Source: Deltaproteobacteria bacterium
GTDB taxonomy: Bacteria; Desulfobacterota; Syntrophia; Syntrophales; Smithellaceae
DNA length: 64,000 nucleotides
Direction of reading: 5' to 3'
Assembly (NCBI GenBank): GCA_012729055.1
Contig: JAAYDW010000053.1
Location: 20,159-84,158, forward strand
The notes under the pieces were generated by a model. It was given only the letters and a program-made list of their open reading frames with translations, was not told the DNA's origin and made no database searches. Positions 1-64,000 of the stretch are shown here, in pieces. Position numbers and translations under genes: made by a program. Each line of letters begins with the position of its first letter. Position 1 is the stretch's first letter.

Positions 1-279
1 GGCATCAAAAATATTCAGACGCACGAACCGGCGGGCGTTGTCCTGGAGTATGATCCAGAAAGCAGACAACTTCGAATCGATGTCCGTAATCTTTTGCGGG
101 CGGGCGATGACGTGGAACTCCTCCTGCCGCGGGAAGTCGCGCCGGTAGACACCGGACATTTGACCGGCGAGCAGGGGAAAGCCCTTCAGAGGGTCCATGC
201 GGGCAGCAGGATTTTTCTCCCCTTTGACCGGCCCGTCCCCCCGGGCGCCCTCTTGCGGAAAAAAATCACGCCGCAATAA
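1..279 (+). CDS. C-terminal fragment of a CDS truncated by the left edge, possibly peptidase U32 family C-terminal domain
   Basis: Frame +1 is open from base 1 (GIKNIQTHEPAGVVLEYDPESRQLRIDVRNLLRAGDDVELLLPREV...ALLRKKITPQ*). The 'GD.vEl..P' and 'pgaLLRkk' pattern resembles U32 C-termini. Confidence 0.5.
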   Translation, partial: GIKNIQTHEPAGVVLEYDPESRQLRIDVRNLLRAGDDVELLLPREVAPVDTGHLTGEQGKALQRVHAGSRIFLPFDRPVPPGALLRKKITPQ

Positions 280-280
280 A

Positions 281-316
281 AAAAGCCCCCGCAGCGCGCT
301 GCGGGGGCCTCTTTTG
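281..316. terminator. Rho-independent terminator, likely bidirectional
   Basis: Stem CCCCCGCAGC/GCTGCGGGGG flanked by an A-run and CTTTT, between convergent genes. Confidence 0.8.
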
Positions 317-358
317 ACGTAGTGCCTTCCGGCCGGCCAAGCCGGCCGTCTTGTTTCT

Positions 359-1546
359 TTACTTCTTGATTACGAACTCGGCGACGGCTTCCACGCGACG
401 GTTCTGGGCGCGGCCCTTGGCCGTCTTGTTGGAGGCAATCGGGCTGTCCTCGCCGAACCCTCTGGCGGTGAGGCGCGATTTGTCGATGCCGTGCTTTTCC
501 ACCAGGTGTTTCACAACCGCTTCCGCGCGTTCCTGGGACAGCTTCTTGTTGTATGCCGCCGCACCCGTGGAATCCGTGTGTCCGTCGATTTCAACATTGA
601 GGTCCGGATTCTGTTTGAGCACATCGGCCAGCTCGTCGATGTCGCTGTAGAAGCCCTTCTTGATCGTGGATTTGTCGAAGTCAAACTGCACGTTCAGCGT
701 AGCCCGGCCTTTTTCAAGAATCGCGGGTCTTGCCGCCGCCCGGGGTTTGACCTCCTGGACGACCGGCGGAGGACAACCGTCATTGTCCACTTTCACACCG
801 GCGGGCGTGCCGGGGCACTTGTCTCTGTAATCGGGAACGCCGTCCTTGTCGGAATCGAGCGGACAACCGTCCTGATCGACTGCAACGCCGGCGGGCGTGC
901 CGGGGCATTTGTCCATATTGTCCGGAACACCGTCCCTATCCGAGTCTAAAACCACCGGGGCAGCAGGCGCCGGCTCAGGCGCGGGTTCTGCTTTCTTGGC
1001 GCCGCCGAACGCAATCGTAAGGCCCACCGTAGCCAGCAGGTTGTTATGCATGGAGTCAAACGGAATAATGTGGCGGACATCCGCGCGCAGGGCGAAGTTC
1101 TCCGAGAGGAAATACTTAAGACCGCCGCCGTAGCTGGCGGTGAATTTGTCCCGCCTGTCCTCCGTCGTCATCTCAAAGGCGTTGCTGTAATGTGCGCCGC
1201 CCACGCCCAAGGCCACAAACGGAACGAGAGCGCTGTCGGGAAGGATATTGAAGACGCCTTCCAGACCGTATCCCACAAATTTGATGTCCGACTCTGTGTT
1301 GTTGCTCCACATGATCGCCGTGGGGACGTAATGCGCGTAGGCTTCAACGCCGATGTACCGGGAAAAATTGTAGCCGGCGCGCAGACCGAGGGAAATCGTG
1401 CTTTTCAAATCCTCATTGCCTTCAAACTTGTACATGCCGATGGTCGGCGTGATGTTCACCGACCCCGCTTTCACCTGCGCGTATCCTGGAGCGACCAACA
1501 ACATCGTCAACAGCAGGACCGCCAATAACGAAACTCCTTTTTTCAT
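359..1546 (-). CDS. OmpA family outer membrane protein: beta-barrel, two TSP3-type calcium-binding repeats, C-terminal OmpA peptidoglycan-binding domain
   Basis: Signal peptide; DSDRDGVPDNMDKCPGTPAGV and DSDKDGVPDYRDKCPGTPAGV repeats; C-terminal NVEIDGHTDSTG...SQERAEAV...GFGEDSPIASN. Confidence 0.92.
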   Translation of the reverse strand: MKKGVSLLAVLLLTMLLVAPGYAQVKAGSVNITPTIGMYKFEGNEDLKSTISLGLRAGYNFSRYIGVEAYAHYVPTAIMWSNNTESDIKFVGYGLEGVFNILPDSALVPFVALGVGGAHYSNAFEMTTEDRRDKFTASYGGGLKYFLSENFALRADVRHIIPFDSMHNNLLATVGLTIAFGGAKKAEPAPEPAPAAPVVLDSDRDGVPDNMDKCPGTPAGVAVDQDGCPLDSDKDGVPDYRDKCPGTPAGVKVDNDGCPPPVVQEVKPRAAARPAILEKGRATLNVQFDFDKSTIKKGFYSDIDELADVLKQNPDLNVEIDGHTDSTGAAAYNKKLSQERAEAVVKHLVEKHGIDKSRLTARGFGEDSPIASNKTAKGRAQNRRVEAVAEFVIKK

Positions 1547-1796
1547 GGCTTTCTCTCCTTTTTTGTTAAATTAAATTCTTAACCGGTTTTGCATGATTAA
1601 AACCCGTTAACTTGCTTTCTCAGCACGTCCTTATGCTTTTATGATGGTTAAATACGTGGGATTCCGTGTCCTGTCGATAACATTTATAAGCTTTTGCGCC
1701 AAAAAGTCAATACGATTTTGTTTTTTTTCGATCGGGCCGAATCGCATGCATCGTCCTTCTTTGAAAGACTCCGATAGCTTTTCCGGCATCGGGCGG

Positions 1797-3455
1797 TCAC
1801 CTGCCCCGGCGGTCCGCTTCGAAAAGCATTTGTGCAATGCAGTCGCCGATGAGCGAATAAGGCAGCAAAACCTCGTTGGCGCCGCTCTTTTTCAAGTCCT
1901 CGACATGTTCGGTCGAATCCGCAGTCGCCACGATCAAGGCGTTCGGCGCCAGCGCCCGGCAGGTTTTGACCAGCGTCAGATTGTTGGTGTTCTTAAGCAG
2001 CATGTCCGGAATCGTGGAAAGAATGATATCGGCCGCGGCGACATGAGCGTGCTCGAGCGTATCCATGCTGCTGATATCGCCGAAAATTCCCTTGACGTTG
2101 CGGGTTCCGAGTTCCTTGAGCACTTCGAGATTGAAATCGATCACGAGGATTTTCGCAAGCAGCCGGGGAGCGACAGCTTCCAGTTTTTCAATGAGCGCCC
2201 GCGCGCCGCGGTGATAGCCCAGCAGAACGATCGGATAGTGAGGCTCCCCGGCTTCGGCCGCGACCGCCGCATCCCGGGAAGGAAAGCCCAGCGCGGTCAG
2301 AACCCGGTTAAACGCCAGATAGAGCGCGTGGTTGCCTTTGATGAAATAGGAAGACAAAACGGAAGTGATCGCCATGGCGTAAATGATCAGCGACATCAGC
2401 GGCTGCTCGATATGGCCGTAGCTCACGCCGAGGGCCGCGACCACCAGCGAAAATTCGCTGATCTGCGCCAGGTTCAGACTGGCGATGAAGCTGGTGCGCC
2501 GACCGCTGCCGGACAGCGCCAGAATCGGATAAATCGTGAGAAAGCGGGACACGATGACAAAGAAGACGATCAGCGCCGCCATGATGAGCGTGGCCGCGTC
2601 GGGGAAGGGAATTTTCATGCCGATGGAAAGAAAAAAAAGCGTCAGAAAAAAATCGCGCAGCGGCAGCACCTTCGCCGTCACGTGCACCCCGTAGGGAAAC
2701 GAGGCGATCGCCGCCCCGGCGATCAGCGCGCCCATCTCCATCGACATGCCGATGAACGATCCGAGCCCGGCCATGAACGCGCACCAGGCAATGGATACGG
2801 CCACGACCATTTCCGGCGTTTTGGTGATTTGCGCAAAAACCCAGCGCAGTCCATACCGGCTGAGCGCAAAGCCCACTGCCAGCAGGAGGAAACCCTTCCC
2901 GAGCGCCAGCGCTACAAGATGCAGCTGCGGATCGAGAAAATTAGGCTGCAGCGCCAGAATCAGAATCGCCCAAAGGTCCTGAAAAATGAGAATACCGAGG
3001 CTGATCCGTCCGGGCAGCGTGTCGAGTTCGAACTTGTCGTATAAAAGCTTCACGACGATGGCCGTGCTGGAAAGCGCACAAAAGAGCGCCAGATACAAAG
3101 CGTCGATCCGGCCCCCGCCGAGCGGAAAGCCGAGCAGGGCAAAAAATCCCAGACCGATGAGCACGCACAGGACAAACTGGCCGACGCCGGCATAAACGAG
3201 CTTGCGGCCGGAGGAAAGCAGTTTGGCGGGATTGAGCTCCAGGCCGATGATGAACAGCAGGAGGATCAAACCGATCTCGGAGATGACTTCAATATTGTCG
3301 GGATGGGAAACGAGCGAAAACCCGATCTGCGGGCCGACCAGCGCCCCGGCCACCAGATAGCCGAGAATAACCGGCTGACGGCACAACTGAAAAATAAAAC
3401 CCAGCGCCGTTGCCGCCAGAACCGCGATGCCGATTTCCGGCAGAATTCCATGCAT
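1797..3455 (-). CDS. Kef-type monovalent cation:proton antiporter with C-terminal TrkA-N domain
   Basis: Multi-TM N-terminus (RQPVILGYLVAGALVGP, LLLFIIGLELNPAKL) and a Rossmann-like C-terminal part (VLLGYHRGARALIEKL...ILVIDFNLEVLKEL). Confidence 0.88.
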   Translation of the reverse strand: MHGILPEIGIAVLAATALGFIFQLCRQPVILGYLVAGALVGPQIGFSLVSHPDNIEVISEIGLILLLFIIGLELNPAKLLSSGRKLVYAGVGQFVLCVLIGLGFFALLGFPLGGGRIDALYLALFCALSSTAIVVKLLYDKFELDTLPGRISLGILIFQDLWAILILALQPNFLDPQLHLVALALGKGFLLLAVGFALSRYGLRWVFAQITKTPEMVVAVSIAWCAFMAGLGSFIGMSMEMGALIAGAAIASFPYGVHVTAKVLPLRDFFLTLFFLSIGMKIPFPDAATLIMAALIVFFVIVSRFLTIYPILALSGSGRRTSFIASLNLAQISEFSLVVAALGVSYGHIEQPLMSLIIYAMAITSVLSSYFIKGNHALYLAFNRVLTALGFPSRDAAVAAEAGEPHYPIVLLGYHRGARALIEKLEAVAPRLLAKILVIDFNLEVLKELGTRNVKGIFGDISSMDTLEHAHVAAADIILSTIPDMLLKNTNNLTLVKTCRALAPNALIVATADSTEHVEDLKKSGANEVLLPYSLIGDCIAQMLFEADRRGR

Positions 3456-3497
3456 GGCCTACATCCTCATTTCGGAAGCAAGGGGCGTCGCCGCCCG

Positions 3498-4655
3498 CTA
3501 CAAACAGCGTTTCAAAATGTCCCGCATCATGTCCAGCGTAACATCCTGCCTTTCGCCCATATCGACCATGCCGTGGGCGGCGAGCAGTTCCGCCACCCGT
3601 TCGATGTCGACCCCGGTCAGGCCGTATCCGGCGAAGCGCGTCGGCAATCCCATCGCTTCAAAAAAGGCGCGGGTTTTTCCGATTGCTTCCGCCAGGCGTT
3701 TTGTCTCGCCGCCGGCCGATAGCCCCCAGATGCGCTCGCCGTACTGAAGCAGTTTTTCCCGCTTGCCCGGCAGGCGGACCGCCAGCATGGCGGGCACCAG
3801 GCAGGCCAGGGTTTCGGCGTGGGCCAGTCCGTACAGGACCGTCAGTTCGTAGCCCAGACGGTGCGCCGACCAGTCCTGCGGAACGCCCGCGCCGATGAGT
3901 CCGTTCAACCCGAGCGTCGCCGCCCACATGAGATTGGCCCGCACGTCGTAGTTTTGGGGCTGCACAAGCGCCTTAGGTCCCTGGTCGATGAGAACGTGGA
4001 GCAACCCCTCGGCCAGACGGTCCTGCACCTCGCCGCCCGCCGGATAGGTCAGATACTGCTCCAGAACATGCGCAAACGTATCGACCACGCCGTTGCCGAT
4101 CTGGGCGCAAGGCAGCGTGTAGGTCTTGGTCGGATCGAGGGCGGCAAAACGCGGATGCAGCAGGGGATTCATGACGCCCTTCTTGATGCGATACGCCTTG
4201 CGTGAAAGAATCGCCCGGCTGTTCATTTCCGAACCGCTCGCCGGCAGCGTCACCACGGCGCCGACCGGGAGCGTCTGCCGGATGGCGGCCCCCGCCCGGT
4301 CCATGAGGAGAAACGGATCGTCCGCGAAGGGAACGGCGGCGGACATGAATTTCGCCGCGTCGATGACGGAACCGCCTCCCACCGCGACGATCCAATCAAT
4401 CTTTTTTTCCCGGGCCAGTTCCACGCCCGGGAGGATCAGATCGTAGTCCGGATTCGGAGCGATGCCGCCGAATTCCACAAGATCATACCCCCGCAGGGCG
4501 GCCAGAACGTCATCAAGCGCGCCGGATGCCCGGGCGCCGGCGCCGCCGTAAACGATCATTACCCTGGCATTCCGGGGGATTTCCCCGGCGATCAGCCGGA
4601 TGGCGTCCTTGCCGAAAAAAACTTTTGTCGGATTGTGAAACGTAAAATTGAGCAT
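3498..4655 (-). CDS. Iron-containing alcohol dehydrogenase (YqhD/BDH-like)
   Basis: MLNFTFHNPTKVFFGKDAIRLI start, DWIVAVGGGSVIDAAKF, and His motif region HAETLACLVPAML. Start moved inward from the ORF-track start. Confidence 0.9.
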   Translation of the reverse strand: MLNFTFHNPTKVFFGKDAIRLIAGEIPRNARVMIVYGGAGARASGALDDVLAALRGYDLVEFGGIAPNPDYDLILPGVELAREKKIDWIVAVGGGSVIDAAKFMSAAVPFADDPFLLMDRAGAAIRQTLPVGAVVTLPASGSEMNSRAILSRKAYRIKKGVMNPLLHPRFAALDPTKTYTLPCAQIGNGVVDTFAHVLEQYLTYPAGGEVQDRLAEGLLHVLIDQGPKALVQPQNYDVRANLMWAATLGLNGLIGAGVPQDWSAHRLGYELTVLYGLAHAETLACLVPAMLAVRLPGKREKLLQYGERIWGLSAGGETKRLAEAIGKTRAFFEAMGLPTRFAGYGLTGVDIERVAELLAAHGMVDMGERQDVTLDMMRDILKRCL

Positions 4656-4909
4656 TTCGTCGCCTCCGGCGATGCGCGTCCTCCGGCCAAACAAGCCGGC
4701 AGGCCGTGTGTTTCATCCTAAGGAAAAACGCCCCGGCCTGTCAATGAAAAACTGCCGCCGGCCGGCGCGGCGTCACTGCTCCGCCGCGCCTTTTTACCCT
4801 TTGATATTGACCCTGTCCCCCTTTCGTGTTAGGGAACCGCATGTCATTTTAAAGATGCGGATCGACAGGTCAAACCTGGCTTCTCATCGGTTAAAAAAAG
4901 GAGGACGTT

Positions 4910-5782
4910 GTGACTTTTCAGGAATTATTGATTGCGCTGGAACGATACTGGCATACCCAGGGCTGCGTCATTCAGCAGCCTTACGATATGGAAGTCGGCG
5001 CGGGAACCTTTCACCCGGCCACCTGCCTGCGCGCGCTGGGCCCCGAACCGTGGAACGTGGCCTACGTGCAGCCGTCCCGCCGCCCGACCGACGGCCGCTA
5101 CGGTGAAAACCCCAACCGCCTGCAGCACTATTACCAGTACCAGGTGATCATGAAACCGTCGCCCATGAACATTCAGGAACTTTATCTCAACTCGCTTCGA
5201 AGCTTCGGCATCGATCCGCTGGAGCACGACATCCGGTTCGTGGAGGACGACTGGGAATCCCCCACGCTGGGCGCCTGGGGACTGGGCTGGGAAGTCTGGC
5301 TCGACGGCATGGAGATTTCGCAGTTCACCTATTTCCAGCAGGTAGGCGGATTCGACTGCAATCCGGTCTGCGCCGAGCTGACCTACGGCACGGAGCGCAT
5401 CGCCATGTACATCCAGGGCGTCAACAATGTTTACGACCTGCAGTGGACCGACACGGTCAGGTACGGAGACGTCCACCACCGGGGCGAAGTGGAATTTTCC
5501 ACCTACAACTTCGAAGTGGCCGACATTCCCATGCTGCGCAAGCTCTTTGACATGTACGAAGAAGAAGCGCTGCGCATCGCCGAAAAGAACCTGCCGCTGC
5601 CGGCCTACGACTACTGCCTGAAGTGCTCGCACACGTTTAACCTGCTGAACGCCCGCGGCGCCATCAGCGTCGCCGAACGCACCAGCTACATCGGACGCGT
5701 CCGCAATCTGGCGCGCGTGAGCGCGGAACTTTACATGAAACAACGGGAAGAACTGGGATACCCCCTGCTGAAGACCGCGTAA
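4910..5782 (+). CDS. glyQ: Glycyl-tRNA synthetase alpha subunit
   Basis: [79 protein letters not shown] is a GlyQ signature. GTG start with an AGGAGG upstream. Confidence 0.98.
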
Positions 5783-5800
5783 GCCTATACGGGAGAACCT

Positions 5801-7873
5801 ATGAGGAACGAACTGCTTTTTGAAATCGGAACGGAAGAAATCCCCGCCGGATTCTTATCCAGGGCGGTGGTCGATATGGAAGACATCATCCGCAAGTCGC
5901 TTACGGAAAAGCGCATCGCCTTCGACGGCGTCCGCTGCCTGGCCACGCCGCGCCGCCTGGTGCTCGCCATCGCCGATGTGGCGCCCCGCCAGGAAGACCA
6001 GACGATAGAAAAGCTGGGTCCGGCCAGGAAGGCCGCGTTCGACGAAAACGGCCGGCCGACCAAGGCGGCCATCGGCTTTGCCCGCGGGCAGGGGCTCGAC
6101 GTCTCCCGGCTCGAAACCATCACCACGGAAAAGGGCGAATATGTCGGCGCGCGCAAAACCGTGACCGGCCGGCCCACGGCGGAATTGCTGCCGGATATTC
6201 TCCGGAGCTTTCTGCTGGCGATTCCCTTCCGCAAATCCATGCGCTGGGGCGCGCACGAGCTGCGCTTCGCGCGTCCGATTCACTGGCTCGTGGCGCTTTA
6301 CGCCGGCCGGATCGTCCCGCTGAAAATCGAGGACATTGAAAGCGGCGACGCCTCCTGCGGCCACCGCTTCATGAGCCCCGGCGCTTTTCCCGTGACGGGT
6401 TTCGAGGACTATCTCAAGAAGACCAGGGAAAATTTCGTCATCGTCGATCCGGCGGAAAGGAAAACCCTGATCCTGGAGGAAGCCCGGCAGGCGGCGGCCG
6501 ACGTCGGCGGCCGGCTGTTTTACACGGACGATCTGCTGGAAACCGTCAGTTTCATCGTAGAATATCCGTTCATTCTCCGCGGCCGCTTCGACGAAAGCTA
6601 CCTGCAGATTCCCAAGGAAGTGCTGACCACCACCATGATCTCTCATCAGAAGTACTTTCCTGTGGTCAACGACGAAGGAAAGCTCCTGCCCTATTTCATT
6701 GCGGTGAGCAACACGCGCCCCCGCGATCCGGCCGTGGTGGCGGGCGGCAACGAGCGGGTCCTCAACGCGCGCCTTGCGGACGCCTCCTTCTTCTTCGAGG
6801 AAGATAAAAAAGTTCCGCTGGAAGACCGGGTCGAATCGCTCAAGAAAGTGGTGTTCCACACGCTCCTGGGCACCTCCCACAAGAAAGTCATGCGTTTCCG
6901 GAAACTGGCGGTTAAAATCGCCGCCAAAGTCAAGCCATCCGTCAAAAAGAACGTGGACCGCGCGGCGCTTCTGGCCAAGGCGGATCTGGAATCGCTGATG
7001 GTGGGAGAATTTTCGGAGCTGCAGGGCGTCATGGGACGCGAATACGCGCTTCTGGCCGGCGAAAAGCCGGAAATCGCCCAGGCCATTTACGAGCACTACC
7101 TGCCCATCGTGGCCGGCGGCGATCTGCCGCGGTCGGACGAAGGCGCAATCGTCGGCCTCGCCGACAAAGTGGATACCATCGTCGGTTTTTTCGCCGTCGG
7201 CATGCCGCCGTCCGGCACGGCCGATCCCTACGCGCTGCGCCGGCAGGCGCTGGGCGTCATCAACATCATTCTGGAGAAGCGCTACGCGCTGTCCCTGACG
7301 TTCCTGATAGACGAATGCCTGGCCGCGCTCAAGGATGTGTTGAGAAAACCGGCCGAAGACGTCAAAAAGGATGTGCTGGACTTTTTCCGGGGCCGGCTGC
7401 AAAACCAGCTCATCGCCCAGGGCTTCGCCTATGACACGGTGGACGCCGTTCTGGCCGCCGACATCGACGATCTCGTGACGGTCGGCGAAAAAGTCCGCGC
7501 GCTTCAGGACTTCCGCCAAAATCCGGAATTCGAACCTCTCTCCGTCGCCTTCAAACGGGTGGACAATATTTTAAAGGATTTCCGCAACGGCCAAATCGAC
7601 GTCAACCTGCTCTCCCAGGACGCGGAAATTAAATTATTCGCCTCCCTGGACACAATGAAAACCCGCGTGGAGAAATCCCTCGCCGAGAAGGACTTCCCCG
7701 CCGCGCTCAATCGTCTTTCCGCTCTGCGTCCCGCCGTGGATGCTTTTTTCGACTCCGTCATGGTCATGGATAAAGATGAACAGGTCCGGTTCAACCGGCT
7801 GTCCCTGCTTTACGAAATATCGGGGCTTTTCCACAAAATCGCCGATTTCTCCAGGATCGTCACCGCCGGCTGA
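5801..7873 (+). CDS. glyS: Glycyl-tRNA synthetase beta subunit
   Basis: Immediately downstream of glyQ; LLFEIGTEEIPAGFL, FARPIHWLVALYAG, TTTMISHQKYFPV, NARLADASFFFEED. Confidence 0.98.
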   Translation: MRNELLFEIGTEEIPAGFLSRAVVDMEDIIRKSLTEKRIAFDGVRCLATPRRLVLAIADVAPRQEDQTIEKLGPARKAAFDENGRPTKAAIGFARGQGLDVSRLETITTEKGEYVGARKTVTGRPTAELLPDILRSFLLAIPFRKSMRWGAHELRFARPIHWLVALYAGRIVPLKIEDIESGDASCGHRFMSPGAFPVTGFEDYLKKTRENFVIVDPAERKTLILEEARQAAADVGGRLFYTDDLLETVSFIVEYPFILRGRFDESYLQIPKEVLTTTMISHQKYFPVVNDEGKLLPYFIAVSNTRPRDPAVVAGGNERVLNARLADASFFFEEDKKVPLEDRVESLKKVVFHTLLGTSHKKVMRFRKLAVKIAAKVKPSVKKNVDRAALLAKADLESLMVGEFSELQGVMGREYALLAGEKPEIAQAIYEHYLPIVAGGDLPRSDEGAIVGLADKVDTIVGFFAVGMPPSGTADPYALRRQALGVINIILEKRYALSLTFLIDECLAALKDVLRKPAEDVKKDVLDFFRGRLQNQLIAQGFAYDTVDAVLAADIDDLVTVGEKVRALQDFRQNPEFEPLSVAFKRVDNILKDFRNGQIDVNLLSQDAEIKLFASLDTMKTRVEKSLAEKDFPAALNRLSALRPAVDAFFDSVMVMDKDEQVRFNRLSLLYEISGLFHKIADFSRIVTAG

Positions 7874-7937
7874 AACAGCGCGGATTTACCGGAAAAGCTG
7901 TTCGGTTTTGCGTTCGGACTTCCGGAAATCAGTTTGA

Positions 7938-7966
7938 TTGACATTCACAGGAGCGCTTGTTAGTAT
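7938..7966 (+). promoter_or_regulatory. Sigma70-type promoter for the GAF-GspE/PilB gene
   Basis: TTGACA-17 nt-TAGTAT, about 45 nt upstream of the ATG at 8009. Confidence 0.6.
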
Positions 7967-8008
7967 AAAATCGGTCCGACGGTCAAGGAGGACCAAAGAG
8001 GTAGCCTG

Positions 8009-10306
8009 ATGAGTTTCCAGTTTCAGCCGGATTCAACAGCCAGCGTCGATGAACGACTGCGGATCCGCAAGGGTTTGCAGGAGATCACCAACCGGATTCA
8101 CGCCGCGCAGAACATTCCGCAAATCCTCATTGATTTCAAGGAAGATTTCCTGGACCTGTTCAACGCCGACATGATCACCATTTATGTCGTCGACAAGCTG
8201 CGCAATGAAATTTATTCGCTCATGCTGGCCGGCTCGCAACTCAAGGAAATCCGCGTTCCCATCAGCAATCAAAGCATCGCCGGCTACGTCGCCAACACCT
8301 ACAATATCGTCAATATCGCCGACGCCTACAATCAGTCGGAGCTCAAGGCCATCGACTTCGAGCTCACCTTTGATTCCAGCTGGGACAAAAAATCCGGCTT
8401 CCGCTCAAAACAGGTGCTGGCCGCGCCCATATTTCATGAAGAGCAGCTTCTGGGCGTTATTCAGATCCTCAACAAAAGAAACGGACAGACCAAATTTTCG
8501 GAAGACGACGTCGGTCTGGCGATGGAAATCGCGGAAGTGCTCGGCGTGGCCTTTTACAACCAGCGCCGCTTCGCCAGGCGCCGCCGGACGCGGTTTGATT
8601 TCCTCATCACCCGGGGCCTGATCAAGGAAGAGGAAATGGACGCCGCCTGGGCGGAAGCGCGCGAACAGAAGGAATCCATCGAGCGTTTCCTCATGCGCAA
8701 GCACAGGATCTCGAAGGACGACATCGGGCATTCTTTTGAGGAATTCTACCGCTGCCGTTTTGTCGACTACAACGACAAGGCGGTGATTCCCGGCGATCTC
8801 ATCAAAAATCTGAAAAAGGATTACCTGGCCCGCGAATCATGGGTTCCTCTGGGAACCGTGGACGGCTTTGTGCAGGTCATCATGGACGATCCCAACAACA
8901 TTCTGAAACGGGACGCCATCGAAAACCTGCTCAAAACCAAAAAGGTGAAATACGACGTCGCGCTGCCCGAGGACATCCTGAAATACATCAACCTGTTTTT
9001 CCGTTCCGCGGACGGCGAGCATTCGTTCACGGAGCTTCTGGGCAAACTCGACAACGAAGATATCGGATATGACGATGAGGACGGCGCCGACATCGTCACG
9101 GAATCCGACAGCGTGATCATGCAGCTCGTCAACAAGATCATCAACGACGCCTATGCGCGCCGGGCCTCCGACATTCATGTCGAACCGAACGTCGGCAAGA
9201 AAAACGTGGAAATCCGTTTCCGCGTCGACGGAGACTGCGCCCTTTACCAGACGGTCCCTTACAGTTACCGGGCCGCGCTGATTTCCCGTATCAAGATCAT
9301 GTCCAACCTGGACATCACCGTCAAAAGGCTGCCGCAGGACGGCAAAATCAAATTCCGCCGCAACACCGGAGACGAACTGGAACTGCGCGTCGCGTCCATC
9401 CCCACCCAGGGCGGCGTGGAAGACGTCGTCATGCGCCTTCTGGCCAAAGGCGAAACCATGCCGCTCGAAGAAATGGGGCTTCTGAAGCGCAACTACACCG
9501 AACTGCTCAATATGATCACCAAGCCCTACGGAATGATTCTGGTGGTCGGTCCGACCGGCTCCGGCAAAACGACGACGCTGCACGCCGCGCTTCGCCACAT
9601 CAACCGGCCCGACCGGAAAATCTGGACGGCCGAAGACCCGGTGGAAATCACCCAGTACGGGTTGCGCCAGGTTCAGGTGCAGCCGAAAATCGGGTTTGAC
9701 TTTGCGGCGGCCATGCGGTCGTTTCTGCGCGCCGACCCGGACATTATCATGGTCGGTGAAATGCGCGATTTTGAAACCGCGAAAATCGGCGTGGAAGCGT
9801 CGCTCACCGGCCATCTGGTCTTCAGTACGCTGCACACCAACAGCGCGCCGGAAACCATCGTCCGGCTTCTGGACATGGGCATCGATCCGCTGAACTTCGC
9901 CGACGCCCTTCTGGGGATTCTCGCCCAGCGTCTGGTGCGGACGCTTTGCCCCAACTGCAAGGAACCCTATCATCCCACCCGGGAAGAATACGACGAAATC
10001 GCGCAAAGCTACGGCGAGGAAGAATTTGCCAAGCTCAACATTCCCTACGGCAACAGCTTCCGCCTTTTCCGCGCCAAGGGATGCGATCTGTGCGACAAGA
10101 CCGGGTACAAGGGCCGAATGGGCATTCACGAACTGGTCGTGGCCACCGACGGCATCAAAAGGCTGATCCAGAAGCATGAAGCCGTGGAAGCCCTGCGCAA
10201 CAAGGCCATGTCCGAAGGCATGACCACGCTTCTGCAGGACGGCATTCTGAAATCGCTCCGGGGGCTCACGGATTTCATGCAGGTCCGCCGGGTCTGCATC
10301 AAATAG
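8009..10306 (+). CDS. GspE/PilB-family secretion/pilus assembly ATPase with N-terminal GAF domain
   Basis: Walker A GPTGSGKTTT, Asp/His boxes, Walker B region RADPDIIMVGEMRDFETA, tetra-Cys LCPNCK...CDLCDKTGYKGR; GAF-like N-terminal 180 aa. Confidence 0.92.
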   Translation: MSFQFQPDSTASVDERLRIRKGLQEITNRIHAAQNIPQILIDFKEDFLDLFNADMITIYVVDKLRNEIYSLMLAGSQLKEIRVPISNQSIAGYVANTYNIVNIADAYNQSELKAIDFELTFDSSWDKKSGFRSKQVLAAPIFHEEQLLGVIQILNKRNGQTKFSEDDVGLAMEIAEVLGVAFYNQRRFARRRRTRFDFLITRGLIKEEEMDAAWAEAREQKESIERFLMRKHRISKDDIGHSFEEFYRCRFVDYNDKAVIPGDLIKNLKKDYLARESWVPLGTVDGFVQVIMDDPNNILKRDAIENLLKTKKVKYDVALPEDILKYINLFFRSADGEHSFTELLGKLDNEDIGYDDEDGADIVTESDSVIMQLVNKIINDAYARRASDIHVEPNVGKKNVEIRFRVDGDCALYQTVPYSYRAALISRIKIMSNLDITVKRLPQDGKIKFRRNTGDELELRVASIPTQGGVEDVVMRLLAKGETMPLEEMGLLKRNYTELLNMITKPYGMILVVGPTGSGKTTTLHAALRHINRPDRKIWTAEDPVEITQYGLRQVQVQPKIGFDFAAAMRSFLRADPDIIMVGEMRDFETAKIGVEASLTGHLVFSTLHTNSAPETIVRLLDMGIDPLNFADALLGILAQRLVRTLCPNCKEPYHPTREEYDEIAQSYGEEEFAKLNIPYGNSFRLFRAKGCDLCDKTGYKGRMGIHELVVATDGIKRLIQKHEAVEALRNKAMSEGMTTLLQDGILKSLRGLTDFMQVRRVCIK

Positions 10307-10344
10307 CCGGACAGGCGAAACATGGGTTTCGCCCCGCGCCAATA

Positions 10345-10374
10345 AAAAAGGCGGAGAGCCGCAGCCCTCCGCCC
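10345..10374 (-). terminator. Rho-independent terminator of the flavodiiron gene
   Basis: GGCGGAG/CTCCGCC hairpin with a T-run when read on the minus strand. Confidence 0.7.
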
Positions 10375-10394
10375 CGCATCCGAAACCGAAATTT

Positions 10395-11588
10395 TCAGCC
10401 TTTGATTTTCGCGACAAAGTCTTTCCCGAAATCCCGCGCCCGGGACAGCTCTTCCTCGCCCGGCTGCCACAGGGTCTTGAGGCCCTCGTCCACAACCGCA
10501 AAACCGGCCCGGTTCAAATGATCGGTAAGCAGCTTGACGCTCTCCCCGCTCCAGCCGTAGCAGCCGAAAGCCGCGGCCTTTTTGTTTTTGAACTTAAGCC
10601 CCGTAACCATTTCGATAAGCGCCGACATCGCGTTGAGAATGCCCTTGTTGATCGTGGGCGATCCCAGCAGAATGGCCTTGGACTTGAAGACTTCAGTCAC
10701 CACGTCATTGATGTCGCGGCGGGAGATATTGAAGAGCTTCACCGTCACGGCATCGTCGGCCTGCTTGATTCCCTTGGCGATGTTTTCGGCGAGCATTCTC
10801 GTGCCGTCCCACATCGTGTCGTAAATGAGCGAGATCTGATTTTCCTGATAGTCCGCCGCCCACTGCAGATATTTTTGCGCGATCTGGAGCGGATTTTGGC
10901 GCCAGATAACGCCGTGGCTGGGGCAGATGAAATTCACCGGCAGATTGAGCGCCACCACTTCATTGATCTTCTTCGTGACCAGCGGCGAAAAGGGCGTGAG
11001 GATGTTGGCGTAATATTTCGTCGCCTCCTCAAAAAGTTCGGACTGATCGACCAGGTCATTGAACATGTGCTCGCTGGCGATATGCTGGCCGAAGGCGTCG
11101 TTGGAAAACAAAATCGCGTCGCCGGTCAGATACTCCATCATGGAATCCGGCCAGTGCAGCATCATGGCTTCGACGAAAATCAGCTCCTTTTTGCCCAGAG
11201 ACAGTTTGTCGCCGGTTTTCACCACCTGGAAGTTCCAGTCCTTGTGGTAGTGGCCCTTGAGCGATTTCAGGCCGTTGGCCGTGCAGTAAACGGGCTTGTC
11301 GGGAATACGGTGCATCAGCGCCGACAGGGCCCCCGAGTGATCCATCTCGGCATGATTGGCGATCACGTAGTCGATTTTGTTCAGATCGATTTCCCTGGCC
11401 AGATTGTCCACGAACTCCTTGGCGAAAGGCGTCCACACCGTATCAATCAGCGCGGTCTTTTCGTCTCGCACCAGATACGCGTTGTACGACGAGCCGCGAT
11501 GCGTGGAGTATTCCTCGCCGTGAAACTTGCGCAGCTCCCAGTCAACCTTCCCGACCCAATCCACACCTGGCGTAATCTCGAATTTCAT
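10395..11588 (-). CDS. FprA-type flavodiiron protein
   Basis: HAEMDHSGALSALM di-iron ligand motif, SNDAFGQHIA, flavodoxin-like C-terminal domain. Confidence 0.92.
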   Translation of the reverse strand: MKFEITPGVDWVGKVDWELRKFHGEEYSTHRGSSYNAYLVRDEKTALIDTVWTPFAKEFVDNLAREIDLNKIDYVIANHAEMDHSGALSALMHRIPDKPVYCTANGLKSLKGHYHKDWNFQVVKTGDKLSLGKKELIFVEAMMLHWPDSMMEYLTGDAILFSNDAFGQHIASEHMFNDLVDQSELFEEATKYYANILTPFSPLVTKKINEVVALNLPVNFICPSHGVIWRQNPLQIAQKYLQWAADYQENQISLIYDTMWDGTRMLAENIAKGIKQADDAVTVKLFNISRRDINDVVTEVFKSKAILLGSPTINKGILNAMSALIEMVTGLKFKNKKAAAFGCYGWSGESVKLLTDHLNRAGFAVVDEGLKTLWQPGEEELSRARDFGKDFVAKIKG

Positions 11589-11605
11589 AACGCACCTCCT
11601 GTTTT

Positions 11606-11941
11606 TTATTTTATCATAACCAGCAGCATCTTGAAACGGGTGACGGCCTTGAGCGCATGCGGCCTGTGGGCCGGCATGAGAATCATCTCCCCTTCCCTGA
11701 CCGTATGGGGCTTTCCGTCAATCGTTATTTCGGCCGTGCCGTCCAGCAGATAGACGAGCGCGTCAAAAGGGGCCGTGTGCTCGCTTAATCCCTCGTCGGC
11801 GTCGAAGGCAAAAACCGTCAGAGTTCCGGAAGGTTTCCGGATGATTTCCCGGCTGACCACGGTGTGGTCCTGATAGGAAACCAGTTCCGGCAGACGAAAC
11901 GCGCCGGTAAGATCCGCAATGTTGGCGAAATTTTCTGTCAT
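11606..11941 (-). CDS. Cupin domain protein
   Basis: About 110 aa: SEHTAPFDALVYLLDGTAEITIDGKPHTVREGEMILMPAHRPHALKA. Start chosen at MTENFANI. Confidence 0.88.
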   Translation of the reverse strand: MTENFANIADLTGAFRLPELVSYQDHTVVSREIIRKPSGTLTVFAFDADEGLSEHTAPFDALVYLLDGTAEITIDGKPHTVREGEMILMPAHRPHALKAVTRFKMLLVMIK

Positions 11942-12025
11942 CTTGTCCCTCCTGAATTTTTTAAAACGCTGTAACGGCGACATCGCGTTTTTTCGTTTTT
12001 TATACCCCGCTTAAACAATATTGTA

Positions 12026-12041
12026 TTTGACTTAAGTCAAA
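12026..12041. promoter_or_regulatory. Perfect 16-bp palindrome TTTGACTTAAGTCAAA, candidate CRP/FNR-superfamily operator
   Basis: Read directly. A second perfect palindrome ACAATATTGT lies at 12015-12024. Located between divergent cupin and serC. Confidence 0.55.
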
Positions 12042-12197
12042 ATTTGTTATTTTACTGATACGAAAAACTTTTGGCTTCAACCGCATCGACCGTCGGTCAC
12101 GGGAGGGCTATTACAGTTTAAATTTCTTGAGAAAAGAGCTTAATGCTGGTATGTAATCTTCCAGAATTAAGAAAATTTATTTTAAGGATGGTTACCT

Positions 12198-13325
12198 ATG
12201 TTGAACCCCAATTTTAGTTCCGGCCCCTGCAGCAAGAGGCCAGCGTGGAGCCTCGACGCGCTGAAAGGCGCGCCGGTCGGCCGCTCACACCGTTCCGCGC
12301 TGGGAAAAGAACGGATCGTCAAAGCCATGAACGACACGCGTAAAGTATTGAACATTCCGGCGGATTACCTGGTGGGCATTCTTCCGGCTTCCGATACCGG
12401 CGCTTTTGAATGCGCCATGTGGTCACTTCTGGGCCCCAAACCGGTGACCGTGCTGGTCTGGGAAAGTTTCTCCAACGGCTGGGCGACGGATGTCAACAAA
12501 CAGCTGAAGCTCAAGCCCGCGGTGACGAAAGTCGATTACGGTAAACTTCCGGACCTTTCCAAAGTGGACTGGAAAACCGACGTAGTCTTCGTCGCGAACG
12601 GCACCACCAGCGGCGTGAAGATTCCCAACTGGGACTGGATTCCGGCCGACCGCGAAGGATTGTCTCTGTGCGACGCCACCAGCTACGCGTTCGCCAACGA
12701 GATCGACTGGAGCAAGATCGACGTGCTCACCTACTCCTGGCAGAAATGTCTGGGCGGCGAAGCCGCGCACGGCATGATGATTCTGAGCCCGAAAGCCGTC
12801 GAGCGCCTCAATTCCTACGATCCGCCCTGGCCGATGCCGAAAATTTTCCGCCTCAAGAAAGACGGCAAAGTCAACAAGGCCATCTTTGAAGGAGACGTCA
12901 TCAACACGCCTTCCATGATTTGCGTGGAAGACTACCTGGACGCTCTGGACTGGGCGGGTAAGATCGGCTTGGAAGGTCTGGTCAAAAGAAGCAACGCCAA
13001 CCTGAAAGTCGTAGCCGACTGGGTCGCCAAAACCGATTGGATCGAATTTCTGGCGGAAGATCCCCTGACCCGGTCGAACACTTCCGTTTGCCTGTCCGTG
13101 ACGCATCCGAAAGTCGCAGCGATGGAGGCGGATGCCAAAAGCAAGTTCCTGAAGAGCATTGCCTCGGATCTGAGCAAGAAAAATATCGCTCATGACATCA
13201 ACTCCTACAAGGAAGCGCCGGCCGGCTACCGTTTCTGGTGCGGTCCGACCGTTGAAGAAGCTGATTTAAAAATTGCGCTGGCCGAGCTGGAAAAAGTCTT
13301 CAGCGAGAAGGTCAAGAGCCTGTAA
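12198..13325 (+). CDS. serC: Phosphoserine aminotransferase
   Basis: NPNFSSGPCSKRPAWSLDAL...VGRSHRS...; PLP-Lys region TYSWQKCLGGEAAHGM; directly upstream of serA. Confidence 0.9.
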   Translation: MLNPNFSSGPCSKRPAWSLDALKGAPVGRSHRSALGKERIVKAMNDTRKVLNIPADYLVGILPASDTGAFECAMWSLLGPKPVTVLVWESFSNGWATDVNKQLKLKPAVTKVDYGKLPDLSKVDWKTDVVFVANGTTSGVKIPNWDWIPADREGLSLCDATSYAFANEIDWSKIDVLTYSWQKCLGGEAAHGMMILSPKAVERLNSYDPPWPMPKIFRLKKDGKVNKAIFEGDVINTPSMICVEDYLDALDWAGKIGLEGLVKRSNANLKVVADWVAKTDWIEFLAEDPLTRSNTSVCLSVTHPKVAAMEADAKSKFLKSIASDLSKKNIAHDINSYKEAPAGYRFWCGPTVEEADLKIALAELEKVFSEKVKSL

Positions 13326-13349
13326 CGGAAGAAAATCCGGGAAAACGCT

Positions 13350-16245
<2,896 letters not shown>

Positions 16246-16263
16246 AAAACGTCGAGTTTCTTC

Positions 16264-16291
16264 TTGACATCGGCAACCTGAGCTGTTAGAA
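16264..16291 (+). promoter_or_regulatory. Promoter for tRNA-Lys
   Basis: TTGACA-16 nt-TTAGAA, about 30 nt upstream of the tRNA. Confidence 0.5.
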
Positions 16292-16320
16292 GCCGGTGTT
16301 CTCAAAACGGACGCAAACGT

Positions 16321-16395
16321 GGGCCGTTAGCTCAGCGGTAGAGCAGCGGACTTTTAATCCGTTGGCCGCGGGTTCAATCCCCGCACGGCCCACCA
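16321..16395 (+). tRNA. tRNA-Lys (anticodon UUU), CCA encoded
   Basis: Cloverleaf fits: acceptor GGGCCGT/ACGGCCC, D-stem GCTC/GAGC, anticodon stem GCGGA/TCCGT with loop CTTTTAA, T-arm GCGGG TTCAATC CCCGC, ACCA end. Confidence 0.97.
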
Positions 16396-16511
16396 GGATC
16401 AAGGGTTTCCAACGGGAAGCCCTTTTTTATTGCTTCCTCTTCTTCCCCGCCGCCGGGCTTTCGCGCGGACACCAGCAGCGTATAACTCCGCATATTCCGG
16501 ACAAGATTTCC

Positions 16512-16540
16512 TTGACACGCGTAAATGGCCATTCTATACT
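16512..16540 (+). promoter_or_regulatory. Near-consensus sigma70 promoter for the second serA-type gene
   Basis: TTGACA-17 nt-TATACT, about 145 nt upstream of the ATG at 16688. Confidence 0.75.
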
Positions 16541-16687
16541 TCGCGGCGACAAGATGGACGTTTTTCTTGGCGAAAACCGCCCGGACAACGCGTCTGCAAA
16601 AAGACGGCGTGAGAAAAAAAACAAGCGCTCGCTGTTGTACAGAGTGCTTTCCAATAAAAAAGGTATGGAAAGGAATAGGAGGATTTT

Positions 16688-17848
16688 ATGTATCGGATTG
16701 ATCTGCTGAACAAGATTTCGGAAAAAGGTCTGAACCTTTTTACCGAGAAGTATGAGTATCGCACGGATATTCCCGATCCCGACGGCATTCTGGTTCGAAG
16801 CAAGGAAATGAAAGAGATGACGCTGCCGTCCAGTCTGAAAGCCATTGCCCGCGCCGGCGCCGGCGTCAACAATATTCCCATCGACAAATGTTCGGAAAAA
16901 GGCATCGTCGTTTTCAATACGCCGGGCGCCAACGCCAACGGCGTCAAGGAATTGGTGGTCCTGGGCATGATCCTGGCGGCGCGCAACGTGGCGGAAGGCC
17001 TCTTCTGGGCCAAAGGGCTCGTGGGCGAAGGCGACAAGGTCCCCGATCTGATCGAAAAAGGCAAAGCCAAGTTTGTCGGCACGGAAATTCTCGGCAAAAC
17101 CCTGGGCGTCGTGGGACTGGGCGCCATCGGCACCATGATAGCCAACACGGCCGAAGATCTGGGCATGGAAGTGATGGGGTACGATCCGTTTTTATCCATC
17201 GAGGCGGCCTGGAAACTTTCCCGAACCATCAAGAAGGCGCCGAGCCTGGATCGGCTGCTTGCGGACTCCGACTACATCACGCTGCACGTTCCCCAGAACA
17301 AGGACACCAAGGGCTTCATCAACGCCGACAAGTTCGCGATCATGAAAAAGGGCGTTGTTCTCCTGAATTTCGCCCGCGGCGGTCTGGTGGACACCGCGGC
17401 TCTGAAGAAGGCCATTGCCGACGGTATCGTGAGCCGCTACGTGACGGACTTTCCGGATGAAGAGGTCATCAAAACGGACCGGGTCATCGCCATCCCGCAT
17501 CTGGGCGCTTCGACGGAAGAGTCGGAAGAAAACTGCGCTATCATGGCCACCATGGAACTTATGGACTTCCTGGAAAACGGAAACATCAAAAACTCGGTGA
17601 ACTTCCCCGAATGCTTCCTCGACAGATCGGATAAGCAGAGGATCACCATTTCCAACCAGAACACGCCCGGCATGATCGAAAAGATCACCAAGCTTCTGGC
17701 CGAAAATCAGCTCAATATTGCCGACATGATCAACAAGAGCAGAGGCAATCTGGCTTACAACATCATCGATGTGGAAGGCAATGTCAGCGCAGACCTGGCA
17801 AAGAAATTTCAGGCGGTTGACGGAATCATCGCCGTGAGAGTGCTGTAA
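16688..17848 (+). CDS. D-3-phosphoglycerate dehydrogenase, short form with ACT domain (second SerA-type protein)
   Basis: ARAGAGVNNIPIDKCSEKGIVVFNTPGANA...GLGAIGTMIANTA...PHLGASTEESEENCA; ACT domain NTPGMIEKITKLLAENQLNIADM. Confidence 0.93.
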   Translation: MYRIDLLNKISEKGLNLFTEKYEYRTDIPDPDGILVRSKEMKEMTLPSSLKAIARAGAGVNNIPIDKCSEKGIVVFNTPGANANGVKELVVLGMILAARNVAEGLFWAKGLVGEGDKVPDLIEKGKAKFVGTEILGKTLGVVGLGAIGTMIANTAEDLGMEVMGYDPFLSIEAAWKLSRTIKKAPSLDRLLADSDYITLHVPQNKDTKGFINADKFAIMKKGVVLLNFARGGLVDTAALKKAIADGIVSRYVTDFPDEEVIKTDRVIAIPHLGASTEESEENCAIMATMELMDFLENGNIKNSVNFPECFLDRSDKQRITISNQNTPGMIEKITKLLAENQLNIADMINKSRGNLAYNIIDVEGNVSADLAKKFQAVDGIIAVRVL

Positions 17849-17884
17849 CCGGAAACTGTCGCGCCCGCTTCGGGAGGCGACAAG

Positions 17885-17931
17885 AAAAAAATGGGGTTCG
17901 GCTGATCGCCGAACCCCATTTCCATTTTTGC
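17885..17931. terminator. Bidirectional Rho-independent terminator between convergent genes
   Basis: ATGGGGTTCGGC-TGATC-GCCGAACCCCAT with flanking A and T runs. Confidence 0.88.
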
Positions 17932-17966
17932 GCTTTCCGGTTCATGCCGGAAAGTCCCTCACCGTT

Positions 17967-19829
17967 TTACCAGGCAAATGCCTCTTCCGTAATTTCCAGC
18001 GCGGACTTTTCGTTCATCTTGATCGCTTCGCAGCGGGCTTTCACCGTGGTCAGGATTTCATTGGCGAAAAATTTGGCGGACGCAATTCTTCCGCTGTAGA
18101 AGGCGGCATCCTTGTCGGAGCGCTGCAGGGCTTTCTGCTTGCCGGGCGAGGTCGCCCCCTGCGCTTCGTAAACGGCGGCCAGTTTTCCGGACGCGACATC
18201 TGCGGCGTCCAGAAGGAAATGGCCGACAATGACGTCCCCGAAAATTTCCAGGAATTTGCAGGCGTTCAGTATCGGCAGCAGGAAATCGCCGGACTTTCCG
18301 GCCTGGGCGAAAAACATCGTCAGCTCGAGGCAGGCGTTTAAAGCCTCTTCGAGCAGCGCGGCGGATTGGGCCAGATCCTCGTTCTTTTTGGCGCGGGCAA
18401 TGTTCTGCTGAACAAGGCCGGCCATGTTCATGACATTGGCGCCCTTGCGCTGACCGAGCTTGCGTCCGACCAGGTCGAGCGCCTGAATGCCGTTCGTGCC
18501 TTCGTAAATGGTGGCGATTTTCTCGTCGCGCAGATACTGTTCCACGGGATATTCCGAACAGTACCCGTAGCCGCCGTAAACGTCCATCGCCATGGAGCAG
18601 GACAGCAGTCCCTTGTCCGTGGTCCAGGCCTTGACGATCGGCGTGAGCAGATCCAGGAAGCCTTCCCACTTGGCCTTTTCCTCATCGGTCCTGGCGACTT
18701 TCGCCATGTCGATGCAGAACGCCGTGAAATAGCAGAGGCTGCGGGATCCTTCGACATGGGACTTGATCCAGAGCAGTTTCCGGCGCACGTCGGGATGGTT
18801 GATGATGGTCACCGGCTTGGCGTCCGGATTTTTCATCTCCCAGATCGCCGTGCCCTGCACGCGCTCCTTTGCGTACTGCACGGCATGTTCCAGGGCTGCG
18901 GAGGAAAGCACCAGGCCCTGCATGCCGGTTCCGAGACGCGCTTCGTTCATCATCATGAACATGATCTTGATGCCTTCGCGCTCGTTGCCCAGGAGTTCGC
19001 CGATGCAGTTTCCGTCTTCGCCGAAATTGAGCGTGGCCGTGGCCGATCCCTTGATGCCCATCTTGTGTTCGATGCCGCCGGTTTTAACGTCGTTGGGTTC
19101 GCCCAGGCTGCCGTCGTCGTTGACGCGGATCTTGGGAACGATGAAAATGGAAATGCCCTTGGTGCCGGGAGGATCGCCTTCAATGCGCGCCAGAACCGGG
19201 TGGACGATGTTCGGGGTCAGATCATGATCGCCCGCGGAAATAAAGCACTTGGTGCCCGTGATCAGGTACTTGCCGTCCGGCAGCTTCTTGGCGGTCGTTT
19301 TGAGCGCGCCGACGTCCGAGCCCGCGCCCGGCTCGGTGAGGCACATGGTTCCCGTCCACTCTCCGGAAAACATTTTATCCATGTATTTTCTTTTCTGCGC
19401 TTCGGTGCCGTAATGATGAATCAGCGTGGCGGCGCCGTGCGTCAGTCCCGGATACATGGAAAAAGCGTAGTTTGCTGCGCCGAAGTATTCCAGCGCGGCA
19501 AACCCGACGGCCGCCGGAACCCCCTGACCGCCCACCTCGGGCGAGTCCATGGGATTGATCCAACCGCCCTCGCAGTATTTCTTGAACGGTTCACGGAAGC
19601 ATTTGGGAACGGTGACAACACCGTCCTTGATGTGACAGCCTTCCTCATCTCCTTCCTTGCAGGCCGGCGCCAGCTCGTTGACGGCAAGTTTCTCGGCCTC
19701 ATTCAGGATCATGGTGAGATCATCCTTGGCAAAATCCTTGTAGGCTTCATATTCAAACAATTTTTCGATCCCCAGTTGCTCGAACAGAACGAACTGCTGA
19801 TCCCTCGTATTCACTAATCCGTTACTCAT
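17967..19829 (-). CDS. Acyl-CoA dehydrogenase, about 620 aa with C-terminal extension
   Basis: GTMCLTEPGAGSDVGALKTTA, GTKCFISAGDHD, YGGYGYCSEYPVEQYLRDEKIATIYEGTNGIQALDLVGRKL. Confidence 0.95.
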   Translation of the reverse strand: MSNGLVNTRDQQFVLFEQLGIEKLFEYEAYKDFAKDDLTMILNEAEKLAVNELAPACKEGDEEGCHIKDGVVTVPKCFREPFKKYCEGGWINPMDSPEVGGQGVPAAVGFAALEYFGAANYAFSMYPGLTHGAATLIHHYGTEAQKRKYMDKMFSGEWTGTMCLTEPGAGSDVGALKTTAKKLPDGKYLITGTKCFISAGDHDLTPNIVHPVLARIEGDPPGTKGISIFIVPKIRVNDDGSLGEPNDVKTGGIEHKMGIKGSATATLNFGEDGNCIGELLGNEREGIKIMFMMMNEARLGTGMQGLVLSSAALEHAVQYAKERVQGTAIWEMKNPDAKPVTIINHPDVRRKLLWIKSHVEGSRSLCYFTAFCIDMAKVARTDEEKAKWEGFLDLLTPIVKAWTTDKGLLSCSMAMDVYGGYGYCSEYPVEQYLRDEKIATIYEGTNGIQALDLVGRKLGQRKGANVMNMAGLVQQNIARAKKNEDLAQSAALLEEALNACLELTMFFAQAGKSGDFLLPILNACKFLEIFGDVIVGHFLLDAADVASGKLAAVYEAQGATSPGKQKALQRSDKDAAFYSGRIASAKFFANEILTTVKARCEAIKMNEKSALEITEEAFAW

Positions 19830-19877
19830 ATGCTGCTGCTCCTTCTCAATATTTTTTTTGCACGCCGAATGCGCCTT

Positions 19878-21419
19878 TTACTTTTTCGCCGTCGGCGCAA
19901 AGCTTTTGTAAGATTCATCGATCGGGGGCATTTGCACGCAGTCCTCGATCAGGGGAAGTTTTCCGTAAGTGGTATCGTCCTGCCATCCGTCCATGTGCGC
20001 GGCGCGCCTTGCCGCCGCCTGAAGCTTTTTCCAGTTGGCGCTGCCGTAGAGGAACATCTCCTGGGCCGCCATCGATCCTTCGCCGTGAATCGTATCGACC
20101 TGCCAGTGATTTCCGGTGCAGTCCTTGATGAGGCGCAGAATGCGCAGCCGGTCTTCGGTGGGAACGCCGTCTTTTGCCGCCAGGTACTTGTCGATAAACG
20201 GCTTGATTTCCGGATTGTCCCAATCCCGGAAAGCGGGAACCGTGGTGGTGAGTCCGCCGCCGATATCGTGCATGTGCTGACACATCGTGTGGAAGTTGCT
20301 CGCATAGGTCCACTTCGAAGCGTTGATCGCCATGCGGTTGGGCATCATGACGTCCATGCCGAATTCCGTCACCGGGTCGAGGCAGGCCTGTTTGGCCAGC
20401 ATCTGGACGGTTTCCGTGATGTAGGCCATCCAGGCGAGCTTTTTGCGCACATGCGGAACATTCTGCACGCCGTTGTAGTCGGCGATGAGACTGGCCGCGC
20501 CGGTCATCAGTTCCAGCGTTCCCGTCATCTTGCAGGTGCCGAAGAGGCGATGATAGCTGGCAAACGCATACGCCAGCACCTGGGAATACTGCCACTCGCC
20601 GCACATGAAAACGCGCTCCCAGGGAACAAACACATCGTCAAAGACAATGAGGGACTCCGAAGGCTGCAGATGATCCGAGGTCGGGTAATCGAATTCGCAT
20701 TCCTCTCCGTACAACCGGACGTTGGGCTCAACCCCCAGGAGTTTCACGCCCTTTGTGGCGACCGGTATTGCAAAGCCCAGCGCATAGTCCTTGTCCGCTT
20801 CGCCGTGCGTCCGGCAGGGAAGACACAAAAGTTCATTGGCGCAGGGGGACGCGCTGATGTGAACTTTGGCGCCCCGGACGATGATGCCGTCCTTCTGCCG
20901 GTCCACGATCCGCAGGTAAAAATCCTTGTGCTGTTTCTGCTGCGAGGGATGAAGGCTGCGGTCGCCTTTCACGTCGGTGATCGCCCCGGTCAGCGCCAGG
21001 TCGTTTTTCTGAAGGTACCGGCGGTAATTTTCGACGCGCTCCCTGTAGCCCGTGCCCATTTTCTTATCCATCACTTCCGCAGCCACGCTGAACGCGGCCA
21101 GCGCGTCCGCGCCCATGCAGTGGACCAGCACGCCGCCGCCGGTTCGCATGCCGGCCATGTAGCACTCACGCCGGCGCAGCATGTCCTGCGGCGTTTTCGG
21201 CGAGGTGAGCAGAAAATTGATGTCTTCGCCATCCGCGTTCTTCGTGACGAACAAATCCCGGTAATCGGGATGGTTCGGCAAAACATAGTCCATCGCCGCC
21301 ATGCGGACAATGGTACTCACGGTTGGGTGCGTCCGGACATCCCGAACCTTTTCACCCAGACACCAGACTTCCCGGCCGTCATTCAAGCTTTCCAGATACT
21401 GCTCAACTGTTTTGATCAT
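19878..21419 (-). CDS. 4-hydroxyphenylacetate 3-hydroxylase / 4-hydroxybutyryl-CoA dehydratase family protein
   Basis: Family-like architecture: TGAITDVKGDRSLHPS, DGIIVRGAKVHISASP, DDVFVPWERVFMCGEW, ASYHRLFGTCKMTG. Confidence 0.88.
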   Translation of the reverse strand: MIKTVEQYLESLNDGREVWCLGEKVRDVRTHPTVSTIVRMAAMDYVLPNHPDYRDLFVTKNADGEDINFLLTSPKTPQDMLRRRECYMAGMRTGGGVLVHCMGADALAAFSVAAEVMDKKMGTGYRERVENYRRYLQKNDLALTGAITDVKGDRSLHPSQQKQHKDFYLRIVDRQKDGIIVRGAKVHISASPCANELLCLPCRTHGEADKDYALGFAIPVATKGVKLLGVEPNVRLYGEECEFDYPTSDHLQPSESLIVFDDVFVPWERVFMCGEWQYSQVLAYAFASYHRLFGTCKMTGTLELMTGAASLIADYNGVQNVPHVRKKLAWMAYITETVQMLAKQACLDPVTEFGMDVMMPNRMAINASKWTYASNFHTMCQHMHDIGGGLTTTVPAFRDWDNPEIKPFIDKYLAAKDGVPTEDRLRILRLIKDCTGNHWQVDTIHGEGSMAAQEMFLYGSANWKKLQAAARRAAHMDGWQDDTTYGKLPLIEDCVQMPPIDESYKSFAPTAKK

Positions 21420-21640
21420 ACGCTTTACTCCTTATTGTTAAATATTCAGACAAAATTCGTTTTTCTTCATTTTTTTGCTGGAACGGGTTGTCGGGCGCTG
21501 TCGTTTCCGGCGCCGGAGCGCGAAACGGGCCAAAGCAACCGCCGCTGCCTCTTTGCGCCGGCCGGCCGTACAATGATTTCTCAGACGCCTGCGCCGGATC
21601 CGGAAACCCGGCGCAGACCTTTCAAAAGAGCATCCGATCG

Positions 21641-23305
21641 TTACTTTTTGCTTTTCGCGATTTCCTCTTCGCGCAGGATCTTGCGCAGGATCTTGCCGAC
21701 AGCCGACTTCGGCAGCTCCTTGCGGAATTCGACCAGCTTCGGCACCTTGTAGGGCGCGAGCTTTTCCTTGCAGAAGGCGATGATTTCCTTGTCGGTGGCT
21801 TCGACACCCGGTTTCAGAACGATGAAGGCTTTCACCGTTTCCCCGCGGTACGTGTCGGGCACGCCCGCCGAAACCGCCTCGGCAATCTTGGGATGCTGGT
21901 ACAGGACTTCATCGACCTCGCGGGGATAAATGTTGAAGCCTCCGGCGATGATCATATCTTTCTTGCGGTCCACGATGTAGAAATAGCCGTCTTCGTCCAT
22001 CTGCGCAATGTCGCCGGTGGAAAGCCATCCGTCCTTCAACTGGTTGGCCGTTTCTTCCGGGTTCTGCCAGTACTCCTGCATGATTGTGGGACCTTTGATC
22101 AGAATTTCACCCGGTTCGCCGGGTTTGACATCATTGAGACCCGTTTCCACGTCGACCAGGCGCACGTCATTGCCGGGATACGGACAGCCGATGGATCCCG
22201 CCTTGTGGCGGAGAATCGGAATGCTGATGCCGACGGAAGCCGTTTCGCTCATGCCCCAGCCTTCATTGAAAAAGATTCCGATGTCCTTGACCCGCTGGAT
22301 CAGCTCGACGGGCATGGGGGCGCCGCCCGTGCTGAGCAGGCGGATCTTGGCGCCCAGATCGAGTTCCGCGGCTTTGGGATGGTTGACGATTGCCGTCACC
22401 ATCGTCGGCACGGTCGGGAAGTACGTGATTTCATCGACGCTGGCCAGCACGGCCATAAATTCTTCCAGTTCGAATCTCGGAAACATCACCTGCGTGGCGG
22501 CGTTGAACATTCCCCAGTTCATGGAAAACGTGTTGCCGTAAATGTGAAAATACGGAATGGCGGCGATGACGGCCCGCTGCGCGTGGGGAATATAGGTCGT
22601 GATGGAATTTCCCCAAAGCGAGCCCTGCAGGGTGCCGGCGATGAGGTTGGAATGCGTGAGCAGCGCGCCTTTCGGCAACCCCGTCGTGCCTCCCGTGAAC
22701 TGGATCAGAGCGGGGTCTTCAGACGAAACATTGACTCTCGGCATGCTTTCATCCGTGGCGCTTTCCACCAGTTCGGAAAAATGCTTCCAGCCCTCCTCCA
22801 GCTCGAGGCTTTTCGTCGTACTCACCGGGAACCCCTGGATGTAATCCGTCACCTTCGTGATGATGACGTTTTTCAGCCCCAGCTCTTTGGCCAGCGGCCG
22901 CATCACGGGCAGAACCGTGTCGAATGTGAACAGCGTCTGCAAACCGGAATTTTCCATCATGAACTTGAGCTCATCATGGGTGTAAAGGGGATTCATATTC
23001 ACGACGATCGCGCCCGCCGACAGAGCGGCGTAGTATGCGACAATATACTGGGGGCAGTTGGGGAGCGCCAGGCCCACGCGGTCGCCTTTTTTCACGCCCA
23101 TCCTGATCAGGGCGTTGGACAGCCTGAGCATCTGGGAACGGATCTGGCGAAATGTCATCGTCGATCCATAGATGTTGGTCGCGGCCTTGCGGGGAAACAT
23201 GGTGGCCGCCAGATGAACCAGGCTCTGAACGGGGATTTTCGGGAACTGAATGGTGTGCGGGACATTATAATCGTAATACTTTACCCAGGGTTTTGCTTCA
23301 AACAT
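21641..23305 (-). CDS. Long-chain acyl-CoA ligase (AMP-forming)
   Basis: LIQFTGGTTGLPKGALLTHSN, GWLSTGDIAQMDEDGYFYIVDRKKDMIIAGGFNIYPREVDEVL, PKSAVGKILRKILREEE. Confidence 0.95.
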   Translation of the reverse strand: MFEAKPWVKYYDYNVPHTIQFPKIPVQSLVHLAATMFPRKAATNIYGSTMTFRQIRSQMLRLSNALIRMGVKKGDRVGLALPNCPQYIVAYYAALSAGAIVVNMNPLYTHDELKFMMENSGLQTLFTFDTVLPVMRPLAKELGLKNVIITKVTDYIQGFPVSTTKSLELEEGWKHFSELVESATDESMPRVNVSSEDPALIQFTGGTTGLPKGALLTHSNLIAGTLQGSLWGNSITTYIPHAQRAVIAAIPYFHIYGNTFSMNWGMFNAATQVMFPRFELEEFMAVLASVDEITYFPTVPTMVTAIVNHPKAAELDLGAKIRLLSTGGAPMPVELIQRVKDIGIFFNEGWGMSETASVGISIPILRHKAGSIGCPYPGNDVRLVDVETGLNDVKPGEPGEILIKGPTIMQEYWQNPEETANQLKDGWLSTGDIAQMDEDGYFYIVDRKKDMIIAGGFNIYPREVDEVLYQHPKIAEAVSAGVPDTYRGETVKAFIVLKPGVEATDKEIIAFCKEKLAPYKVPKLVEFRKELPKSAVGKILRKILREEEIAKSKK

Positions 23306-23641
23306 CGGATACCTCCTTCAAAAAAATGGTCTCGAGACAAACGCTCGCGCCTCGTTATTTTTTTATATCGTTTGAACGCTATATCCGTCCCGACTCTGCC
23401 TCCCGATCTTCTGAAAAAAAAACACGCCAGACGAAAGGATCTTCTCCGGAATTGCTCTGAAAAGAACAGGCGGGGGAATTTATGAAACCACGAAAACACT
23501 CCTGTGTCCGAAAAGCTGTTTACAAATTTTTATCCGGCGCCAACCGATTCCAGTGCCTTTCATACACGATAATTTCTTTATATTCAACAGATTTTATAAA
23601 TATATTTACTTTGTTATTGCAAATATTTACACACTTATGCT

Positions 23642-23657
23642 AAACAGACGTATGTTT
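23642..23657. promoter_or_regulatory. Candidate operator AAACAGACGTATGTTT (14/16 palindromic)
   Basis: Abuts a TATGCT -10-like hexamer at 23636-23641 upstream of the TetR gene. Related to the sites at 27728 and 28069. Confidence 0.55.
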
Positions 23658-23857
23658 TATTTCAGAGGCCCTTGCTTTTACCCAAACGGTCTGGTATTGA
23701 TGCAGCATCTATTGGAAAACTCTGCCGTTGCCCCATGCATGATCAGCCATGCGACCGGGTTATTTTTTTTACTGCCGACGGGCATCAGGCCCGGAAAAAG
23801 AAAAACACCGGATCCCTGCGGAAACACGCAAAACGTTGCCGACCGGAAAGGAGACAC

Positions 23858-24508
23858 ATGAACGATCAACACAGCATCAAGGCGCCCGGCGCCGCGCAGA
23901 CACTGCCGGAAACAGGCAATCCAGAAGCCGTCAATAAAAGGCAGTCTCAAATCGTTAAGAAAGCATCGCGCCTGTTCATCAAGAAGGGTTATGCCCAGAC
24001 CACCATGCGCGATATCTCCAAGGCGACGGGCATCAATCTGGGAAATTTGTACAACTACATCAGCAGCAAAGAAGACATCCTGTGCCTTGCCTTCGAAACG
24101 TATCACGATCCGGCCGTCGCATGGCTGGAACGCAAGGGCGTTCTTGATATCGAGGATCCGAAGGAACAGCTGCAAACCGCTCTGCATCAGATCCTGATCA
24201 TGACGCATGACGTCATGAACGACATTCTGATGATGTACCGTGAAACGCGGGTCCTGCCTCCCAAATTCCTGAAGATCGTCCTGAAAAAGGAAAGCGATCT
24301 CGTCGACTTTTTTGAAAAGATCATCACCCGGGGCATGGAAAAAAAGGTTTTTCGCGTCCGTGATCCTTTTTTTGCCGCCAATATGCTGGTCTTCCAGCTG
24401 TCTCTGTATCCCCTGAGAAGCTGGAACCTGAAACGTTACACCCGGGATGAGTTCCTGGCCCTGGCGGAGGAAACCATCCTCAAGGCCATCATTCCCGACT
24501 ACGCATAA
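23858..24508 (+). CDS. TetR family transcriptional regulator
   Basis: RQSQIVKKASRLFIKKGYAQTTMRDISKATGINLGNLYNYISSKEDILCLAF is a TetR HTH. ATG at 23858 preceded by AAAGGAGA. Confidence 0.93.
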   Translation: MNDQHSIKAPGAAQTLPETGNPEAVNKRQSQIVKKASRLFIKKGYAQTTMRDISKATGINLGNLYNYISSKEDILCLAFETYHDPAVAWLERKGVLDIEDPKEQLQTALHQILIMTHDVMNDILMMYRETRVLPPKFLKIVLKKESDLVDFFEKIITRGMEKKVFRVRDPFFAANMLVFQLSLYPLRSWNLKRYTRDEFLALAEETILKAIIPDYA

Positions 24509-24531
24509 AATTTCATGACAAGGAGAACATC

Positions 24532-26469
24532 ATGAGCGCCTTTAGTCACCTTCTGTCCCCTCTGACCGTCAAATCCCTGACCCTCGCCAACCGCGTCGTC
24601 ATGCCCCCCATGGGAACAAACCTGGGAAACGCCGACGGCACCGTGAGCGACGAAAATCTCGCCTATCTGAAACGCAGGGCCCAAGGACGACCCGGACTGA
24701 TCATCACAGAGATCACCGGCGTTCATCCCGACGGCATGGTGTCCCCGCATCAGCTTGCGGCCTATGACGACCGTTTTCTCCCCGGCTTGGACCGGATGGC
24801 GCGGGCCGCCCGCGACGCGGGGTGCAAGATCGCCCTGCAACTGCACCACAGCGGCCGGGAAAGCCTTTACCTGCTGGGCAAGGGAAGAGCCGTGGCGCCT
24901 TCGGCGATTCCGAGCATCGTCTTTAAGGGCGCTCCCCGGGAGATGACGAAGGCGGATATCGAAGAAGTGATTGCGGCCTTCGGCAGGGCGGCGGCAAGAG
25001 CGCGCACGGCCGGATTTGACGCGGTGGAAATTCACTGCGCGCACGGCTATCTGCTGACGCAGTTCCTATCGGCCCTTTCCAATCAGCGCACCGACGAATA
25101 CGGCGGCAACACGATCCGGGAGCGTTCGCGTTTCGTCCTCGACGTCATCCGGGAAATCCGGCGGCAGGTGGGCGCCGATTACCCCGTCTCCATCCGCATC
25201 TCAGCAGAAGAGTACATCAAGGGCGGCTACAGCGCCGACGATATGCAGGGCATCGCGCCTGATTTCGTAGAAGCCGGCGCCGATATTATCCACGCCTCGT
25301 TCGGCACGCACGGGAGCCCCGGCGGCATCACCCAGGCGCCGGCCGAGTTCGCCCCCGGGTTCAACGCCTGGCTGGCGCGGAAAATGAAGGACGTCGTGTC
25401 CGTTCCCGTCATCGCCGTCGGACGCTTCACCGATCCCGCGGCGGCGGACGAAACACTCGCCCGCGGCGACGCGGATCTTGTCGCTTTCGGCCGGCAGTTT
25501 CTGGCGGATCCCGACTTCCTGGTGAAAGCGCAGGAAGGCCGGACGGACGACATCCGCCTGTGCATCGCCTGCAACCAGGGGTGCATCGAGCGGGAAATCC
25601 TCGGCGAGGGCAACATCCGCTGCTCCATCAATCCCGAAACAGGCCAGGAAACGCTGTATCCCCGGGAAAAAACAGCCCGGCCGAAAAATGTCTGGGTCGT
25701 GGGAGCGGGCCCCGCGGGTCTTACGGCGGCCGCCGAGGCGGACCGTCTCGGACACCGCGTTACGCTTTTTGAAAAAAAGAACATCCTGGGCGGCCAGATC
25801 CGCTACGCGCAGATTCCGCCGCACAAGGAAATTTACGGCCAGTGGATCGACTGGCTGATCGGCCAGGTCCGCAAAACGGGCGTCGCCATTAAAAGCGAAA
25901 CGGAAGTGGACGAAGCACTGCTCAAAGAAGGGAAACCGGACGCTGTGATTCTGGCCACCGGCGGAGAAAAGCTGGTTCCGCCGATTCCGGGGATTGACGG
26001 CGCAAAGGTTTGCGACGCCTGGCAGATCCTCGACGGCCGGATCGCTCCCGGCGAAAATATTGTCATTATCGGCGGAGCGCTGATCGGCATGGAAACGGCC
26101 GATTTCCTGACCGAGCGGGGCAAAACCGTCACGATCCTGGAAATGCTCAAGCGCTCGCCCGTCCTCAAGATCACCTCCCACGGCTACATGCTGCACAAAC
26201 GCCTGCGGGACCGCGCCTGCAAGTTTCTCTTCGGCGCCCGCGTGACGGCGGTCGATGAGACGGGCGTCACGTTCAGCGCTGAAGGACAGACTGCCGTTAT
26301 CTCCCCTGTGGATCAGGTGGTTGTCGCCGCCGGCATGAAACCCTCAAACGCCCTGGAAGCCATTTGTACAAAACTCGGCATTGCGTTCAAAACGGTGGGC
26401 GACGCGAGCTCACCCCGCCGGATCATCGAAGCCACGGATGAAGGAGCGCGGGCCGCCTGGGAGCTGTGA
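24532..26469 (+). CDS. NADH:flavin oxidoreductase / 2,4-dienoyl-CoA reductase-like protein (OYE barrel plus FAD/NAD domains)
   Basis: FDAVEIHCAHGYLLTQFLS..NQRTDEYGG, CIACNQGCIEREILGEGNIRCSINP Fe-S motif, VVGAGPAGLTAAAEADRLGHRVTLFEK. Confidence 0.94.
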   Translation: MSAFSHLLSPLTVKSLTLANRVVMPPMGTNLGNADGTVSDENLAYLKRRAQGRPGLIITEITGVHPDGMVSPHQLAAYDDRFLPGLDRMARAARDAGCKIALQLHHSGRESLYLLGKGRAVAPSAIPSIVFKGAPREMTKADIEEVIAAFGRAAARARTAGFDAVEIHCAHGYLLTQFLSALSNQRTDEYGGNTIRERSRFVLDVIREIRRQVGADYPVSIRISAEEYIKGGYSADDMQGIAPDFVEAGADIIHASFGTHGSPGGITQAPAEFAPGFNAWLARKMKDVVSVPVIAVGRFTDPAAADETLARGDADLVAFGRQFLADPDFLVKAQEGRTDDIRLCIACNQGCIEREILGEGNIRCSINPETGQETLYPREKTARPKNVWVVGAGPAGLTAAAEADRLGHRVTLFEKKNILGGQIRYAQIPPHKEIYGQWIDWLIGQVRKTGVAIKSETEVDEALLKEGKPDAVILATGGEKLVPPIPGIDGAKVCDAWQILDGRIAPGENIVIIGGALIGMETADFLTERGKTVTILEMLKRSPVLKITSHGYMLHKRLRDRACKFLFGARVTAVDETGVTFSAEGQTAVISPVDQVVVAAGMKPSNALEAICTKLGIAFKTVGDASSPRRIIEATDEGARAAWEL

Positions 26470-26489
26470 TTTCGCGAACCGCCTCATAA

Positions 26490-26526
26490 AAAAAGGGGGC
26501 GGGGAGCAACATGCTTCCCGCCCCCT
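26490..26526 (-). terminator. Rho-independent terminator of the nitronate monooxygenase-like gene
   Basis: GGGGGCGGGGAGCA-ACA-TGCTTCCCGCCCCC, with a T-run on the minus strand. Confidence 0.85.
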
Positions 26527-26551
26527 GCTCATTCGTCAGACAGGGACCTTT

Positions 26552-27664
26552 TTAAGCCAGCAATTTCTTTTCCACACCGCGGAGAATTTCTTCCGCCTCT
26601 TTCACGACCTTCTGAACCATGTCGTCGACTTTTGGCATGTCGCCGATGCGCTGCGCGCACTCGCCGGCGGCCATCATCGCCTTTTCCTGATTGCCGTCGT
26701 AAACCGCTTTGATCGATTCCAGTTCATAGTCGATCAGCTTCATATCAATCGAGCTGAAATCGTCGGGTGTTCCCAAAAACACGCCGGGGGATTTCTTGAG
26801 CGTGTTGACCGCATGCTCCTCGCTGCGCTTGTTTTTGATCCAGCGCGCGGGACCGACAAAACCGCGGGCCACCAGCGTTCCCCGGTCTCCGGCCGCCACG
26901 ACGCCTTCCTTCCATATCTGGTGAAAATCGCTTTCCTGGGTCGCGAGAAATCGCGTGCCCATCTGCACGCCGTCTGCGCCCAGAACCAGCGCAGCCGCCA
27001 GCGTTTTGCCGTCGCAGTAACCGCCGGCGCCGCACACCAGCGTCTTGTCGTCGGAAACCGCTTCCACCACGGCCGGCAGCAGAATCATCGAGTGTACCGG
27101 TTCCCAGGAGGTGTGGAATCCTCCCTCGTGACCGGAAGCGACGATGACATCCACACCCGCCTTCTTGCAGCGCTGCGCGCCCTTCACGGACGGAACCACG
27201 TGCATCCAGGTAAATCCCGCGCCTTTGATCTTGTCGTGCCAGGGAACGGGATCGCCCGCCGACGTAAAGATCACCTTGAAGTGTTTTTTCATGTCGGGAT
27301 TTTTCTCCCGCACTTCAATCGCCTTGCTGATAATGATATCCGCTTCCTGGGCCATTTCCGCGGACACCATCACATTGATGCCGAACACGCCGTTTTTGTC
27401 CTTCGTCAGGCGGTACGTCCGCTGCAGCACCTTTTCCATGGCGGTTTCCATATCGTCGTCCGGATTCGCCTCAGCGGTCTTGATCCAGGCGTCATACACA
27501 AACGGCTGCATGTCCCTGCCGGTCAAACCGCTTGTGGACAAGAGCCCCAGCACGCCGGCATTGGCCGCCGCAACGCCCAGGTTGTTGTTGGAAAACGGGC
27601 CCATTCCCGCCTGGATGATCGGGTATCTCGTTCCGATCAGGTCGCAAAGTCTTGATTTAATCAT
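26552..27664 (-). CDS. Nitronate monooxygenase / 2-nitropropane dioxygenase-like flavoprotein
   Basis: GTRYPIIQAGMGPFSNNNLGVAAANAGVLGLLSTSG, VIVASGHEGGFHTS, VCGAGGYCDGKTLAAALVLGADGVQMGTRFLATQES. Confidence 0.92.
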   Translation of the reverse strand: MIKSRLCDLIGTRYPIIQAGMGPFSNNNLGVAAANAGVLGLLSTSGLTGRDMQPFVYDAWIKTAEANPDDDMETAMEKVLQRTYRLTKDKNGVFGINVMVSAEMAQEADIIISKAIEVREKNPDMKKHFKVIFTSAGDPVPWHDKIKGAGFTWMHVVPSVKGAQRCKKAGVDVIVASGHEGGFHTSWEPVHSMILLPAVVEAVSDDKTLVCGAGGYCDGKTLAAALVLGADGVQMGTRFLATQESDFHQIWKEGVVAAGDRGTLVARGFVGPARWIKNKRSEEHAVNTLKKSPGVFLGTPDDFSSIDMKLIDYELESIKAVYDGNQEKAMMAAGECAQRIGDMPKVDDMVQKVVKEAEEILRGVEKKLLA

Positions 27665-27727
27665 GAAACGCCTCCTTAAAGTATTTTGAATATCAAGATG
27701 CCGTTTGGCGCACCTGGCGCATTAATA

Positions 27728-27743
27728 AAACGGACGTTCATTT
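27728..27743. promoter_or_regulatory. Candidate operator AAACGGACGTTCATTT
   Basis: Lies just downstream of a minus-strand TTGACA-17 nt-TAGTAG promoter-like element (27747-27775) for the 26552-27664 gene. Confidence 0.5.
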
Positions 27744-28068
27744 TGCCTACTAAAATATCGTCGTTATTTTGTCAAGAATTTTATATTGTTAAACACATAA
27801 TATATTTATTTCATAAATAATTTCATCACACATCCCTACACAGAACACTCGTTTTTTTCCGGGAAGGCAACCAAAAAGACTTTTTTGCCGCGCCCGATGC
27901 AGGAACGCAGACGAAGACAGGTTACCCGGCTAAGCCAACACAGCGGAATCGCGGAGCACCGCGGCGGCCGCCGTAAAAACGCCGCTTTTTCGCGGGACAA
28001 GACGGCATGGAGCCGATTAAATCCCGTCCGATCCGTCTTCCCGAAGCGGGGGCCGTCAAAAGGAAAGC

Positions 28069-28084
28069 AAACAAACGTCCGTTT
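28069..28084. promoter_or_regulatory. Candidate operator AAACAAACGTCCGTTT
   Basis: Reverse complement AAACGGACGTTTGTTT is 14/16 identical to the 27728 site and 14/16 to the 23642 site. Confidence 0.5.
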
Positions 28085-28422
28085 TGTGATATTTTCATAA
28101 TTTTCTCTAAGTAAATGATATTATATATATTTATAAAGCACATCCCTCATTGACATTGATGCGATATTAGTATAAATAAGGGCCCGTTAAGCAGTACTTG
28201 AACGCCTTTTTATTTTTTGGCCGGATTTTCAAAGCAGTAGCAGGACCATCGTCCGGCCGCCCGGAGAATCAAGAACATGAAGCCGTAAACGTGAGTTTGG
28301 ATCCAGGCTCGGACGACACTCCTGGAAGGCAAAACCATGCCGCGCCCGGAGTGTCGCCGCCCTCAGGACCGAACACCGGCGTCTTGCGGGGTCATCAATT
28401 TTGTCATCAGGAGGAAAGTAAA

Positions 28423-29877
28423 ATGAAGCAGATGGGTAAGTGTTTTGCAGTAGTTTTTCTCGCACTCTTCGTATGGTCCATGGCTGTCGTGAGCCCGACC
28501 ACAGCGCTTTCGGCTAAAGCGGACAAAACCGCAAAAGCGCCGAAAGCCGCCGCGTCGTTTGACGCGGCAAAATTGGCGGATATGTCGGACTTCGATCCGG
28601 GCAATCCCGTAACGCCTACGGGCGACACGATCAAGATCGCCGTCGTCGCGGCCTTCTCCGGACCCAGCGCCTACAACGGACAGATTTACTATGCCATGGT
28701 GCAATGGGTGGCCCACGACATCAACAAGCGCGGCGGCCTTCTGGTGGACGGCAAGAAAAAACTGATTGAAGTCATCAAAGCCGATCACCAGTCCAAAGTG
28801 GATCAATGCAAAAAGGTTACGGAGCGGATGGCCCTGCAGGAAAAAGTCCATTTCTTCTGGGGAACGGACGGCAGCCACTTCATGAAAGTCATCAACGACA
28901 CCGCCCGCAAGTATAAGATCATCGCCGTCAACGCCACCTGCATGTCCGACGACCTTCAGGACGCGGTGAACTTCTCGCCCTACGCTTTCCACGCGACCTT
29001 CTCCACCGCTTCCGTCGCGCGCGGCCTGGCTTACTACTACGGCCAGATCCGCAAAAAGGAGAAAAAATTCTACATCCTCAATCAGGATTACGCCTTCGGC
29101 CGCCAGTTCGCGGAAGATTTCAAGCAGGGCCTGAAGGAATACTACCCCGAAGCACAGGTGGTGGGTGAAGATTACCACAAGCTGTTCCTCACCGACTACG
29201 CCCCCTACCTCACCAAAATCAAGGCTTCCGGCGCCGAAGTCATTTTCACGGGCGACTGGCTTCCGGATGCGGGCAACCTGCTGAAGCAGGCGCGCCAAAT
29301 GGGCATCACCCTGCCTTTCGCCAACGTCTACGTGGACGAACCCAACTATCTCAACGAAACGGGCGTCGAAGGCACCAAGGGTCTGGTGAACATCAGCGCC
29401 TACTATGACACCACCCCCTTCTTTAAAACCAAAGAACAAATTAAATTCTATACCACCTGGAAGGAACAGCAGAAAAAATGGAAGACCCTTCCTTACAGCA
29501 GCATCGCCTTCCAGCACTTCACGGCCAACGCCGCCGGCTGGGTCATGACGACCTACTGGGCGATGAGCGTTCTGGAACGGGCGCAGAGCACCGATCCGGA
29601 AAAGATCATCAAGGTCTGGGAAAATGACAGCTTCGAGTACATCAACGGCAAGGTCGTCAAAATGCGGGCCTGCGATCACAAGGCGATCATGGATCTCGGC
29701 GTCACCGAGTACGTGCCGCCTCAAGAGCAGAAAATCGCAATGAATATTCCTCCCTACTTCTGGTTTAAAAACGCCTCCTACACGGGGCCGGTTTACAAAG
29801 TTCCGGCCGCCAAGGTTCTTCCCCAAATGGATCAGAAACTGGATCGCTGCAAGGGAAAGAATAACTGGGGCGAATAA
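28423..29877 (+). CDS. ABC transporter periplasmic substrate-binding protein (branched-chain amino acid type, Peripla_BP_6-like)
   Basis: Signal peptide; IKIAVVAAFSGPSAYNGQIYYAMVQWVAHDINKRGG; periplasmic-binding architecture. ATG at 28423 with GAGGAAAG upstream; the ORF-track start is too far upstream. Confidence 0.9.
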   Translation: MKQMGKCFAVVFLALFVWSMAVVSPTTALSAKADKTAKAPKAAASFDAAKLADMSDFDPGNPVTPTGDTIKIAVVAAFSGPSAYNGQIYYAMVQWVAHDINKRGGLLVDGKKKLIEVIKADHQSKVDQCKKVTERMALQEKVHFFWGTDGSHFMKVINDTARKYKIIAVNATCMSDDLQDAVNFSPYAFHATFSTASVARGLAYYYGQIRKKEKKFYILNQDYAFGRQFAEDFKQGLKEYYPEAQVVGEDYHKLFLTDYAPYLTKIKASGAEVIFTGDWLPDAGNLLKQARQMGITLPFANVYVDEPNYLNETGVEGTKGLVNISAYYDTTPFFKTKEQIKFYTTWKEQQKKWKTLPYSSIAFQHFTANAAGWVMTTYWAMSVLERAQSTDPEKIIKVWENDSFEYINGKVVKMRACDHKAIMDLGVTEYVPPQEQKIAMNIPPYFWFKNASYTGPVYKVPAAKVLPQMDQKLDRCKGKNNWGE

Positions 29878-29904
29878 CTCCTAAAGGTTCCCCCTTATGG
29901 AACA

Positions 29905-29955
29905 ATCGCCGGAGCGATGCCATGGAACACGGCTACGCTCCGGCGATGCTTTTAG
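29905..29955 (+). terminator. Probable terminator after the substrate-binding protein gene
   Basis: 12-bp inverted repeat ATCGCCGGAGCG / CGCTCCGGCGAT followed by GCTTTTAG. Confidence 0.5.
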
Positions 29956-30160
29956 CGCCCTCCAATCCCCTGCGGCTTTCGCTCTCCAGCCGCCGGCTGC
30001 ACCGCCTGAATGAAAAAGCAAAATCTGCCTGCCCCCTTCGAGGCATTTTTTACAATCGCCTTACTGTCCTTGTTGTTTTTTGCCCCCAAATCCGTTAAAT
30101 ACGGCTCAGCAAATCGGCAAACGCCGCCGTGGTCCGGTCGCTTGATGAAAGGAAAGCATC

Positions 30161-31699
30161 ATGAAGGCAAAAAACGCAAGCCCCCTCCTCGCATACCTGA
30201 AAAAACTGATCCCCATCTGTACACTTTTGTGTCTGCTCCTCATTTCGTCCTGCTCGCCCACCGATTCGGTGCGGCCGGCGCTCAAAATTTTCACGCTGGC
30301 CGTGCCCAGTGCAACGGAACTTTATTTCGGAGAAAAGAGGGATTTTTATGTGGTCGCCTATTTTGAGCAGGGCGCTCCCGTGTTGAGCAACGTCCGGATC
30401 GAGCTTTTCCGCGGCGAAATTCCGCTCGGAGCGCCGGTGCGCCTCCTCGAAAGCCGGCTGGATGAAAACGGCGTGACGCCGGATGCAGCCATTTTGCAAA
30501 ACTACGCCGAAGGCCAGGGCTGGAACCTGGACAAGGCGCCTGATCTCGTTCTCGCTCCCGGAGGATTCCGTTATCCCGGAAACAAGCTCCTGGTCACCCA
30601 GAAATATTTTGCGGGCATCATTCTGGGCGGCGCCACGAAAGATTTCGACACCGACTATGTGGATGCATCCGGCGCGGCGCTCGAAGATCTCACGGAAGGC
30701 GTCTATACGCTGCGGGTGACGGTCTTTTCGCATGGATTCATCCTGCAGGCCGAAACCCTCAAGCTGTATTTCAAACCCGTCTTCAAGCTGTTCGGCGCCT
30801 TCCAGCCCGCCAACCACGAAGGCAAGTTGAAAGCGTACGCGGCGGCAAACGGCTACCGGGTTTTCCTGGATCCCTTCGCCGGCTATTTCTTTCCCGAAGG
30901 CTACTCCGTTGGAAACTACAAAATCAACAAACGCTGGCGGCCGCAGAATTCCCTGGAAGTCGTCAATACCGTCGCTGGAACATCTTACGGCACGCCGGAA
31001 AACGCGCGGATCGGCTTCATCCTGTATAACCTGGTCGAATCCGGCACCACGTCCCGCCTGGAAATCGGCAAAGCCCTGCTGACGGGCGTCATCGACAGCC
31101 CCAACACTTTTTTCTTCCGCTATGACATCGGCGAGCCGGAAATCGTCTATGTCAACAGAGCCTCCGAGGAGAAAACCCTCGCAGGCTTGATCGTCGCCTT
31201 TGCTTCCGCCGACCGCCTCGCGTTCACGCGGGCCGAAATCCGGGCGCGCGGCACGGGCGACGGCGACAACCGCTACAGCCTCTACGACAGAACACCCAAA
31301 ACGCAGGACCTCAATCTGGCCGACGGCCTCCAGATAGCCGAAAGCGAAGAATTCAGCGTTTACGGCGTCGTCAAACCGATCGCGACATCCGTGACCGAAA
31401 CGTCTTACCTTTACTACGCGGCCGACAACCGGATCGCCCGCATCCGCTACCGCATCCGCAACGCACAGGGTGAAGAAGTCGCCGCAACCGTCCGCGAAAT
31501 CAATCTGGGAAGGATCTACCTCGCCGACGAACCGGAACGGCTGTTTTATTCGATATTCGAATTCGAGCATGAATTTGATCTTGGCGCCCTTCGCCTCGCC
31601 CCCGGAACATACACGCTCGAAACAACGGGCCTGGACGTGCCGGGCGACGAGGTGGCGGGAACGTTCGAGGCGATCACCGTACAATACGCTCTGCACTGA
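30161..31699 (+). CDS. Uncharacterised lipoprotein, 512 aa
   Basis: Signal peptide with lipobox-like LLLISSC; long ORF in the expected strand context. No family recognised. Confidence 0.75.
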   Translation: MKAKNASPLLAYLKKLIPICTLLCLLLISSCSPTDSVRPALKIFTLAVPSATELYFGEKRDFYVVAYFEQGAPVLSNVRIELFRGEIPLGAPVRLLESRLDENGVTPDAAILQNYAEGQGWNLDKAPDLVLAPGGFRYPGNKLLVTQKYFAGIILGGATKDFDTDYVDASGAALEDLTEGVYTLRVTVFSHGFILQAETLKLYFKPVFKLFGAFQPANHEGKLKAYAAANGYRVFLDPFAGYFFPEGYSVGNYKINKRWRPQNSLEVVNTVAGTSYGTPENARIGFILYNLVESGTTSRLEIGKALLTGVIDSPNTFFFRYDIGEPEIVYVNRASEEKTLAGLIVAFASADRLAFTRAEIRARGTGDGDNRYSLYDRTPKTQDLNLADGLQIAESEEFSVYGVVKPIATSVTETSYLYYAADNRIARIRYRIRNAQGEEVAATVREINLGRIYLADEPERLFYSIFEFEHEFDLGALRLAPGTYTLETTGLDVPGDEVAGTFEAITVQYALH

Positions 31700-31785
31700 A
31701 CCGTCCGTCATGCGCCGATTGAGCCTTTTTTGGCGGCGGAGCGCAAACGACGCGAACAGACAGCAGGCAAGCGAGGAGGCAGGCA

Positions 31786-32211
31786 ATGGATGAAAAGATT
31801 CGGGCGGCCCTTTTTCAAAAAATCGCACAGGAACCCTTCAGCCGGAAATTCGGAATTTCGCTTACGGAAGTGAGGCCGGGCTTTGCCCGGGTGGAAATGA
31901 CGTTCACCGACGACATGGAGAACATGTTCGGCATGGCGCACGGCGGCGCAATTTTTTCGCTGCTGGACGCGGCTTTCGAAATCGCCTCCAACTCGCACGG
32001 CACGATGGCCGTTGCCCTCAGCATGAACGTTACGTATCTGTCCTCCCCCGCCAAGGGAGCCAGACTGACGGCGGAAGCAAAGGAAATCAATAAAACGCGC
32101 CGGACTGCGGCCTACGATCTTCGCGCCGCCGACGAAGCGGGAAAGCTTTTGGCAACCTGTCAGGCGCTCGTGTACCGGCTGGAAAAGCCGCTGCCGTTTT
32201 TAGACGATTAA
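31786..32211 (+). CDS. PaaI-family hotdog-fold thioesterase
   Basis: MFGMAHGGAIFSLLDAAFEIASNSHG motif, 141 aa. Confidence 0.9.
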   Translation: MDEKIRAALFQKIAQEPFSRKFGISLTEVRPGFARVEMTFTDDMENMFGMAHGGAIFSLLDAAFEIASNSHGTMAVALSMNVTYLSSPAKGARLTAEAKEINKTRRTAAYDLRAADEAGKLLATCQALVYRLEKPLPFLDD

Positions 32212-32275
32212 CGCCGTTGCATCCCCCGGCTGTTTCGGCTACAATGCCGCACGCCGCGCTAAAGGAGATTGAAAC

Positions 32276-32887
32276 GTGAAGAAAATGCCTGTCCGGATAC
32301 TGCGCCTCTCGGTTGTTTTGCTGCTTGCCTTTGCCTTGTCGGCCTGTACGCCGTCCAACAGCACGCTTCCCCCCGACATGGCAGGCATGATCGTTCCGTT
32401 AACGCTCAGCGGGTACACTCCGCAATTCAGCGGCGCACTGCCCGCCTACAAGGGAAGGAAACTGTGCCTGTCGAACATCCGCAACGACGCGCGCAATACA
32501 ACCAACTTCTCCTATTACAGCAAAGACAACCGCGTGAAATATTCCCTTTCCAACAAGACCAACACGCCCCTTCAACTCGTCCCCAGCTTTTTCTGGTACG
32601 CCTATCAGAAAGGTTTCGCACACGCCGGCCTGACGGTCCTCGACCACTGTACGGCGGACACGCCCGAGCTGTGGATTATCTTCCAGTCCTTCAACGACGA
32701 AGAGCTCAAGCTCACCGTGACCCTGCTGGAAAACGGCGAGACGATCTTTCATAAGAATCTGACCATCGCCGTTCCGCCGGCCGCCGACTACAGCCCGGAA
32801 AAACTGCAGGCCAGAGCCTATGACATGATCGATCTGACGGTGAAAACGATTCTCAGCACCTCGGAATTTCAGGCGGGATTTCTGTAA
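32276..32887 (+). CDS. Uncharacterised lipoprotein, 203 aa
   Basis: Lipobox-like AFALSAC, AGGAG upstream of the start. Confidence 0.75.
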   Translation: MKKMPVRILRLSVVLLLAFALSACTPSNSTLPPDMAGMIVPLTLSGYTPQFSGALPAYKGRKLCLSNIRNDARNTTNFSYYSKDNRVKYSLSNKTNTPLQLVPSFFWYAYQKGFAHAGLTVLDHCTADTPELWIIFQSFNDEELKLTVTLLENGETIFHKNLTIAVPPAADYSPEKLQARAYDMIDLTVKTILSTSEFQAGFL

Positions 32888-33010
32888 AAGAAAAGCGGCA
32901 GCAGGCGGTCCGGCATCAGCGCCGGCCGAGTGTTGCCGTAAGCCGGAAGCGACCGAAAGAGAATGAAAGACAAAAACCGATAGCTTTACTTCAGGGGCGC
33001 CCTGTCGTCT

Positions 33011-34294
33011 TCAATCTTTCAATTCCACGATCAGATATTTTTTCTTTCCCTTGCGGATGCGCAACTCCCCTTCCGTAAAATCGGCGACGGACAGTTTTTC
33101 ATCGACTGTCTTGACCTGGCGCAGACCCAGATAGATGCCGCCCTGGTCGATCAGGCGCCTGGCTTCCGACATGGACTGTGTGAGCCCCGCCCTTGCGCAA
33201 AGCGAGGCAATGAAGAACCCCGCGTCGATGTCCTTCCGGGCGACGGCAAAACGGGGAATGGCGGAGGTGTCGGCCGCCGGCGCTTCGCGCGGAATGTCGC
33301 TGGCCGGAAACAAATCGCCGTCCGCCGGCCGTGCATGAAACGCTTCCAGAGACGCGCGCCAGGCGGCGCGCGCCGCTTCGGTTCCGTGCGTCACCTTGGT
33401 GGCTTCGTACGCCAGGACGGCCTTGGCCATATTGAGCCGCGCGTCCGCCAGCGTTTTCACGACGGCGATGTCCGAAAGCGGCAGGAAGGTAAAGAGTTTC
33501 AAGAACCGCTCCACATCGGCGTCGTCGCAGTTGACCCAGTACTGGTAATATTCGTAGGGAGTCGTAAGCTTGGCGTCGAGCCAGACCGTTCCCTTTTCCG
33601 TCTTGCCCATCTTCTGGCCCAGCGACGTCGTGATGAGCGGAAACGTCAACGCGTGGGCGTCTTTGGCCTCGACCTTGCGGATGAGTTCGGTGCCGGCCAG
33701 CATGTTGCCCCACTGGTCGTTGCCGCCCATCTGCAGCGCGCAGCCGTGATGCTGAAACAGATGCAAAAAGTCGTATGCCTGGAGCAGCATGTAGTTGAAC
33801 TCGATGAAGTTGAGTCCCTTCTCCAAACGGATTTTGTAGCTTTCCGCCGCCAGCATCCGGTTGACGCTGAAATGGCGGCCGATGTCGCGGAGAAACTCGA
33901 TGTAGTTGATCGCAGTGAGCCAGTCGGCGTTGTTGAGCAGCAGGGCGCGGCCATCCGAAAAATCGATGTACTGGGAAAGCTGCTTTCCCAGGCAACCCGT
34001 GTTGTAGTCGATTTGCTCGCGGGTCAGCACCTGGCGCATTTCCGTCTTGCCGCTGGGATCGCCGATGAGGCCCGTGCCGCCGCCCACCAGCGCGATAGGC
34101 CGGTTGCCGGTCTGCTGCATGTGCGCAAGCGCCATGATGGGCACCAGGCTGCCGATGTGCAGGCTGGCGGCCGTGGGATCGAATCCGATATAGCAGGTGA
34201 CCGGCCCGCGGGCGAATTGCTCGGTGATCAGTCCCTCATCCGTGAATTGTTCGATAAACCCTCTTTCTTTCAATACGTCAAAACCGCTTTTCAT
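33011..34294 (-). CDS. tyrS: Tyrosyl-tRNA synthetase
   Basis: YIGFDPTAASLHIGSLVPIMAL (HIGH), QMGGNDQWGNM, KMGKTEKGTVWLD (KMSKS-like), S4 C-terminal domain. Confidence 0.97.
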   Translation of the reverse strand: MKSGFDVLKERGFIEQFTDEGLITEQFARGPVTCYIGFDPTAASLHIGSLVPIMALAHMQQTGNRPIALVGGGTGLIGDPSGKTEMRQVLTREQIDYNTGCLGKQLSQYIDFSDGRALLLNNADWLTAINYIEFLRDIGRHFSVNRMLAAESYKIRLEKGLNFIEFNYMLLQAYDFLHLFQHHGCALQMGGNDQWGNMLAGTELIRKVEAKDAHALTFPLITTSLGQKMGKTEKGTVWLDAKLTTPYEYYQYWVNCDDADVERFLKLFTFLPLSDIAVVKTLADARLNMAKAVLAYEATKVTHGTEAARAAWRASLEAFHARPADGDLFPASDIPREAPAADTSAIPRFAVARKDIDAGFFIASLCARAGLTQSMSEARRLIDQGGIYLGLRQVKTVDEKLSVADFTEGELRIRKGKKKYLIVELKD

Positions 34295-34310
34295 GACGCC
34301 TCCGCTTGAC

Positions 34311-35096
34311 TTATTCGTTCAATCTGACGCTGATCCGCTCGATGGCGCGGGCCTTTCCGCTCTCCGGATCGATGTCCAAAAGCGCGCCCTGCAGCCGGAC
34401 GTCGTGTTTGGCCACGTCGAACCGGTTGGGAATCTGCGTTAAAAATTTTTCAATAATGGTTTCTTTCCTTATTCCAATCACGGAATCAAAAGGCCCCGTC
34501 ATCCCTACGTCGCTCAGATAAGCCGTGCCGCCGGGAAGAACCTCGTCGTCCGCCGTCTGGACATGCGTGTGCGTGCCGAGCACCGCGGAGACCTGCCCGT
34601 CGAGATACCAGCCCAGCGCCTTTTTTTCGGATGTCGCCTCCGCGTGGATGTCCACAATGACGACTTTCGTCCTGGCCCGCAGAAGGGCGACTTCCTCTCT
34701 GGCCCGCACAAACGGGCAGTCGATCGGTTGCATGAAGACGCGGCCGGCCAGATTGAGCACGCCGACATAGTCGCCCCCCGGCGTGGGATACAGAACGCTG
34801 CCGCGGCCGGGAACCGCTTCCGGGTAGTTCGCAGGGCGCAGGAGCGTTTCGTAGTCGGAGATGAACTCGAGCGCTTCCTTCTTGTCCCAAACGTGGTTGC
34901 CGGAGGTGAGAATGTCGATGTGCGATGCGTAGAGTTCTTCGATGATGTCGCGCGTAACGCCGAACCCGGCGGCGGCGTTTTCGCAGTTGGCGATCACCAG
35001 GTCGATGCCGTGCCCGTTGACCAGCGCGGGCAACAGCTCCCGCACCGCCCGACGCCCCGGCTTGCCGACGATGTCGCCGATAAATAAAATTTTCAT
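34311..35096 (-). CDS. YmdB/TIGR00282-like metallophosphoesterase
   Basis: MKILFIGDIVGKPGRRAV, NCENAAAGFGVT, TSGNHVWDKKE, ATSEKKALGWYLDGQVSAVLGTHTHVQTAD; next to rny. Confidence 0.93.
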   Translation of the reverse strand: MKILFIGDIVGKPGRRAVRELLPALVNGHGIDLVIANCENAAAGFGVTRDIIEELYASHIDILTSGNHVWDKKEALEFISDYETLLRPANYPEAVPGRGSVLYPTPGGDYVGVLNLAGRVFMQPIDCPFVRAREEVALLRARTKVVIVDIHAEATSEKKALGWYLDGQVSAVLGTHTHVQTADDEVLPGGTAYLSDVGMTGPFDSVIGIRKETIIEKFLTQIPNRFDVAKHDVRLQGALLDIDPESGKARAIERISVRLNE

Positions 35097-35115
35097 GCCC
35101 TCGTCCGTTTCTCGC

Positions 35116-36681
35116 CTATTTGGCAAAATTGGAAACCCGGGTTTCCCGGATGACCGTGACTTTGATCTGGCCGGGATAGGTCATCTCGTTTTCGATCTTT
35201 TTCACGATGTCGTTGCACAGCATCACGGCATCGTTGTCGGAAATTTTTTCGTTTTCCACCATGATGCGGATTTCGCGCCCGGCCTGGATGGCAAAGCACT
35301 TATCGACGCCGGTGAAGGAATGGGCGATTTTCTCCAACTCCTCCAGGCGCTGCACATAGGTTTCCAGCATTTCGCGGCGCGCGCCGGGACGGGCCGCCGA
35401 CAGGGTATCGGCCGCCTGGACCAGAACGCCCAGAAGCGTGTTGTTGCGGCCGTCGTCGTGGTGCGTGGCGATTGCCTGGACAATGCGCGGACTTTCTCCG
35501 AAGCGCTTGGCAAAGTCGGCGCCGATGGCGGCGTGCGTTCCTTCGATCTTATGGTCCACGGCCTTGCCGATGTCGTGCAGCAGACCCGCGCGTTTGGCTT
35601 CCTTGATGTTCATCTTCAGTTCAGCGGCCATGAGCCCCGTCAGATAGGCAACGTCGATGGAATGCTGCAAAACGTTTTGCGAATAGCTGGTGCGGTATTT
35701 GAGCGCGCCCAGCATGTTGATGATTTCCGGATGAATGTCGTGGACACCGCAGTCGAACGACGCCTTTTCACCCGTCTCCCGGATGATCTGCTCGACTTCC
35801 TTTTCCACTTTCTTCACGATGTCTTCGATCCGGCCGGGATGGATGCGGCCGTCCTGAATCAGGCGCTCAAGCGATATCCGCGCGATTTCGCGCCGCACCG
35901 GATCGAAACTGGAAAGCACCACCGCTTCGGGCGTATCGTCCACGATCAGGTCGATGCCGGTTGCCGCTTCAATCGCCCGGATGTTGCGGCCTTCGCGGCC
36001 GATGATGCGACCTTTCATCTCCTCGCTGGGCAGATTGACGACGGATACCGTATGCTCCGCCACGTAGTCTCCGGCGTAGCGTTGAATGGAATACGCTATG
36101 ATTTCGCGAGCCTTGCGGTCCGCGGTGAGTTTCGCCTCTTCTTCCGCCTTGCGCACCAGCGCCGCCGCATCCCGCCTGGCATCCGCCTCCATGGAGGCGA
36201 TCAGAATATTTTTCGCTTCTTCCTGCGTGACGCCGGCGATTTTTTCCAGTTTATCCTTCTGTTCCGCCACCAGGGCGTCCAGCCGCTTGTGTTTTTCCTC
36301 CAGGGCGTGTTCTTTCTGGCTTAACGTCTTTTCCCGCCCCTCAATGTTGGTTTCCTTCTGCGACAGACTGTCGACGCGCTTGTCGAGGTTTTCTTCCTTT
36401 GTCCGGATGCGCCGCTCCAGTCCCTCCAGTTCGATTTTGGTTTCCTTGGTTTCCCGGTCAAAATCCGCCTTCATTTTCAGCAGATTTTCCTTGGCCTGCA
36501 AAATGGCTTCTTTTTTTATCGTTTCGGCTTCTTTTTTCGACTCTTCGACAATCCGCGCCGCCAGACTTTCCGAGGCCTTGATTTTCTTGGCCGTTAAGAT
36601 CTGCTTCAGCACATAACCGGCTATCGCTCCCGCCAGAACCGCCACAATGATAAACAGGATATACAACCCGCCGTTGAACAT
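35116..36681 (-). CDS. rny: Ribonuclease Y
   Basis: N-terminal TM plus coiled coil, KH domain [33 protein letters not shown] domain [12 protein letters not shown]. Confidence 0.97.
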
Positions 36682-36854
36682 GGTCCCTACCTCCTCCTTC
36701 CCCGCTAAAAGCCGTCTTGGCCAAAGCCGGACGCCGTATACGGGTTTATATTTAAACCTTCCGGCACATTTCGGAACCGCGCCGAAGGATTCATGGTTGG
36801 CCTGCGTCTAAAAAAAATTATTCAGGGTTTGAACAGGGGAAGGGATGCGAGAAT

Positions 36855-37050
36855 AAAAAAACCCCCGCATATGCCGTGTCAATCACGATTTTGAACCTTT
36901 TTAACAAGTGGGCGCCCGGTATTGCTTGCTTCAGGCTTTCTGCCACCCGACCAGCGGAAAAAGGCGGACATGCTCACCACAAACAAGTATAGGCCCCAGG
37001 TTCAAAGTGTTGGCTCAAAAACAAATGACAATCACGCGCATCGCAGGGGT
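36855..37050 (-). ncRNA. ssrS: 6S RNA candidate
   Basis: Directly downstream of zapA (conserved synteny). Minus strand: closing stem CCCCTGCG/TGCGGGGG followed by TTTTTTT; inner stem TTTGAACCT/AGGTTCAAA; apical GGTGAGCATG...AGAAAGCCT matches the E. coli 6S apical segment GGTGAGCATG...AGAAGCCT; about 188 nt. Confidence 0.88.
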
Positions 37051-37064
37051 AACCATTTTTTCAA

Positions 37065-37343
37065 TTAACTTGCGTTTTCAATCAATCGGATCAATCTTTC
37101 GGACCGTCTTTGCAGTTGATTACACAAGTCCTCGTTAACTCCCTTTAATTTTAAAAAATCTTCTGTAATGTTCAAAGCCGCCAGGATGGCCACATCGACT
37201 GCCCGGAGTCCGTCGTTGGTGCGGAGAATGTCTTCCATTCTCTCATTGACGTACCGGACAACGCTGGCCACTTGCTCATCGTCCGCATCACTCAAAACCG
37301 CAAGCTCTTGACCTAAAATATTGATGTCATAACGTTTTTTCAA
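37065..37343 (-). CDS. zapA: Cell division protein ZapA
   Basis: 92 aa: VSVNILGQE-like start (YDINILGQELAVLSDADDEQVASVVRYVNERMEDI...), DVAILAALNITEDFLKLK. Confidence 0.9.
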   Translation of the reverse strand: MKKRYDINILGQELAVLSDADDEQVASVVRYVNERMEDILRTNDGLRAVDVAILAALNITEDFLKLKGVNEDLCNQLQRRSERLIRLIENAS

Positions 37344-37359
37344 ATTTTCCCCTGGAAGC

Positions 37360-37590
37360 TTATTTGGCTACTTCTATATCTGCAAGTAAATCAAGCAGTG
37401 AATCCACCCTTGCGCGTACGCTGTCCCTTTCCTCATCCAATACCTTGAGTTTGCTTTTGTACCCTTCTATCTCCAATTCTTTATTTTTTAGCGCTTCCTC
37501 CAATACAGAAATCTGTTTTTTAAAAAAAACCTGCTCACTGACAATATGCTTAATCTTTTCTTCAAGCTCTGCAAATTTACTTATTTCCAC
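37360..37590 (-). CDS. Small coiled-coil protein, ZapB-like
   Basis: 76 aa heptad-rich ORF directly upstream of zapA. Confidence 0.7.
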   Translation of the reverse strand: MEISKFAELEEKIKHIVSEQVFFKKQISVLEEALKNKELEIEGYKSKLKVLDEERDSVRARVDSLLDLLADIEVAK

Positions 37591-37676
37591 GGCTTTCCTT
37601 CATCCTTTATAAAGAATTTAACGCCAGTGATCCTGCTTTCTCTTTGATTTCTTTATGCCAATTCGCCGCTCAAATG

Positions 37677-38666
37677 TCAAGTCATTATTTCGGGTTGCGT
37701 TTGTTCCAGCAATCGGAAATACTCTTCTAATTCCGCAAACATCCGATCGCTGTCCGTCATTTTCCCCATCGCTTCCCGGAGGCGGCCGGAGGAGGGCAGT
37801 CCCTTGGTGTACCACAACAGATGCTTGCGAAAAGACCGGCCGGCCAATCGCGCGCCCCGGTGCCGAACCTCCAGATCCCAGTGCCTCCGGATGAGGGCGT
37901 AACGCTCGGCGAGGCGGGGCCGGTTCCCGAGAGAGGCGCCGGCAAGAAGCTCAGAAATGCCCTGAAATATCCAGGGATTGCCCAGAGCGCCCCGACCCAC
38001 CATGACCGCGTCGCACTCCGTTTGTTTGAGCATGTCCAATGCGTCGGACGGCTTCCGGATATCCCCATTGCCGACAACCGGAATGCCGACGGCTCTTTTC
38101 ACGTCCGCAATGACCGACCAGTCGGAAAAACCGGAAAATCCCTGATCGGCCGTCCGGCCGTGCACGATCACGGCCGCCGCGCCGGCATCCTCGGCGATCC
38201 GGGCCAGTTGCACGGCGTTTTGTGCCGCCCGGCTCCAGCCGGCCCGCATTTTCACGGTCACCGGCCTTTTGACCGCGCGGACCACGGCGGCAATGATCCG
38301 GCCCGCCAGAGGAAGGTCTTTCATCAGCATGGCGCCGGCGCCTGTTTTGACGACCTTACGGACCGGGCACCCCATGTTGAGATCCAGAATATCGGGATCA
38401 TGTTCCCCGACAATTCTCGCCGCCTCCGCCATGACGGCGGGGTCCGCCCCGAAAATCTGCACGCCAAGGGGCCTGTCCTCCGGGCAGGTTTTGAGATAGT
38501 CAAGCGTTTTCGCCGTTTCACGGACCAGGCCGTTGGCGCTCACCATCTCGGTGAAACACAGGCCGCAGCCGAATTCGCGGGCGACCAGGCGAAACGGCAG
38601 ATCCGTCACTCCCGCCAGCGGCGCGAGTATCGCGGTGTTTTTGCAAAGGTCGGTTATTGCGGACAC
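37677..38666 (-). CDS. tRNA-dihydrouridine synthase (DusB-like)
   Basis: LAPLAGVTDLPFRLVAREFGCGLCFTEMVSA, DLNMGCPVRKVVKTGAGAMLM, VTVKMRAGW, VHGRTADQGFSG. Confidence 0.95.
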   Translation of the reverse strand: MSAITDLCKNTAILAPLAGVTDLPFRLVAREFGCGLCFTEMVSANGLVRETAKTLDYLKTCPEDRPLGVQIFGADPAVMAEAARIVGEHDPDILDLNMGCPVRKVVKTGAGAMLMKDLPLAGRIIAAVVRAVKRPVTVKMRAGWSRAAQNAVQLARIAEDAGAAAVIVHGRTADQGFSGFSDWSVIADVKRAVGIPVVGNGDIRKPSDALDMLKQTECDAVMVGRGALGNPWIFQGISELLAGASLGNRPRLAERYALIRRHWDLEVRHRGARLAGRSFRKHLLWYTKGLPSSGRLREAMGKMTDSDRMFAELEEYFRLLEQTQPEIMT

Positions 38667-38669
38667 AAA

Positions 38670-39425
38670 TCAACCCTGACCGCCGGCCCGCCGGCGCAGG
38701 TAATCGCCGGCTTTCTCCAGTTCTTCGAGCGTATTGATACCCATCACTTCGACATAATCCGCCGTCAGGAAGGCCTGCACCTTCCGGCCTTCTCGACGGG
38801 CGATTTCCACGATATCCGTGAGATAGTACTCCTGCTGCCGGTTGTCGTTTTTCACCTGGTTTAGCGCGGCAAACAAAAACGGCGTGTCCACGCAGTAAAT
38901 CCCCGTGTTGATTTCCCGAATTTCTTTCTCCCGGTCGGTGGCGTCGCGATGTTCGACGATTTTCAGCACCTCGCCTCGGTCGTTTTTTACGATGCGGCCG
39001 TAAGCGTGGGGGCCGGGCGGCTCGGTGGTGAGCACCGTGACCGTCGCTCCGGCGGCCAGGTGGCCGGCAACGAGCGAACGGACCGTTTCCGGTTGCAGAA
39101 GCGGAACATCGCCGCAGAGGATCACCGTCAGTCCCGGATAGTCCGCGCAGGCGGGCCGGGCCTGCATTACCGCGTGTCCCGTTCCGAGCTGCGGATCCTG
39201 CAGCGCAAATTCCAGATCGGCACCGGGAAAGGCTTCCCGGACCTTGTCCGCCTGGTGGCCGACAATCACAACGATTTTTTCCGCTCCCGCGGCGCGGGCC
39301 GTTCGGAGCACGTAATACAAAAGCGGCCGGCCTTCCAGCCGGTGCAGCACCTTGGCCAGATCCGATTGCATGCGGGTGCCCTTTCCCGCCGCCAGAACAA
39401 GCGCGCAGAACCTTGAACTTTTCAT
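38670..39425 (-). CDS. GlmU N-terminal-like sugar nucleotidyltransferase (stand-alone)
   Basis: LVLAAGKGTRMQSDLAKVLHRLEGRPLL; only 251 aa, no left-handed beta-helix acetyltransferase part. Confidence 0.9.
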   Translation of the reverse strand: MKSSRFCALVLAAGKGTRMQSDLAKVLHRLEGRPLLYYVLRTARAAGAEKIVVIVGHQADKVREAFPGADLEFALQDPQLGTGHAVMQARPACADYPGLTVILCGDVPLLQPETVRSLVAGHLAAGATVTVLTTEPPGPHAYGRIVKNDRGEVLKIVEHRDATDREKEIREINTGIYCVDTPFLFAALNQVKNDNRQQEYYLTDIVEIARREGRKVQAFLTADYVEVMGINTLEELEKAGDYLRRRAGGQG

Positions 39426-39433
39426 TCGTCGTT

Positions 39434-40735
39434 TTACCTCGCCGGAGAAGAGATTTGCGGCGTTTCGAATTGCGCGGGAAAGATCACCAGCACTTCACGA
39501 ACGGATTTCGCATCGGCATTTTCCACGACAAAGATCACGCCCGAGTGTTCCAGTCTTTCCCGGCGCAGGGGAATTCGGCCCGCCTGCTGCATCAGAAAGC
39601 CGCCAAGCGTCTCATAATTGCCCTCGGGCAGGTTTGTCAACAGGATTTGATTGAGATCGTCGATTTTCATCCGGCCGTTCACCAGGTAGCGGCCCGGAGC
39701 CACCCGCCGGTAGAGCTTTTCACCCGTGTTGTAGGCGTCGTCCATGCTGCCCGTGATTTCCTCCCCGATGTCTTCCAGGGTGACGATCCCGACGGCGCCG
39801 CCGTACTCATCGACGACGACGGCCATGGTTTCATGCCTTCGATGCATATCCATCAGAAGCGGGCCGGCTTTTTTCGTTTCGGGAACATAGAAGACGTCGG
39901 TGCGCATGCAGTCGTCCACCGTCGCCGCGCCCGCGTCCGTTTCTTTGCGCTTGCGTTTCCAGAGGATCTCCAGCAGGTCGAAGTAGTGCAGGATGCCGAC
40001 GATGTTGTACACCGTCTCCGAATACACCGGCACGCGCATGTATTTCTTGGCGCCGACGATGGCCGCCGCCTCGCTAAGCGTCATGGTCTGCGGCAGAGCC
40101 GTCAGCGCCGAAATCGGCACCATGATTTCCTCCGCCGTCAGTTCGGAAAAGTCGAACACGCGGCTGATCATCTCCTTTTCCGTTTCCTCGATATCGCTGC
40201 CCAGCGTTTTTTCATCGAGGATGTACTTCAATCCTTCCTTGGTGATGTAGGACGGCTGGCGGGTTTTGGCATCCTGCGAAATGTTAACGGTTCTGCGCGA
40301 CACCACGGCGACCAGATAGGCGACCGGATAGAACACAAAAGAGGAAAAGCGAATGAAGGGAGCGACGCGGATCGCCATCGCCTCCGCGTAGTGCTGAAAA
40401 ATGCTGCGGATGATGATGATCACGAACAGCGTCGGCAGCATGATATAAAAGGCGATCCGTTCGCCCTCGCGGGGTCCGAAGGATTGGATGAGGAGCCCCG
40501 TGGCCAGCGTTGAGGCGACGATAATCGCCAGATTCGTACCGATGAGCGCCGTGGAAATGAACCATTCCGGATTTTCCTTGAGCCGGACCGCCTGTTTCGC
40601 GCCGGACGAGCCTTTGCCGGCATAGTATTTGATCTTGTTGATGTCGGCGGAAAAGAGCGCCACCTCGCCCCCGGAATACAGGGCCTCCAGAACCAGGCAC
40701 AGAAGGATCACGGCCAGAATGAGATAGACGGTCAT
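39434..40735 (-). CDS. CNNM/CorC (hemolysin-family) membrane protein with CBS pair
   Basis: N-terminal CNNM TM region, [37 protein letters not shown]. Confidence 0.93.
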
Positions 40736-42147
40736 GTCCGTTCCTCCCCGGGCGCGTCCTCGGCATCCTTTTCAATGCGGATCCGGAGAATCCGGGTTCG
40801 GCCGACGCTTTCGACGCAAAACCGATAGGGCGCAAAGACGGCGATTTCGCCGCGTTCGGGCATCTTGCCGAAGAGATGGAGGACAAATCCGCCGATCGTG
40901 TCGAACTCGTCCTGCGGAAGGACGGCGTGCAAAAGCTCGTTCACCTCTTCAATCGCCATGCCGCCCGGAACGATCACGGTCTTGTCGTCCATGATTTCAC
41001 AGCCGCTGCACGCCGGCTCATCCTCGCCGTAGGCTTCCTCAAATAGATTTTCCAGAATATCCTCCAGCGTCACCAACCCCGACACACCGCCGTATTCATC
41101 GACGACGATGGCCATTTGAATCGATTTCTCCTGAAAATCATGAAGCAGCCCGTTGATGGTTTTCGTCTCCGGAACGAAATAGGGCCGGGCCAGCAGCTTT
41201 TCGATGGAGGCGGGCGCGCCCAGGCGCAGCGCGTCGTTGAGCAGATCGCGGGCAAACAGAATGCCGATCACGTCATCGCGGTCTTCCCCGTACACCGGCA
41301 CCCGTTCGTAGCGCCCGGAGATAACGGCCGAAACGATCTCGGCGGGCGGCATGTCCGCCGGCAGACAGAACATCTCGACGCGGGGAATCATGATGTCCGT
41401 CACCGGCCGGTCGCCGGATTCAAAGATGGTCCTGATGAGTTCCCGCTGCGACTCGTCCACCACGCCGTCGCGGCTTCCGGCATCGATGAGGTGTTTGAAT
41501 TCGTCCTCCATGAGGACGTCCTGGGGCCGCGTCCGGCGCCGGCCCAGGCGCTGCAAAATGAAGCCCGGCGTTTTTTCCAGCGCCGCCACGAGAGGAAATT
41601 CCAGCCGCGAGATCAGGAGCAGAAGCGGCGAAACGGCCGCCGCGATCTGCATGGGATAGGTCACGCCGAACGTTTTGGGAATGGCTTCACCGGCAAAAAA
41701 AAGCACCAGCGAGGTGACGACAATCGATACCCACTGCCCCGGCGCGCCGAAGAGGCCGATAAACAGGGACGCCGCCAGGATGGAAATGCTGATGTTCACC
41801 GCTTCATTGCTGGTCACGACCGTGATCAGCAGACGCCGCGGATTTTCCAGAAGTTTGAGGACGGAATTGAAAAAAGGGTAGTTGTCCGATTTCATCTTGT
41901 GCAGGTGCAGATCCGACAGAGACAAAAGCGCCGCCTCCGCCGATGAAAAAAAACCGGAGAACAAAAAAAGGATCAAAAGAATGACGATATCCAAACCTAA
42001 AGCCAAGGATGCTTTGCGACCTCGCTTGCCTGAGTGATGATGCAAATGTAACAGATTCCGGGAAAAAAAGATACCGCGGCTTGGATCAGCGACCGCCGGG
42101 CGGCAAATCACGGCGGCCGAGATTATTCGATTGACTTCACTCCCCAT
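40732..42147 (-). CDS. CNNM/CorC (hemolysin-family) membrane protein with CBS pair (start uncertain, probably downstream of the ORF-track start)
   Basis: FLFSGFFSSAEAALLSLSDLHLHKM, VTDIMIPRVEMFCLPAD, VDEYGGVSGLVTLEDILENLFEEAYGEDE. Confidence 0.92.
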   Translation of the reverse strand: MGSEVNRIISAAVICRPAVADPSRGIFFSRNLLHLHHHSGKRGRKASLALGLDIVILLILFLFSGFFSSAEAALLSLSDLHLHKMKSDNYPFFNSVLKLLENPRRLLITVVTSNEAVNISISILAASLFIGLFGAPGQWVSIVVTSLVLFFAGEAIPKTFGVTYPMQIAAAVSPLLLLISRLEFPLVAALEKTPGFILQRLGRRRTRPQDVLMEDEFKHLIDAGSRDGVVDESQRELIRTIFESGDRPVTDIMIPRVEMFCLPADMPPAEIVSAVISGRYERVPVYGEDRDDVIGILFARDLLNDALRLGAPASIEKLLARPYFVPETKTINGLLHDFQEKSIQMAIVVDEYGGVSGLVTLEDILENLFEEAYGEDEPACSGCEIMDDKTVIVPGGMAIEEVNELLHAVLPQDEFDTIGGFVLHLFGKMPERGEIAVFAPYRFCVESVGRTRILRIRIEKDAEDAPGEERT

Positions 42148-42159
42148 CCTTTCTATACT
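42131..42159 (+). promoter_or_regulatory. Sigma70-type promoter for DUF4197-purD
   Basis: TTGACT-17 nt-TATACT, about 85 nt upstream of the ATG at 42243. Confidence 0.7.
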
Positions 42160-42242
42160 TTTTTAATAGTCGGCTGCGATAGGAACAACCATTTCCAACA
42201 CCCCGGTAAAGACCGTCCGACGACGGCCGGAAGGAGATCATC

Positions 42243-42959
42243 ATGACAAAAAAAATCTTTTGGGGAATTTTGCTGGTCCTGCTCATCGGCACGACGGGCC
42301 ACGCCTCTTTTCTGGACACCCTCAAAGACACGCTGGGCACCGTCAAGCCGTCCAAAACCGACGGCGGAAGAGTGGATCTGGGGCTCAAGGAAGCGCTCAA
42401 CATCGGCGCGAAAAACGCCGTCAAATATCTGGGTAAAAACAACGGCTACTTCGGCAACCAGGCCGTCAAGATCCTGCTGCCCGAGGAGGTCCGCCAGGTA
42501 GAATCCGTTTTGCGCGGCGTCGGCTTCGGACCCGAGCTCGATGAGTTTACTCTCAGCATGAACCGCGCCGCGGAAAAAGCCGCGCCGCTGGCGGCGGATA
42601 TCTTCGCCAACGCCATTGCGGACATGTCGTTTGACGACGCCAACCGAATTCTGCGCGGCGGCAACACCGCGGCGACGGACTATCTGAAGGGGAAAACCTA
42701 CGACACCCTGCTTGCGCTTTTCGAACCGTCCGTCCGCAAAACCATGGACCAGTACAAAGTCACCCAGCAGTACAACGCGATCGCCGGCAAGACGCAAAAC
42801 CTGCCGCTCGTCGGCAAGGCGCTGAACCTCGACGTCAACCGCTACGTTTCGGGCAAGGCGCTCGACGGACTGTTTACCATGCTGGCCCGGGAGGAAACCG
42901 ACATCCGCACCAATCCCCAGGCGCGCGTCACCTCTTTGCTCAAGGAAGTTTTCAAATAA
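42243..42959 (+). CDS. DUF4197-type exported protein
   Basis: Signal peptide then LGLKEALNIGAKNAVKYLGKNNGYFGNQAVKILLPEEVRQVESVLRGVGFG. Confidence 0.85.
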   Translation: MTKKIFWGILLVLLIGTTGHASFLDTLKDTLGTVKPSKTDGGRVDLGLKEALNIGAKNAVKYLGKNNGYFGNQAVKILLPEEVRQVESVLRGVGFGPELDEFTLSMNRAAEKAAPLAADIFANAIADMSFDDANRILRGGNTAATDYLKGKTYDTLLALFEPSVRKTMDQYKVTQQYNAIAGKTQNLPLVGKALNLDVNRYVSGKALDGLFTMLAREETDIRTNPQARVTSLLKEVFK

Positions 42960-42982
42960 CGTTCAACAGGAGATCTCGAACC

Positions 42983-44308
42983 ATGCCCAACATTCTGCTG
43001 GTCGGCAACGGCGCGCGCGAACACGCGATGGCCGAAGCCATCGCTCGTTCAGCGCGGCATCCGCGCCTCTTTTCCTTCATGAAGGCCAACAATCCCGGCA
43101 TTGCGTCGCTGTCGGAAAAAATCCGGCTGGGCGGCTATGCCGATCTGGCGGCCATCACCGGCTTTGCCCGGGAGCAAAAAATCGATTTTGCCGTGATCGG
43201 CCCGGAAGATCCGCTCAATCACGGCGTGGTCGATGCGCTTGCGCAAATCGGCATTCCCGCCGTCGGGCCGAACCAAAGCCTGGCGCGCCTGGAAACGTCC
43301 AAGGCTTTCACCCGCCATCTGCTTGACAAATACAACATCCCCGGTAATCCGCGATTTCAGGTTTTTACGTCGCCGGAAGGGATGAAAGACTTTTTAAACG
43401 CCCTCGACGCCGTCGTCCTCAAACCGGACGGACTCACGGGCGGCAAGGGCGTCCTCGTGCAGGGCGATCACTTCGCCACGAAGGACGAAGCGCTGGCGCT
43501 GTGCGAGCAAATTCTGAAGGACAGCGGCTCGGTGATTGTAGAGGAAAAATTCGACGGCGAGGAATTTTCGCTCCAGTGCCTGTGCGACGGCAAAACCGTC
43601 GCCGGCACGCCGCTGGTGCAGGATCACAAAAGACGCTTTGACGGCGATCAGGGGCCCAACACGGGCGGCATGGGCTCCTACTCCCTGCCGGACCATTCCC
43701 TGCCGTTTCTGAAGCCTTCCGATATCGAAGAAGGCCTGGACATCACCCGCCGGGTCGCGGCGGCGCTCCTTGCGGAAACGGGAAACCCTTACAAGGGCGT
43801 CATGTACGGCGGTTTCATCGCCACGAAAAACGGCGCGCGGCTCCTGGAGTACAACGCCCGCTTCGGCGATCCGGAGGCCATGAACATTCTGCCGCTTTTG
43901 AAAACGGATTTTGTGGACGTCTGCCGGCACATCATCGACGGCACACTCGACCGGCTCGAGATCGCATTCGACGCCAAAGCCACCGTCTGCCGATACGTCG
44001 TGCCGAAAGGCTACGGCCTGCCCGCCGATCACGTCGACGCGGCGGCGAAAGCCAGGATCGAAGTGGGCGACGTGGGGGACGCCCGGCTCTACTATTCCTC
44101 CGTCGATAAAAGAGACGACGGTCTGTACCTGAGCGCCTCGCGCGCCGTCGGCATCGTCGGCATCGCCGACACGCTTGCAGCCGCCCGCCGGATCGCCGAA
44201 GCAGGCGTTCGGGCCGTCAAAGGCCCCGTCGCCTACCGCGCCGACATCGGCACGGACGCGCTCATCCAAAAGCGCATCGACCACATGAAGAAAATCAGAA
44301 ACGAATAA
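42983..44308 (+). CDS. purD: Phosphoribosylamine-glycine ligase
   Basis: MPNILLVGNGAREHAMAEAIARS, FAVIGPEDPL, KPDGLTGGKGVLV, FDGEEFSLQCL, NARFGDPEAMNILPLL. Confidence 0.97.
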   Translation: MPNILLVGNGAREHAMAEAIARSARHPRLFSFMKANNPGIASLSEKIRLGGYADLAAITGFAREQKIDFAVIGPEDPLNHGVVDALAQIGIPAVGPNQSLARLETSKAFTRHLLDKYNIPGNPRFQVFTSPEGMKDFLNALDAVVLKPDGLTGGKGVLVQGDHFATKDEALALCEQILKDSGSVIVEEKFDGEEFSLQCLCDGKTVAGTPLVQDHKRRFDGDQGPNTGGMGSYSLPDHSLPFLKPSDIEEGLDITRRVAAALLAETGNPYKGVMYGGFIATKNGARLLEYNARFGDPEAMNILPLLKTDFVDVCRHIIDGTLDRLEIAFDAKATVCRYVVPKGYGLPADHVDAAAKARIEVGDVGDARLYYSSVDKRDDGLYLSASRAVGIVGIADTLAAARRIAEAGVRAVKGPVAYRADIGTDALIQKRIDHMKKIRNE

Positions 44309-44310
44309 AA

Positions 44311-44349
44311 AAAAGAAGGGGCGACAATTGTCGCCCCTTCTTTTTGATC
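44311..44349. terminator. Bidirectional Rho-independent terminator between purD and the AICAR formyltransferase gene
   Basis: Perfect palindrome AAAAGAAGGGGCGACAATTGTCGCCCCTTCTTTT. Confidence 0.9.
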
Positions 44350-44408
44350 CTTCGTTTGCCGGTCTTTTCCCGCAAGCGCCGTCTTCGCGCGCCGCGGGCG
44401 CGATCTTC

Positions 44409-45587
44409 TCAATGATGAAACAGCCTCAGTCCGCAAAACGCCATGACGATTCCGTACTTGTTGCAGGTATCGATCACCTGCCGGTCGCGGATGGACCCGC
44501 CCGGCTCGACGATGGCGGCAACGCCGCTGCGGCGGGCGCGTTCGATGTTGTCGCCGAAGGGGAAAAACGCGTCGCTCCCCAGGCAGACGCCGGTGACTCC
44601 GGCCAGCCAGGCCTTTCGTTCCTCCGCTGAAAGCGGCTCGGGCCGGCGCGAAAAAGTTTCGGCCCACACGTCCTCGCCGATCACGTCTTCGGGCGTGTCG
44701 CCCAGATAAACGTCGATGGCGTTGTCGCGGTTGGGCTTGGATACCTCGTCGCGGAAAGCCAGATCCAGCACTTTTGGCATGTGGCGCAGCTGCCAGAGAT
44801 CGGCCTTCTGGCCGGCCAGCCGCGTGCAGTGGATGCGGCTCTGCTGGCCCGCGCCCACGCCGATGACCTGGCCGTCCTGAACGAAGCAGACGCTGTTGGA
44901 CTGCGTGTACTTGAGCGTGATGAGCGCCAGCACGAGATCGCGCTTCTGCGCGTCGGAAAGCGTTTTGTTTTCGGTCACGATGTTTTCCAGCAGGCGGGCG
45001 TCGATCTTGAGCTCGTTGCGGCCCTGCTCGAAGGTAATGCCGAACACCTGCTTGTGCTCGATTGCGGCGGGAACGTAATGCGGATCGATGGCGACGACAT
45101 TGTAGTTTCCGCCCTTCTTGGATTTCAGGATTTCCAGCGCCTGGGGCTCGTAGCCCGGGGCGATGATGCCGTCAGTGACTTCATTCTTGATGATGTTTGC
45201 CGTGGGAACGTCGCACGGATCGGATAGAGCGATCCAGTCGCCGAAGCTGCTCATGCGGTCGGCGCCGCGGGCGCGCGCGTAAGCGCAGGCCAGGTCCGAA
45301 AGCTCCAGGCCGGGCGCGACGTGGTACATGCGGCGAAGCACGTCGTCCAGGGGGAACCCCAGGGCGGCGCCGGCGGGAGAAACGTGCTTGAAGGAGGCGG
45401 CGGCCGCCTGCCCGGTGTTCTCCTTCAGCTCTTTCACCAGCTGCCAGCTGTTGAGCGCATCGAGAAAGTTGATGTAGCCGGGCTTGCCGTTTAAGACCGT
45501 CACCGGCAGGCTGCCTCCGTCCGCCATGAAGATCCGGGCCGGCTTCTGATTGGGGTTGCAGCCGTATTTCAATTGAATTTCATTCAT
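44409..45587 (-). CDS. AICAR formyltransferase (PurH formyltransferase domain only)
   Basis: LKYGCNPNQKPARIFM, YINFLDALNSWQLVKEL, AAASFKHVSPAGAALG, SDAFFPFGDNIERA. No MGS-like IMP cyclohydrolase N-domain. Confidence 0.93.
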   Translation of the reverse strand: MNEIQLKYGCNPNQKPARIFMADGGSLPVTVLNGKPGYINFLDALNSWQLVKELKENTGQAAAASFKHVSPAGAALGFPLDDVLRRMYHVAPGLELSDLACAYARARGADRMSSFGDWIALSDPCDVPTANIIKNEVTDGIIAPGYEPQALEILKSKKGGNYNVVAIDPHYVPAAIEHKQVFGITFEQGRNELKIDARLLENIVTENKTLSDAQKRDLVLALITLKYTQSNSVCFVQDGQVIGVGAGQQSRIHCTRLAGQKADLWQLRHMPKVLDLAFRDEVSKPNRDNAIDVYLGDTPEDVIGEDVWAETFSRRPEPLSAEERKAWLAGVTGVCLGSDAFFPFGDNIERARRSGVAAIVEPGGSIRDRQVIDTCNKYGIVMAFCGLRLFHH

Positions 45588-45590
45588 GGA

Positions 45591-46319
45591 TCATCCCTCC
45601 ACCGTCTTATATTTATTGATGATGACATCCTCGTAGTGTTGCGTCGCCGGGTCGATCGCGCGCACGAAGAGGCTCACCTTATTGTCTTCGTTTAAGGCGC
45701 TCCACAGCTTTCCGGCGTAGTCGCCGGGATTTTCTTCATCGATTGCCACGCCGAGCGGCTCGCCTTCGAAACTGGGAATCGGATTGCCGTTGCACTTGTA
45801 CGTGCTGATAAAATGTCCCTCGCCCGCCAGCGGCTCCGGATAATCAAAGGTAAACCGCAAAACGCTGTTTTCATTTCCGCCGCAGCTTTTCAGAATGCTG
45901 ATTTTATAACCGCCCGTCGCCATATCCACCACGCCGGAAATGCGGGGCGTCCAGTTGGGTTTGTCGTCTTCAAACGTGCGCGTGGCCAGCGCCGCTTCGA
46001 AGTTGTAGCCGGGATGGCGGTTGGCGGCCAGAAAATCATAAATGGTATCGGTCTGGTCGCCGTTGGTCACAATCGTCGTCTTGGCAAACGTCAGAACGGG
46101 GTTGTAAATGATCAGATGCGGATCCGTCATTTTGGACGGGTCGGCCGCCATGGTGCGAATGCCGCCGTCGATGGGATCGAACACGCGGTTGCGGCTGTTC
46201 GTGCTGCGGCCCATGATAAAATAAGCAATCAGGGCTTTGCCTCCCGGCGTTTTGCCGATGCAGAGGCCGCGGCCGGGATAGTCGTTGCCGGCGAGATACT
46301 CGTATACGTTCAGTTTCAT
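45591..46319 (-). CDS. Stand-alone IMP cyclohydrolase (PurO / IMP_cyclohyd-like)
   Basis: NDYPGRGLCIGKTPGGKALIAYFIMGRSTNSRNRVF...DPHLIIYNP; 4 bp from the AICAR formyltransferase gene, same strand. Confidence 0.85.
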   Translation of the reverse strand: MKLNVYEYLAGNDYPGRGLCIGKTPGGKALIAYFIMGRSTNSRNRVFDPIDGGIRTMAADPSKMTDPHLIIYNPVLTFAKTTIVTNGDQTDTIYDFLAANRHPGYNFEAALATRTFEDDKPNWTPRISGVVDMATGGYKISILKSCGGNENSVLRFTFDYPEPLAGEGHFISTYKCNGNPIPSFEGEPLGVAIDEENPGDYAGKLWSALNEDNKVSLFVRAIDPATQHYEDVIINKYKTVEG

Positions 46320-46507
46320 GATGACCGTTTCTCCTCGGATGGATAAGATATGTTTTTTTGCGGCGCGAGTATATGAAGAGAATTTCCGTCTGTCAACCGG
46401 ATTCGGGAAAAACTGTTTTTCGGCGCAGAGCCGCCCCTTTGATATACCGGCCGCGGACGGCGGCGCCTGATGGTAAACTGCGAAAGGTTCCGAAAACTTC
46501 GCACGCC

Positions 46508-47560
46508 CTAATACCGTGTGACGTGGTGCTCCGCCAGGCCGAAAAGATTCGAGAAAGTTTGCCCGACGCCCCCCGCGTCGGCAAAGCGGCCGCTGTACAG
46601 GCCGAAGGGCTGATGAAAATCGGAGCGGATGATGCCGGCCGTGTTGACCCTGCCGGCCCTCTCGCCCAGCGGTTCAAACAGCACCTCCAGGCGTCCGTCG
46701 GTGGTTTTCACCTGCCAGGGCTCCAGCACGTCGCCAAATTCGAACCGCGCCGCCTTCAAAGGCACAAGCTGCCCGTCCGTCCAGAAGCAGTTTTCGTTGG
46801 CGTCTTCATCGTCGGCAATCAGGTTGTGGCAGAGATTGAATCCCAGCAGCTTGCCCTCGGCGCTGTAGCCTGCCGCGGTCGCCCACTTCCAGAAGCTGCG
46901 ATAGGGATAGTAGGTTTTCTGCTCATCGATCAGCGCGGCGCAGTCGGTTCGCCGCAGGACAATCTCTTCCGATCCCACCCGCACCCGGCCCGCGGCGGGC
47001 ACGGCCGCCTTGTGCGTATAAAAGGGGCGCCGCGGCGTAATCGGGGACACCTGCACCAGCGGCGCAAAGACGTTGATGTCCTCAAAAATCGTAATTTCCC
47101 CTTTAACGGCGGGATGGACGGCGTCGCTCCGGATGTCAAAGAGCAGCCGGTGGCAGCCGCGGTCGAGGGCGTTTTCAAAGCGCAGACTGTATCCTCCGGC
47201 ATCGAACCGGCAGAGGTCGTCATACATATCGGCGGCGACGCGGACGGCTTTGCCGGGAAAGATCTGCCGCGCGTATTCCAGCCGCGTCTTGCCTTGCCGG
47301 TCGTAAACATAGAAAAAGGAAAGGGCCGTGAACTTGGCGTCGAAAATGACCATGCCGAAATAGTGGGAAGGCGTGATGACGCCGTAATGCTGCCATTCCT
47401 TCAGGCGGAAGTTTTTCCAGAAACGCGGCGCAGGCAACGCGTACAGCGGCGCGTCAAGAAGATTGGCCTTCGTAAACGGCGCGTCAAATGTTCCAAAATG
47501 AATGCGCCCGCCTTCTTCCACCATCCGGGCGGGCGTTTTTGTTACAGGACGCACAAGCAT
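46508..47560 (-). CDS. DUF2804 family protein
   Basis: 350 aa: RFWKNFRLKEWQHYGVITPSHYFGMVIFDAKF...WKWATAAGY...GFNLCHNLIADDEDANENCFWTDGQL. Confidence 0.85.
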   Translation of the reverse strand: MLVRPVTKTPARMVEEGGRIHFGTFDAPFTKANLLDAPLYALPAPRFWKNFRLKEWQHYGVITPSHYFGMVIFDAKFTALSFFYVYDRQGKTRLEYARQIFPGKAVRVAADMYDDLCRFDAGGYSLRFENALDRGCHRLLFDIRSDAVHPAVKGEITIFEDINVFAPLVQVSPITPRRPFYTHKAAVPAAGRVRVGSEEIVLRRTDCAALIDEQKTYYPYRSFWKWATAAGYSAEGKLLGFNLCHNLIADDEDANENCFWTDGQLVPLKAARFEFGDVLEPWQVKTTDGRLEVLFEPLGERAGRVNTAGIIRSDFHQPFGLYSGRFADAGGVGQTFSNLFGLAEHHVTRY

Positions 47561-47588
47561 TGCTCCGGTCGCCCCGATCGGCGACGCT

Positions 47589-48128
47589 CTAGGCAGGAAC
47601 CCTGGGCAGTTTCGGAAAGTTCGCGTCCAGTGCGGTATTCCACTTGTCGACGTAAGGTTTGAGGCTTTCCATCAGTTCCTTGGTTTCGCCTTCGATCGTG
47701 ACGGAGCGGATTGTATCGCCCTGCGCGACGGCATTGACGACGGCCTGATCGGCGTCGCTTTCAACTTCGCCGAAAACGGTGTGTTTGCCGTCGAGCCAGG
47801 GCGTGGCAACGTGCGTGATGAAGAACTGGCTGCCGTTGGTCGCGGGACCGGCGTTGGCCATCGACAGGATGCCCGGTTTGGCGTGGCGGAGCTCTTTGAC
47901 GAACTCATCGCCGAAGCGATAGCCGGGGCCGCCCCGCCCGTCCCCCGCAGGACAGCCGCCCTGAATCATAAAGTCTGAAATCACGCGATGAAACTTCAAA
48001 TTATTGTAGTAGCCGCGCCGGGCCAGGTTAACGAAATTTCCAACGGTTACCGGCGTCTGATCGGCAAACAGCCGCAGGCGAATGGTTCCCTTGTCCGTCT
48101 CGATCACCGCCGTCAGTTTGTTTTTCAT
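47589..48128 (-). CDS. Cyclophilin-type peptidyl-prolyl cis-trans isomerase
   Basis: [71 protein letters not shown]. Confidence 0.95.
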
Positions 48129-48157
48129 AAAGGTCTCCTTCTCCATGGGTAGAAAAG

Positions 48158-48186
48158 ACTTTAAAGGCTAACGCCTGTCCTGTCAA
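48158..48186 (-). promoter_or_regulatory. Promoter for the cyclophilin gene
   Basis: Minus-strand TTGACA-17 nt-TAAAGT. Confidence 0.55.
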
Positions 48187-48301
48187 GGCAAAAACCATCT
48201 TGCAAAACGAGACCCGATGGGTTAAGGGACGGAAAAATTCGTACAGCCAACAGGAGAATGTGACGGGCGAGCGTCACGTCCAACCCTGCAAGGGAGCCTG
48301 C

Positions 48302-48826
48302 ATGAAAGCCAAAAGCGCCAGGAAAGAAAACGTTGTGGTCAGCGTCGTCATGGGCAGCGACTCGGATCTGCCGGTCATGGGCGAAGCCGCGAAGATTCTC
48401 GAAGAATTCGGCATCGGCTTTGAACTCGTTCTGACCTCGGCGCACCGCGCGCCGTCGCGCACGGCCCGCTACGCCGCCGAGGCCCGCGGCCGGGGCATAA
48501 AAATCATCATCGCCGGGGCGGGCGCCGCCGCGCACCTCGCGGGCGTCATCGCCTCGCACACGCCGCTGCCGGTCATCGGCGTTCCCATTGACGCGACGTC
48601 GCTGGGCGGGCTTGACGCGCTTCTGGCCACGGTGCAGATGCCCGGCGGCATTCCCGTCGCCACCATGGCCGTCGGCAAGGCCGGCGCGAAAAACGCCGCT
48701 CTTTTCGCCGTCCGGATGCTTTCGCTGGCCGATAAAAAAATGGCGCAGAAGCTCGACGCCTACATCGGCAAAATGGCCCGGGACGTGGAAGCCAAGCAGG
48801 AAAAGCTCAAATGGCCCTTATCCTGA
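48302..48826 (+). CDS. purE: 5-(carboxyamino)imidazole ribonucleotide mutase
   Basis: [67 protein letters not shown]. Confidence 0.97.
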
Positions 48827-49455
48827 AACGCGCGCCGGATGGCTCTTTGGAAAACATCCTCGATCGCGCCGCTTCCCTGATCCACGCGGGCGGCGCGCTG
48901 GCTTACCCCACCGAAACCTTCTACGGCCTGGGTGTGGACGCTTTAAACGAAGCGGCCGTGGAAAGGCTCTTTGCCATCAAAGGCCGCGGCTTCAACCGTC
49001 CGGTTTCCGTCATCATCGGACACACGGATCAGCTGGCGGGCCTGGTCGGCGCCATTTCGGAAGCGGCGCAAAAACTGATGGACGCGTTCTGGCCCGGACC
49101 GCTCACGATCGTCCTGGCGGCGGCGGACGGCATCCCGGCGCGGCTCACCGCCGGCACCGGCCGGATCGGCGTCCGGCTTTCCAGTCACGAATTCGCCAGG
49201 CGCCTGGCGCTTGCGACCGGAAAGCCGATCACCGCCACCAGCGCCAATCTTTCGGGCGCCCCGGAATGCCGGGACGCGCAGGCGGTGCAGGATCAGATCG
49301 GCGATCGTATCGACGCCGTTGTCGATCTGGACGAAAAAGGCGGATCGGTCGGTTCGACGATCGTCGATGCAACCGGCCCCAGGCTCGTCATTTTGCGGCC
49401 GGGACTCGTTTTCCGCGAAGCCATCGAAAGAGAAACGGGGCTCGGCGCGGAATAA
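48811..49455 (+). CDS. L-threonylcarbamoyladenylate synthase (TsaC/Sua5/YrdC family)
   Basis: GGALAYPTETFYGLGVDALNEAAVERLFAIKGR, KPITATSANLSGAPE. Overlaps the purE 3' end by 16 nt. Confidence 0.94.
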   Translation: MALILKRAPDGSLENILDRAASLIHAGGALAYPTETFYGLGVDALNEAAVERLFAIKGRGFNRPVSVIIGHTDQLAGLVGAISEAAQKLMDAFWPGPLTIVLAAADGIPARLTAGTGRIGVRLSSHEFARRLALATGKPITATSANLSGAPECRDAQAVQDQIGDRIDAVVDLDEKGGSVGSTIVDATGPRLVILRPGLVFREAIERETGLGAE

Positions 49456-49614
49456 GCGGCAAAAGACGGTCCGCACCGGTCGGCCAAAACAAAATACCCC
49501 GCATCTTCGGGTTTGGAAGAAAGTTCCCCTTTTCATTTTCGGAGGGGTAAAGTAAAATAGAAAAAAAGCACCACAGGAAAAAGTTTTTGAACACCGACGC
49601 AACAGGAGAGCAGC

Positions 49615-49890
49615 ATGCCAGACTACTGGATTAAGATCAGCGAAAGAGAAGAAGAAGACATCCGCCGCCATCATTATCTGATCACGGCGGCAGACGAAGC
49701 CGAAGCAAAAAAATCGGCCATGCAGTTCATGGCGCGGTTTATTGACGATGACGAAAATCCGGAAAGAATCGACGACGGTTTCATGTTTTACAACAAGGCC
49801 GTGGTCGTGAAGCTCGAATCGATCAAACCGACGACGAAAGACAAATTCAAGGATTTCCTGTTGAATCTTCACACGATCAACATGACCTGA
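49615..49890 (+). CDS. Small acidic hypothetical protein, 91 aa
   Basis: ORF with AGGAGAG upstream; no family recognised. Confidence 0.6.
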   Translation: MPDYWIKISEREEEDIRRHHYLITAADEAEAKKSAMQFMARFIDDDENPERIDDGFMFYNKAVVVKLESIKPTTKDKFKDFLLNLHTINMT

Positions 49891-50002
49891 AGCCTCAGGC
49901 GGCCTTCCGCCGCAACGTCCCTGGGACCGCACGGAAACAAGCGGCCGGCGGTGTTCCCGCCGGGTGCGCCGGCGCGCCGGAAACAAAAACGGCATTTTTC
50001 TT

Positions 50003-50032
50003 TTGACAACCGCGCGCTTCTTACCTTATGCT
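50003..50032 (+). promoter_or_regulatory. Promoter for mltA
   Basis: TTGACA-18 nt-TATGCT, ending 7 nt before the proposed ATG. Confidence 0.55.
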
Positions 50033-50039
50033 CGGGCTT

Positions 50040-51215
50040 ATGAAACTGCGATCCTTTCTTTTTGTCCTGCTTTTGGCGGCGGCCGTTTGCGTTGCAACCG
50101 GCTGTCAAAAGCGCAGCGCTGTCTTGCTGGAGCCGCCGGAGCTGCCCAAAGACTACACACGTCCCTTGCCGGACGGCGAGCTGGCGCTTCGGAAAATTAC
50201 CGATCCGGCCAGCATCCCCGATTACACGAAAGCCTGTTCACATCTGGACGGACTGGCCGAAGCCATCGACCACAGCCTCAACTACTTGGCCAAACCGTCG
50301 AGCAAAAGGTTTTATCCCTACGGCGATATTTCACATGAACGGGCGTCAAACACCCTCCGGGAACTAAAGAAACTCGTCGTGTCGGGTCTGCCTCCGGACG
50401 AGATGAACCGAATCCTGCGGGAAAAATTCGATACCTACATTTCCGTCGGCTGCGACGACCGGGGCACCGTGCTCTTCACCGGCTACTACACACCGGTTTT
50501 CGACGGATCGCCGATCCGGAGCGAACGGTTCCGCTATCCGCTGTACAAATCGCCGGCCGATCTGGTAAAAGATCCGGACGGAACAATACTGGGTTTAAGG
50601 ACGCCCGACGGAAAAACCGAAAGGCTGCCGAACCGGGCCGAAATCGCGAGGACCAACCCGTTTGCAGGAAACGAAATCGTCTGGCTTGCCGATCCGTTTG
50701 AGGTTTACATCGTCCACGTCCAGGGCTCGGCCCGTATCCGCCTGCCGGACGGCCGCGTCGAGACGTTCGGCTACGAAGCGCACAACGGCTGGGAGTACGA
50801 AGGCATCGTCCACAAGATGATTGCGGACGGAAAAATCCCCGCCCGGGACATCAACCTCCGGGCGATGATCGCCTACTTCAAGGCCCATCCCGAGGACGTC
50901 GACCGCTACGTGAACCAGAATCCCCGCTTCGTTTTTTTCCGGCCGGAGGCGGGCAATCCGCGGGGATCGCTCAACGAGCCGGTCACGCCCTTCCGGACGC
51001 TGGCCACCGACAAATCCATTTATCCCCGGGCCATGTTCGCCTATGCCGCGGTCGATCTGGAGGCGCCCGTGGATTTCGCCCTGGACCAGGATACGGGAGG
51101 CGCCATCCGCGCGGCGGGCCGCTGCGACGTTTACATGGGCACGGGCGACCGCGCGGGCGAACTGGCCGGCGGAACTTACCGGGAGGGGAAACTTTACTAC
51201 CTCTTCCTGAAATAA
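50040..51215 (+). CDS. mltA: Membrane-bound lytic murein transglycosylase A (lipoprotein)
   Basis: Lipobox VATGC; LFTGYYTPVFDGS, AEIARTNPFAGNEIVWLADPFEVYIVHVQGSARIRLPDG, ALDQDTGGAIRAAGRCDVYMGTGDRAGELAG. Confidence 0.95.
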   Translation: MKLRSFLFVLLLAAAVCVATGCQKRSAVLLEPPELPKDYTRPLPDGELALRKITDPASIPDYTKACSHLDGLAEAIDHSLNYLAKPSSKRFYPYGDISHERASNTLRELKKLVVSGLPPDEMNRILREKFDTYISVGCDDRGTVLFTGYYTPVFDGSPIRSERFRYPLYKSPADLVKDPDGTILGLRTPDGKTERLPNRAEIARTNPFAGNEIVWLADPFEVYIVHVQGSARIRLPDGRVETFGYEAHNGWEYEGIVHKMIADGKIPARDINLRAMIAYFKAHPEDVDRYVNQNPRFVFFRPEAGNPRGSLNEPVTPFRTLATDKSIYPRAMFAYAAVDLEAPVDFALDQDTGGAIRAAGRCDVYMGTGDRAGELAGGTYREGKLYYLFLK

Positions 51216-51387
51216 GTTTCGGCAACACGACGCAAAGACATTCATACAGGTGTTTCTTTTGTTTTCCCCATGCCACGAATCGGCATTTCACGGGCAGCAA
51301 AAATGACTGTTTTCGTACAAGTAATGTCCGCCACAGGGCCGGCAAAGGACCAGTGACGCGGTATTCAGACACTAAGGGAGGAAAGTC

Positions 51388-52974
51388 ATGCAAAAAAAAT
51401 CGGTATTTCTTGTCGTTTGTTTTTTATGCCTCTTTTTTGCCGCATCCGGATACGGCCGGCCGGCCGGCGACGATCTGGATCAGGGCATCAAGCAATACGC
51501 CGTCGAAAACTATGACGAAGCGATTGAACTTCTCAAAAAAGCCAGGGCCGGCCAGCCGCAGTCATCCGCCGCCGCCTATTACCTCGGCATGGCCTACAAG
51601 CAAACGACCGAATATAACGAGGCGCTTCCCCATCTCGAAGACGCCATGAAACTTGCGCCGCCGGTCAAGGAAGCCACGGCCCAGTACATCAGCGTTCTGT
51701 ACCTGCTTAACCGCCTGGATGAAGCAGAAAAACGGATCGATAAAGCCGAAAGGGAAAAGATCGATCCGGCCAACATCGCTTACTGGAAAGGAATGATTCA
51801 AATCAAGAAAAACCGGTGCGCGGACGCAATCGCCCCCCTGGAGGAAGCCAAACGGCTCGACCCGAAACTCGCGCAGTCGGCCGATTACGCCATCGGCCTT
51901 TGCCACTACAACCAAAACGAACTCGAAAAGGCCAGGGAGCGGTTCAAGGCGGCCGTCGTTTATGATCCCGCGTCCGATCTGGCGGCCAACGCCCGCCGCT
52001 ATCAGGAAGCCATCGACGAAGGCCTTTTCCCGACCCGCCCGCTGCGCGTCACGCTGGGGCTCTACGGAGGCTACGACTCCAACCTGATTTTAAAACCGCG
52101 CAACGACGTGTTTGCTCCGGGCATCGGCAGCCCCGGCAGCGCTTTTTTCAAACCGTCCCTGCGCGTGGAATTTGCCCCCCGCTTCGAAGGCCCTTGGCTC
52201 CTTTCCGCTCTGTACTCTTTCAACGCCGCCTATCATTCGTCCTTCGTTCATTCCGAGGACGCGATGTCGCACACGGTCGCGGTTTTGCCGGGGTACAGCT
52301 TCGGCCGGTTTTCGGTGAGCCTGCTGGCCGCATACACCAGCTACCTGCTCCGGACCGATCCGGATGTATTTCCGGATGAAAACGCCAATCTAAAACGATA
52401 CCTGGAATACGTGACGACCGGCGCCGTCTTTAAACTGCTGGCGACGCCCAACAACATTCTGGAAGTCTTTCTGGGCTACGACAAGAAAGAGTTTTACCAC
52501 CAGAACCTGACGGTCGCCGCCGAAAACCGCGACGCCGTCGGTCCGCGCGCCTACGTCAGCTGGACCTGGTTTTTCCTTCCCCGGGGATTTGTGTCCGCGC
52601 GCTACGATTACAATGAGGACCGCACGGACGGCGTGTACTGGGACAACAAGCTGCACCGGCTCTCCGCCAACGTGAACATCCCTGTCCTGCCCGCCGCCGT
52701 CGCGGCAAAAGCCGGCGGTCTCTTTGTGCAGGCCGCCGGAGGAGTCAGCTTTGCAAACTACACCTACGAACGAAATTTTCTCAATGACGATCTGGTGTTC
52801 ACAACGGAAAAAAGAAGAGACCGCCTCTATGACGCGTCCGTCGGTTTAAACTGGGAAGTCATCAGGAATTTGGGGCTGGTGCTGCAGTACAAGTTCATCC
52901 GCTCCGACTCCAATGTGCCGGTTTACACGTACGACGATCATATCTGGACCGCGGGCATCGAATTCAAAATATAG
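51388..52974 (+). CDS. Exported TPR protein with C-terminal outer membrane beta-barrel-like region
   Basis: Signal peptide, repeated TPR motifs in the N-half, alternating aromatic/hydrophobic beta-strand pattern ending ...YTYDDHIWTAGIEFKI (terminal Ile, barrel-like). Confidence 0.8.
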   Translation: MQKKSVFLVVCFLCLFFAASGYGRPAGDDLDQGIKQYAVENYDEAIELLKKARAGQPQSSAAAYYLGMAYKQTTEYNEALPHLEDAMKLAPPVKEATAQYISVLYLLNRLDEAEKRIDKAEREKIDPANIAYWKGMIQIKKNRCADAIAPLEEAKRLDPKLAQSADYAIGLCHYNQNELEKARERFKAAVVYDPASDLAANARRYQEAIDEGLFPTRPLRVTLGLYGGYDSNLILKPRNDVFAPGIGSPGSAFFKPSLRVEFAPRFEGPWLLSALYSFNAAYHSSFVHSEDAMSHTVAVLPGYSFGRFSVSLLAAYTSYLLRTDPDVFPDENANLKRYLEYVTTGAVFKLLATPNNILEVFLGYDKKEFYHQNLTVAAENRDAVGPRAYVSWTWFFLPRGFVSARYDYNEDRTDGVYWDNKLHRLSANVNIPVLPAAVAAKAGGLFVQAAGGVSFANYTYERNFLNDDLVFTTEKRRDRLYDASVGLNWEVIRNLGLVLQYKFIRSDSNVPVYTYDDHIWTAGIEFKI

Positions 52975-53016
52975 CAAGACGTGACACGCCTTGTCAGGAA
53001 TAAGGAGGATCTGTTC

Positions 53017-53814
53017 ATGAAAAAGTTTGCTGTAACAACCGGATGGATGATTGCCGTTCTTTTTTTCGCGACGCTGGCCTGGGCCGCGCCGGTCGGAAAA
53101 GTCACAACGGTGGTCGGTAATGTCGATCTCACGCCCGCGGGCGCAACTGAGGCCAGAGCCGTGGCCGCCGGCGACGCGGTCAACGTCGGCGATATTCTTC
53201 GCACCAAAGGCAAAGCCAAGGCGGAAATTACCTTCGCCAACGGAAACATTCTGCGGCTGGCGGAAAACACGCGGCTGAAAATCACCGATTACCTGTCCGG
53301 AAAGGATAAGAATGTGAGTGTGCTGAATCTGCTCAGGGGCAAAATCCAGAACACCGTCAAATCCGTCGGCGCGGGCGGCCGCTATGAAGTGCATACACCG
53401 ACCGCCGTCTGCGGCGTCCGGGGAACCGTTTTTTACAACACGCACGCCAACGGCGCCTCCGGCGCGTTTTTTGAAGAGGGAGACGGCTACGGATACAATC
53501 CCCGCAACCCCAAAAACATTCAAACGATCCGCAAGGGCCGCGCCATGATAATTTCCGGCGCCGACCAGGCGCCGCAGGTGCGGGACATTCTTCCGGGCGA
53601 GCTCGAGAGCCTGAAAATGGAAACCAATCCGGCTTCCGCCGTATTCCAGCGCCGCGAGATGCCCCGGGACTTGGGCGGCAGAATGACCAACACGCTCGAC
53701 AAGTACAAGCCGGCCCCAGGCGACACCAAGCCTTATATTCCGACACCCGGGGTTCATGATGAGCCGTACCATCCGCCTCACCCCGAACCGCATCCCCCCT
53801 ATCACGGAAGATAA
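53017..53814 (+). CDS. Exported FecR domain protein with His/Pro-rich C-terminal tail
   Basis: GKVTTVVGNVDLTPAG...VGDILRTKGKAKAEITFANGNILRLAENTRLKI...GRYEVHTPTAVCGVRGTVF; tail HDEPYHPPHPEPHPPYHGR. ATG at 53017 after TAAGGAGG. Confidence 0.88.
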   Translation: MKKFAVTTGWMIAVLFFATLAWAAPVGKVTTVVGNVDLTPAGATEARAVAAGDAVNVGDILRTKGKAKAEITFANGNILRLAENTRLKITDYLSGKDKNVSVLNLLRGKIQNTVKSVGAGGRYEVHTPTAVCGVRGTVFYNTHANGASGAFFEEGDGYGYNPRNPKNIQTIRKGRAMIISGADQAPQVRDILPGELESLKMETNPASAVFQRREMPRDLGGRMTNTLDKYKPAPGDTKPYIPTPGVHDEPYHPPHPEPHPPYHGR

Positions 53815-53848
53815 CAAAGGAGCACATTCTAAGAACGGGAAAATCAGA

Positions 53849-53883
53849 GAGGCGGAAAACGGTTGAGAGCCGTTTTCCGCCTC
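53849..53883. terminator. Hairpin terminator between convergent genes
   Basis: GAGGCGGAAAACGG-TTGAGAG-CCGTTTTCCGCCTC. Confidence 0.75.
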
Positions 53884-53889
53884 CGGGCA

Positions 53890-54768
53890 TTAGAGGCCGC
53901 GCAGGGAATCCGGCCGGAGCCGGCCCTGGTCGCGGGACGACAAAACCTGATCCACCAGGGCGATCATTTTCTTTTTGTCTTTCTGCAGCGTGCCGGTGAC
54001 GGGCAGATAGTTCGAAGCATGCGTGCCGACGAATTTCAGATCATCCATCGTGATGTTTTCAAAAATCATTTTCATCTCGGCCAGGGTTTCAAACGGATCG
54101 AGCAGCTGAAATTCCCCTTTTTGCACCTGACGATATAAAACGGTTCCGGGCACGGGCGTGACGGTCAGGGCGGCCAGGTACCGGGGCGTCATCTCATTGA
54201 TGATCCCGGCAGTGGCCTGCGCATGGCGACGGGACGGCTCTCCCGGCCCCGCCAGCCCCAAAAGGACCATTGCCGACAAATTGATGCCGGCATCGACGAG
54301 GAGGCGGCCGGCCTTGAGCATCTCGTCGTATCCCACGCCCTTTTTGACCTTTTTCAAAAGGTCGTCATCGCCCGTCTCCACGCCGATATAGGCTTTCGTG
54401 AGGCCGGCTTCGCAAAGCGCGCCAAGCTCCTGCGGCGATTTGCCGAGCGTGCTCTGCGGCCCGACGTAGCTTCCGACGTGGCGCAGCGACGGAAACGTCG
54501 CGTAAAGCGCGCGGAGTATCTCCAAAAGCGCATCGGTTTCGATGGCGATGGCGTCGCCGTCGCAGAGAAAAACCTTCTCCACATCACGGTAATAGTTCCC
54601 CGCCAGACGGATATCCTCCAGAATTTCGGACATGGAACGCACGCGGTATTTCTTGTCTTTATACATGCCGCAGAACGTGCAGGCATTGTGGGAACAACCG
54701 ATGGTGCATTGCAGCAGATAGCTGTTGGCCTCGGAGAAAGGCCGGAAAATATTGCCTTCGTATCTCAA
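53890..54768 (-). CDS. Radical SAM protein
   Basis: LLQCTIGCSHNACTFCGMYKDKKYRVR Cys motif; YIGVETGDDDLLKKVKKG. Confidence 0.92.
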   Translation of the reverse strand: MRYEGNIFRPFSEANSYLLQCTIGCSHNACTFCGMYKDKKYRVRSMSEILEDIRLAGNYYRDVEKVFLCDGDAIAIETDALLEILRALYATFPSLRHVGSYVGPQSTLGKSPQELGALCEAGLTKAYIGVETGDDDLLKKVKKGVGYDEMLKAGRLLVDAGINLSAMVLLGLAGPGEPSRRHAQATAGIINEMTPRYLAALTVTPVPGTVLYRQVQKGEFQLLDPFETLAEMKMIFENITMDDLKFVGTHASNYLPVTGTLQKDKKKMIALVDQVLSSRDQGRLRPDSLRGL

Positions 54769-54830
54769 ATAACTTTCCTTTACCCGAATCCGGACGCGGC
54801 CGCCGCAGGCGGGGTCCGGCTGTTTTCTCT

Positions 54831-55808
54831 TTAAAGCAGGCGCTCCGCGCCGGCGATCGTTACCGTCGTTTTGATGACGCCCGGCTGTTCACGGGTGAAA
54901 ACGATCATGAACGGAATCCGGCCGCCGGGAATCACCCGCTCGTTGGAATTGTCCCGGCCTTCCGGCAGGGACAGAATTTTCAGCATATCCTCTTCAGACG
55001 CATTGGTCAGCTCCTCATCCGAAAGAATATTGCCTGCAAAGCTTGTCCGTTCGTCGAGAACGACGGCATACGCGTCCAGAATCGCCGCCTTCACCTGGAT
55101 GCGGGCGACGGCAAAGTCCGCCTGATTGACGGCCACGCCCTCCACGACCCGGATATTGCCCAGAATATAATTATTCACCACCCGCTGCCGGATTTCCTGT
55201 ACTTTGACCTGGGCCAGCACCGAATGACCCTGGTAAGGCTGCGAAGCACCGAGATACTTGCGGCCGATTTCCACGTAGCGTTCCAGCTGCTGCGGAAACA
55301 CAAAAAACAGCAAGACGGCCGGAATCACGATGATGACCAGCACCGACCAGAGCACCGCCAGCCATGCTTTGCTTTTCTTCTTCTCCGGCGCGGGCGGTGG
55401 TTCCACAGCGGCCGCCGCGGCTTCCTCCGCCTCCGGGGCAATTTCCTCTCCCGGTGAAAATTCGATGTCCGTCAGGTTGAGTCCCACCCTTTCGGACGGT
55501 TCCGGCTCCGGTTCCGGCGGCAAACTTCCCCCGGCCGGCTCTTCCGGCTCGACCTTTCGGCGAAGGGAAGCTTCGTCCGGATCGCGTTCCTTGTCGGCCG
55601 CGATGCGCGCGGGGACTGCCGGTTCAAAGGACAACCGCGCGGACGTCATTCCGGCCGCCGTCTCGCCGGCAACCGGACCTGGTTTTGCCGGACTTTCCTG
55701 GAAAAAAACGTGCCGGCAGCGGCTGCAGCGCATCCACAAACCGTCGCCTTCCATTTGAGACTCATCAAAACGGAACTTGGTCCGGCATTGTTTGCATTGA
55801 ATAATCAT
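54831..55808 (-). CDS. Zinc-ribbon (MJ0042-type) DUF3426-like membrane protein
   Basis: MIIQCKQCRTKFRFDESQMEGDGLWMRCSRCRHVFFQ, single TM, extracytoplasmic domain. Confidence 0.87.
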   Translation of the reverse strand: MIIQCKQCRTKFRFDESQMEGDGLWMRCSRCRHVFFQESPAKPGPVAGETAAGMTSARLSFEPAVPARIAADKERDPDEASLRRKVEPEEPAGGSLPPEPEPEPSERVGLNLTDIEFSPGEEIAPEAEEAAAAAVEPPPAPEKKKSKAWLAVLWSVLVIIVIPAVLLFFVFPQQLERYVEIGRKYLGASQPYQGHSVLAQVKVQEIRQRVVNNYILGNIRVVEGVAVNQADFAVARIQVKAAILDAYAVVLDERTSFAGNILSDEELTNASEEDMLKILSLPEGRDNSNERVIPGGRIPFMIVFTREQPGVIKTTVTIAGAERLL

Positions 55809-55828
55809 TTTTATCCCTCAATTCCGGA

Positions 55829-56359
55829 TCAGACGGGATTGGGAATCACATACACATCAGGCCAATGACGGTCCTGCTCGTTGAAATCCAATCCGTAGCC
55901 GACCACGAAACCGTCCTCCATGGAAAAACCGACGTAATCCGCTTCAAAGGGAATCTTTCTTCTTCCGCGTTTGTCCAGAAAGGCGCAGACCCTGATGGAG
56001 TTCGGTTTCCGGAGTTTCAGCGTATCGACGATGTGCCGAAGCGTCAGGCCGGTGTCGACGATATCTTCGATGATCAAAATGTCGCGCCCCTGAATTTCCG
56101 CATCGACATCCTTGGTGATAACAATGGTTCCGGAGCTTTCCGACCCGGCCCCGTAGCTGGCCGCGCGGATGAAATCCGTCTGGCAGGGAATGGACATGGC
56201 GCGGGCCAGGTCCGCCATGAACATAAAAGCGCCCTTCAGGACGCCGATCAAGAGCAGATCGCTTCCGGCATAGTCGCGGGAGATTTGATCGGCCAGATCT
56301 TTCACGCGCCGGGCAATCTCGGATCGGGTATAGAGAATGACTTTCTCCGGTTGGGCCAT
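55829..56359 (-). CDS. hpt: Hypoxanthine phosphoribosyltransferase
   Basis: LLIGVLKGAFMFMADLARAM, RDILIIEDIVDTGLTLRHIVDTL, YGLDFNEQDRHWPDVYVI. Confidence 0.95.
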   Translation of the reverse strand: MAQPEKVILYTRSEIARRVKDLADQISRDYAGSDLLLIGVLKGAFMFMADLARAMSIPCQTDFIRAASYGAGSESSGTIVITKDVDAEIQGRDILIIEDIVDTGLTLRHIVDTLKLRKPNSIRVCAFLDKRGRRKIPFEADYVGFSMEDGFVVGYGLDFNEQDRHWPDVYVIPNPV

Positions 56360-56432
56360 GTCGGATGGTTCCTCGTTACGGTTCGAAGGTTTTGCAATAT
56401 TAATCAAGTTATCCGGTGTCTGTCAATATAAA

Positions 56433-57251
56433 TCAGGCAAGCGCGCTGCAAAGCGACGCCAGGGTTTCGATGTTATCCCAGATCATGCCCTCCGCCAGGG
56501 CGAGCTCATCCGCCGAATGAAACTCCGATGAAAGGCTCTGCAGAATGGCGTTGAGCGGCGAAATCTCCCGGCCGAACTTTTCATAGTCGATGCGGCTGAT
56601 CATGTACTGCGACCCGTCAAAGTAGTACTTGCCCAGGCGGTTTACGTCCTCCGATCGGAACGGCCAGGTCGTTTTCCAGTGGAAGTACGCCAGGGCCGTC
56701 TCCCGAATCGCCCGGTGCGCGAACATTTCCGGCGCCAGCTCGCGGCCGACCCGGTCGGCGACGAGCCGGAAGTAGGTGACGACCAGATCGATGTCCGTCA
56801 GGCACAGGCCGTAGAGATACCAGTCGTCGAGGATCGCAAGCAGAATGCGCTGCTGCGAGCGGGGAATGAAATGGTGGCTGGGGCACAAATGCCCGGCGCA
56901 GACGTCCCGCCCGTAAAAGGAAACCGTGCGCCTGTCGTCCCCGCCGTTCTGCATCGGATGCACGAGGCAGCCGACTTTTTTTTCTTCGTCGTCCAGAAAG
57001 CCCAGGTACTCGCAGCAGTAAATGACTTCGTAGCGCTTGCGGAAATCCTCGACGGCGAAGGTCTCTGCGGCGTAGCAGCCCAGGTCGTCCGGCCCCTGCA
57101 CCATGCCGCGATAGCGCTTCGTGCGGGCGCGGAGCCGCTCAGTCAGGGCTTCGCGCGAGCTGTCCACGTAATTGTACAGGCCGCAGCAGGCTCCGCAGGA
57201 CTTGCCGGGATCCGGCTGGCACAAGACCATGATTTCCGAAGACGACGACAT
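56433..57251 (-). CDS. Cys-rich YkgJ-like putative metal-binding protein
   Basis: SCGACCGLYNYVD, YCCEYLGF, GCLVHP, CAGHLCPSHH cysteine motifs. ATG at 57251 follows GGAGGT. Confidence 0.75.
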   Translation of the reverse strand: MSSSSEIMVLCQPDPGKSCGACCGLYNYVDSSREALTERLRARTKRYRGMVQGPDDLGCYAAETFAVEDFRKRYEVIYCCEYLGFLDDEEKKVGCLVHPMQNGGDDRRTVSFYGRDVCAGHLCPSHHFIPRSQQRILLAILDDWYLYGLCLTDIDLVVTYFRLVADRVGRELAPEMFAHRAIRETALAYFHWKTTWPFRSEDVNRLGKYYFDGSQYMISRIDYEKFGREISPLNAILQSLSSEFHSADELALAEGMIWDNIETLASLCSALA

Positions 57252-57412
57252 CGAGCGCACCTCCGTTTTTTTCCTCCAAAAGACCGAATAAATTCCGGCC
57301 CGGCGCGGACGCCGCCGGGCGCGCGCCTTCTATAAAAGGATTACCATTGCAGGTCAAGAATAAAAATGGTATGACCTCACGACTTTTTTAGAAAGCAGGA
57401 CATCGAAGTTTT

Positions 57413-57814
57413 ATGGAATTGATCGAAACCATCCCTCTGCAAAACGGCCTTCGGCTCACGATCCAGGACCTGTCGCGCCGCATTGCCGCGGACACGGTAA
57501 AAGTCGAAATTTCCATTCAGATGAAAGTGAAAGTCGAAGAATCCTTCTTCGCATCCTCCGACGACCACCGTCAGCTCACCGACATCTTCGGCGACGAACT
57601 CACTTACGAGCACAAACTGGAGCGGACGTTCGTTTCCGACGCCGGAAGAGACGCCGCCCGCGCCCTGCTGCTGAAAACGTTCAAGGACAATTCCCTTCAG
57701 TATCTGTCATCGCCCAACTTCGCGCGAAAAATGGCCCTCTCGCTGCTTCGGGACATCAAAGGCAATCCCTACAAGTACCGACGGGCGCCTCTGGCCGAAG
57801 AGCCGGAAGGATAA
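57413..57814 (+). CDS. Hypothetical protein, 133 aa
   Basis: ORF upstream of and co-oriented with the radical SAM gene, promoter-like TTGCAG-17-TATGAC upstream. Confidence 0.65.
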   Translation: MELIETIPLQNGLRLTIQDLSRRIAADTVKVEISIQMKVKVEESFFASSDDHRQLTDIFGDELTYEHKLERTFVSDAGRDAARALLLKTFKDNSLQYLSSPNFARKMALSLLRDIKGNPYKYRRAPLAEEPEG

Positions 57815-57849
57815 ACGGGGCGGCAAAAACAATCAACGGAAAGCGCACC

Positions 57850-60321
57850 ATGACAAGAGATTTTTTCGAGGAGCTCCTGGCCGGCTCTGAAAAGCCCAGC
57901 CGCTACATCGGCACAGAAGTCAACGCCGTACGCAAGGAAAACGCCGCTGTGCGCTTCGCGCTGGCGTTTCCGGACACGTATGAAGTGGGCATGTCGCATC
58001 TGGGCTTGCAGATTCTCTACGCCGTGCTCAACGCCCTTCCCGGCGTCTCCGCCGAACGGTGCTTCGCCCCCTGGCCCGACCGGGAGCGCGAGCTGCGTCT
58101 CCGCGGTCTTCCGCTGACGTCGCTGGAATCCGCAAAACCGCTTGCGGATTTTGACCTTGTCGGCTTTTCTCTGCAGTACGAACTATCCTACACCAACGTC
58201 CTCACGATGCTGGATTTGGCGGGCCTTCCGCTTCGGGCCGCCGACCGGTCGGAAGGCCATCCCCTGATCATCGCGGGCGGTCCCTGCGCCTTCAATCCCG
58301 CGCCGCTTAGCGCTTTTATCGACGCTTTCGTGATCGGCGAGGGAGAAGAAGCCGTGGAAGAAATCGCCGCGGCCGTGGCGGCGGGCAAAAGTAAAAACGC
58401 GACAAGAGACGCCCTGCTGGCCGCGCTGGCGGACATCGCGGGCGTTTATGTGCCCTCCCGGCACGGCCGAACCGTCATCCGCAAGAGAAAGCCGGTCGAT
58501 CTCAACCTCTGGCGTCATCCGGTCGCGCCGGTCGTGCCGCTCATGCAGACCGTCCACGACCGGATCGTTCTCGAAATCGCCCGGGGCTGCACGCGGGGCT
58601 GCCGGTTTTGCCAGGCCGGCATGCTCTGGCGCCCTTACCGCGAAAGAAACGCGACACTGGCAGCCGACATGGCAAGCGAGGCGCTTGGGTCTACCGGACA
58701 CGATGAGGTCTCGCTTCTGGCGCTGAGCTCCGGAGACTACAGCTGCATCGAGCCGCTCATCCAAAACCTCATGTCGAAGCACTCCGGCGAAAGGGTCGCG
58801 CTGGCGCTGCCGTCTTTGCGCGTGGAGTCCCTGAGCCGGACGCTGATCGAAGAAATCAAGCGCACACGCAAAACCAGCTTCACCCTGGCGCCGGAGGCCG
58901 GAACGGACAAGATGCGCCGGATCATCAACAAGGGCAATACGGCGCAGGATCTGCTGACTTCCGTCGACCGGATCTTTGACGCCGGATGGAAATCCATCAA
59001 GCTGTACTTCATGATCGGTCTGCCCGGGGAAGAAGAAAGCGATCTGGACGGCATTGTCGATCTGGCCTACGAGGCGCTCAGGGCGGCCCGGCGCCGCGGC
59101 CAGGTTACCGTCAGCCTTTCGACCTTCGTGCCCAAACCCCACACGCCTTTTCAATGGGAAGGGCAGCTCTCGCTCGACGAAACTTACGCCCGCCAGCAGT
59201 ACATCCGGCGGCGCATGAACAACCGCCATCTGGCCGTCAAGTGGCACGATGCGCGGATGAGCCTGCTCGAAGGCTTGTTTTCCCGCGGCGATGCAACCGC
59301 AGGCGAACTCCTGCTTGCCGCCTGGCGGAAGGGCTGCCGCTTCGACGGCTGGAGCGAAATCCTGCGCTTTGACCTCTGGCAGGACGCCCTGCAGGAGGCG
59401 GGTATTTCCGTCGAAACCTGTCTGGGCGCGCGAGGACCGGCCGAGTCCCTCCCCTGGGACAACATCGACTGCGGCGTCCGCCGGGAATTTCTGCTGGCGG
59501 AAAGGCAAAAGGCCTTCGCGGACGAAGCCACGCCGGACTGCCGCTACGCGGCCTGCCAGGACTGCGGCGTCTGCAACTTCACCGAAATACAGAATATTTT
59601 TTCAACCGGCGATTTTCCCGCGCCCCAGCCGAACGTCCAGCCGCCGGCTTCGCTTCGCCGCGAAAAAGTGTACCGTCTGCGCTTCACCAAAACCGGCCGC
59701 GCGCGCTTTCTCTCGCATCTGGAACTGGCGCTCGCCATGACGCGCGCCCTGCGCCGCAGTTCCCTTGCGCTTTGCTATTCGGCGGGCTTTCACCCGCATC
59801 CGAAAATCTCTTTTGCCACCGCCACTCCGGTGGGTATGGAAAGCCGCGAGGAATATCTGGACGTCACCGCCCTGAAACATCCGGGCGATCCCGCGGCGCT
59901 GAAAAACGAAATCAACGCCGCCCTGCCCGACGGCATGGCCGTCACGGATTTGCAAGCTCTGCCGTTTGTCGCAAGCGAGCTTTCCCGGGCGCTTTACGGT
60001 TTCGACTACGAACTGTGGCTGCCCGATCGGACGGACGAAGAGCAGGTGAAAGCCATGGCCTGCCGCATCGAAAAGTTTCTGGCCGCCGGCTCGTTTCCCA
60101 TTACCCGCCAGGCCAAGGGGAAAACCGTCAGGCGCGACATCCGGCCTTTCGTTGAGCATCTGGCGTTGCTTCCCGCGGAGAAAAAAGCGACCATGACGCT
60201 CCTGCACGCCCAGAACGGCGCTGCCCGTCCGCTCGATATTCTCGAACACGTCCTGGGCGTCGCTGCCGACGAAATGAAAAACGTACGGATTCTCAAAACC
60301 AGAACGCTGCTTGCCCGATAA
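57850..60321 (+). CDS. TIGR03960-like B12-binding radical SAM protein fused to a TIGR03936/DUF2344-like C-terminal domain
   Basis: CTRGCRFCQAGMLWRPYRERN radical SAM motif; YRLRFTKTGRARFLSHLELALAMTRALRRSSLALCYSAGFHPHPKISFATATPVGMES. Confidence 0.92.
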   Translation: MTRDFFEELLAGSEKPSRYIGTEVNAVRKENAAVRFALAFPDTYEVGMSHLGLQILYAVLNALPGVSAERCFAPWPDRERELRLRGLPLTSLESAKPLADFDLVGFSLQYELSYTNVLTMLDLAGLPLRAADRSEGHPLIIAGGPCAFNPAPLSAFIDAFVIGEGEEAVEEIAAAVAAGKSKNATRDALLAALADIAGVYVPSRHGRTVIRKRKPVDLNLWRHPVAPVVPLMQTVHDRIVLEIARGCTRGCRFCQAGMLWRPYRERNATLAADMASEALGSTGHDEVSLLALSSGDYSCIEPLIQNLMSKHSGERVALALPSLRVESLSRTLIEEIKRTRKTSFTLAPEAGTDKMRRIINKGNTAQDLLTSVDRIFDAGWKSIKLYFMIGLPGEEESDLDGIVDLAYEALRAARRRGQVTVSLSTFVPKPHTPFQWEGQLSLDETYARQQYIRRRMNNRHLAVKWHDARMSLLEGLFSRGDATAGELLLAAWRKGCRFDGWSEILRFDLWQDALQEAGISVETCLGARGPAESLPWDNIDCGVRREFLLAERQKAFADEATPDCRYAACQDCGVCNFTEIQNIFSTGDFPAPQPNVQPPASLRREKVYRLRFTKTGRARFLSHLELALAMTRALRRSSLALCYSAGFHPHPKISFATATPVGMESREEYLDVTALKHPGDPAALKNEINAALPDGMAVTDLQALPFVASELSRALYGFDYELWLPDRTDEEQVKAMACRIEKFLAAGSFPITRQAKGKTVRRDIRPFVEHLALLPAEKKATMTLLHAQNGAARPLDILEHVLGVAADEMKNVRILKTRTLLAR

Positions 60322-60503
60322 AATTTTTATCCGGAAACCGACTGCGGCTCTTTGACCGGCCACGGCTGCCGATTCCATCTTGACCCCTCCCCTTTTTTCC
60401 TATAGTGATAAGGACACGTCACATCCGGCCCATGGTTTCATTTTCGTTGTCGCGGCTCTTGTCAACGCATTTCCAACCGAACCGATCCTTTGGAGGGAAA
60501 AAG

Positions 60504-62174
60504 ATGGAAGAAAAACCCTGGCACCGTCACTATGATTACAATGTTCCCACTACCATCCGTTATCCGCGTCTGGCCGTTCACCACCTGATTGAACTGCCTG
60601 CCAACTCTTACCCGGACAAGACAGCGCTGCACTATTTCGGCACCGAAATCACCTTCTGGGAATTGCGCACCCAGATCCTCCGGTTCGCCAACGCCCTGGC
60701 GGCGCTCGGCATCCAAAAGGGAGACCGGGTGGGCATTCATCTGCCCAATTGTCCCCAGTATCCGATCGCCTATTACGCGGCCCTGTCGGTCGGCGCCATC
60801 GTCGTCAATCTCAATCCGCTTTACACGCCGGATGAGTTGAAACTGATGGCCAATACCTCGGGGCTTTCCACCCTCATCACGTTCGACGTGGCGCTGCCCT
60901 CGATACGCACGTTGTGCAAAAACATCCGCATTCCCCGTGTTATCGTCACGGCTGTGACGGATTACATCAAGGGATTTCCCGTAAGCTCCGCCAAAAGCCT
61001 GGATCTGGAAGAAGGATGGCTGCATTTTTCGGAACTGCTCGATAAAACCACCTCCACCCGGCGCTCCAAGGTTGAAGTCAGTCCTCAGGATCCGGCTCTG
61101 ATTCAGTTTACCGGCGGTACGACCGGCGTTCCCAAGGGCGCCGTCCTGACGCACGGCAACGTCATCGCGGCCGTTTTTTACTGCGTCCTGTGGGGAAATC
61201 CGACCATTCCCCTCACGCCGCCGGAACGGCGCAGCGTTATGGCCGTCCTCCCCTATTTTCACGTGTACGGCAATATCGTCGTGATGAACTGGGCGATGTT
61301 TTCCTGCGCAACCCAGATTCAGGTTCCGCGCTTCAATATTGACGAGATGATGGCGCTTCTGGCCAACTTCGACAAGATCACCTTCTTCCCGACGGTCCCC
61401 ACGCTGATCACCGCGCTCATCAATCATCCCAAAGCGGAAGAACTGAATCTGGCCAAAAAGATCGGCCTTTTAAATTCCGGCGCGGCGCCGATGGCCTCGG
61501 AGCTGATCGATCAGGTCCGGGATATGGGCATTTATTTCAGCGAAGGCTACGGCCTTTCGGAATCCACTTCCGTCGGCATCAGCAACCCGGTGCTGGGCAT
61601 GAAGAAAATCGGCAGCATCGGCATTCCCATCCCGGACAACGACGTCAAACTGGTGAATGTGGATGACGGTGTAACGGAAGTCCCCGACGGCCAGCCGGGT
61701 GAAATCATCATGAAGGGACCGGTCATCATGCAGGGCTACTGGAACAATCCCCAGGAGACGGCGGGCCAGCTCAAAGACGGCTGGCTCTATACCGGCGACA
61801 TCGCCGTCCGCGATGAAGACGGGTACCTGTTTATCGTCGATCGAAAGAAGGACATGATCATCGCCGGCGGCTTCAACATCTATCCCCGGGAAATCGACGA
61901 AGTCCTCTTCCAGCACCCCAAAGTCTCCGAGGCGGTGGCCCTGGGCGTCAAAGACGAATACCGGGGCGAAACCGTCAAGGCCTTCGTCGTCCTGAAAGAA
62001 GGCCAAAGCTGCACGGCGGAGGAAATCATCTCTTTCTGCAAGGAAAAGCTCGCGCCTTACAAAGTGCCGAAGCTCGTCGAATTCCGGGAATCGATTCCCA
62101 AGTCCGCCGTCGGCAAAATCCTGCGCAAGGCGCTGCGCGAGGAAGAAGAGGCCAAGGCCAAACAAAAAAAATAA
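60504..62174 (+). CDS. Long-chain acyl-CoA ligase (AMP-forming), paralogue of 21641-23305
   Basis: LIQFTGGTTGVPKGAVLTHGN; DRKKDMIIAGGFNIYPREIDEVL. ATG at 60504 after GGAGGG. Confidence 0.95.
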   Translation: MEEKPWHRHYDYNVPTTIRYPRLAVHHLIELPANSYPDKTALHYFGTEITFWELRTQILRFANALAALGIQKGDRVGIHLPNCPQYPIAYYAALSVGAIVVNLNPLYTPDELKLMANTSGLSTLITFDVALPSIRTLCKNIRIPRVIVTAVTDYIKGFPVSSAKSLDLEEGWLHFSELLDKTTSTRRSKVEVSPQDPALIQFTGGTTGVPKGAVLTHGNVIAAVFYCVLWGNPTIPLTPPERRSVMAVLPYFHVYGNIVVMNWAMFSCATQIQVPRFNIDEMMALLANFDKITFFPTVPTLITALINHPKAEELNLAKKIGLLNSGAAPMASELIDQVRDMGIYFSEGYGLSESTSVGISNPVLGMKKIGSIGIPIPDNDVKLVNVDDGVTEVPDGQPGEIIMKGPVIMQGYWNNPQETAGQLKDGWLYTGDIAVRDEDGYLFIVDRKKDMIIAGGFNIYPREIDEVLFQHPKVSEAVALGVKDEYRGETVKAFVVLKEGQSCTAEEIISFCKEKLAPYKVPKLVEFRESIPKSAVGKILRKALREEEEAKAKQKK

Positions 62175-62220
62175 AGCGATAAAAGGATCGGACGTTTTTC
62201 CCGATCGCGTTCGCTAATGA

Positions 62221-62257
62221 AAAAGGCCCGGGGATGTTCTCCGGGCCTTTCCTTTTG
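62221..62257 (+). terminator. Rho-independent terminator
   Basis: AAAGGCCCGG-GGATGTTCT-CCGGGCCTTT followed by CCTTTTG. Confidence 0.8.
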
Positions 62258-62315
62258 TTCCGCCCGGTTTGAAGGCGGACACGGCGACCGACCCCGCCGG
62301 GCATGCAGGATTTTC

Positions 62316-62344
62316 TTGACTTCACAAAACTCCTCTTTTATAGT
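62316..62344 (+). promoter_or_regulatory. Sigma70-type promoter for the Cys-rich exported protein
   Basis: TTGACT-17 nt-TATAGT. Confidence 0.7.
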
Positions 62345-62421
62345 TGCGCCGGAAGCATGCAGGAAAGCGCATCCACGACATTTCGCCGTAAAAAATGATT
62401 ATTTCCGCAAGAGGAGGAACT

Positions 62422-62685
62422 ATGAAAAAAATCATGATCGTCGTCACGCTGCTTGCGCTTGTGTGTTTCCCGGTATGGGCCCAAAACTCTTGTGACAGTT
62501 CCTGCAACGCCAAATGCAAAGGCCAGCAGGCCACTTTCACCGCCTGCTACTCAAGCTGCAAAAGCACCTGTGTCGCCCAGAAAACGGGCAATGCCGCTCA
62601 GGACAAGGCCAACACCTGTCAGAACAAATGCTCCGGACAGGGCGCCAACTTCCAGAGCTGCTACAACAGCTGCCTGAAAAACTAA
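62422..62685 (+). CDS. Small exported Cys-rich protein with two CX3C-X9-CX3C modules
   Basis: Signal peptide MKKIMIVVTLLALVCFPVWAQ; CNAKCKGQQATFTACYSSC and CQNKCSGQGANFQSCYNSC. ATG after AGGAGG. Confidence 0.85.
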   Translation: MKKIMIVVTLLALVCFPVWAQNSCDSSCNAKCKGQQATFTACYSSCKSTCVAQKTGNAAQDKANTCQNKCSGQGANFQSCYNSCLKN

Positions 62686-62801
62686 GTCGTTTTCTGTCGG
62701 AGAAAGCGGCGCTCGTCAGTAAGCCACTTCAAAAACGCAAACGAAGACAACGGTTGAAGTGGGATCGCCCGACTGAACCAAGGATTGACTGGATACAAGC
62801 G

Positions 62802-63305
62802 ATGGCCATTTTTCATCCCTTGCGCAGATTCGAACAGGGAGGCTTTACGGCGCTCGACGTGATCCTTGTCCTCGTGATCATCGGCATCGCCGCCGCCGTG
62901 GGCGTGTCGAGGAGCGTTTCCAGAACAACATTTGACCTGGCGACCGAAGCCGAAACGCTCAAGACCCATCTGCGCTATGTCCAGTACCGGTCGATGAGAG
63001 ACGCCTTGGCGCCGGGGCAGACGCTGACCTGGGGGCTGAGATTCAATGCCGGCTCCTACGATCTTCTGTACGACAATGACGCAACGTCCCGCCGTCTGCC
63101 CAACGAAGACAGCCCCTCCCATACGCTTGCCAGAGGCATCACGATGACATCCAGCCTGGCGGGCAGCGTCCTGCACTTCAACGAATGGGGAAACCCCGTC
63201 GGGACTGACGCGGTTCCCCTGACGGCGGACGTTTTAATCACCCTGACCGACGGATCGGCTTCGCAGACGGTCCGCGTCACGCAAAACACGGGATTTATTC
63301 CATGA
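62802..63305 (+). CDS. GspH-like prepilin/pseudopilin
   Basis: GG|FTALDVILVLVIIGIAAAVGVS prepilin motif, then a soluble beta domain. Confidence 0.82.
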   Translation: MAIFHPLRRFEQGGFTALDVILVLVIIGIAAAVGVSRSVSRTTFDLATEAETLKTHLRYVQYRSMRDALAPGQTLTWGLRFNAGSYDLLYDNDATSRRLPNEDSPSHTLARGITMTSSLAGSVLHFNEWGNPVGTDAVPLTADVLITLTDGSASQTVRVTQNTGFIP

Positions 63306-63724
63306 ACAGACCGACTGCTGTCCAAAACGGATTTTCGCTTATCGAAATCATCGTCGCACTGACTGTTCTGGCCGTCCTGGGAGTCCTGGTTTTCCGGTAT
63401 TTGGGAACGCCGCTGACCGGCGGCACAGACTTGTTTTCCCTGTTTGACGACTCTCTGACCCTCGAACGGATCGGCGAAAACATTACCGCCGATTACAGGC
63501 ATAATTTCTCCACCGGCAGCCTCGCCGGGTTGAAAACGAAAATCGGCGAAGAAGGCACGGCGAAAACGAATGATTACGGCAGCTATGCGGTCGTCGAAAA
63601 CAGATACATCACTTTTATCAACAACGTGGAAGACAACGCGCCGCTAAATCAACAAAATACGCTGAAAGTCACGATTAAAAACGACCGCAACAAAACGCTC
63701 ACCATGGTTTTTGTTCAGTTTTGA
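63302..63724 (+). CDS. Prepilin-type cleavage/methylation domain protein
   Basis: NG|FSLIEIIVALTVLAVLGVLVFRYL; ATGA overlap with the upstream gene. Confidence 0.85.
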   Translation: MNRPTAVQNGFSLIEIIVALTVLAVLGVLVFRYLGTPLTGGTDLFSLFDDSLTLERIGENITADYRHNFSTGSLAGLKTKIGEEGTAKTNDYGSYAVVENRYITFINNVEDNAPLNQQNTLKVTIKNDRNKTLTMVFVQF

Positions 63725-63735
63725 AAGGACGCCGC

Positions 63736-64000
63736 ATGACGACACGGACAAACAGAGGCTTTACGCTGATCGAAGTTCTGGTCTCGATCGTCCTCGCGGC
63801 GATTCTGGCCGTCGGCGTCGGGCTGGGCGTGGCGCGGCTTGTGGAAGGACATCTCTTTGTCAAAACAAACGCCGCCGCGCTTCAGAAGGGACAGATGGCC
63901 GCAACCCGCATCGCCCTGGAGTTGAAAAACACTGTCGCCATTTTGCCGGCCTCAAACGCAACCGGCGTTGTCTTTAATTCTTTCAAGGATAAAGTCGAAA
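63736..64000 (+). CDS. Prepilin-type domain protein, truncated by the right edge
   Basis: ATG at 63736: MTTRTNRG|FTLIEVLVSIVLAAILAVGVGLGVARL..., open to the window end. Absent from the ORF track because it has no stop. Confidence 0.85.
   Translation, partial: MTTRTNRGFTLIEVLVSIVLAAILAVGVGLGVARLVEGHLFVKTNAAALQKGQMAATRIALELKNTVAILPASNATGVVFNSFKDKVE

Follow-up and report, generated by a model that had tools for sequence, protein, structure and literature searches.

PsrA, FadP and LiuQ are examples of TetR-type regulators that, in Proteobacteria, govern the breakdown of fatty acids and of branched-chain amino acids (PMC5343134). Across the lineages surveyed, LiuQ and FadP are described as restricted to betaproteobacteria, and deltaproteobacteria had orthologues of just five regulators (PMC5343134). 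Gene regulation in the uncultured syntrophic Smithellaceae seems to have been little described; our search of the open literature found no TetR regulon described in these organisms, and no description of the motif or regulon reported here. What is reported is a real, conserved set of candidate TetR operators together with its probable regulon, larger than first described and of an established kind. Our main reading, to which we assign a probability of about 0.85, is that the palindromes presented below are operators, predicted from sequence, for TetR1, the TetR-family product of the gene at 23858, and that they define a scattered regulon for acyl-CoA metabolism and uptake.

The window, that is, the whole 64-kb stretch of DNA that was analysed (G000:C30:20159-84158), belongs to a genome of 3.36 Mb in 113 contigs. 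An earlier note on this DNA had drawn attention to three noncoding 16-mers at 23642, 27728 and 28069. All are present and all are intergenic (O1, O2 and O3; Table 1), a recount agrees with the 14/16 identities claimed among them, and they can be written as one motif, AAACNNACGTNNGTTT. They are also the sole matches without mismatch, in the window, to the loose consensus AAACRGACGTWYRTTT. O1 is a palindrome close to the regulator's own gene, 200 nt upstream of tetR1, a position kept in relatives. The TATGCT element said to abut it was found at 23636-23641, the TTGACA-17-TAGTAG promoter said to precede O2 was found on the minus strand (27775-27770 and 27752-27747), and the distance from O3 to the ABC binding-protein gene, given as about 350 nt, was measured as 338 nt. 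The proposal of a TetR regulon with three sites is supported, and it proved incomplete: it missed the divergent ligase operon at O1 and a fourth site beyond the window, the perfect palindrome AAACATACGTATGTTT at G000:C4:32834, upstream of a second BP gene.

Table 1. Genes, candidate operators and putative promoters around the sites (positions in the window)
Feature	Position	Strand	Basis or remark
Acyl-CoA dehydrogenase	17967..19829	-	48 nt after the HpaB-like gene
HpaB / 4-hydroxybutyryl-CoA dehydratase-like flavoprotein	19878..21419	-	PDB 1u8v, E 1.1e-76
Acyl-CoA ligase (AMP-binding), divergent from tetR	21641..23305	-	Orthologues adjoin the site in G006, G008, G018
Ligase operon divergent promoter, TTGAAT-17-TATGAA	23559..23587	-	Sequence and alignment
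O1, AAACAGACGTATGTTT	23642..23657	.	Divergent acyl-CoA ligase / tetR intergenic region
TetR-family regulator TetR1	23858..24508	+	Pfam TetR_N 1.6e-11, TetR_C_24 1.4e-8; AlphaFold pLDDT 85.3
2,4-Dienoyl-CoA reductase / OYE-like flavoenzyme	24532..26469	+	Pfam Oxidored_FMN, Pyr_redox_2
Nitronate monooxygenase / FabK-like enoyl reductase (NMO)	26552..27664	-	Pfam NMO 8.6e-42
O2, AAACGGACGTTCATTT	27728..27743	.	3 nt past the -10 of the NMO-like gene
NMO promoter, TTGACA-17-TAGTAG	27747..27775	-	Sequence; conserved in G008, G009, G007
O3, AAACAAACGTCCGTTT	28069..28084	.	Upstream of the BP gene
BP promoter, TTGACA-15-TATAAA	28150..28176	+	Conserved in G008, G015, G004
Branched-chain-type ABC transporter substrate-binding protein (BP)	28423..29877	+	Pfam Peripla_BP_6 9.8e-53

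The dienoyl-CoA reductase-like gene starts 23 nt past tetR1; the top NCBIfam match of its product is BaiCD-like, below the cut-off. Since the ligase, HpaB-like and acyl-CoA dehydrogenase genes are on the minus strand, O1 lies in a divergent region, a ligase/tetR gap of 552 bp, and not only upstream of tetR1. The HpaB-like protein aligns best with 4-hydroxybutyryl-CoA dehydratase (1u8v), but its reaction is uncertain, because a valine stands opposite the first Cys of the CxxxC pair of 1u8v; the second Cys is retained, as is the H...C pair, with a spacing one residue shorter. Downstream of BP, a 512-aa ORF on the plus strand (30161-31699) has zero Pfam matches. The window also carries a tRNA gene (16321-16392, plus strand; Rfam RF00005, 76 bits), and an Rfam search of the BP leader found no family covering it.

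TetR1 has the two domains of its family, each scoring above the Pfam cut-off: an N-terminal TetR_N helix-turn-helix (PF00440, 44.3 bits against 24) and a C-terminal ligand domain (PF17932 TetR_C_24, 35.4 bits against 26.4). Its AlphaFold model is all helical and matches TetR structures with a TMt of about 0.8. It falls below the thresholds of the NCBIfam equivalogs for FadR (NF053878, 34.4 bits against 200), PsrA (NF053516, 23.4 against 300) and RefZ (NF037937, 49.7 against 180). The nearest structures by sequence are AibR (5k7f, E 2e-11) and PfmR; by fold they are PfmR, AibR with isovaleryl-CoA and DNA, and Bacillus FadR. With PfmR, AibR and FadR as structural relatives, an acyl-CoA is the most likely effector of TetR1.

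Genome-wide statistics were obtained by pattern searches. With three mismatches allowed, the loose consensus gave 9 matches in the window, against a shuffle mean of 4.3, and 141/149 in the whole genome, against 130/132 for the reversed control. These counts are near chance and uninformative, and the case for the motif therefore rests on conservation and placement. Taken by themselves they would agree with the idea that the 16-mers, lying in AT-rich intergenic DNA, resemble each other by chance alone; we regard this as very improbable in view of their conservation in orthologous regions, of matrix matches on promoters outside the training set (see below), of the fourth site before a BP paralogue in the same genome, and of the operator swap described further on. 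The stricter palindrome AWACNNACGTNNGTWT has three exact matches in this genome and none in reversed controls, and each of the three precedes either the TetR/ligase pair or a BP gene. Several other matches were discarded: one at 57620 of the window lies inside a coding ORF, one-mismatch matches at L005 and L006 are coding, that at L072 is within an atpH-like gene, and that at L078 adjoins an unrelated gatB-like gene.

The records of the genus relatives used for comparison are labelled Syntrophaceae, Smithellaceae or Smithella. Seven other members of the genus have TetR1 orthologues (70-79% identity). More distant relatives of the protein occur in the same order (58%) and in a MAG labelled Desulfobacterales (67%), and a sample of the phylum contained no TetR1 relative past E 1e-60 except in G089. 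G006 (L057) has O1 unchanged, while the site reads ATACAAACGTATGTTT in G008 and ATACATACGTTTGTAT in G018; its counterpart at L063 is AAACAAACGTTTGTTT, accompanied by a tandem copy 24 bp off. In a five-way alignment, the operator and the divergent promoter, TTGAWW-16/17-TATDAN, are among the best conserved blocks.

A scoring matrix trained only on O1-type sites was then run on promoters belonging to homologues of BP, NMO and the ligase. It gave 20.4-22.2 for the BP orthologues of G008, G015 and G004, at -358 to -364, and 24.8 for the BP paralogue of the same genome on G000:C4. NMO orthologues, at -80/-83, the position of O2, scored 16.9 (G006) and 20.4 (G008), and paralogue promoters mostly stayed below 10. 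O2 itself is the weakest of the sites, with a held-out score of 11.2, which a chance match in coding DNA also reaches; its standing rests on the two NMO orthologues that score well at the same position. As the earlier note would have predicted, the sites are thus kept in the tetR, BP and NMO promoters of relatives.

Some genomes depart from this pattern and count against the model. The TetR1 orthologues of G009, G007 and G015 (77-79%) have no recognisable site upstream of tetR1, the sole related site in G009 and G007 being the weaker CAACAAACGTTAGTAT before BP, and the BP promoter of G006 has no site.

An exact scan of 20 genomes of the genus with AWACNNACGTNNGTWT found 14 places, a total not above that of the reversed control (21), so that placement, not number, carries the weight. 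Matches scattered through coding DNA would have spoken against a regulon: 13 of the 14 are intergenic, and 11 stand beside homologues of the genes around O1-O3. These include a G018 dienoyl-CoA reductase gene detached from tetR, and both BP and NMO in G008, where the cluster is complete and BP is followed by LivHMGF-like genes (named from translated starts only). The sites also track the regulator: regulon-type sites occur in 5/8 genomes with TetR1 and in 1/12 without it (Fisher P = 0.018). A further strong AAAC-type site lies 19 nt before an HdrB-like operon in G018 (G018:C119; L080; L173:3903-7519) that holds cysteine-rich (CCG) and FAD-linked oxidase genes. It was kept out of the 11, as degenerate counterparts near the ribosome-binding site are also found without TetR1.

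Could the palindromes be genuine operators of another regulator, for instance a paralogous TetR (C39, C51, C14)? The genome encodes four related TetRs, whose likely operators have an xxACxxACGTxxGTxx core in common, and G004 has the BP site although TetR1 was not found in its assembly, which also counts against our model. We nevertheless consider this improbable. The paralogues have variants of their own beside their own genes, CAACCAACGNTCGTTG for TetR2 and TAACGAACGTTCGATA for the C39 TetR, and the AAAC type adjoins TetR1 and rarely occurs in a genome that lacks it. TetR2 is a TetR1 paralogue (44-48% identical), with IDI[SR]NLYYF in the recognition helix where TetR1 has INLGNLYNY. The 20 genomes hold 21 exact matches to its motif and none to the reversed control, and many of the 21 lie beside TetR2 or NMO homologues. 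In G009, G007, G015 and G004, NMO orthologues (85-90%) adjoin TetR2, and these NMO promoters carry CAACCAACGCTCGTTG, or a one-base variant of it, just past the -10; the same sequence is found in the upstream region of TetR2 itself. NMO of G000 and of G008 has the AAAC type where the TetR2-adjoining orthologues carry the CAAC type. The operator type at NMO thus changes with the neighbouring TetR, which ties each motif to its TetR; no other finding speaks as strongly for each motif belonging to the TetR beside it.

The genome of the window (G000) holds further modules of this kind. On G000:C39 (L171:3126-9542), the TetR paralogue faces away from a second operon of acyl-CoA dehydrogenase, HpaB-like and ligase genes, and TAACGAACGTTCGATA stands between it and that operon. 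CAAC-type operators are found on G000:C51 (L172:8043-11988), upstream of an operon whose last gene is an NMO paralogue, beside TetR2, and on G000:C11 (L177:5361-5376), upstream of another BP paralogue. The TetR2 site of the C51 locus is at C51:127042.

Returning to TetR1 as the regulator of the AAAC-type sites, the sites, their conservation, their co-occurrence with TetR1 and the operator swap between paralogues are direct observations, on which the following mechanism is built. TetR1 probably binds each palindrome as a dimer, and would control at least four operators: those of the region between ligase-HpaB-acyl-CoA dehydrogenase and tetR1-dienoyl-CoA reductase, of NMO, of BP, and of the BP gene on G000:C4. 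O1 abuts TATGCT and O2 starts 3 nt past the -10, so that a dimer on either site would keep transcription from starting. At tetR1 and NMO, transcription would accordingly be repressed until the effector, predicted to be an acyl-CoA, releases the dimer.

Repression had been proposed from this geometry for the whole set; it suits tetR1 and NMO, where the operator comes directly past the -10, and not ligase and BP, where it lies far upstream of the -35. The gap from O1 to the ligase -35 is 54 nt, invariant in five genomes, and that from O3-type operators to the BP -35 is 64-67 nt in four genomes (65 nt in this one), distances that make both promoters a misfit for simple occlusion. Here TetR1 may activate or repress at a distance. 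One form of our main reading makes it a dual regulator, which represses tetR1 and NMO and activates ligase and BP. The fixed spacings, and spacers that are AT-rich, are in keeping with this, as is the precedent of AtrA, a TetR-type protein that activates a divergent target 425 bp away (PMC3511530). On the other hand, the promoter boxes were assigned by eye from conservation, and a simple consensus scan calls neither the ligase nor the BP promoter; the HpaB promoter of G009 is near consensus (TTGACA-17-TATAAT) and would need no activator; and the fixed spacing at O1 could merely reflect the intervening tetR promoter. We therefore hold dual regulation to be a tentative proposal, somewhat less likely than its opposite, and say the same of its corollary that the activating operators would have their centres some 100-110 bp before the start. 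In Streptomyces, 3/4 of the tested TetR-type regulators with a divergent gap of more than 200 bp left their neighbour unregulated, the fourth being the activator AtrA (PMC3511530). By analogy, the length of the ligase/tetR gap would speak against control of the ligase by TetR1.

A broader, and more doubtful, conjecture is that Smithella-type syntrophs carry duplicated acyl-CoA modules, every one of which has a TetR paralogue to itself and a distinct variant of one ancestral ACGT-centred operator; that promoters switch between modules by operator swap; and that TetR1, as a dual regulator, activates ligase and uptake from sites at a constant distance upstream and represses both its own gene and NMO. 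TetR1 and TetR2 offer a natural experiment in the divergence of operator specificity among paralogous TetR proteins, and the sites a ready DNA-binding assay. In addition, the predicted co-regulated set (ligase, HpaB-like, acyl-CoA dehydrogenase, dienoyl-CoA reductase-like, NMO-like and ABC uptake genes) can guide the assignment of the pathway.

Among known systems, PsrA, FadP and LiuQ resemble the TetR1 system in that one TetR has scattered operators before acyl-CoA genes. AibR (5k7f/5k7h/5k7z), solved with isovaleryl-CoA and with operator DNA, is the best PDB sequence match of TetR1 and a top fold match; it differs by its target genes and by an identity of about 20% over the fold. PfmR of Thermus thermophilus (3vpr) and Bacillus FadR (3whb/3whc, 5gp9), regulators of fatty-acid and acyl-CoA genes, have the fold of TetR1, the match to Bacillus FadR in NCBIfam being weak and TetR1 lying outside that equivalog family. 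Within the genus, the putative TetR2 regulon is like that of TetR1 in its NMO-type target, motif core and spacing, and differs from it in the outer half-site, CAAC where TetR1 has AAAC, and in the recognition helix.
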